Origin: Latrodectus hesperus | Taxonomy: Eukaryota; Arthropoda; Arachnida; Araneae; Theridiidae | Direction of reading: 5' to 3' | DNA: 64,000 nt | NCBI GenBank assembly: GCA_037975125.1 | Contig: CM075860.1 | Coordinates: 44,613,804 to 44,677,803 of the forward strand | In this document: piece by piece, positions 1 through 64,000 of the stretch | Layout of the letters: the number at the start of each line of letters is the position of its first letter | How positions within the stretch are numbered: the first letter of the stretch is position 1 | Translations under genes and position numbers: made by a program | Notes under the pieces: model-generated | Database searches by the model: none | Seen by the model: only the letters and a program-made list of their open reading frames with translations | What the model was told of the DNA's origin: nothing

Positions 1-805
1 TAAATAATAAAAAAAATTTTCCATCGGGATCATTAAATAATGGTCATAATCACTGATCGAATATATGTGCACGTATTCAAATAAATAAATGCATAAAATG
101 CAACCATTAAAAACTAAATAAATTAGTTTAAAGAAAAATTTTATGTAATAAAATGTTAAGAAGGAATTTAAAACGAAGACGTATGTGTATAGATGTATGA
201 AACTTAAAATATAACTTGAGACACTACAATAGTATTTTATTATCTCGGCGACTTTCATCAAACATGTGTAGACACGTCTGTTTCTTAATTTAAATTCGAA
301 AATGTTGAGCTTTCTTCTTTTTCATTACTGTTAGTTAGAATAAGTGATCTTTATTCTAAAATATTCCTAATTTTATTATTTTCAATTCATGCTTATAATT
401 TTATTTACATAATTGTGAAGGATTTGAAAATTTCAATTCTAATGTTTTTTCAAGCAATGGTACGTTTTCATTTATTAGAATAAGTAATAAGACTTTTCCT
501 ATTTTAATAATTTATGTCCTTAAGAAAAATAAATTGAAACAACACTTAGAAATTCCGTATGAAAGCAATATTTATTACAAAAATAGCAGAAGATACAATG
601 TAAATAAAGAAAACAAATAGTATTATGTGTTTTTTTGCGTTTCTGATAATATAGCTTGTGTGTTACCTTTTATAGTGAGGCCAAAATAATTTGTGAGAAG
701 CAAAAAATCAAATAAAATAACACAAGTATTCGGATTAGTTTCATGAAAATAAATGTATACAATTCTTAAAACAAGTACGATATATTATTATTTTAGTTAT
801 AAGCT

Positions 806-1285
806 TCTTCTTCTTCATTGTGTGGCCTGACAGCCCAGGGTGGGCCTTTGCCTTCCTCAGAAGTGCATACCAGGACTCCCTATTTTTGGATAAGGTCATC
901 CAGTTTGTCACTTTTAGTGTTTTTAGGTCGTTTTCAAGGCAGTCACACCATCGGAGTTTCGGTCGTCCTCTTCTTCTGGTGCCAATGGGGCGAGCCAAGA
1001 AAATTTTTGTCGTCACCCGATTGTCGTTCTTCCTGGTCAAATGTCCTGCCCATACTAATCTCTGTATTGTGATAAATTTAACAGTATCTGGTTCTTTATA
1101 TAGTTTATAGATCTCAGAATAAGTTCTTCTTCGCCATGTATTCTCACATTTTATTCCACCAAAGATGCTTCTTAAAGTTTTTCTTTCGAAAATGGAGATG
1201 GTTTCTTTGTTCTTCTCAGTCAATATCCACGTTTCAGATGAGTTAGTGAGAATAGGCCGAATCAAGCATTTGTACATCAAAATAT
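806..1285 (-). pseudogene. RTE-like non-LTR retrotransposon, 3' end of the polymerase ORF
   Basis: An open frame of about 160 residues on the minus strand reads like the end of an RTE-type ORF2: [64 protein letters not shown] and a terminal KAKAHPGLSG. It ends in a short GAA repeat, typical of RTE 3' tails. The element is 5' truncated, with no reverse transcriptase core present. Copies at 13391-13627 and 23922-24066 share the same 3' end. Confidence 0.7.
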
Positions 1286-1867
1286 TTGTTTTGATTTTAT
1301 TATTCGACTGACGGAAGTAGTTAATTATAAGCTAACGATGAGAGAAAGCTTTCTTAACTATGTATAGGTGTTGTAAGGTAAGACAACAAGATGTAAGATG
1401 AGTTGTATATTGACAATATCTATCCGCAAAAAGTATACAAGCAAGTAAAAGTTTGATTTCTCATATAAAAATTGCTTCAATATCGGGTGTGTTTTCCAAG
1501 ATCGAAAACAATGTCATACACTTACAACGCAGGTAATAAAAGAGATTCGCAATGAAAGATGGAATATTTTTTCCATTCTTGCAAAAAAGAAATTCCCAAC
1601 TTCTAATTGCTTTTAGAACTGCTATGCGGCCAACAGCATTTCTCTCTAGAATTCCCCAAACATAATAAAATATTAGAATTTTCTTCTGATATTGTATTTA
1701 TATCAGGAAAATATGCTGGTTAATTCTCATTCGAAAGAAGCCTTTTATCAAAAAGTCACTATCCATTAAAAGTTCACAATGTGTCTGAAATTGTTATGTT
1801 AAAAGAAATTCATCCTCGATTTCTAATTTATAAAAGACCACAATGGATCTGAAGCTTATGTATGCTT

Positions 1868-2395
1868 CATTCCTTACAATGTATGAACCTAAGTAGCCAT
1901 GGACATAAATATTGGCTTAAGACATTATCTGCTTCTACCAAATTGAATATTTTCATGTACATTTTATCTCTATATGCGTCATTCCTTATAATGTACAAAT
2001 CAAAGTGGTCATGGATATAAATATTGGCTTAAGACATTATCTGCTTCTACCAAATTGAATATTTTCATGTACATTTTATCTTTACATGCGTCATTCCTTA
2101 TAATGTACAAACCAAAGTAGCCATGGTTATAAGTATTGGCTTAAGACATTATCTGCTTCTACCAAATCGAATACTTTCATGTACATTTTCTCTCTACATG
2201 CGTCATTCCTTATAATGTACAAACCAAAGTGGTCATGGATATAAATATTGGCTTAAGACATTATCTGCTTCTTGCAAATCGAATACTTTCATGTACATTT
2301 TATCTCTACATGCGTCATTCCTTATAATGTACAAACCAAAGTAGCCATGGATATAAGTATTTCCTTAAGACAATATCTGCCTTTATGAAATCTAA
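1868..2395. repeat. 112-bp tandem repeat, about five units
   Basis: The phrase CATTCCTTA recurs at 1868, 1980, 2092, 2204 and 2316, exactly 112 bp apart, with GGCTTAAGACATTATCTGC inside each full unit. Units alternate between GTAGCCATGG and GTGGTCATGG, so a two-unit higher-order duplication is likely. No coding potential is evident. Confidence 0.9.
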
Positions 2396-2480
2396 AACTT
2401 AAATAATTGACCAATTCACGGGAAATGATAATACAAAAATTTTATAGGTCATTTCTCTGGAGGAAATTAGTGAACCTCAA

Positions 2481-2950
2481 GTTATTGTTGTTGTTTGTTG
2501 CACCAGCATGCGTCCCCACACCTAGCCCTTAGTTGGGCTTTACCAGTTAGATGCTGGGTGGATTTTTCGTGATTTTGAAGCAGGACCAAGCAGAAGACCG
2601 CCAATACTTAGCCTATATCCTCTAGAGGTATCATTTCACTTGGAAGACATTGCAACCACGCCTAGTTTCAACACGCCCCAGTGGCCTTTAGTGAATACAC
2701 AGATGTGGTACTCTTAAGAGAACAACATTGCTCCACGCAGCTTTTCCTCATCTGTTGTGTAACTGTGGCCACTTTCTTCTGCAGACAACAGATTGGTTCC
2801 TTGTGAAGGAAACACACATCTCAGAGGGTAGCAGCTTAAATTTTGAGGGTCTTGTGCTTGGCTTCTGATTTTATATTAAATTACTATTTAATAACTTCTA
2901 TCTTACTGGTAGAGCACAACTATTGCCAGGTGCAGGGAAGTACGCTGGAG
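2481..2950 (-). repeat. Degenerate family E SINE-like element
   Basis: On the minus strand it shares with the copy at 61961-62255 the blocks around CTTCTGCTTGGTCCTGCTTCAAAATCACG and ATGATACCTCT, and ends in a GTT/AAC repeat. A second piece near 2920-2945 (CAGGTGCAGGGAAG) matches the family's 3' end, so the copy is rearranged. Confidence 0.55.
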
Positions 2951-3139
2951 CACACTTACTAAAAAGAAATTTTTATTGGTATTGTAAACTTACGTTTTGT
3001 ATCAACTTATGTGTCAAAATGCTGTTAATATCTTTTAAAAAATTGTAGAACATCTGAACTGTGTTACCTTAACAGAATGATGGTTTAAAATTAAAAATAT
3101 TTGCATCGAAATTATATAAAAATGCGAGGTGTGCAATAC

Positions 3140-3273
3140 TTGCAATAATCTTGCGTTGAATTCAGCTCTCCAAAATCACAAGACGATATGAGAGGATAAG
3201 AATGGTGACCCACTTGATTTATGAAATCTCTGGTAGAGGTCGCTTCTTCTAACTGCGATTCCACTGTGGGAAA
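3140..3273 (-). CDS. Probable DEG/ENaC extracellular exon
   Basis: The acceptor TACTTTCAG precedes 3273 and a weaker donor GTATTG follows 3140. It opens in phase 0, as required by the previous exon, and encodes [10 protein letters not shown], then [23 protein letters not shown], resembling the family block that leads into an extracellular cysteine. It is less certain than the upper three exons because it is separated from them by a 3.2 kb intron carrying a transposon. Confidence 0.6.
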
Positions 3274-4289
3274 CTGAAAGTAAAGCATATCACTTTAAAA
3301 TGTAAAAATAGTTTTAGTATATACGTTATAATTCAGTAGCATATTATAACAAATTTAAATTAAGGAAAATTCATTTAAGAATTTCAATGATTATCATCTG
3401 TTTGTGATTTCTATTTCATTCGTATCAGATTTTTTTTTTTTTAAATTTCAAAAAAAAAAAGTTAATATTACCTAAATAATTTCCTTAAAATATTTTAACA
3501 ATGGAATCAATCCATTCATTTTTTAAATATTCTTCTATAATATCAACTTGAATAGTTCCGAACAATAAGGGACAAAGAGAAAACTTACAATCTCTTATAA
3601 TCTTGATATTTTACAATAGAATTATTAAAAATAGTTTTCATTTAAAATATATATCAGCCCCAAAATCTGACAGCGTTGTGGAAAAAAAAAGTTTCAAATT
3701 CGATTCCAACAACTGTTATACTATTTAATATGGATGCTAATGCCAGAATCAACATACATGAGAGCTTACTTTCCTTGAGATGTGTTTTAATTTGATTGCG
3801 AAAAATAATCTCATGTTACCTTTCATATAGTTGCTTTTTAATTTATTTTTATAATTTTTAGGTGTTCTTTATATAACGATGAATTAATTTTTCACTTACT
3901 AAATATAGCTATTATTTCCACATCATTGCCCACGCAAAGCGATTAATTATTTTTGTGTAATAGTTAGTTTATTTTCCCTCATTTCCTCTTAAATAATATG
4001 TAAATGTAATTATTAATTATAACAGCCATCTTAAAATATATTATCATTTAAAATGTCACTTTATATTTCTTGTTAATTAAAATTTTAACCATAGAGTCTG
4101 AACTCGATATTCTCAACTGATATAAATTTTTATACGAGTTTGGCATCATTTACCTAATAGTTAACAGCTAAAGACTGTTCTAGGGCATTTAAAAATTTAG
4201 TATGCTTTACTTTCTGGAAGGATTTCTCATTGATTGCATTGATAACGAGCCCTATTCACACATCACAAAGGAAGAAACCAGGAAAACTT

Positions 4290-4385
<96 letters not shown>

Positions 4386-7300
4386 GGTGATTATAAAAAA
4401 ACTTTGCCAACATCTGCACTTCTAGCGTCCATTCTATTTAACCGATCAAGATGATACTTCAAATATAGTTCTTTTGAGATATGCGCTGGAGATTCTGTGA
4501 ATGGCAACACAGTGGCCCTCGCGGTTACAGTTATAGTGACAGAAACTCGAAATTTTCGAATGGCAACGCCTACTTTTTACCATCACAAAATGTTCAGCAC
4601 ATGTGAAAACCCTAAATAGCGTTGAAACGGTACCGATATGTCCGAAAACCAACGTGTTATACACATACAAACAGTTCTTCAAGGCGCACGGAGAAATAAT
4701 GCATACGACAGAGACAAGACACTGCTCAATGATGAGAACACATAGAGAAAAAAAAATCTTTATTAATTTCAAACATTTTCCACATGAGTGCCATCACAGG
4801 CAATTACGCATTGCATGCGGGAGACGGTGGACAATGTCGCTGCACGCAACATGGCACGAGGGATGTTTCCAATCTCACGCCGTATAGAATCCTTTAAGTC
4901 CGACAATGTTTGAGGATTGCACAGATAAACTCTGGATTTGAGATAGCCCCAAAACCAGAAATCCATAGGCGTCAGATCTGGGGATCGCGCAGGCCACGGA
5001 AAAGGATAATAGCGTGAGATGATGCGATCACCAAAATGCTGATCCAGGAGCCTTTTAACTGACCTCGCTATATGTGGAGGTGCGCCATCTTGCATCCAAA
5101 CAATGTCATTGAGTGCATTCAGCCGACGCAACTCCGGTAAGACATAATTTTTCAGCATGGCTGCATACCGAGGGCCCGTTACAGAACATGTTGCAGGGCC
5201 AGTCGGGGTCGTTTCCTCAAAGAAGAACGGGCCCAGAACAAATGTAGCTGTAATGCCGCACCACGCAGTCACTTTGGCGTCAAATAATGGTACTGGCGCC
5301 ACAGCATGAGGATTCGTCTCTCCCTAGTGCACACAATTCTTTGTGTTAATGCTGCCATTTAAGGTGAAATGCGCCTCGTCCGTCCATAGTATGCGAAGTG
5401 GCCAGCCGTTATCCGCATCATATCGTAACAAAAATGCATTTGCGAAGTCCAGACGTTGTTGTGAGTCACCCGGCTCCAACATCTAAACGCGCTGGAACCG
5501 ATAGGGAAACATGTGAAGTACCGAGCGCAAGAGCTTGCGGACCGTTGAGTTCGGAATATCCAACACGCGCGCTGTGCCTCTTGCGGTTTCTGTGTGTCCT
5601 GCAGTCACTGTATGGTGCACTTCCATGACAACGTCCTCAGAAACAGTTGGCCGTCCGGAGCGCTGTTTGTCACAGGTGCAGCCTGTATCTTCGAATTTCC
5701 GCACTAAATCACGCAGAGCTTGCAGAGTACATGGGCCGCGTCGTTGTCGATGATTGCGGCGATACACACGCAAGGCTTCCGCAGCGTTCATCCCATTTTG
5801 GTAATAGAGTTTGATCAATTCACCGCGAACTTTCCTAGGAAGACTCATATCGTCGGCATGTGCGAGTTCCCGAATGACGACTTCGCATACCCGCTTGGTA
5901 TTTTATAGGTTTCCTACGCTGAATATCTGGCGACCGGCGTTCTGTGATTGGTTTCTTGACTCTGTCACATGCAAATTTATTGCGTGCGCCCAGATCGTGT
6001 TTTATTGGCCGGTTTTCAGAACTCTTTTTTGTGTTTGCAGAACACGTCCGTTTTTAGACATATCGGTACCGTTTCAACGCTATTTAGGGTTTTCGCATGT
6101 GCTGAACATTTTGCGATGGTAAAAAGTAGACGTTGCCACTCGAAAATTTCGAGTTTCTGTCACTATAACTGTAACCGCGAGGGCCACTGTGTTGCCATTC
6201 ACAGAATCTCGAGCGCATATCTCAAAAGAACTATATTTGAAATATCATCTTGATCGGTTAAATAGAATGGACGCTAGAAGTGCAGATGTTGGCAAAGTTT
6301 TTTTATAATCACCCTGTATTGAAGAAATACCAGTTAATACCAGAAATAATGAAGAAATACCAGTTAATATTTAACAATTGGTCTGATGCATATTCAATTA
6401 ATATTTAAAATATAAAAAATGTATGTTGTCAGTGTGATGCACTTACCATTGAATTTTTGATTCGACCGTTTTCACATGTTTCTGGATAACTCTCGCAAAA
6501 TTTAGAAGTATTTTCAACATGATGACATTTTTCGGGTTTTAAGCGACAAAATTCTGTCCTTCTAAGCCTGAAACAAATTTGAGAATGAAAAAGGCTAACA
6601 AACATGATTATCATGCAATAAATTTAATACTTATCAGAGTTAGTAACATACATTGAATTCCTAAAATATAATATATCTTTTAAGATAATAAACAACATAA
6701 ATTAGAATTAATGTAATTTCAGGAATCTGTCAATTCTCTCAATTTACTTCAATTTTTAAGTGCGTGTGTGAAATATATATTAATCATAACTAATTCCAAA
6801 TTATCGCCAATATGTATATTAATTTCATTATTGGTGATGATATTTCTTATAGGAAATTCATGGTATCTTTATTAAAATTTCAATTAGGTGGTTTTTCTTA
6901 ACCAAAAGCACATAGTTATATACTGTTTATTCATAAGTAATGTGAAATTGCACTTACCCATTTCTATTGCATATAGTAAGGGAAGGTATATCCACAAAAG
7001 GTGGGGTTGTTATTTGGAGATCGACTAACGTCGGATAGGAAAAGTAAATTACCAAGAAAGCTGAGGTCTGATACAGAAATCTGCAAAAATAATAAATCGA
7101 AGATAAATATTATTTGATTTATAAAAATATTCGAAACAATAAAACATTGAAAATATAAAAAATTGAAGAAGATTTTATTGTTTAAATCGAATTTAAAATT
7201 ATATATATATTGGGTACTTTTCCATTCCGCAGGCGCAAATCTCGCCAAGCGCCAATCAAGTCACCAGTTGGCGAAAACACACAGTATACACATAAAAAAT

Positions 7301-7990
7301 TTTGAATAATGTTGATAACACACAGTATACACAAAAAAATGTAAATAAATGTTAGCAATAAAAATTTTTTACTTTGGAGGCATAAACATTTTAACGTCAT
7401 TTAAAAATTTTTCAAGGATCTTTCGGATTTTTTTTTTTTAATATGGATTATTTATATTTTCTTATGTGAATTTGTTATGATTATTATTTTTTAAGCTGTA
7501 TTTTTAAAATCCGATTTTCTCAAGAGAGATTTTATGAAATTATTAAATTTGTATATATAGCAAATTAGCATAAAATTATGAAATGTAAAAAAAAAAGTTG
7601 AAAAAAGTTGCTGATAGTAAAAGGCCGTCACATGTTTTGGAAACGTAACAGTAAAAGGTTACCAGCGGAGATACTCCCTCTAGCGCCGGTTGTATCATTT
7701 TTGGCGACTTTATCACTTGCACCGGCGATATGGAAAAGTACCATATATTGTTATATGATTTAAATAGCATATGAATTGATTCCGTGTTTAAATTGCTTAA
7801 TAAAAATTTTATATCACGCGTAAATCAATCTGTCATAACATTTAAAAAAAATAATAGATGATTGTATAACTTAAAAAAATTGATGACATATATTTGACAA
7901 TAAAATATATGATATTTCCCAGTGGAAATATTTATAAACTGAAATTCATTAAAGTTCCGTTACTAGTGATTACAATATTATATATATATA

Positions 7991-8032
<42 letters not shown>

Positions 8033-8033
8033 T

Positions 8034-8129
<96 letters not shown>

Positions 8130-11100
8130 ATGTATATATTTATATATAAAGTCTAGAAACGTCCTTGCTAATATATAAGTATATATATAAATTTTGATAA
8201 TTTATTTTTATCAATTTAGCATTGTGCATTAGAGTCTGAAGTGTACTATGCTATTTTGAAAGCATAGGGCGTTTTTAATCTTTTCGTTATATGATTATTT
8301 CAGGAAGAATTTATTAGACATTTCATAAAAATATGCTGCAAAAGTATTGTGAACATCAAATAGGGAATTTGATCCTATTAAAAATTTGACTCAATGCAAC
8401 AGAAACGCCATAACTATATTTGTTTTCAGTAAAAAAAAAGTCGAACAAAAATTTATGACTGTATAAAATCGGAAATATAAAATAATAAAGAAAGATAATA
8501 AATACGTTACAAGTAACTTGCTCTTTAAACTTAATGAATATTACCTAAAACTCCTTGACGATACAGCCTCGGTGGTCCATGGCATACTGTGCCCATATTT
8601 GTTTTCTTGAGCGAGAAGTCCTGATAACCATTTATCCTAGCCTTTGTATATCACGGTTAAGTGGTAAACCTAACGCGAAACTCCCAGTGTTTAGTTCCCA
8701 AGCATGCTTGGTACTTAGTTTTATTGACCCACTGATGGGATGGAAGGCTGAGTCAACCTCACCCAGCCCGAAGACAGAGCCTCAAAGAATATTACCATAA
8801 ATATAAAATTATAAAATCATTTTAGGCTTCAGTTTAAAAGAAGAAAATTATAATAATCGTTCCTTATATCCCTTCGAATGCCTATGAATCGATTTGGTCA
8901 GCTGTATAGTCTTTTTTGCCTATGAAATCTAATTAGACTGGACCAATACAATTGTAAACGCCCGAGGTGGGAATTAAATCCACGAACTATTGAGCGAAAA
9001 ACCAAAGCGAATATAGACTGGGGTACAAGAAAAAATAATCTTAATAGCGGAATATGCAATGCATTTGAATGAAATTTGTAAAATGTAATAAAACTTTAAC
9101 TGAAATTTATTTAAAGCATAGTCTCTGAAGCCTATTATGCATCATGGAAAGACCACATTGTTCGGAGTGGGAAGTTCCGAGTTCAATCTCAACTACTGAA
9201 CAATGATGAATGTCAATTTCTTTTAGATATTACTAACATGTCTTTATAAAAGAACCGCATTATAATTGCATGATGCTGTGTTAGACTAAGTCAAGTGTCA
9301 ATTTTTAAATTTTATGATTTTCACACTTTTGTAAAAGGTATGTAATTTTGATGCCATAAAATGCTTTTAAATGCCAAAAACATTTTTGATAAGATGATTA
9401 CTACATTAGATTAATCGCAAATATTTATAGATATATAATTTCTAATATTTTTTTCTTTTACATACTCAATATTTAAAGATGTTTTCCATTTTTCTATTTG
9501 TGATAAATATGTCTCTTATTCAATATAGTATTTTGAAACATAGTCTAAATATTCAAACAACAATACAATTGAAAATCAGTTTGATATTAAATTAAAATTT
9601 CACAAAATCCATTCAGAGGAAAATATATTTTCCTGCATCATTCTGAATAAATGTAGCACTAAAAGTAATATGGAGAAAATATGATAATTCTTGGAAAGCA
9701 ATTGAGCTTATACCATAATTTGATGATAAGACCAAGCTGTTTGGAATAGAAGGTTCTCGGTTCTCTACTGGTCACTATTAATCAATAAGAAATTCAACAA
9801 CTTGAACCGATTATTTAAGATGTATTTACCGAACGACTATGAACATTGTCCAGCTTTTGAATCGCTTGATTGCCAATGTTAAGTTCACCTTTCAGTGAGT
9901 TCCATCGCATGTGTATGTGTACGGTGATGAAATTGCTGATCGTCTGACCAGAGAGGGCAGCCGTAAGGATACTGCTCATGGTGGCTGCCTAACTTTTTCA
10001 GAGATCGCTACCCGGGTCAGGCAAGATATCTGTTCTTCTTGGAAGAGAGCCCCCGTGCATGAATGGTATGCGGAAAATCGCCCTGCTGCTGTTATGATTG
10101 GGATTGTCAATAGGCGCGATCAGACAACTCTCGTGAGATTTCGAAGTGGACACACTCATGTACCACGTGATGTGACGGGCCACAAAGTCTATCCCCTGTG
10201 TCCAAAATGCAATGCGACTTAAACTGCTCCTGCCCACATTTTGACCTGCCTCAGTTTAATGAAAGAACCTATTCTGAAGCCTTAAGACTGTGCTCCATTG
10301 TTTTGAGGCGTTCAGGCTCATGGACAAGCTTGATGTTACTATCAGCCACAACAACAACATAAGATTGATTTGGGTTGTACTTTTTGCAATATACAATAAA
10401 CCCTAAAAAACGCTTTTCAATAATTTCAGTTGTGTGATCACAAAATAATTCATGAACATAGTTGACTTCTTGAAGCCTTGAGACTGTGCTCCATTGTTTG
10501 GAGGCGTTCGGGCTCATGGACATGCTTGATGTTACTATCAGCCACAACAACAACATAAGATTGATTTGGGTTGTACTTTTTGCAATATACAATAAACCCT
10601 AAAAAACGCTTTTCAATGATTTCAGTTGTGTGATCACAAAATAATTCATGAACATAGTTGACTTCTTGAAGCCTTGAGACTGTGCTCCATTGTTTGGAGG
10701 CGTTCGGGCTCATGGACATGCTTGATGTTACTATCAGCCACAACAACAACATAAGATTGATTTGGGTTGTACTTTTTGCAATATACAATAAACCCTAAAA
10801 AACGCTTTTCAATGATTTCAGTTGTGTGATCACAAAATAATTCATGAACATAGTTGACTTCTTGAAGCCTTGAGACTGTGCTCCATTGTTTGGAGGCGTT
10901 CGGGCTCATGGACATGCTTGATGTTACTATCAGCCACAACAACAACATAAGATTGATTTGGGTTGTACTTTTTGCAATATACAATAAACCCTAAAAAACG
11001 CTTTTCAATGATTTCAGTTGTGTGATCACAAAATAATTCATGAACATAGTTGACTTCTTGAAGCCTTGAGACTGTGCTCCATTGTTTGGAGGCGTTCGGG

Positions 11101-11752
11101 CTCATGGACATGCTTGATGTTACTATCAGCCACAACAACAACATAAGATTGATTTGGGTTGTACTTTTTGCAATATACAATAAACCCTAAAAAACGCTTT
11201 TCAATAATTTCAGTTGTGTGATCACAAAATAATTCATGAACATAGTTGACTTCTTGAAGCCTTGAGACTGTGCTCCATTGTTTGGAGGCGTTCGGGCTCA
11301 TGGACATGCTTGATGTTACTATCATCCACAACAACAACAACATAAGATTGATTTGGGTTGTACTTTTTGCAATATACAATAAACCCTAAAAAACGCTTTT
11401 CAATGATTTCAGTTGTGTGATCACAAAATAATTGATGAACGTAGTTGACTTCTTGAATATGAACTTACAAACATCACACAGAATATCTAAAAATGAGCAT
11501 TTAAGGTGTTTATTTTTAGAAGTCTTGCTTTGAACTTACCCAGTGAAACTGCTGAGTACGACGAAGGTCTTGAACACTTTGCTGCGTGTTGTGGGAGCTG
11601 AGACAATCTGCGGGACACCTGTCAGCATGGAGTTGGCCAGCATTTCCTTGCAGTACTCCTTCACATCGTTCTTCATGTCCTCCTTTCTCTCGGGAGACAC
11701 TTTGTTCTTGCGAAAGATCGGATAAGGTGTCCCGGCTCGATCAGGGCCCATT
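3140..11752 (-). CDS. DEG/ENaC (pickpocket-like) sodium channel, N-terminal part, four exons, gene continues off the window
   Basis: Exons 11752-11540, 7080-6958, 6567-6447 and 3273-3140 join in a single frame (phases 2, 2, 0) to 196 residues from Met at 11751. Residues 1-55 are a basic cytoplasmic N-terminus, about 58-85 form TM1 ([14 protein letters not shown] then [13 protein letters not shown]), and 98-109 are the family signature after TM1, [12 protein letters not shown]. Cysteine-rich extracellular sequence follows ([28 protein letters not shown]). The channel finger, thumb and TM2 are missing because the gene runs past position 1. DEG/ENaC subunits form trimeric amiloride-sensitive cation channels in the plasma membrane. 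Oddity: the gating HG motif of the N-terminus reads TG here (residues 44-45). Family identity is firm; the member is not assignable. Confidence 0.85.
3274..4288 (-). other. DEG/ENaC intron, AT-rich
   Basis: AT-rich sequence between the probable fourth exon and the TA tract. I see no exon, RNA gene or recognisable repeat. Confidence 0.5.
4291..4382. repeat. (TA)n microsatellite
   Basis: About 92 bp of pure TA, directly abutting the left end of the Tc1/mariner element; the final TA is the insertion target. Confidence 0.98.
4383..6316 (-). mobile_element. Tc1/mariner-superfamily (DD41D) DNA transposon with long terminal inverted repeats, 1934 bp
   Basis: Both ends begin CAGGGTGATTATAAAAAAAC and are flanked by TA (4381-4382, 6317-6318). 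The inverted repeats extend about 300 bp inward on each side (to roughly 4690 and 6015) with scattered mismatches, much longer than usual mariner ends. Between them a minus-strand transposase fills 5848-4769. The element sits in the DEG/ENaC intron, 131 bp below the exon ending at 6447. Confidence 0.92.
4769..5848 (-). pseudogene. DD41D Tc1/mariner transposase with two in-frame stop codons
   Basis: One frame runs from Met at 5848 to a stop at 4769, about 359 codons, broken only by TAG at 5485-5483 and by a TAG where the family has Trp, near 5325. The N-terminal helix-turn-helix domain ([37 protein letters not shown]) looks like the DUF4817 type. The catalytic triad is visible as [15 protein letters not shown] and [10 protein letters not shown]. 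Counting the residues between the second and third Asp gives 41. No frameshift is present, so the copy is young or recently inactivated. Confidence 0.88.
6447..6567 (-). CDS. DEG/ENaC extracellular exon
   Basis: The acceptor TTTGTTTCAG precedes 6567 and donor GTAAGT follows 6447. The 121 nt complete a shared glycine and give 40 residues with four cysteines ([20 protein letters not shown]), ending in Met at phase 0. It is assigned by frame continuity with the signature exon and by the cysteine pattern. Confidence 0.75.
6958..7080 (-). CDS. DEG/ENaC exon with end of TM1 and post-TM1 signature
   Basis: The acceptor TATTTTTGCAG precedes 7080 and donor GTAAGTGC follows 6958. The exon completes a glycine codon shared with the exon above and encodes [13 protein letters not shown], then YPTLVDLQ and [14 protein letters not shown], the best family match in the gene. 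Confidence 0.85.
7211..7743. mobile_element. Putative MITE, about 533 bp
   Basis: The left end TGGGTACTTTTCCATTCCGC and the right end (reverse complement TGGTACTTTTCCATATCGC) form imperfect inverted repeats of about 30 bp with one inserted G. The interior is non-coding and less AT-rich near both ends. The flanks are TA-rich, so the target duplication cannot be read. It lies 131 bp upstream of the DEG/ENaC signature exon. Confidence 0.5.
7977..8142. repeat. Compound (TA)n/(CA)n microsatellite
   Basis: TA, then CACACA, then more than 80 bp of TA and a degenerate TATG tail. Confidence 0.97.
8556..8786 (-). repeat. Family D SINE fragment
   Basis: The reverse complement aligns with the body of the 61149-61430 copy: TTCAGTGGGT-like block, AGCATGCTTGG, ACTAAACACTGGG, and the GGGCACAGT region. 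The tRNA head is missing. Confidence 0.6.
8787..9834. other. AT-rich DNA with eroded tRNA-like repeat remnants
   Basis: A weak family B remnant lies at about 8905-9005 (CTAATTAGAC, GAGGTGGGAATTAAATCCACGAAC). Two tRNA-box-like scraps occur near 9120-9215 (GAGTTCAATCTC) and 9710-9775. No gene is seen. Confidence 0.35.
9838..10262 (+). pseudogene. Non-LTR retrotransposon ORF2 C-terminus (RNase H end and zinc-knuckle region)
   Basis: The plus strand encodes KFTFQ, a stop where Trp is expected, then [17 protein letters not shown] (end of an RNase H domain), [31 protein letters not shown] and a Cys/His cluster [17 protein letters not shown]. The 5' end is truncated near 9838 and there are two in-frame stops. 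The frame resumes after a shift in the adjacent tandem array, which begins at 10275. Confidence 0.75.
10275..11453 (+). repeat. 196-bp tandem array, six units, derived from a retrotransposon 3' end
   Basis: Units start at 10275, 10471, 10667, 10863, 11059 and 11255; the last is 199 bp because of one extra ACA. Units 2-5 are almost identical. Each unit contains, on the plus strand, a short frame [20 protein letters not shown] continuing to a TAA about 43 codons on. This looks like the last residues of the ORF2 that ends just upstream, followed by 3' UTR with an AACAACAAC run. The array sits between that ORF2 fragment and the DEG/ENaC donor at 11540. Confidence 0.9.
11540..11752 (-). CDS. DEG/ENaC exon with N-terminus and start of TM1
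   Basis: The acceptor-like TTTTTTCTTTGCTTAAG lies one base before the ATG at 11751, and a consensus donor GTAAGT follows 11540. It encodes 70 residues plus two bases, including VKEYCKEML, the TGVPQIV segment and the first half of TM1. The Met may be the true start, with the acceptor joining a 5' UTR exon, or the reading frame could continue upstream. A tRNA-Ser SINE lies 58 bp upstream. Confidence 0.8.
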
Positions 11753-11809
11753 CTTAAGCAAAGAAAAAATCATAAATACCACACAAAGATAAGAATCTAT
11801 TCAGAAAAT

Positions 11810-12030
11810 TTTTATTTATTACATTACATATATTCAGACTTGTATGCTTGATTCTTGAGATCCGCTTGTAAGTCTTCGTCGATAATAGGACAAATAGCAC
11901 AATGACAGATGTACAACCACAGAAGAATAACGAAGAAAACACCCAGGGCCACGGTGGGAATCGAACCCACACTCCTACGCTCTCAAGCGATTAGCGGTGA
12001 TGCTTTAGACCACTCAGCCACGGAGCGCCC
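11810..12030 (-). repeat. Family C SINE with tRNA-Ser-like head, copy 1
   Basis: On the minus strand the copy starts GGGCGCTCCGTGGCTGAGTGG (A box), has an anticodon-loop region CCGCTAATCGC resembling tRNA-Ser(GCU) and a B box GGTTCGATTCCC, then a non-tRNA body and a TAATAAATAAAAA-type tail. A 10-bp target duplication TTCAGAAAAT flanks it (11800-11809 and 12031-12040). The acceptor stem does not pair fully, so it is not counted as a functional tRNA. Confidence 0.88.
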
Positions 12031-12487
12031 TTCAGAAAATATTTAAATAATTTTTGTTAGATTATATTGTTGCAATACGCTTTCGGCTACTTTTTCTTCC
12101 CGATAAGAAAAAGAATAAAATAAGCAGCTTGCTTGTTATTTAGAACGAATGTCAATGTACGGGGTCTATACCTGAGTTGGCACTCTTTATTCTATCCCAC
12201 GCCAATAAAAATAGCGTTGAATTCTACAGAATTCTAAACATACATAAATCCTTTAAGTATGACATTCTTCAGATGGTTCAGGCATCGAATCTGTTTCCTT
12301 CCTGAATGGAGGGAGATGCTTTTCCTCTATTAAGTTAGTTCTATTATTTAAACCACATGGAGAGAAAATGCTTTTATTTTAATTAAAATGTAGATTAAAA
12401 TTAGTCGTATTCTCACCAATAAAGGAAAATAAATGAAATCATACAAAGTTGAATTACGATAAATGGAATTTTTAAAAAAGAAGTAGG

Positions 12488-12707
12488 GGGCGCTTCGTGG
12501 CTAAGTGGTCAAAGGCATCACTGCTAATCGCTTGAGTGCGTAGGAGTGTGGGTTCGATTTCCACCGTGGCCCTGGGTGTTTTTCTTCGTTATTCTTCTGT
12601 GGTTGTATATCTGTCATTGTGCTATTTGTCCTATTATCGACGAAGACTTACAAGCGGATCTCAAGAATCAAGCATACAACTCTGAATATATGTAATGTAA
12701 TAAATAA
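12488..12707 (+). repeat. Family C SINE with tRNA-Ser-like head, copy 2
   Basis: Same element as 11810-12030 in opposite orientation, 220 bp. It is flanked by a perfect 13-bp duplication AAAAAGAAGTAGG at 12475-12487 and 12708-12720. The head carries several changes relative to copy 1 (for example GCTAAGTGG in the A box). Confidence 0.9.
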
Positions 12708-12720
12708 AAAGAAGTAGGAA

Positions 12721-13376
12721 AAAATAGAAATACTGGGGATTAAATTTTATGTTGATATTATATAAGAAAATGTGATCATTTCAAAGTTATCGAAAAATCC
12801 AAAATGTGGATTAATGAGATTAACACTGCATCCGGATTTTCATATTTACATGACATTAAAGTTATACCATAATTTAGGATATATAAGCGAAAACTGTTAT
12901 TGTAATAGTATTTCTATTCTGAATTAATACCACTTCGGGAGGTTGACATTTTGTTCGACCGTAACACTTCGTCAATGTCAATTATTACTTTTAATTCAGT
13001 CCCTACAAGTGTAATTCCCAATGATCCCACAACTCAATGGTTATTGACTGCGTCAAGATCGAAATGACTTCCAATTATGCAAGAATCAACCATTTTACTA
13101 CATACTTCAAGTTGTATGAAACAGCAGCCAAAACAAAGAAATAATTCGTGGTAAGACTAATGATAAATATTGATTTCTTGCAGTGTAAATAATGTCTCTT
13201 TTGCTTACGTTCATAATTTATACTTTGCTTTCTTTATTCTTTATCATTATATAAACCTTAACCTAATATACATGATATGAAAAAAGACAAATTAATTTTA
13301 TAAAGAAAAAAGAATTTCCCCCCTCTAGAAGTGAAGTTTTGAATATTGTTTCATTAATACATTGTGATCACAGACC
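12721..13376. other. AT-rich intergenic DNA
   Basis: No coding, RNA or clear repeat signal seen. The same holds for 12041-12474. Confidence 0.5.
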
Positions 13377-13390
13377 ACTACATAGTAATC

Positions 13391-13627
13391 TTCTTCTTCT
13401 TCTTCATTGGTCTGACAGCCCAGGGTGGACCTTTGCCTTCCTCAGAAGTGCATACCAGGACCCCCTATTTTTGTGGACAAGGTCATTCAGTTTGTCACTT
13501 TTAGTGTTTTTAGGTCGTTTTCAAGGCAGTCACGCCATCGGAGTTTCGGTCGTCTTCTTCTTCTGGTGCCAATGGGGCAAACCAAGAAAATTTTTTTGTC
13601 ACCCGATTGTCGTTCATCCGGCTCAAA
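13391..13627 (-). mobile_element. 5'-truncated RTE-like insertion, 237 bp, with 14-bp target duplication
   Basis: It holds the same 3' end as 806-1285 ([21 protein letters not shown] on the minus strand, GAA-repeat tail). The duplication ACTACATAGTAATC is perfect at 13377-13390 and 13628-13641, fixing the insertion exactly and showing target-primed integration with severe 5' truncation. Confidence 0.92.
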
Positions 13628-13641
13628 ACTACATAGTAATC

Positions 13642-14428
13642 CTTGATTCATATATTTCATCCATAAAAGCATTTTAATCAATTATTCAAACATTCTTATA
13701 TTAAAAAATAATAAATAATAGAAGCCATTTTAATGTGTTATCTGATTACTTGATTTATTTTGGCTAGCTTATTGCTGATAATTTTGAAATTAACGAATCC
13801 TTATTTTCAAGCTAGTGGTAAAGCTATGAGAAAGATATGTGAGTTTGCATCTTCTTCTCTTCAACAAGCCAGTGAAAGAACACTAAACACAACAGAATTT
13901 CTAATGTATATAGTTCCTCGCAAAATGATGGTCTTCAGTCAGGTTTGGTATACAACTCGCAACTTCCAGAAACAGGAGCAGCGCTTTTCCCCACAAGGGT
14001 ACAGTGCAGTCGCTTGAAGTGAAAAAAATCATTAATTTGAGCAATGTCATATCAGGGGAATTTCACTTTCATATTACATGGAATTAGTATGTGTTATATA
14101 ATATCCAGTCTTAATTTCAGAAAACAAAGCAAAGGTTAAAACAACAAATTCGATATTCCTTCATCTTACTTATCGTTCAATCCTTCCCAATATATACTTG
14201 ATAAACTTTTAATTAGTTTTTGTGTCTCTGGGATCCCTTTTTTGCACACGTGGATAAACTTAAATTCATACCAAAGGTTTAAAGGGGATTGCAAATTACA
14301 GTAAACATTCTCTCTCGAGATGAAGTTCCAACTCTAAAACACTTGAGCTGAAGACAAAGAACTGATCATTCAGCTGCCAGAACAGGAAGTTAAACTTTAA
14401 AGTTCGTTACAAAATAAGGTATTCTTTA
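13642..14428. other. Intergenic DNA without recognisable gene
   Basis: It contains an unassigned 85-codon plus-strand frame at 13760-14017 that I cannot match to any family. Otherwise featureless. Confidence 0.4.
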
Positions 14429-14815
14429 GGGTCCGTGGTAGCCTAGTGGTTAGGGCATCGACTTTCCATCCGGAAGGGTGAGGTTCGATTTCCAATGCTC
14501 CCAAAGATCAACCGAGTACATGCGATATATGCGCTCGTTAAATCTGTGGAATCGAAAGTTCTGTGGTCGATCGTTAGGCAGTTATCATGGGTGTAATAGT
14601 CTGGAGAAAATTTCCTCCTCCTCCAGATCAATGTCAAAATGGAGAAAGTGGATAATCTGTTGGCGCCATCTATCGGAGGAGCTTAGAGCAAAGTCGTACT
14701 TTCACTTTTATGATGATCTGATTAAACGAAAGACGCACTCTATTGACTTAAATTCGCATAGCAAACGGCGTAGTGAGCTTGGCTTTTTCCAAGTGTCAAA
14801 TATAACAACAACAAG
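14429..14815 (+). repeat. Family A SINE, full-length copy
   Basis: tRNA-like head with A box GGTAGCCTAGTGGTTAGGGC and B box AGGTTCGATTTCC, a 270-bp body (CTCGTTAAATCTGTGGAATC, GCGCCATCTATCGGAGGAG, TAAACGAAAGACGCAC) and an AAC-repeat tail. An 8-bp duplication ATTCTTTA flanks it (14421-14428, 14817-14824). This copy serves as the reference for the other family A copies. Confidence 0.88.
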
Positions 14816-14899
14816 AATTCTTTACAGATAATGGTATCAAGTTCAATTCTGTTCTCCTTTATTTTACAGTAATAGATAGATCTAGTGCATTTGCTTTGT

Positions 14900-15262
14900 G
14901 CAGGCGCAACTGCTGGGATGTATGCTTGGTATTTTAGTTGTTCCTTTCTCTCTCAATAGCACGAACGCCTGGTACGTCCTGGTGGCTTTCTCAAGAATCT
15001 TCTTCCAGGACCCTCTATTTTTAACCATGGTCTTTCAATTGATCACTCCTAAATTGGCAAGATCCCTTTCTAGGCATTCAGCCTTCTAAAGTTGGGTTTG
15101 CTTCTAGTTTTTGTTCCAGAAGGCTTGACTAAGAATATTTTCCGTGTTGAACGTTCTTTGTTCATTCTAATAACAGTAACAGCCCATTTTATGATTTGGA
15201 TTCTTATGCATTTAATGATATTGGGTCCTCTGAAGGCACGATGGAGTTTTTAATTTTTCCAT
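14900..15262 (-). pseudogene. Diverged RTE-like ORF2 C-terminal fragment
   Basis: The minus strand reads AECLERDLANLGVINWKTMV, then RGSWKKILEKATRTYQAF, aligning with [14 protein letters not shown] and [12 protein letters not shown] of the copy at 806-1285 but from a different, older subfamily. Several stops are present. Confidence 0.6.
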
Positions 15263-15265
15263 AAG

Positions 15266-16077
15266 CCATCAACTTTGTATACCTCTAAAAGGGGTGGATT
15301 TTTTCTGTTACTACTGAATATATCTCACTATCTACATTTGTTTAATTGGTGTGTTTTCCTCCTTGGATACTTTTACAAGGGTTTGATCGTCAAAGACAAA
15401 AGATTTAAGAGGAACTCTAAGCAATTACAAACAATCACGATCGAAGTAGGATTTAAATTTACTAACTTTCGAATGGAAAGCAAGAAAGCTGAAGATTTAT
15501 CTACCATCTTGAAGTCACTATCAATAAAGAGCATTTTCGAGAAAACTTTTAAGCCGAAGATACTCAGGATTTACAACACATTTGATTTACTAGGTTATTC
15601 ATTATATGACGATATAATACATGGATATGAGCTATATATACCAAGGGAAAAAAATAAATCATAAAATAAAAATTAATTATTAAATACCAAGTCTTGTAGG
15701 ACTTTTCTAATTACTAAATAATGAAGAACGAGGCTCTTGAACGTAGGTGTACAAAACAATCTTAAAAATTCTAAATTTAATTCATGTATTGAATTTCATT
15801 CAATAATTCCTTTTTAGAAACCGAATATTTACGAAATTATTTCTGTGAAATGTAAAAAATATAAGGCCATTTCAATCAAAACCAATTACTGCAAAGAGGT
15901 TAACTTTCAGCTAATGTCAAAACTTTTCCAATTTCGAAAGATCTTTTTAAGCTGTTCAGTTACTGTATATTATGTGAATGTACATTATTTAATGTATATT
16001 AATGAACTGTATATTATTTAATGAACGTGTTTCCTGAGAAAAAGCCAATTCTCGAATTACCCTAAGCCTGCACGTAA

Positions 16078-16078
<1 letters not shown>
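15266..16078. other. Intergenic DNA with one unassigned frame
   Basis: A 129-codon plus-strand frame (15275-15664) is open but lysine-rich, has no recognised domain and no supporting splice or promoter context. It is not called as a gene. Confidence 0.35.

Positions 16079-16165
<87 letters not shown>
16079..16165. repeat. (TA)n microsatellite
   Basis: Pure TA tract followed by GTGTGTGTACAAA and then the left end of a mariner element. Confidence 0.97.
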
Positions 16166-16173
<8 letters not shown>

Positions 16174-16180
16174 ACAAATA

Positions 16181-17338
<1,158 letters not shown>

Positions 17339-17542
17339 TATAAATATATATACACAGACGCGTAAGTGGGAAGAAAGAAGTTATTCTCATCTCTGGGAAG
17401 TTATGAATTCGGTACCTCGTCAAACCGAAGACCATCAGCTGAAAGATTCTATTCACAGGCCAAAAACATTTTTAACGATAAATAGTCAAGAGAGGAGGAC
17501 GAAAACTCCTTTGGAAACCTCGTCACGTGACCCTGGTTCATG

Positions 17543-17679
<137 letters not shown>

Positions 17680-17689
17680 GTATAATGAC

Positions 17690-18583
17690 ACTGCTTCTTT
17701 TTATTGACTTCACTTGGAAGAAAGGGACAGTCGAAAGTGTACTACAGTAATTAAACTTGATTAAAATAGCTTATGAAATATTTTAATTTACTCTATATCT
17801 TCTTATTTGAATTTACTATTTAATTGACATTATTTCACCTTTAGTGAATACACTTTTAAGTTTTTATGAAATTTTTTAAAATTAAATGTGGTATATTTGA
17901 ATTATTTTCTCTCAGTTTGAGTTAATTTAATCTCTACATTCAAGCTTTTCAACTGAAACGTTTTGTAAAAACTTTTATAAGTAATAAAATTATGTTTTTA
18001 AAATAAAATTTATTTTAGATTTGATCATATTAGTTTATTATCATATTACTAAAATTATCATAATTGCTTCTTAAATTTCATTTCTAAAAATCATTAACAA
18101 AATATAAATACAGTTTAAAGAAAGATGCATTAAAGATATGAAGAACCTTGTTCGCTAATAATAAGAAATTGCATCACAGTTCGGTAAAACTAATAAAAAC
18201 TCGATTTAGGCTTTTTCGCTAAAATTCTTAATATCAACTTTTAAATTACCAAAGTTATTATAGCGATCAGAAATGGAATATATTAATCTGTGATATTTTT
18301 ACGAATAAGAACCTAAATCTGGGAATTAAGAATAATAAACTTCATATGCTATGATGTTAGCATATTAGCCCTCCACAATTTATTTACTATTATTTCCCTA
18401 AAGATTTTTAGTTAGTTCTGTTACTGTAAATAAATGATTTTTTTTGGAAATAATGAATACTTCAAACAGCTTTTAGTATGCAATTTGAATTATTTGAATT
18501 TTGTAGTACTCAAAATAAATAATCTTAGTATAAAATTAGAGTTAATTCTTTTTAAATAAACTAAACTGTTCGATATAGTATAT
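17690..18583. other. AT-rich intergenic DNA
   Basis: No gene or clear repeat recognised. Confidence 0.5.
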
Positions 18584-18585
18584 TA

Positions 18586-19891
18586 CAGAGGATATTAACA
18601 CATTTTTAGAACGGTTTCGATAAAGAATTTAAAAAAAGTAAATGTTTTAGATCAAAACTTTTTGGCAACAGCTTATTATTTGAAGTGAGAAATATATCGT
18701 CTGGTACTTTTAAATTTATTCTTCTTTCAAAATATCGTGTGTAAACAAGCTGGGGATTTAAGGATATGTTTTTGCGCTTTTTGAAGAGAAATATTCTTAT
18801 TCCAGAATTCAAAAACGTTGTAAAATGCATGGTATTAAAATTTCTAAGATCAAAATAAGCAACATTATAATTTGGACCAGGTAAAAACCGTCAATCATTA
18901 TTTCTACATGGAAAGAAGACTCCAAACAAGTATACAAAAAAGGTACGTACTGTTTCAAATGTTTCTAAAGTGAAATCTCCGGTAACAAGAGAAAATTTGC
19001 CAACACAGAAATCAATTGCAAAAAGTCTTTAGTTACATCTGTAACAGCAATACATAAAATAATAAACCAAGATTTACAACTTAAAAAGGCTAAAAAACAT
19101 AATGTTCACCAGCTTTTGCCGAGACGTATGGCTCAACGCAAAACATTTTGTAGAATCCTGTATGAAAACCATTTAGCAGGAGATAAATGGAAATACATTA
19201 TAACCCTTGATGAAACAAATGGGTTTACCTAAATGACTGTAACAAGAAAGGTCTATTTACTATAGAAAACGAGGAGAAAAAATGTACAGACCTGGTTCCG
19301 TCAATGTAAAGAAAGTTTTAGTAAGGGGTTTATGATAGTCGCAGGTTTCTTCTGAAATGGGAAATTAAAAATAAAAAGAGTAGAAAAAAGTGTTAAATTC
19401 AACTCATCATATTATCAGGAGAAGGTTTTACGTGCAATATTTACAGAAGAAATTCTACTTCTTCATCCCAATGACTTTCAAAAAGTAAAATTTTATCAAG
19501 ACAAAGCTACAAGTCATTGTTCGAAAACTACCACTGCATTCCTTGAAAAAATGAAGACTCATACAGGTATTGCATACATACCTTTTCAACATATTCCTGT
19601 GAAGTCCCCTGACGTTTCACCTATGGACTATTGTGCCTTTGGTCTGTTAAAAAGAGCTCTTTCTAAACGCAAACCCACCACGATGGATGGACTCTGGAAA
19701 GTAGTGGAAGAGGAATGGAAAGCAATACTCCTGGAAATTTTACGAAAAGCTCTTCTATCATGGAAATCACGATGCAGACTTATAGTCCAGAAAAAAGGCT
19801 ATCAGATCGAACATTTAAAAAAATAGTCTTTACATTTTAAATATTAATAAAACGGCTCCGAAATCGTTCTAAAATGTGTTAATAACCTCTG
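18586..19891 (+). mobile_element. Tc1/mariner (DD41D) DNA transposon, 1306 bp
   Basis: The ends CAGAGGATATTAACACATTT and CAGAGGTTATTAACACATTT (right end reverse-complemented) form inverted repeats of about 30 bp flanked by TA (18584-18585, 19892-19893). A decayed plus-strand transposase fills the interior. Length and structure are typical of a full-length Tc1 element. Confidence 0.9.
18870..19826 (+). pseudogene. Decayed DD41D Tc1/mariner transposase
   Basis: Pieces in shifted frames read TAIHKIINQDLQLKKAKKH, HQLLPRRMAQRKTFCR, IITLDETNGFT (first Asp), FYQDKATSHCSKTTTAFLEK (second Asp) and KSPDVSPMDYCAFGLLKRAL (third Asp). The Asp-to-Asp count between the last two is 41. The last 91 codons remain open (19551-19826). 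Several stops and frameshifts upstream. Confidence 0.85.
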
Positions 19892-19893
19892 TA

Positions 19894-22800
19894 TTTTTAT
19901 TTTAAGTATTAATATTTTAATTTTAAATTTCATTTTCCATTTACAATAAAAATATAAGAATTTTTTAACTATTGTATTTTATTATAATGAAAACAACATT
20001 CAATAAATTGGTGGCATCGTATGTTTAGCCATTTTTCAGAAATTGGTAATATTAAGAAAGTTTATTATTAGCAATCAAAGGGACATTAAGGTGAGGATTG
20101 CCAATAAAAAATTATAATTAATGGCGATTTTTAAACATTGGTTTTTTATTTTTCATGATTTTTTTTTACAATTTTTCTACACCAAAAACCTTTTAGAAGA
20201 ATATTGAACTACCTTTTATTCTTGTTTAAAAATTTCAAGAAATTGAAACCAATTTTAACGAAGAATTCTAATTTAAGAAAATTTTATGTATATATATAAT
20301 ATATATAATTTTATGTATATATATAATTTTATGTATAATTTTATGTATCATTTCATTTCATTTCTATTTAAACTAACATTTAAAAAGTGTTTTCTATATA
20401 AAATGCTATCTTTTTCTTAAAAATAATTATTGTTCTAAAAGATTTTCCTTAAAAAAATCTTTAAAATTTAAGAACTGTTAATTTTCTAAAAGCAAATAAT
20501 TATTCGAAATTCCTCAATATATCTCTAAAAATATATCAAATTATCATAAGTTATTTCAAATAGAATGAACGATCAATTCATATAATTAAACAAGAATAAT
20601 TAAGGAGGATCAATTCAGGATCATCAGAAAAATAGTAAATTAATTCATTGTTAACTTGTTAAAAGCAAAATAAGTCACCACAGATGCATTAAAATTCATA
20701 GCAAATTATTACTATAATTTTGTGTTTTGAAATTAAATATTTTCGACAATCCATGCATAAAATTAAATAATTTGTAAACCATTCTGTTCTAAATAATTTG
20801 CAATTTATAATAAATATTTTAAAAAATAATAGAATAACTTACTTTGTGTAGGAAGTATAACTGAGTGAGGAACACTAGAAGTGGCGGTAAAAAAACTAAG
20901 ACCCCACCTTAGCTTTCAGAATTTTTTGATGATCAGGTAAATAGCAAATAACAACACGAACGTCCCCACTTCCAAATGATTTCGTTCCATGATAAATTCG
21001 CAAATAAAAAACCTTGTAAAAAAGCTATAAAAACTCAGAAATATACATCAATCGAACATTTGAGCCAAGGCATCACGAGGAAACACTGTTGAATAAATGA
21101 TGGGACAAAAGTAAACAGCGCGTCGTTTATGCGAAATATTTGAATTTTAGATGTCTTGCGAAACTGTGGAACCTAGAAATTGATTCTATATTTCTGGCGC
21201 GTTAACGAGCTCGTTATGTAATATGGAAGGAGAAGTATTTCATTAATAATTCTTCGATTCTTGAAGGGGATGTTCGAAGATGTGAAAATATCACGTGACG
21301 GAAGACCTCATGTGGAAAAGGTGGACAGATAACGTAGGGGAGATGCTATACACTCTTTGGAAAAATAACAACCATAAGAAATAAAGTTCTGTAGTTTTAT
21401 ATTAAAAGTGAGGCACATTATGAAACTGAGTATTTCAAGAAACAGCAATTTCTTGAACTGCTTTTTCTTGATATGAACATTCGAAATCAATGTGTAAAAA
21501 AAAATAATTATCAACTATAATCATGAAAGCATTTAACTTTCCAGCATATATTAGAAGAATAGAATATGAGATCAGCTATTTCATGAAGAAGCCAATTAAT
21601 ATTTTAAGAGTTCTGAAAATTAAGGATAATTTATGTTAATGCAAATAAATCTACATATGCTCCTCTCTTTCCAGTGAGGACTTTCAAGCCTTCTCCTTAT
21701 CTGGAGCTACTTCAATACTGTACTGGACAATACAATATCAGACAGACACCTCATGTCTGAAAAGAAGATGGCAGGTGTAATTAAAAAAAGTATTTGGTTC
21801 TAAACCTGATAATAATTTTCGTTGGAATAACGCAGTCGTTTGCCATCTGCTTAAAGAACATTTTCAATTCAAAAAGAATATAAATTAGACTTCTACAATG
21901 TTTGAAATAAAATCCTTCAAGCATGAAAGACCATCAAAAATTCTGCTCGCACTAAAGTAAACACTTCCGATCTCAATTATGAATGGCTTGTAAAGGCAGC
22001 TTTTTGCTGAATATTTCACCAAAACACTTCCGATAATAACTAGTGTAGTTTCTAGTAACTGCAGTTTTGATGGCGGAAATGGAATCCAGGTATTAAGAGG
22101 TATTCGGTGACTAGAAGTGTTTTAAAGGTGGGAAAAATCGGTTTTATTCCCAAGTGAACTTTTGGGAACTTTCGGAAATTTTGAAAATCTTAGATGATAT
22201 ATAAATTTTGAAGTTTATTTTTCATCAAAAGATTATTAAATAAATAAGAAATTTGTTATACAATTAAATACTGAGGAATAGTCAGGTTAAAGTTATTCCT
22301 ACTAGAATACTGAGGAATGGTCAGGCTGGGTTTATTCCTACTGGAATTTCGAGAATTTTCAAACGATATAATAAACTTTAAAAAAAATTTTTTCATGAAA
22401 AATTTATTAAAATAAAGAAAAAAATTATTACATTGAAATACTTAGAAGCCTGTTGAAAAAATCATTTTTTTACAGTTTTCAAAAAAGAGCATTATTATAT
22501 ATATTTATATATATGAGTATTTTTCTAAAAAATAATTTTCAATGGAAAAGAAACAATTTAGCATTAAATATAACTTTAGAATAACTTTAAAAATTGATCC
22601 TTTCTAATTATGAATTTATAACAAAAGAAAACATGAATGTCAACATTTATTCTGATTGTCCTGAGAAATAAATCTTGATATATTAATTAAATTTTTATTT
22701 ATAGCTTTTTTAAGCATTCTTTTTTTTCCACAGCATGAAACATTAACTTTGGTTCTAATTGACAGAACAAACATTTTTTGCATCACAATCATGTATTCAC

Positions 22801-23040
22801 TTCATTTCGTTTCATGTATGTAAGGCAAAATATTCCATTAAATGAAATATGATCGGTTGAGTTTATTTCCACAAAATTGCTAATATTTTCCAGAATTCCC
22901 GAGTAAATTTCCATGCTTCAAAATTCCAAGAAATTTTACATCACTATAAATGGTACTTCAATGTATTTATTAAATCATAAAAAAATGTAAATATAATGAT
23001 ATATTTAACACAAAAAGTTTAAAAGACTAATATTCTAAAA
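19894..23040. other. AT-rich DNA below the distal Cdc42 exon
   Basis: No gene seen. The stretch about 20850-21330 is less AT-rich and contains a TATA-like CTATAAAAAC at about 21024; it could be an old retroelement terminal region, but I cannot support that. Confidence 0.4.
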
Positions 23041-23055
23041 ACAGAAAAAAAAATC

Positions 23056-23061
23056 TTTATT
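23056..23061 (-). terminator. Poly(A) signal for the distal Cdc42 last exon
   Basis: AATAAA on the minus strand, 117 nt below the exon 4b stop codon, followed by a T-rich stretch that could act as the downstream element. It supports 4b being a genuine terminal exon. Confidence 0.5.
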
Positions 23062-23178
23062 CAGAACTACAAAGATACATTTACATATACAACATAAATT
23101 TTAATATTATATAATTGTACAATCATCAACTGATTAGTCCGTTTTTCATAACATTTTAAAATTGATCATACATAATTT

Positions 23179-23277
23179 CTAAAGCAGTGTGCATTTCCGG
23201 TTCCTGTGATGTCGCCGTTTTTTTGGAGGAGCCAAAACCGCCAAGATTGCTTCATCAAAAACATTTTTTAGTCCTTT
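23179..23277 (-). CDS. Cdc42: Cdc42 candidate distal alternative last exon, 4b (codons 163-194 and stop)
   Basis: Below an acceptor ATACCTATAG the sequence reads [18 protein letters not shown], then a strongly basic tail KKRRHHRNRK and a CaaX box CTLL, then TAG at 23181-23179. The first 18 residues match exon 4a at 16 positions. Seven codons differ only synonymously and two change the residue, the pattern of a coding exon under purifying selection rather than a decaying copy. It starts in phase 0 like 4a, so exon 3 can splice to either. No copies of exons 1-3 are seen nearby, so it is unlikely to be a separate gene. An AATAAA follows 117 nt below the stop. The AVLxPP motif and basic tail also recall Rac tails. 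Splicing to exon 3 is inferred, not observed. Confidence 0.8.
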   Translation of the reverse strand, partial: KGLKNVFDEAILAVLAPPKKRRHHRNRKCTLL

Positions 23278-23664
23278 CTATAGGTATAAATTTATAATCA
23301 ATGACTTAATAATAAGAAGTTTAAGCAAAAAATAGTATTCATTTCAAGCATTGTTAAGTAAAAATTAAAAAATGTATTGTTAATAAAGTGGATTTAATAA
23401 TATACTTTAATTTTGCTTATTTTAAAGTCTGCGCAAGAAATTTGCTAGTTCATTGGAAGCTTATTCTACTCTAATTATCTTGATAAAAGCACTTTTTTTT
23501 AATAATACCGTTTTTCTTAGCATTATCTCATTCTGTAATGTGGACAGCAAAATGTGAAACAAATGCAAATTGCTCACATTTTTTGTATCAGGTTTAGTAA
23601 ATATTCTATTGAAGTTTCATTACATATTTTTAAATACCCCAATATTGTTTTTAAGCACACACAT

Positions 23665-23913
<249 letters not shown>

Positions 23914-23921
23914 GGGGTGTG

Positions 23922-24066
23922 TTCTCTTCTTCTTCATTGGCCTGACAGCACAGGGTGGGCCTTTGCCTTCCTCAGAAGTGCATACCAAGACCCCTTATTT
24001 TTGGACAAGGTCATCCAGTTTGTCACTTTTAGTGTTTTCAGGTCGTTTTCAAGGCAGTCACGCCAT
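23922..24066 (-). mobile_element. RTE-like 3' fragment inserted in a microsatellite
   Basis: It carries the 3' end shared with 806-1285 ([30 protein letters not shown]-repeat tail on the plus strand). TA/TG repeats lie on both sides, so it landed inside a simple repeat. Confidence 0.8.
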
Positions 24067-24080
24067 TGTATATTTATATA

Positions 24081-24084
<4 letters not shown>

Positions 24085-24153
<69 letters not shown>
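24085..24153. repeat. (TG)n microsatellite
   Basis: About 68 bp TG followed by a short GA run. Confidence 0.97.
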
Positions 24154-24157
<4 letters not shown>

Positions 24158-24169
24158 AGAGAGAGTTTG

Positions 24170-24335
24170 GTTTTGTTTGTCGCTCAACGGTCATTTTTTG
24201 CAGACGAGGGCTAATTAGACCGGGACTTACGGCTTAAAGTGGATTCCGAACCATTACAAACATCCATGCCCAAGATAGGATTCGAACCCACGAACTATTG
24301 AACCGAAGGCAAGAGCGCAAGGTGCCAGCTCGGCG
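24170..24335 (-). repeat. Family B SINE
   Basis: The minus strand carries the B box GGGTTCGAATCC and the head CCGAGCTGGCA. The body ends with GACCGTTGAGCGACAAAC. A (GA)8-like run follows its head. Confidence 0.8.
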
Positions 24336-24479
24336 TGTAGAGAGAGAGAGAAGGGTTCCAGCTCAGGTGTGATCTCTTCATCTGGACGTTGCTCAAAATT
24401 ACAAGAACCTTGGAGATAAGCAAGTATTCTAAACCTGTTAGCCTGAACCACTATGTATGTAAATTGAAGTTTCAATCAA

Positions 24480-24880
24480 ATTAGGCCTCATGTGCAAAAA
24501 GAGATGACATTGTCACTCATCATTTGAACACAAAAACTTTAGGCACAGATGCCATATAATCCAGCATTCCAAATTCTGAGTTTGAGGATTTTTTGACGGA
24601 TTTTCTAGTTTTACTTGTAACCTGGGAGACTTGTAAGAATTATGTAGAAAATTCTATTTTAACAACCCAATTATTTACGTCATTGCAAGAGATCGAAATA
24701 CGTCATCTTGGTAACGTTTCTTCGTCACCAAAAAAATTCAGAATTTGGTATGCTGGGTTATACAGCATCTGTGCCAAACTTTTCGTCCACGTTACGTTTC
24801 TACCATTAATATAAAGAACTGAATTGTTATTGTGCAAAACTGAAAGAGATGGATCTCGAAAAATGACACTAACCAAGTAA
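24480..24880. repeat. Diverged inverted duplicate
   Basis: The plus-strand block GGCACAGATGCCATATAATC at 24542 reappears inverted near 24780 as GGCACAGATGCTGTATAACC, with homology over about 50 bp. It may be what is left of a larger inverted-repeat element. The open minus-strand frame 24703-24993 overlaps the right arm and is not recognised. Confidence 0.5.
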
Positions 24881-25021
24881 CTGACGGGACTCTCAAATTC
24901 AATATTTTGTTGAAATTTTCTATGACGCGTGTTTATTAGTATGAAATGACAGCCATAATAGGAAAATAGAAGTGTAAGTCCCAAAGATGCCACATTTTTG
25001 CCACTTGATTGAGAGGGATGA

Positions 25022-25063
25022 TAATAGTTGCTACAGTTGTAGCAATAACTGTAGCAACTATTA
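25022..25063. repeat. Perfect 17-bp inverted repeat with 8-nt spacer
   Basis: TAATAGTTGCTACAGTT, spacer GTAGCAAT, then its exact reverse complement. No annotated element around it. Confidence 0.95.
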
Positions 25064-25198
25064 AGCCTATTGAAACTTCATATGAAATCATCTGAATGTT
25101 TTATTTGAATGCATATAAATCTGAGATATTTGAAAAAATACTACAGTTTTCAGTGTCTAATCTAATGGATTTGAGCAAGAGAACATGAAGATACGAGA

Positions 25199-25330
25199 GT
25201 TCTCCGACGACGAATGCGGCACCTAAAAGATGACATGGTCACAATGTCCTCCACTCAGGGGTGATCGGCCACGTCTGGGGTTCCGCTTTTAAATCAGGAG
25301 ACCCTATCATATTAGGAGTCACAGTGGCGC
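25199..25330 (+). repeat. Family E SINE-like fragment
   Basis: It shares GTCACAATGTCCTCCA and the GAGACCC region with the 61961 copy. Truncated at both ends. Confidence 0.45.
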
Positions 25331-26070
25331 TCGCTGTATGCTCTGCGACATATACCGTTGGTTCTCTTTTTCTGTTGTGACGGAATTTGAAGCATTTCTA
25401 ATGCCTGGGTATTAGAGGAAAAATGATATTCAACTATCACTGGAAAAAAATTGGCAAAACAGCTTTTATTTCAATATTATTTTGTTAATTTTTCGGGTAG
25501 GATTTACCATGAAACATTAAGCAACAATTTTAAAAATATTTAAAAATGAAACATTCAACAACAATTTGAAATAATTCTGAATTTCATCTTAAATCAGAAA
25601 AAGTGCAAATTTCAGTAGCAAAATAAATCAAATATTTCATGAAGTATAGCCAAAATAGAATTAAAAATATGTAATCTTTCTATTCAATGTTTGAAAATAA
25701 TTATAAAAAAAATTAAATTTGAAAAATACTAAATTTATTTGTAAAATTTTAAATTACTACTTCTAAAATAGGAACCATTTGTATTCACATAGCATCGTTG
25801 AGAAATTAATGAGCAGTTTGTAAAATAAGGAGAAAGTAAATCAGCACTTGATCAACTTGCCAGGCTACCACATAAGGCACTAGAATTACTTTGAATGATA
25901 TCTGCTTCTCTTACATCCTGGTTTAATCTTTACTTATATTTCAATGATGGCACCGAAGTTTATTAGGTAATATTTCAGACATGTAAAAAAAGAAATGCAG
26001 TAGAAACCCTATTTTACACTTTTCAAGAGACCGCGAAAAAAGGGTTTAAATCGCAGGAAAGTGTTAACGG
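25331..26070. other. AT-rich DNA
   Basis: No gene or clear repeat recognised. Confidence 0.5.
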
Positions 26071-26078
26071 AGAATTGT

Positions 26079-26248
26079 TTGTCGCACAACGGTCATTTTT
26101 TGCACACGAGAGTTAACTAGACCGAAAACTACGGTTTAAAGTGAATTCCGATCCACTAGAAAGACCCATGCCCAAGTGGGATTCGAACCCATGAATGTTG
26201 AAACGAAGGCAAGAGCACTAGTTATTCGACTGCCAGACTGGCAATGTA
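26079..26248 (-). repeat. Family B SINE
   Basis: B box GGGTTCGAATCC on the minus strand and the shared GACCGTTGTGCGACAAAC end. Diverged relative to 37454-37631. Confidence 0.75.
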
Positions 26249-26542
26249 AACGGAGAGAAAAGTCTTCTGCAAATGTAATAAAATACTGAACATATACAAT
26301 CCATTTTAATTAAATAATACATATTACATAAAAATGTAAAAGTACTACGGCCGTATACAACAGCAAAGTCCCCTGTACCTATCCCAAGAAGGGTTCTACC
26401 AGTTTAGATGGGACTTGCTGGAAAGATGAAAAGAAAGTGGCACCACCGGGTCCCGCCCACGCAACGGAGCCACGCTCCAAAACGCAACAACTTCACACAC
26501 TAGTGGAGGGTACCCCTCAGCAGCCACTAGCGGTCCCTAATG

Positions 26543-26926
26543 GACTAGTTTTAGTGGTTGTGGCATCCATCTTCAATCCGGAAGGGTGGGGTTCAATTCC
26601 CAATGCCACCAAAGACCCACCGAGAACATGCGATATATATGCTCGTGAAATCTGTGGAATCAAAAGTCCTGTGATCGGTCTTTGAACAATTAACATGGGT
26701 ATAGTGGTCTGGAGAAAATTTCCTTCCCCACCAGATCAATGTCAAAATTGAGGGAGTGGATACTCTGGTGGTGCCATCTATTGGTGGAGTCTTAGAGCAA
26801 ATTCGTCCTTTCATCTTCATGGTGTTCTTGTTAAACGAATGACGCACTTTATTGACTTAAATTCATATAGCCTATAGCAAATCGAGCTTGGCTTTTCCGA
26901 ATGTCATAAGTAACAACAACACAAAA
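26543..26926 (+). repeat. Family A SINE, full-length copy
   Basis: A box GGACTAGTTTTAGTGGTTGTGGC, B box GGGTTCAATTCCC, and the full body to an AACAACAAC tail. It directly abuts the end of the Tigger pseudogene. Confidence 0.82.
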
Positions 26927-26935
26927 ATACTACTC

Positions 26936-28240
26936 TAAAAAAAGCATAATATAGATGTCTCTTTTGCCTTCTTTGGCTGTATACTTTCAACTTGCTTTTC
27001 AAGTTCATACACTTGCTCAAAACTATTAACATCAATATCTGCATCAGAAACGTATCTTTTTACAGTGTTTATTGTACAAACTACTTCTGCACAAATGAGC
27101 ACACAACTATCACCAATATCATCAAAATCATTATCACTGTCACTTTCTTTCTGAACTGAATTGATCAAACTTCCTACCGGCACTGTTTACGCAGTTTCAA
27201 ATTCATCGTTAAAATGGGGAAGTCCTTTACTTCATATGATCTATTTTCAATTTCTCTCATACAGTAATAAGAGCACTATCTTCTTCATCTTCTTCACTTA
27301 CTCCTGAACTCATAGCTTTGGAAGAAGCCAATTTTTTTAACTATTGTTTATGTTATGCGTTTTGAATGTCAGCGAGTCCTTCCCTGGGTCTATCAATCTC
27401 AATAATCTCTGCGCAACACTTTTTTTCTGTAAAAATTCTTGAAAACTTGGATTGTTTTTATATCCATTGGCTGAAAACTGCTCAAGTTAATTTTCTTTGG
27501 AACTGCAGAGCACTGATGAATAACTAAAATAATTCTTTTGTTTTGTAATCCCATCTTCGCATCAAGAGCATATATTTGCCTCTCAAATAGTCAGAAGTCA
27601 TCCAAGCTTCTATTATTGTCTCATATATTGTGGACACGTTTTTCCTATTTTTGAAGAATTGAGATTTCTTGAACTTATGCGTTTTAGGCCTCCAAACGTT
27701 ACTGTAAGCCTAAGCTTATTGTTTTCGCCCCCAATTTTGGCAGTTCTTGCTTTTAAACGTGAAAGTTTTGTTCAGAACACAAAAAATACTGTCAACTTAT
27801 ATCTATGCTGAAAATGTCCTGGGGTGAATACTCCTTCACCTTCCCCTGCTGCCATTCTTGAACACTTTCTTCTGGCGTAGCGAAACAGTCGCGGACAAGT
27901 TCTCAATGGAAAAGCTTATCTGCCACGTTTAAAGCCTTTTCAACAACACGTCACTCATGGGGATGCTCGAAACACGTGCCAACTCTGGAATCATCTTCAG
28001 AATTTCCTCAAACTTTACATACTTCGAATAGCTATAATATTTCCTCTTACAAAAACATCCACTTTTATTTACGTTTTTAACAGTTGAGTCCTTGTTCTTT
28101 ACTATCATGTTAGAGTGGATACCGATATCCCCAGCTTTTTAGCTAGCGCAACACGTGATTTTTCATGAACTTCAGCTTCCTTAAAACTTTCAATTTTTCT
28201 TGAATAGAAAGACTCATTCCCTTTCTTTTTTAAATTTTTT
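26936..28240 (-). pseudogene. Tigger/pogo-type (CENP-B/DDE) transposase pseudogene
   Basis: The minus strand, in broken frames, reads SIQEKLKVLRKL (helix-turn-helix start), FATPEESVQEWQQGK, QDIFSIDI (DDE start), ELPKLGAKTISLGL, KRIILVIHQCSAVPKKIN, QPMDIKTIQVFKNFYRKKVL and a C-terminal acidic section with TVKRYVSDADIDVNSFEQ. The order matches Tigger transposases (family knowledge). Many stops and frameshifts; dead. Terminal repeats were not identified. Confidence 0.65.
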
Positions 28241-28910
28241 ACATGGCAAAATTAACACTATTAAAATCAAAACATTTTAAGAAGCAAAAAACTGTGATAT
28301 TTAACACCTCACTACACTCGGCTTCGATAAGCAATCCAGGCAGTAGACAGGAAATACGACATCGTGTGGAAAGAAAATGCTTTTCCATGTGCCGTGCACG
28401 CATATTGAAGAAATATTTATCGCAAACGTGTAAGCGTTACTAAAGCAACAGACGTATTTCTATCACTTTGATTTCATTTCTTCAAATATGAATTTCCAAT
28501 GTTCAGTAATGAGAGATGCTAAATTTAATCAGTTTTATTAATTCTGTAAAAATAGATACAGCTCAGATGCATTGCGCATGCGTGAGATTTCGTTTCCATC
28601 ACTTCAGTGTGTGATGCTTTTCATCATGTTGCTCGCGTGTAGCAAAGCCATCGGAAGGTGCCTCAGACATTTACTCCCTCAATCTGTGTGGCCTTTCACA
28701 TTCGTCCCGATACTATAGCGGTTGAACACATTACACTGCAACTGTACTCGAGTGAATGAACTATTGAAAAAAGACCACGAATGAATTACGAGCTACACCG
28801 AATTCATAGCTTATAAGATAAATCTCGTAACATGGGAGAAAAGTGCGAGAGAAAGCAAAAATATCATGAAAAAATGGTCTTCGCAGATCTGTGACAACTT
28901 CAAAAAGTGT

Positions 28911-30112
28911 GTTGTTGCTGCTTATGACACTTGGATCAGCCAAGCTCGCCATGCTCTTGTCTATGCGAATTTAAGTCATTAAGGTACGTCTTTTGTTTAA
29001 CCAGCGCACCACGAAGGTTAAATGCGACTTTTCTTCCTGGAACCAGGGGTACGTGTACCTTCCTGGGGCTTGAGCACAGCCACCAGGCGCGTCGGCAGGT
29101 GGTGGATAGCCGAATGTCCTGTAGGAATGACAGGATAGCCTTGAATATAGAATCAGAGGCCGCGAACCAGCTCCCGTTCGCGTCCTAGGGTTAATTGGCA
29201 CCGCGGTATTGGTGTCTTAACGGAGCCTCTAGTTGCTTGGCGAACTTCTAGAGTAATTTGCCTTGCCTAGTAACTCAGGCAATGCTGGGTGGACTTATAT
29301 TACCTGAGTTTTTTTTTTTTAATTGTTATCTTATGGCTGGCTGAAAAGACACAAGAAGTAACAAACCTTTCTGCATTTGCAGGTGAAGCCTCTAAAGTAG
29401 ACCTTGCTGAAAAGACAAGGGAACTCAGATGTAATCTTGTAAAGGAGCAGCAATGAATCCTTCACTTGAGGTAGAAATGACCTCAAAACCATCTTCTTCT
29501 GGTGAAAGTCAGGAAGCTATTCCTAGCATGACCGACTTTCTGACCAGATGGGACTGTTTCAGCAAGACCTTATCTGCTGGAAATGTCATATGCAAGAGGA
29601 AACGGCAGAGCATGTCATTTACGAATGTGAGGCTCTTGCCCTCCCTAAATTAACTTCTTTAGGCTTCATCCATACTAGAGAGTTACACTTAGACTCCATT
29701 AAAGGGTTATCGGACTTTATTAGTAAAGTGGGTGACCCGAGCAATTGGAACTAGGAAACATTGGGTTTGGAGTTAGCGGTACAAAATGCTGATAAAAGCA
29801 GAAGTGCCCAATGACATACAAACTCAATTTTAAGAAGAAGAAGAAGACGACTTTTCTTCAAGACTTCTCCATAGATGGCACCACCAGAGGATCCACTCTC
29901 AATTTTGACTTTGATTTGAAGGGGTGAGGGAATTTACTTCAAACCATTACACTCATGGTAACTGTCAAAAACCGACCACAGGACTTTCGATTCCACAGAT
30001 TTAACGAGCACGTAATATCACATGTACTCGGTGAGACTTTTGGCGGCAATGAAAATCGAACTTAATCCTTCTGGACGAAAAGCCGATGCTTTAACCACTA
30101 AACTACAACCCC
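28911..30112 (-). repeat. Family A SINE split by a retrotransposon insertion
   Basis: The 3' part (28911-29036) and the 5' part (29848-30112) join into one family A SINE on the minus strand when 29037-29847 and one copy of the 12-bp duplication are removed. The order of blocks then matches 32811-33175. The head near 30100 keeps the A-box remnant but the B box is degraded. Confidence 0.82.
29037..29847 (+). mobile_element. 5'-truncated non-LTR retrotransposon nested in a SINE, 811 bp
   Basis: It is flanked by the perfect 12-bp duplication CGACTTTTCTTC (29025-29036, 29848-29859). The plus strand encodes a polymerase C-terminus with a Cys/His cluster CWKCHMQEETAEHVIYECEA and a final FISKVGDPSNWN stop, then a 3' UTR GCTGATAAAAGCAGAAGTGC and an AAG-repeat tail. 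The 5' part (29040-29450) is not recognised. A 60-bp 3' scrap of the same family is at 46282-46343. Confidence 0.88.

Positions 30113-30206
<94 letters not shown>
30113..30206. repeat. (TA)n(TG)n(TA)n microsatellite
   Basis: TA, about 60 bp of TG, then TA; it abuts the head of the split SINE. Confidence 0.97.
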
Positions 30207-30209
30207 TCC

Positions 30210-31976
30210 TCAATAAAGATTTTAAATTAGTCTGTATCAATCGTTAGATAAGAAATAAGATGATACAAAAAACATTAAAAAAGAAAACGTTAAAAAAAGA
30301 AAGAAAATGATAGAAAGAGCAAAAAAAAAAAAAAAGGTAAAGGATTTTATATTTTTTTATAGGAAAATATACATTAAAATATTCTTGATGATTCTAAGGT
30401 TGTTATTTAAAAAAAAATGGAGAGTCAAATATGTAGCAAATTTAATCGACAACTACTTAAATAGTTTCCGCAAAAATCAATCATCGCATGTATAACCAAA
30501 TTTGAGAATAAATGGGGGAAATATGATTAACTAATGTATTTTCCAGATTTTTAGATAGGAGTTTAATGTCTGTCAGTGCAATTAAGAAAAACAGTGGTAT
30601 TGCTCTTAGATTATTACAAGTAGAACTTATAAAAATATAAAAATAAGTCAAGGGTACATGAAATTAAGGTTAAAGGGAATATGCGGTATAATCAAAGATT
30701 TCTGGCGAAATTTGACGTTAAAATTTGGAATCATTTAAAAATATGAGAAAATACATTAGAGAACAAAAAAATTTTCAAAAAAAATAGAATATACACAAAT
30801 TTTGACGCAAATGAACATGTAAAACAAGTGTATAGTTTTTAAAGTGTTTCCCAGGTCAAAAAAAATTTTTTTTGCAAGTTTACAAAAAACTATTTGAATG
30901 AATGATTCAAAAAAATTTTTTTGCAAATATACAAAAAACTATTTGAATGAATAATTATATCACAAACAAATTATTTATGCTAATAGAAATCGTGAATTTT
31001 CCTCATCAATATGAATCACTGTGAAATAACGAATTCGACATCCGAGTTGGTACCTTTCACTCTTGTAGACCTTGTGAAACCTTCAATGTGCTTAAGACTT
31101 CTCAGTACAATAGTCTACGGCTGGCTCAGTTAAAGAACCCACGACATGAGAACGCGAAAGCATAGATATTTCATCAAGATACCAAATGGACAAAAATACA
31201 CATTTTTGTGATGTTAATGCGGACATTATGACTCATCACTTTAAATATAAAATTATAATTTTATTTCATCAAAATTCTGTTGGTTGTTGTATAAATTGAA
31301 AAAAGCTAAATTCATAAATTAGTGTCCTGTATTCGTAAAAATTGTATAATAAAAGACAACAAAAGAACTTTTTCGTAATAAATATCTAATTAATTGTTCC
31401 TTACTTTATAACTATAGTAAATTTTCCATAATTTAATAATGTTCCGACTCAAGTTCAATCACTTCAAAAGTAATTTTATTTCGCGTATACAAAATATCAA
31501 TACTGATAAAGAAAGTTCCAATTCCTTAAAAATAAAATTTTAGTATAATTTTTTTTAAATAAATCGGAATTATTAACATCAAATTTAAAAAAAAATTTTC
31601 TGGGACATTTTATTTACAGATATCTAAGAAAAATTAAAAAAAAAGTGATACTCAAATATAAATAACATTCATCTATCACATCCTTTGTTAAAGACTAAGA
31701 TATTCTATATAAAATGTCAATTTGAAATTTTTCATGCAAGTTCTATCTCTTTTTTGATGGGAAGAAAGATTGTTTCATTTATTAATGAATGACTAAAGAT
31801 TCACGTCATCAAACTTTCTCACGTTATCAGTGATAGCGAACAATGGCCCATCATTAATTCAAGAAAACATTGCCACAGCAGATAATGATAAATTTTATGT
31901 AAAAAAATCAGCTTAAAAAGTACTAAAATTTCAAGTTTTAAATTTAGGAAACATATGAAGATAAAAAATTTTAAAA
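30210..31976. other. AT-rich DNA (inside the distal-isoform Cdc42 intron)
   Basis: No gene recognised. A short direct duplication (TTTGCAA...ACAAAAAACTATTTGAATGAAT) occurs at about 30873-30950. Confidence 0.45.
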
Positions 31977-31988
31977 ATATTAAATATG

Positions 31989-32342
31989 TTGTTGTTGTTA
32001 CCTATGATAATTGGACAAGCCAAGCTCGCTAGGACGTTGGCTATGGGATATTTAGTCTGAAGGGTGCGTCTTTCCTTTAACCATAGCACTAAGAATGTGA
32101 AAGTACTCCGATAGATGGCACCACCACAGAATCCATTGCCTCAATTTTCACATTGACCTGAAGGGGCAGGAAACTTCCTCCACACCATTACACCCACGGT
32201 AACTGCTCAACGATTGGCCACTTTCGATTCCACAGAATACACGAGCACTTATATCGCGCGTACTGGGTGGGGCTTTGGGAATCGAACCCCACCCTTCCGG
32301 ATAGAAGGCGGATGCCCTAATCACAAGGTTACCACGTCCCTT
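31989..32342 (-). repeat. Family A SINE with 12-bp target duplication
   Basis: Full-length on the minus strand, with B box GGGTTCGATTCCC. The duplication ATATTAAATATG is perfect at 31977-31988 and 32343-32354. Confidence 0.9.
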
Positions 32343-32810
32343 ATATTAAATATGTAAATATTAATAATTCTCCAAAATTCTCAAATAATGTTAATATAAA
32401 ATGAAATTTCTGAAAAGCTCTTTAATTATGTTACGATTTATTAGTTTGACGATTAACATAATTTATATATACTGTTCTGCTAATTATCAAACAAAAAAAT
32501 TAATGTTAATCAGATGGACACATTTTTGAAACCATCTGGCGGTGGAAAAGTCAACTCGATTAATGTGGAATAGTTTTCATCATGTCATTACAGAATGCTT
32601 AAAGATACTCTAAAATAAGGCTGCATCAAGATCAGTTTTGCATCTACTTATGTTTCAGGTGCTGTCATCCAACAGCGGAATGGCACTTAATTTATAGATT
32701 CGTTCGTTTCACTTCTCGCGTATCTATTAAGAAATGAGGATAAAACACAGAATAATTAAACACACTCATTCCATCATCTCACCATACGCTCCATGGGAAG
32801 AATGAAGGTC

Positions 32811-33175
32811 TGTTGTTACTAACGACATTTATACAATACAAGTTCGTTATGGGTATTAAAGTCAGTAGGGTGCGTCTTTCGTTTACACAGAGCACCACGA
32901 GGGTGAAAGTACGACTTTGCTCTAAACTCCGATAGATGGCACCACCAGAGGATCCACTCCCTCAATTTTGACACTGATCTGGAAAGGGAGTAAATTTTCT
33001 TCAGACGCATTACCCCCATGGTAACTGCTCAACGACCGATCACATCACTTTAAATTTCATACATTTAACGAGCACGCATATCCCATGCACTCAGTGGGTC
33101 TTTAACGGCATTGGGAATCGATACCCCACCCTTTTGCACGGAAATCCAATGCCCTAACCACTAGGCTACCACGTC
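32811..33175 (-). repeat. Family A SINE
   Basis: Minus-strand copy with A box GGTAGCCTAGTGGTTAGGGC and body blocks as in 14429-14815. The 3' region is diverged. Confidence 0.82.
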
Positions 33176-33349
33176 AAAACTTAACTTTAATGTGCGAGAG
33201 ATAATTCAATAATTATAAAAATCACGCGCGAATGATTTCATATAAAACTTAGTAATTTATCGATTTGGAAACACAATGACAGCATCGTAGAAAAAGTACT
33301 TCAATAAACAATATATAAAATCTACTTAACATTCATTTGATCGATCTCA

Positions 33350-33641
33350 CGCGTGGTATACGTGCTCGTTAAATCTGGAATCAAAAATTCTGTGGTTGGT
33401 CGTTGAGCTGTCATCAAGGGTGTAATGGTCTGGAGAAAATATCCTCTATTTTCAGATCAATGCCAAAGTTGAGGAATTGGATCATCTAGTGGTGCCATCT
33501 ATTGGAGGAATCTTAGAGCAAGGTCGTACTTTCACATTTATAGTGCTCTTGTTAAAAGAAAGTCTCGCCCCACTTACTTAAACTCGCGTAACCAAGGAGA
33601 TAAAGAGCTTGTCCAAGTTTCATAAATAACCACAACAACCA
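33350..33641 (+). repeat. Family A SINE, head missing
   Basis: It starts at the CTCGTTAAATCTGGAATC block and runs to an AACAACC tail; the tRNA-derived head is absent (5' truncation). Confidence 0.78.
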
Positions 33642-33645
33642 ACAC

Positions 33646-34355
33646 TATTGTTTTTAAACAAGAAGGCTCTTTTCTTCATAACACAACACAGAAATGAGTA
33701 AACGTTTTTGTTAATTTTCTCTACACTAGTCAACCACCAGTAGAAAATTTAACAGTAAATAATTAGTAAAAATTTAATAATTTATAAAAGTCTAGTGAGT
33801 GAAAATTTACTATTTTTTGTTAAAATGGGATTCAAAGGAGTTCTTACAGCATATGCGTTTAGTTTATTACAACATGATAACTTTTGCACAAAAGGCTTAT
33901 AAATTGTGTGTTCCACCAGTTAAATAAGTAATGTCAAAGCAATACATATATTCAAACCAGAGGTGGTATTCAAATTCACGAATTTAGATACTGACTATAC
34001 AGTTACCGATTTGGTTGATTTAAACATCAAACTTGAATAAGTAGTTATTTAAGTTAAAAATGTTTGATTCAATCTGAGAAATAAAATAATTCTTAATTTC
34101 TCTTTTTAATAATTTTATGTTCTACCTCACAATGTAAGAAATATCTAATTTTTGCTAGGATTTCATGATCTTGTAAACATCCAGTAACAAATCAACTAAA
34201 ATTTAAGAAAGGAAATATCTTTCCATTGGAAAAAATTAGGAGCACTGCAAATTATATTTAAAAAAAGGTTTAAAGTGTTTTTCCAATTATAATTTTTGTG
34301 GTTTAAATGGTTAATATACATTAATAAATTTAGAGGTTTTAATATCAATATATGT
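33646..34355. other. AT-rich DNA
   Basis: No gene or clear repeat recognised. Confidence 0.5.
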
Positions 34356-34359
34356 TTAA

Positions 34360-34921
34360 CCCTTTGACCGCATTCGACGTATTAGAACGCCATGCATTAA
34401 TATGACCAAAGTCGCACATGACGTTTTGATACATCTTTGAAAATGAGACAATATTTAACATGTTCATTCTTGTTTATTTCAAAGTAACAATGATAGTGAG
34501 ATAAAATCAAGATGCAAAAAACGTACAAGATACTTATCAAGCAGTGATAGTGAATCTTCTCCTGAGATATTAGATCAATGTATTTGGGAAGAAAAAGACA
34601 ATGTACCTAAAGTAAAATGGTTTCGTTAAGTGTCTGGAATAAATCATTTGTCTCTGCGAAGGCTAGGTGCTAATCCAAAACCTTTGGATGCTTTGAATGA
34701 AGTCCTAAATGAAGATTTTTGGAATAGCATAGTGGAAGAGACAAATAGATATGCCAGACAAGTGATTGAAAATGGTTTTGGAAAAAAAAGAAACAAAAGG
34801 TGGGAGCCAATAAATTCTAATAATTGCATAAAATATGCTGTTCTTACAAATTACTCTACCCCCAAAAATTAAATGTGCTCCAAATGCAAAAAATTATTCA
34901 AATAAATGGGCATCCAAAGGG
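34360..34921 (+). mobile_element. Internally deleted piggyBac-like element, 562 bp
   Basis: It is flanked by TTAA on both sides (34356-34359, 34922-34925) with ends CCCTTTGACCGCATTCG and, reverse-complemented, CCCTTTGGATGCCC. The TTAA target and CCC/GGG ends are diagnostic of piggyBac. The interior keeps only the N-terminal transposase part. Confidence 0.85.
34520..34872 (+). pseudogene. piggyBac transposase N-terminal remnant
   Basis: The plus strand reads SSPEILDQCIWEEKDNVPK, one stop, then [20 protein letters not shown] and [20 protein letters not shown]. The ETNRYA block is characteristic of the start of the piggyBac DDE domain. None of the catalytic Asp region is present. Confidence 0.75.
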
Positions 34922-34925
34922 TTAA

Positions 34926-37439
34926 GTTATGTAAATTTATATCAACAGCTTTAACTTTAATAAAATTTCTGAAGCTCTCTTATCAAATGAACTATAAGAA
35001 AGTTCAAGCTAAATTTTCAGACATTTATGGAAACATTAATTTTTTTCAGATAATTGCAATTGTATTCTTGTATTAATAACAATATAATCGATGTTACTAA
35101 TAGCAAAATCTGAGAGTTATTTAAAACTTTGTTTTTATCAGTTCTTGCATCCAACCTTCCAGCGATACATATCAATATAAGGTGTACAAATAGATACATA
35201 CAGCTTAAATACTAAGAAGCCAAAAATTTACTAAATACAATATAACTACTAGAAATTTCAAAAGCTGTCAAACGTAGCGTTTAGAAATTCAAATTGATAA
35301 AATATGAAATATTTGTCTATGGGAAAATATGTGCTCAATTTAATGAAATACTGTATCAGAAATAATCAAACATTCAATAAATCTCTAGGAAAAAATATAT
35401 ACATTAAACGCCGTTGCAAATTAATGTGAATGCTGTTTTATGAAATAACTCAAATTTTGAAAAAGCATAGTTTTTTCAATTTCATTTTTAGCTCTCTGCT
35501 GTTCAGCATTGAAATTAAATTCTTCTACCTTGAATAGTATTATAAATTAATATTTCTTTTGTTTTCTAAGCATTAAAATCAACAATGTGTAAATGTCTAT
35601 AACATTCAAAAAATTGTGTAAGTACAATTAATGTTGTAATATAAAGTATTATATCTTTTTAAAATAAACAAGTTTTTTCTTCAAAAGCAGAGAATTCCAA
35701 TTTAAATTATTGTTATAAAAGATAAGAGATTAAATTTAATGCAACATTTAAAGAACTTGCTCCATTTTATTTACTTAGAACATAGAATTTCATAACCATT
35801 TTTTTAAATTTAAAATAATATATTTTAATTTGTATTCGAATTTTTAGTTGCATGCATATATAAAAACTTTACATTTTTCAATTATGTTTACATTAAGTGC
35901 TAATTGTTTTTTTATAATTCCACATCAATTTTAATAACCAATTTACATGTAATAAAAGATTTTAATTTCTAGATGGTAATGATATTAAAACATATAAAAT
36001 ATATACAAAGGAGCATTAACTTCTAAAAAGTACTGATGTAATTTAACCTATCTAATCAACTTTATAAGCAGAGAAGTTCTTGTTAATTTTGGATTTAAAG
36101 GACGTTTTTAATTATTATGTTTTGATACATTAACTGAAGTGTTGGTATTAATATTTAGAAAAAATTATTTCCTAAGTTAAACAATACTTAAAAATTAAAT
36201 TGTTTATTATAAACCTGAAAACTTCTGTTGAATACATAATAGTGGAAATCAAGAAAACACACACACACACAAACTTAAATAAACTTAAGTTAATGTCTAA
36301 TTTCCTTTATATAGATTTAAAAAAAGTTCTATAGCAAAATTTGAAGAATAAGTTAATAATTGAATTCTTACCACATAATTTTTCTTAGAATAAATAACTT
36401 GCATGACTAAGTAATATCTCTTTATATCGAGGGGGGAAAAGAATATATAAAAGAGTGTAAAGCATTACTTTAAAAAAGTTAAAATATTAAATTGTTCCAG
36501 AACACTTAACAAAATTATTAAAATTAAGGAGTTGGAACAAAGTTTGCAAGTATTTCCATCAAATATCTCAATTGTATAGTTATTCAAGACCTATATGATC
36601 TTGAATAGGAAATTAAAATTATTGATTTTCATAAAATTTCTTTAAAGAGCTTCACATAAAAAGATGCTTACGTAACTATTATATGAAGCTCTTTAAAATT
36701 ATAAAAGAAACCATCTCAAATGGAAATAATGTGAGAATGCATATAAGTAAATACATGATTTACAAGTCAGGCAATTTTTAAAGATAATTATGTTAAGCTA
36801 CCTCACTACACTAATGAAAAATTTTTCTACACAAAAACCAGATTTTCTCAACATTTTTTAGTTAAAAACATCTGTACTGGAATTAAAATAAATATCTCTC
36901 AAAAGAAATATACTAAATAAACAATAATAAAATCAAAATATTAAGCACATTAATTTTAATTTTGCTGCTGGGATTTCACGCACACAAAATCTGTATATAA
37001 AATAGGATTTTTACATACTAGTAAATCTTACAGAAAAAAACTTTGCAAAGTTCAATACACCATTCACAGAATAGCAAAGTTATATCCTCTCTCTGATTGC
37101 ATATTTCTGATGAAAAATTGCTTTTAAATATTTGTTTTGATGAATAAATTAAAAAATTTATCAATTTATTTAGGTATTAAATTCATAATTATTAAATATT
37201 GATTCAAAGTAGAATCAACTTATAAGCAATTTCCTAGAGTAAGATTTTTCAAATGGGTTACAAACTTAAAAGCACTTTAAGTTCATTTAAATTAAGATAT
37301 TTAGAACAAGCATTTTTTTTTTACTTTTTAAAAAGAAATTAAGAAATTTTAATCATTTCAAAATTTTAATACCTGCAGCTCTATAAATCAAAATATATTA
37401 CAAATTAGTTTTTACTGTCCATACCTAAAAATCAATGGA
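34926..37439. other. AT-rich DNA (between the two Cdc42 last exons)
   Basis: No gene seen. A hairpin-forming pair TTTAAAGAGCTTCACATA / TATGAAGCTCTTTAAA is at 36641-36696. Confidence 0.45.
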
Positions 37440-37453
37440 AATGTCCGACTCAA

Positions 37454-37631
37454 TTGGTTGTTTGTTTGTCGCTCAACGGTCATTTTCTGCACACGAGGGC
37501 TAATTAGACCGGGACTTACGGTTTAAAGTGGATTCCGAACCACTACAAACATCCATGCCCAAGGTGGGATTCGAACCCATGAACTGTTGAACCGAAGGCA
37601 AGAGCGCTAACCATTCGGCTGCCAGCTCGGC
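37454..37631 (-). repeat. Family B SINE, full-length copy (178 bp)
   Basis: The minus strand shows the head CCGAGCTGGCAGCCGAATGG with an A box, the B box GGGTTCGAATCCC and a body ending GACCGTTGAGCGACAAAC. It is flanked by a 14-bp duplication with one mismatch (AATGTCCGACTCAA at 37440-37453, AATGTCCAACTCAA at 37632-37645). Confidence 0.9.
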
Positions 37632-37645
37632 AATGTCCAACTCAA

Positions 37646-39619
37646 AGGAATTCATTTGTGACTACAAGAATTTATTTAATGTCTGAATTTAAGAATAAAA
37701 AATATATATTCAAATTTGACTGAGTGTGTATCTTATAGCTTTTACCATTATTTAGTTTTAAAATATTTAGGAAAAGGCAAATCTATAATATTAAATTTTT
37801 ATCTCCAAGTACAATTAATTTCATCAATCCTCAAAAATTAAACATTATAGCAAAAAATAAGACGTATAAATAAAAATATTTATTAAATAACATATGCATT
37901 TAAATACTTCAAAAAGATTAATTATCAAGAAAAACATTTCAGTCTTACAAATTAGATTATTATAATCTGGAAACATTCTACAACTTATACACTATGATGT
38001 ATATGCACATGTAATCATACAATTGTAAGTTTCAATTAGTCACACTATAATTATAGGAAGTCTATTTTTCTTTTCTTTCTTATTTTTTAGATAGGTTCCT
38101 TGTCAAAAATAACTTAAATATTTTAAACTATCAAGATCCAATATTTGCTGTAAGCAATATGCAAGAATTGATACTAAGAAACCACATAGTCTTAATTTTT
38201 TTTATTAAAAATTGCTTTATCCAGTACACTGAGTGAATACTAACATGTGGCACAGACTGTCTCCTTTTGTAACACACAAATAGGCAGTTCACTTTTTTTA
38301 TTATTTTTTTTGTTTAAATACTGAACAGCATTCTATTAGGAAGACACATTGTGCTGAACAGTGCTCTTACTTTTGATTTGTACAGTACAAAACAAATATA
38401 GAAGCCACAAACAATTGAAAGAAAAGAACACAAATAATAAAACAATCACATTTGGATTGCCAATGTACAGTATAACTGCTTTAAAAAGTAATTGGACATA
38501 TGAGACTTATCACGAATGATACAAGTCTAATTTTTTCCTTTGTAATCACAAAGCACCCCAAATATAAAAATTTTAGGCCATTTTTTATATATTACACAGT
38601 CAAAATACATTGCATACCCATATAATAGTTTAATCAATACTGGACATACAATATAAATACATAAAAGGATTACACTGACTATAACATATAAAAGCAAAGC
38701 CACAAAGTGCAATGCTGAAATAAAATGATTATATAAAATCACTTTTTAATGTTAGTAAGCTTAACAAAACTGAATGTACTAAAGCCTACACATAAATTCA
38801 TATTGAGCAGGTAGATATTAAGATTCAACAGTGTGTACAAGTTCCCTTATTGTTTATAGCTTACAACAACATACTTATCTTTATTGTTCAGAGGCACTTT
38901 TTTAAGGATTTTAAAATGAATAGTCAAGTTAACCTTATTTACCATTATGATTGAAAGAATTCAATGGAAAGAGAATTTAAAGAAAATCTTTACACATCCA
39001 GATTAAATCACAAAATACAACAATATAAAAAGAATTTTTTAAACTAGAAAAATAATTTAAACTACAAATGACAAAATTACACAACACTAAACCTAAGTTA
39101 TTGCATCTGCAAAGTAAAAATTTATGAATATTCCTTCTTCTTAATGCAATCTTTAAAAAAATCATTCATTGTTATCAGCATCAAATCATCCACTGCCAAA
39201 AACACCCACAAACTTCATTTGCAGCTATATATCGGCTGCAAATAAAGGCAAGAGTTTTACATAAATTATGCTCCTCGCTAATTTCTGAAAAATTAAATAA
39301 AGTGGCACTTTATAAATCAGTCTTGGTCCTTTTCATTCAAAAACCCTGAAACACGCTAGATGTTCAGTTTGGTAAATGCGTATAATATATGCAAAGGAAT
39401 ACTACAAATGTATTCCAGAGAAAGTGGTACATGATTAGCGCAGGGAATCGCTAATGAAATCTGGATTACAAAAAGAGCAATTGTTTACTTTTTCATTTAT
39501 GATGTTTCGCAGAATATAATGTTCAGAAAAGGAGGAAAAGCCAAGAGTTTTTTTTTTTTTTTTTTGAAGATTAGGGTAAATGTCTCAATGGCGGATATAT
39601 AAGAACATAATCTTTTTTC
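37646..39619 (-). other. Probable Cdc42 isoform-A 3' UTR and downstream DNA
   Basis: AT-rich, no other gene seen. The 3' UTR most likely covers at least 39619 to about 38860. Confidence 0.4.
38880..38885 (-). terminator. Candidate poly(A) signal for the proximal Cdc42 last exon
   Basis: This is the first AATAAA I find on the minus strand below the exon 4a stop, giving a 3' UTR of about 750 nt. Another hexamer occurs at 38297-38302. Which one is used cannot be told. Confidence 0.35.
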
Positions 39620-57031
<17,412 letters not shown>

Positions 57032-57160
57032 CGAAGAGAATCCTATGAAACTTCCACAACTTTGACTTAGATTTATTACTGCCCCTTAGGAGAGACAGCG
57101 ATGATAACTGGGCGTTGACAAACTATTGTGACATCATTACATTTTCCGCTTCCGGTTTAG
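57032..57160 (-). promoter_or_regulatory. Likely Cdc42 promoter and untranslated first exon
   Basis: This short GC-richer island upstream of Cdc42 holds, read on the minus strand, an ETS-type CCGGAAG (57155-57149) followed by GCGGAAA, and a CRE/ATF-like TGATGTCA (57136-57129). About 100 nt downstream the sequence TCTTCG is followed by GTAAAATA, a plausible donor with the exon ending at 57032. This fits the acceptor at 56009. The transcription start cannot be placed from sequence alone. Confidence 0.45.
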
Positions 57161-57189
57161 ACATCTAGCGGTATGCCTCGAAGCCAAGA

Positions 57190-59450
57190 ATAATTTTATT
57201 AATAAAAACTTTAAAGGAAAATAAATAGTGTTTTAATTTCTCTTCAGAATAGATATCTCAAATTTTTACAAATATTTTAAATAAAATTAATAAGGAAAAT
57301 GACAAATTAAAAATGTAAACCGGATATCATAAATAGATTTTATGATGGCAACGGATGATGTTCTTTTTTTTTGTTATTGCAGGATATTTTTATTCATTTC
57401 AAAAGCTAGGCATTTAGAATTGAGCCATTAGATCCTATTCTTTTTTATGCAAAAAGTGCTATGCAATTTCTCTAAGATGATGGCTCCTCTGAACGTCATG
57501 ATGATAGTTCCTCTTAAATAAAAAGCAAGGATCAAACTGGATACCTTCGAACAGAGTATGCCACAACGAAAAGTATCATTTCACCAAGAGAACATTGCAA
57601 CTATGATCAATTTTTGGAGACTAAAACATCATTTTAATGGTGAAACTTCCGCTAGATCTATACAGAGCTTATTAACTTCCAACTTCAAGAATGATGCTCT
57701 TCTCTACCAAATCACGAGGCCCAATTACAAAATGCGTGTCATATATTTTCTTTACGTAATTATTTTTTTATAGTATATAGTGTATTATTTATGGAAAATT
57801 TTTAACATATTACAATAATAAACAGATAATAATAAAAAAAATAAGTTGGTGTTGCACCAGCATACTTCTCTGAACCTATAGGTTAAACCACAGATCTTGG
57901 TCATTGGGTTAAACTAAAACGAAAAACTTATAGGTAATACTTAAGCAAAAGAAATGAAATTCCTTCCTCAGTGAATTTCCAAATTAAACTATATAATACG
58001 TGCAATCACATGTTATTTCTTGTATTTTTTAAATTAATAATATTTATTTATTAATATTTTTTAATTAATTAATATTTTTAATTTTTAATTTAAATTAATA
58101 CTATTTTTTAAATTAATAATAAATTAATATTTATATTTTTCATAATTTTAATTTTTACATTTTTCTCAATTTTCAATTTTTGAAATATGTTTACAACTTT
58201 TCAAATTTTTCCTAAATATTTATAACTTTATTAAGAAAATATTACCAGCTTGGGATTCTGTACCGTAGGAATGCGCTAATTAGTAATAACATTATTCAAA
58301 AACTAATTTGGGAATCTCATTTAAAAATGGAGTTAGAACTTATGTAACCATTCATGTGAGGTTAATATCTATATGACTAACGATTTAACACTCGTGTATA
58401 AATTGTTCATGTAACCTAATAATACACATGTGCTCGGAAGAGAATAAGAAAGTCTCTCATGTTCTGCTTAACATAGCTTTGCAATAGTATTTCAGATTGC
58501 ATACAGCTAATATCTTGTTAAAAAATGCTTTGAAAAAAATCTACCATATACGCTTTGAAAATGATTTCAATATTATATTCTTACTGCAATATTATGCTTA
58601 AAACTATATGTAAAATTTTAATAAATAACTTTTCAAAATATAAAAACAACTTTGTCTGTTTGTTACCATGCAAAAGGCAAGGTGTCGGATACTATTTTCT
58701 CCCATTCAAAGAACACATTACAAAATCATTAAAAATATTTTTCAGGATTATGAAATTTCTTAGCAGTACATTGAATATCCCTTATGTTTCAGAAATGTTG
58801 CTGCTTACTCTCAATTCTTTTCTTCATTAGAGCAGCCACATTTCTAGTGATGATGCATGTCTACATGTTGCAAACGAAGTCCAAAATTTTTTTACCACTT
58901 TGAGCTATATTGCAACGTCCGCTTAGCTGTTTTCCAGAGTTATCACCTGTCGAACACATCTAGTCATGGAACAGAGAATGACTAATCAGGAGTATACAAC
59001 TAGCTGATATTTTTTATGAACTTTTGCTTGAAGTAGAGTAAACAATATATTACAGATCTCACAAACCTCGTTTGTAATTAAGTAATTTAATAAGATATCT
59101 AGCGTAGATATTTTTGTATAATGATACTTTCACCTTGGAATGAAAGATGTAAATTGTATCTGTGGTAAAAAGTGTGCACCCTGGGCATTCAAATTATTAA
59201 ACATTTGCCATCAGTTTGATGAGTAAATCTCGACACATTCCTGAATATAACTTTAGCTTAATCTGAAAATTTTCAATTGGTTATCACCAACAACAATGTT
59301 TGGCCACACCACAATAAATCATACCTCTATAGACTGGAAGGACAGAAGAACAGAAAATGTAATACATGATTTTCTGTTCCTCTAAGTATCCTTTACAAAT
59401 AGCCTTTTACTGTAAAGCGCAACAGTGGCGAATTTCACACGTAGAAAAAT
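57190..59450. other. Intergenic DNA upstream of Cdc42
   Basis: AT-rich. A family E-like scrap (TTGCACCAGCATACTTC) is at about 57846-57935. Short open frames at 57558-57773 and 58555-58830 show no recognisable domain. A palindrome AACAGAAAATGTAATACATGATTTTCTGTT lies at about 59351. Confidence 0.4.
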
Positions 59451-59489
59451 CCCCCTGCAGATTTTACTTAACAAACTAAATAAAACTCA

Positions 59490-59697
59490 GAGACGCCGAC
59501 AACCCCCATAGAACTTTTGACTATATTGCCCATATCCGTTTGCTTGACCGGGGCCATATGCGAAGAGGAAAGTGTTTGTCCCGTTTAGGAAGTTATCCTA
59601 GTGCTGAAATTATCACAAGGAAAACCCCCCAGCATTTAGATCCCAAGCATACTTGATATTCAGTTTTATCAACACACTAAAGGGATAAAAGGCTGAT
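59490..59697 (-). repeat. Family D SINE fragment
   Basis: The reverse complement shares the TATCAAGTATGCTTGGGATC and CATATGGCCC blocks with the family D body. Diverged, no head. Confidence 0.5.
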
Positions 59698-59818
59698 TTT
59701 TACATAGTACAACAGCAATATTTCGATTTTTCTCTCGGATAGCTTTTGATTGAATTGTCTGTGTTTCGAGTATATCATTGATTTTTTATGCCATTGAAAT
59801 ACGATAATAAGGGATAAA

Positions 59819-60087
59819 ACTCGTATCAAAGTTTCAAATACTTTTATTCACACCTAGAATCATATTCGAAGTTCGATCATCGGGTTGTGCAAGGTCGACT
59901 CCGCCTTTCACCTCTTCAGTGGTTCGATAAACTGAGTACGAAGCATGCTTGGGAACTAAACACTGCGGTTTCGAGTTAGGCTGCTTACCTAATCGGGACT
60001 TATGCTTCGCACCTCAGGGCCTCTCGGTCATGTAAACAGTTATGGACACTGTAGGCCTAGGCCCACATAGGGCTGTCGTGCTACATA
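59819..60087 (+). repeat. Family D SINE, degenerate head
   Basis: It shares GTTCGATCATCGGGTTG (B-box region), CTTCAGTGG, AGCATGCTTGGGAACTAAACAC, CTTCGCACCTCAGGGC and CACTGTAGGCC with 61149-61430. Confidence 0.7.
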
Positions 60088-60597
60088 GTTTGGTTTAGTA
60101 GTTTAGTTACAATCAAAACTTCTGTAATTGTATATAAGGAGGTTTCTTAAGCGACAACATTTTTTGCTTATTTCGTCATACGAAATTGTGAGTAGTTTTT
60201 ATATAATATATAGATTTTATGACCATAGAAAGGTAGTAAATTTTTTTACCGATGGAAAGGTTTACAATCTCTTCAATTCAGATATTACTTTGAAAATTAG
60301 TGTTTTCGTATTAAACTTTCGTAAATGCATAAAATTCTGTAAATATTCTAAATGCTCTTTGAGAATTATTCCTTGCAAAAATAAGTACATTGGACGCTCA
60401 TTTTCATAAACTCGTACGAACCGTTACAACAATTCGTAAAATAAAAATTAATGTATTAGATTATTACGATCTGAATTTTTTTTTATCAAATTACTTTTTA
60501 TTATAAATAAAATATTATTAGGAAAAATTATATAGAATCCACTATAAGAAACACATGGAAAATAAGGATTCATACTTAAGAACATACTTTCAATTTA

Positions 60598-60905
60598 TTG
60601 ACTCCACTTTCACTGCACAACTTTTCTAACGTTTTAACGAATTCTGGTTTTACTTTTTTCTAACCGTCTCATGTTTTGAACTTTCTTACAATTAGCTTCA
60701 TAGCAAAGCAAATGGATTTCTCTATGACCATATTACCATCAAAAGGAATGCTCACTCCTCTCATTTTTCTTTCAGCCAAACAGACAAAGCTTTTTCCAGT
60801 TTAATTTTGCTTCTCTACAATATTTTGGAGAGAGAGCACTTTTGCTGATACTGTTTCTTTCTCGATTAATTTTTTTACGAGTTTTTAAAAGGGTCGAAAG
60901 GCTGT
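60598..60905 (-). pseudogene. Tigger-like transposase fragment, CENP-B-type DNA-binding region
   Basis: The minus strand reads MRGVSIPFDGNMVIEKSICF, then KLIVRKFKT, stop, DG, stop, KKVKPEFVKTLEKLCSESGV. The order of a V-P-x-D-G-x-M-x-x-E-K block, an S/T-D-G-W-like block and an E-S-A/G-x-V-N block fits the second half of a Tigger CENP-B binding domain. Short and broken. Confidence 0.5.
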
Positions 60906-61148
60906 TTTTGGAATTCAATAATTTTTGCTAATTTTTGTGTTTAATATTTTTTGTCCACTTTTTTTTTAGATTTTTGTTATACTTCAACTAATAAACATGC
61001 TCATATCTTCAACTACGACAAATCCTCATTGGAAACGGCTCGATCTTCCTCTCAATAAAAGAAACTTCATAAATTGAATTGTTTAAAATGAAACCTACTA
61101 CTGAACAGCAAAATTCAAATTTTAAAGAGTTTCTCCTAATTATATGAA

Positions 61149-61430
61149 ACTCGGGTGGCTTAGTGGTAGCGTTTCACACTCCCAAGGCACAGGCTCGAGG
61201 TTTGATCCTCGGGTTGAGCATGGTAGATTCAGCTTTTAAACCCTTCAGTGGGTCTATAAACTAAGTACCCAGCATGCTAGAGAATTAAACACAGAGGGTT
61301 TCGCATTAGGCTGACCACATCATCGGGACATAAGCTTCGCACCCCAGGGCATTTCAGTCACGAAAGCAGAGATGGGCACTGTAGGCCTTGACCCACATGG
61401 GCTGTTGTGCCTCAGAGTTTAGTTTAGGTA
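61149..61430 (+). repeat. Family D SINE, best copy
   Basis: A box GGTGGCTTAGTGGTAGCG, B box AGGTTTGATCCTC, then a body with CTTCAGTGGGT, AGCATGCTAGAGAATTAAAC, GCTTCGCACCCCAGGGC and CACTGTAGGCC. Confidence 0.82.
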
Positions 61431-61579
61431 TCCCCTACTTGTATTCTAATATACAGGGAGGACAGAATAAAATTTTCCAATTTCTATGTTCGTATGTACG
61501 GAGAGGACAGGAGTCGAATTCTGTACCACAATTCTTTCTCATCGCGTCTGATATCCATGTACCTTAGACTATTATTCGA

Positions 61580-61957
61580 GTTGTTGTTGTTACTTATGAC
61601 TACTTGGACAAGCCAAGCTCGCTATGATGTTGGCTATGGAAATTGAAATCAGTAGTCTTTCGTTAACCGGAGTACCACGAAGGCGAAAGTACGATTTTCC
61701 TTTAAGTACTCTTCCGACGGATAGTACGACCAGAATACTCACTCCCATAATTTTGACTGATCTGGAGTGATACAGAAATTTTATCCAGACCATTAAGCCC
61801 AAGGTAACTGCTCAACGACCGATCATAGGATTTTCGATTCCACAGATTTAGCGAGCACGAATATCGCATGTATTATGTGGGTCTTTGACGGCATTGGGAA
61901 TCGACCTCCCCTACCGGAAGGAAGGCTGATGCCCTTACCATTAGGCTTCCTCGGTCT
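61580..61957 (-). repeat. Family A SINE, full-length copy
   Basis: GTT-repeat tail at the left (AAC on the minus strand), body as in 14429-14815, B-box region GGTCGATTCCC and head GGAAGCCTAATGGTAAGGGC. It directly abuts the family E copy at 61961. Confidence 0.85.
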
Positions 61958-61960
61958 CCT

Positions 61961-62255
61961 ACTAGCCACGGTGGTCTGATTGGTTAGGGAATTTTTCTCA
62001 CTATCGGAAAGTAGCGAGTTCGAATATCTAGTTAACCGAAGACTCGTCATTTTCACTAATGGTGGCTGGGGCACTAATACTAGTTTGTGGTCGCAATGTC
62101 CTCCATGTGAAATGATACCTCTGGGGGTGGCAGGCTAAGTATTGAGTTCTTCTGCTTGGTCTTTGCTTCAAAATCACGAAGACCCCACCCGGCCTTTTCT
62201 ATTTAATTAGTAGAGACCAACTCAGGTCCAGGTACAGGGAAGCAAAGTGGTGAAA
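61961..62255 (+). repeat. Family E SINE-like element, best copy
   Basis: tRNA-like head with GGTGGTCTGATTGGTTAGGG and box B GAGTTCGAATATC, then a body with GGTCGCAATGTCCTCC, GATACCTCTGGGGGTGGC, TTCTGCTTGGTC and an end GGTCCAGGTACAGGGAAGC. Confidence 0.75.
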
Positions 62256-62279
62256 CAACGGCCCCCCGTTTCATTCAAA

Positions 62280-64000
62280 AATGAATCAAGTTCAGGAAAG
62301 ATTTAAAAAGAAAATCAATTAAACAATTTAAAAACATAATAAATAAATAAAATGAATTAAAAAATCGAAAAAAAAAACTGTTTCTCAGAAGGAAAAAGTT
62401 TGCAAATCAGGGATTTTTCAAAATTTTAATTCTTAAATGGGAGTTAAAATTGTAATTAAGTCAGGTATGGTATCAGTATAAGACTCACTAGTCCGTTAAA
62501 ACGTGAGTGTTCATAAATTAGAGATTCGTAAAATTGAGTGTCTGCTGTATACATAAGTCTTGATTGAAAACCGGTAAATTTGATAGTAGATGATGACGTT
62601 AGAAAAGGGAATAAAAGTTATGTTCCATTTTTTTTAAGTGGATGTAAATTTAATACTGATCAGCTGACAACAGAATGATGAATTTTTTAAGATCTGCCTC
62701 GATAAATTTGAGGACAAGATTTTAGCAACGATCTTGTTATATATTTAATTTGCTAAGTATTTTTTGGAAAACCTGAAATCTAAATAAAAAAATAATAATT
62801 TAGATAACTTGTATTACTATTTTTTTGTTTTTGAAATTTAAAAAAAAAATTCATTCCGTAATTTTGAAATTTACACCTATTTAGATGCAAGAATTAAATA
62901 AATAGCTCTTATAGCAAAACAATTAAGCTTAGGAATATTTTTATTTTGTTGCACATAATTTTTATTTTGAAAAATAAATTAACCTTCCTTATGATGAATA
63001 AAAAAATATTTGGCTAATATTTGTTAAAGAAATCATTAAAAAACATCGTTTGGTTATTACAATTACACTCCAAAAATAATTATTGTTTCTCATTGAATAA
63101 TATTTTATGGAATGAATATTTAAAACTCATACAATTTTGACCATTTACATACGACCTCAGTGATTTTATTGTTAATATAGTAATTATTCTAAGTGAAAGA
63201 TTAGTGGTTCCTACCCCCGTAACTAAATAGCATTATGACTCTTAACTACGCTCTTACACATCAATATATTTTTATTTTGTGTGGGAGGTAGGTTTTGAGT
63301 GAGTGCATGAGAGTTTTCAAAGATGTCTTCTATTCGAGTTTCTCATGTGGATATAGCTAACTAACCATGAAATATTTAAAAAAAAATTAAATTACGGACT
63401 ATTTTATACATTTTTATACACAAGTCTTTATTTGTTCCATGATTTTTACTGAGAATAAAAAAAATGATAACACTTAAAATAACATATAAAATTCCAATTT
63501 ATCAACAAATGGGTTTGATTATCACGAGCAAAATTTAAAAAAATAGATAAGTTGGTTAAATCAGCGTGAAACTTTTATTGAATGCATGGAAATATGATAA
63601 ATTTCTGAGAAGTCAGCAAAATGTGAGCTTTGTACTGAAAAATTTAATCAGAATAGCAGGATAAATGTGTATTTTTCCAACGAAATCATATTATATTTTA
63701 ATAACTATATCTTGAAGTATTTCGCCATATTTATAAAAATTATCTATCTTCATACATAGCGAAAGAAAATGAAATACATTCCAAATTTATCTTTTTCATT
63801 AGTTTTTAATATATAAAATGCCTTTTATTTATTTTTTTATTAAGAGATTGGTATTGTCAAGGATTTATATATTTTGAGTAAGCAATAAGCATGCAGTTGG
63901 TTTTTTAGCAATAAAGGTAAGTGTGAATACGATGCAAAACAACAATGATGAAAAGAATTTCTGATTGATTTCGCGTCTTAATTCGCAAAAAGGAATAAAT
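62280..64000. other. AT-rich intergenic DNA
   Basis: No gene, RNA or recognised repeat. Confidence 0.5.

Follow-up and report, generated by a model that had tools for sequence, protein, structure and literature searches.

In the genome of the spider Latrodectus hesperus, the Cdc42 gene is followed on the same strand by a second segment resembling its last exon, which raises the question of whether this one gene encodes two forms of the GTPase that differ in their C-terminal tails. Here, we investigated this locus in a window of 64,000 nt (assembly GCA_037975125.1, contig CM075860.1, positions 44,613,804 to 44,677,803; coordinates below are those of the window). We consider it likely that the spider Cdc42 has a second coding last exon (23277-23179), referred to here as 4b, which exon 3 would join instead of the proximal exon 4a, thereby exchanging a tail of net charge +2 for one of +7 with no change in the predicted lipid.

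Architecture of the gene and anatomy of exon 4b

All exons described here lie on the minus strand. A tblastn search with a Drosophila-type Cdc42 protein placed coding exon 1 (M1-T35) at 55859..55963 and exon 2 (V36-K96) at 48896..49078, both with 100% identity, and exon 3 (W97-Q162) at 45092..45289 with 92% identity; exon 1 ends in the donor ACT/gtgagt and exon 3 in the donor ACCCAG/gtaact at 45092. The proximal terminal exon 4a, located by tblastn and from its sequence at 39620..39709, encodes residues 163-191 and ends in a CRLL box. The distal terminal exon 4b, at 23179..23277 and thus about 16 kb away from 4a, was matched in the same search at E 1.9e-6, in the right order and on the right strand, and encodes residues 163-194 with the tail APPKKRRHHRNRKCTLL, a CTLL box and a TAG stop. 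The intron downstream of coding exon 1 also contains, about 760 bases after that exon, an RNase H-like fragment (55095-54724, minus strand) that scores 25.1 bits against a Pfam cut-off of 25.8.

The acceptor of 4b, CCTATAG/AAAGG, opens the exon with AAA GGA at residue 163, in phase 0 after exon 3. Since an in-frame TAG occupies the three bases just before this entry, the frame would be entered by splicing from a phase-0 donor like that of exon 3. The acceptors of 4a and 4b have the same phase and a single upstream donor, both exons start at K163, and each carries its own stop; judging by these junctions, the donor CAG/gtaact of exon 3 would serve either exon alike. In the acceptor region of 4b (23278..23297, ending in TATAG), 10 of the 16 positions from -20 to -5 are pyrimidines, which is also the count for 4a and exon 3, with 11/16 for exon 2. 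There was no sign of a weaker acceptor for 4b, its pyrimidine content being that of 4a, but the criterion is loose and of little weight, as 381 of the 3042 AGs on the minus strand of the window satisfy it.

The four codons that precede the stop read CRLL in 4a and CTLL in 4b, each with a basic region preceding, and the two products would comprise 191 and 194 aa, respectively. Past the stop of 4b by 117 nt, and followed by a T-rich stretch, lies an AATAAA (23056..23061, minus strand) that may act as its poly(A) signal; downstream of 4a, variant hexamers begin at 118 nt and the first AATAAA occurs at 734 nt, although signals of this kind are common in the AT-rich DNA here. When joined to the upstream exons, the 4b form has Cdc42 chains as its best PDB matches (E 1.3e-114 over residues 1-194) and matches Pfam Ras with 178 bits. 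Every element that the preliminary description had listed for this exon (minus-strand position, acceptor, phase 0, 16/18 residue match to 4a, stop, CTLL box and the nearby AATAAA) was found, and recomputation returned the two product sizes that it had given.

No gene nested in the interval separating 4a from 4b was apparent. No stop-to-stop frame of at least 90 aa was present at 27.8-54.7 kb, and of four frames scanned at 23.5-27.8 kb, those at 24706-25077, 26332-26682 and 27533-27808 had no Pfam match at E 0.01. The frame at 23937-24233, a repeat frame rich in His codons, gave a weak Pfam match below the cut-off (ZrgA, E 0.005), and other frames at 23.5-24.2 kb run through AT/TG repeats. Elsewhere in the window there are two tandem arrays, one of 6.0 copies of a 196-base unit (10275-11457, 98% matches), whose minus-strand frames of 109-115 aa stay open across units, the single frame scanned giving no Pfam match, and one of 4.6 copies of a 112-base unit (1862-2380, 91% matches). 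Two transposase-like pieces were also seen, with a DUF4817 helix-turn-helix at 5902-5486 (minus strand) and a Mos1-type HTH_48 at 16389-16745 (plus strand).

Maintenance and origin of exon 4b

Exon 4b might be a relic of an incomplete tandem copying of the last exon, either unused or fallen out of use. In keeping with this, the last exon alone is duplicated within the window, and seven words specific to the 4b tail are absent from the 254 distinct proteins listed in our database searches (the best 120 of 779, 566 and 232 matches, at E 0.01). The database was clustered at 90% identity, so that full-length 4b forms would merge into 4a clusters; shorter queries of 98 aa (exon 3 plus 4b) and 49 aa were also used, but the 98 aa fragment and its 4a equivalent still agree at 88.8%, so that a clear separation is expected only for fragments shorter than this. 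As an argument against common expression of 4b, the absence is weak.

What speaks against a relic is that the frame, stop, CaaX box, acceptor and AATAAA of 4b are all intact, and that its codons have changed in the manner of a coding sequence. Exons 4a and 4b have 16 of 18 residues in common, and over the 54 shared nt they differ at 11 positions, 8 of them third positions, which amounts to 7 synonymous changes and two replacements (A176V and E178A) among the 18 codons, the same tally as in the preliminary description. When 11 changes were placed at random on 4a, at most two residue changes resulted with P values of 2e-5, 1.6e-4 and 4.8e-4 for kappa 1, 2 and 4, respectively. The NG86 estimates for the pair are a dS of 1.69, which is near saturation and carries a wide error, and a dN of 0.063, with dN/dS well below 1; Fisher's test on the underlying counts, fractional values being cut to whole numbers, gave P 2.5e-5.

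We also simulated the free decay of 4b, letting it evolve neutrally since the duplication from an ancestor equal to 4a while 4a was purified (kappa 2, 4000 runs, six divergences). The observed pattern, taken as at least 8 third-position differences, at most two residue changes and no stop, was reached by no more than 6 of the 4000 runs at any divergence (P at most 0.0015). With both exons under purifying selection, at least 8 third-position differences arose in 0.013, 0.26, 0.59 and 0.76 of the runs (n = 10, 20, 30 and 40). The codon pattern and the decay simulation together support the coding selection proposed earlier and indicate that 4b was most likely kept as a coding exon through most of its history, a conclusion drawn from 54 alignable nt with both branches pooled, the distal basic half of the 4b tail having no comparator. 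A recent loss of its use is possible, but an exon that has been a mere relic, or has become one, seems to us unlikely.

As for how 4b arose, comparison of the 4-kb neighbourhoods of the two exons returned the exon itself as the best match (40/48 nt). The second match is an AT-rich stretch of 35 nt (30/35, E 6e-5; 40622-40656 versus 23599-23633, same strand) whose distance upstream is 913 nt for 4a and 322 nt for 4b. It may be due to chance or may be a trace of a duplicated intron; the remaining flank matches are weaker, for example, a repeat match at E 0.009. With so little flank similarity beyond the exon, the duplicate looks old, and we infer that 4b arose when the terminal exon was duplicated in tandem long ago. 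A retrocopy origin was rejected, as 4b is not preceded by exon 3 sequence.

Tail properties and comparison with known tail swaps

CxxL boxes direct the addition of a geranylgeranyl anchor. Both spider tails are of the CxxL type with a single cysteine, and the same geranylgeranyl anchor is therefore predicted for the two; neither contains the second cysteine of a CCIF-type palmitoylation site. The parallel to the mammalian change of lipidation that had been hinted at for this pair consequently finds no support, and it is the polybasic charge that differs instead. Counted from the helix to the CaaX cysteine, the net charge of 4a is +2; that of 4b, which is without acidic residues at positions 178 and 181, is +7, with two histidines in addition. 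We compared these values with 246 database tails, namely those fitting the pattern among the 254 listed proteins, the 8 non-fitting ones being dropped; in this set, which over-represents relatives of the query and includes near-duplicates and Rac-like proteins, +2 is the commonest charge (130 tails), the mean is 2.5, and a single tail has +7, so that 4b equals the most basic among them. That single tail, QPPPKKPRRRRKCAIL, belongs to P0004, a divergent Cdc42-like protein of 193 aa from the limpet Patella vulgata, and is perhaps a parallel to 4b reached through gene instead of exon duplication.

Vertebrate CDC42 provides a known precedent for such an arrangement. Its two forms are reported to differ only in the last exon, with exon 6 used in brain and exon 7 ubiquitously (PMC10883850), the human forms diverge from residue 163, a K or R (PMC9868626), and the choice between the exons in mammals hinges on Ptbp1/2 activity and on a stronger acceptor of exon 7 (PMC4870516). 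The spider locus is alike in that one gene carries two coding last exons, with the split from residue 163 onwards and the membrane tail swapped. It is unlike the vertebrate gene in that the mammalian tails, a palmitoylated CCIF tail in brain set against CVLL, differ in lipid and in their basic region, whereas the spider tails have the same predicted lipid and lie five charges apart. Moreover, in the spider the ordinary-looking tail is proximal, and the two exons are 16 kb apart.

The residue 163 boundary common to spider and vertebrate could mean that the pair of last exons is ancient, going back to the ancestor of animals and sharing its descent with the vertebrate pair, and a tardigrade gene model points the same way. 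This model, P0001 of Hypsibius exemplaris, is Cdc42-like and holds two last-exon segments, the second ending in CRLL, which suggests tandem last exons in the tardigrade Cdc42 as well; unlike the spider gene, it is a predicted model of 316 aa that looks fused, and its tails are unrelated to 4b. However, the same intron would be expected as the starting point of any last-exon duplication, and a tail of the 4b type is absent from the 254 proteins listed. The second tails of spider and mammal are themselves unrelated, a polybasic CTLL tail in the former and CCIF in the mammalian brain form, and the order of exons differs, since exon 6 of the human gene, used in brain, lies before the ubiquitous exon 7, while it is the ordinary-looking tail that is proximal in the spider. 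Unrelated tails and a different exon order make an independent origin likely, and we regard common descent of the two pairs as quite improbable; it would alter the age of 4b and leave the mechanism the same, and the probabilities of the two readings overlap.

In mammalian Rac1, a strongly basic patch precedes a CaaX box whose final residue is L. The basic patch of 4b resembles that of Rac1 or KRAS4B, and the AVL.P motif at the end of its helix is Rac-like, which bears on whether 4b could be the last exon of another Rho gene with upstream exons elsewhere, or a capture from Rac. In KRAS, alternative fourth coding exons 4A and 4B swap the membrane-targeting tail, KRAS4B having a polybasic domain, and exon 4A is proposed by the authors of a preprint to derive from NRAS (PMC9882654). 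The spider case concerns a Rho and not a Ras protein, and the nearest relative of 4b is its own gene's 4a (43/54 nt identical) and not Rac (36/54), Rac being the sole Rho gene compared at the DNA level. At the protein level, 4b shares 15 of 18 residues with this genome's Rac, though 16 of 18 with 4a, so that its helix is closer to that of Cdc42, and the exons upstream of it are those of Cdc42.

We searched the 1.64 Gb genome for another owner of 4b. This genome contains 22 matches to the spidroin N-domain, which mark it as that of a spider; one of them agrees at 118 of 121 residues with PDB 2n3e, a Latrodectus hesperus entry, which points to a widow spider as the likely source. Exon 2 has a single full-length place with 100% identity, the 12 other matches being 37-73% identical save one of 87% over 23 residues, and the 95 aa query of exon 3 plus 4a has one place with 99% identity, the next whole match being Rac on C3 with 66% (14 matches). 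At E 10, the 4b peptide recovered its own exon along with Rac, 4a, a RhoU-like gene and a further weak match, five in all. The RhoU-like gene (L012), which we take to be of RhoU type judging by its tail, was considered as a relative of 4b and judged unrelated. No second near-identical exon 2 or 3 of Cdc42 was found among the best-scoring candidates, the searches being run exon by exon with the best candidates scored, a procedure by which a copy could be missed; with exons 2 and 3 and the 4b peptide each at one near-identical locus, no other Cdc42 gene emerged as the owner. The Rac locus (L010, 1327-1617) has a tail of its own, lying within one continuous frame of 96 codons that has no intron at the 162/163 position of Cdc42. 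The interval separating the two last exons of Cdc42 yielded no additional Rho-like exon in tblastn with Cdc42 at E 10. The origin of 4b in another Rho gene, which the preliminary description had named as what would overturn its reading, accordingly found no candidate among the best-scoring matches genome-wide, and we consider it very improbable.

A possible switch of tail charge and its implications

If 4b is a second last exon of Cdc42, the pre-mRNA would have two fates. Either 45092 would be joined to 39709 and the transcript would end after 4a, or 4a would be skipped, transcription would continue and 45092 would be joined to 23277; the latter would require transcription to proceed 16 kb past 4a, which we count against this reading. 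GGTase-I would prenylate both forms alike, and the 4a form would act as ordinary Cdc42. The KK and RR pairs in the tail of human Cdc42 are reported to bind gamma-COP and PIP2 (PMC9868626), and a much stronger basic patch would, by analogy, favour the plasma membrane. With its basic patch and its lack of acidic residues at 178 and 181, the 4b form would be expected to associate more tightly with plasma membrane rich in PIP2 or phosphatidylserine and to resist extraction better, so that the choice of exon would steer where one GTPase acts. The fuller proposal, a splice-controlled electrostatic switch on Cdc42 with two charges and one lipid, evolved in the spider independently of vertebrates, we put forward tentatively, at somewhat less than an even chance.

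Among the matches listed in our search of open-licence literature, no title or abstract opening mentioned an alternative last exon in Cdc42 of a spider or another arthropod. Across all 167 members of the RAS superfamily, one preprint reports alternative splicing at the C terminus in ten cases, KRAS among them, and gives distinct membrane-targeting tails for KRAS and CDC42 only (PMC9882654). A second tail-swap arrangement in Cdc42 would make convergent tail switching testable, and the spider pair, whose tails are predicted to differ in electrostatics only, would lend itself naturally to testing the effect of tail charge alone. If our reading is true, then, together with vertebrate CDC42, KRAS and perhaps the tardigrade Cdc42, it would make last-exon duplication at the residue-163 intron a recurrent route to retargeting a polarity GTPase.
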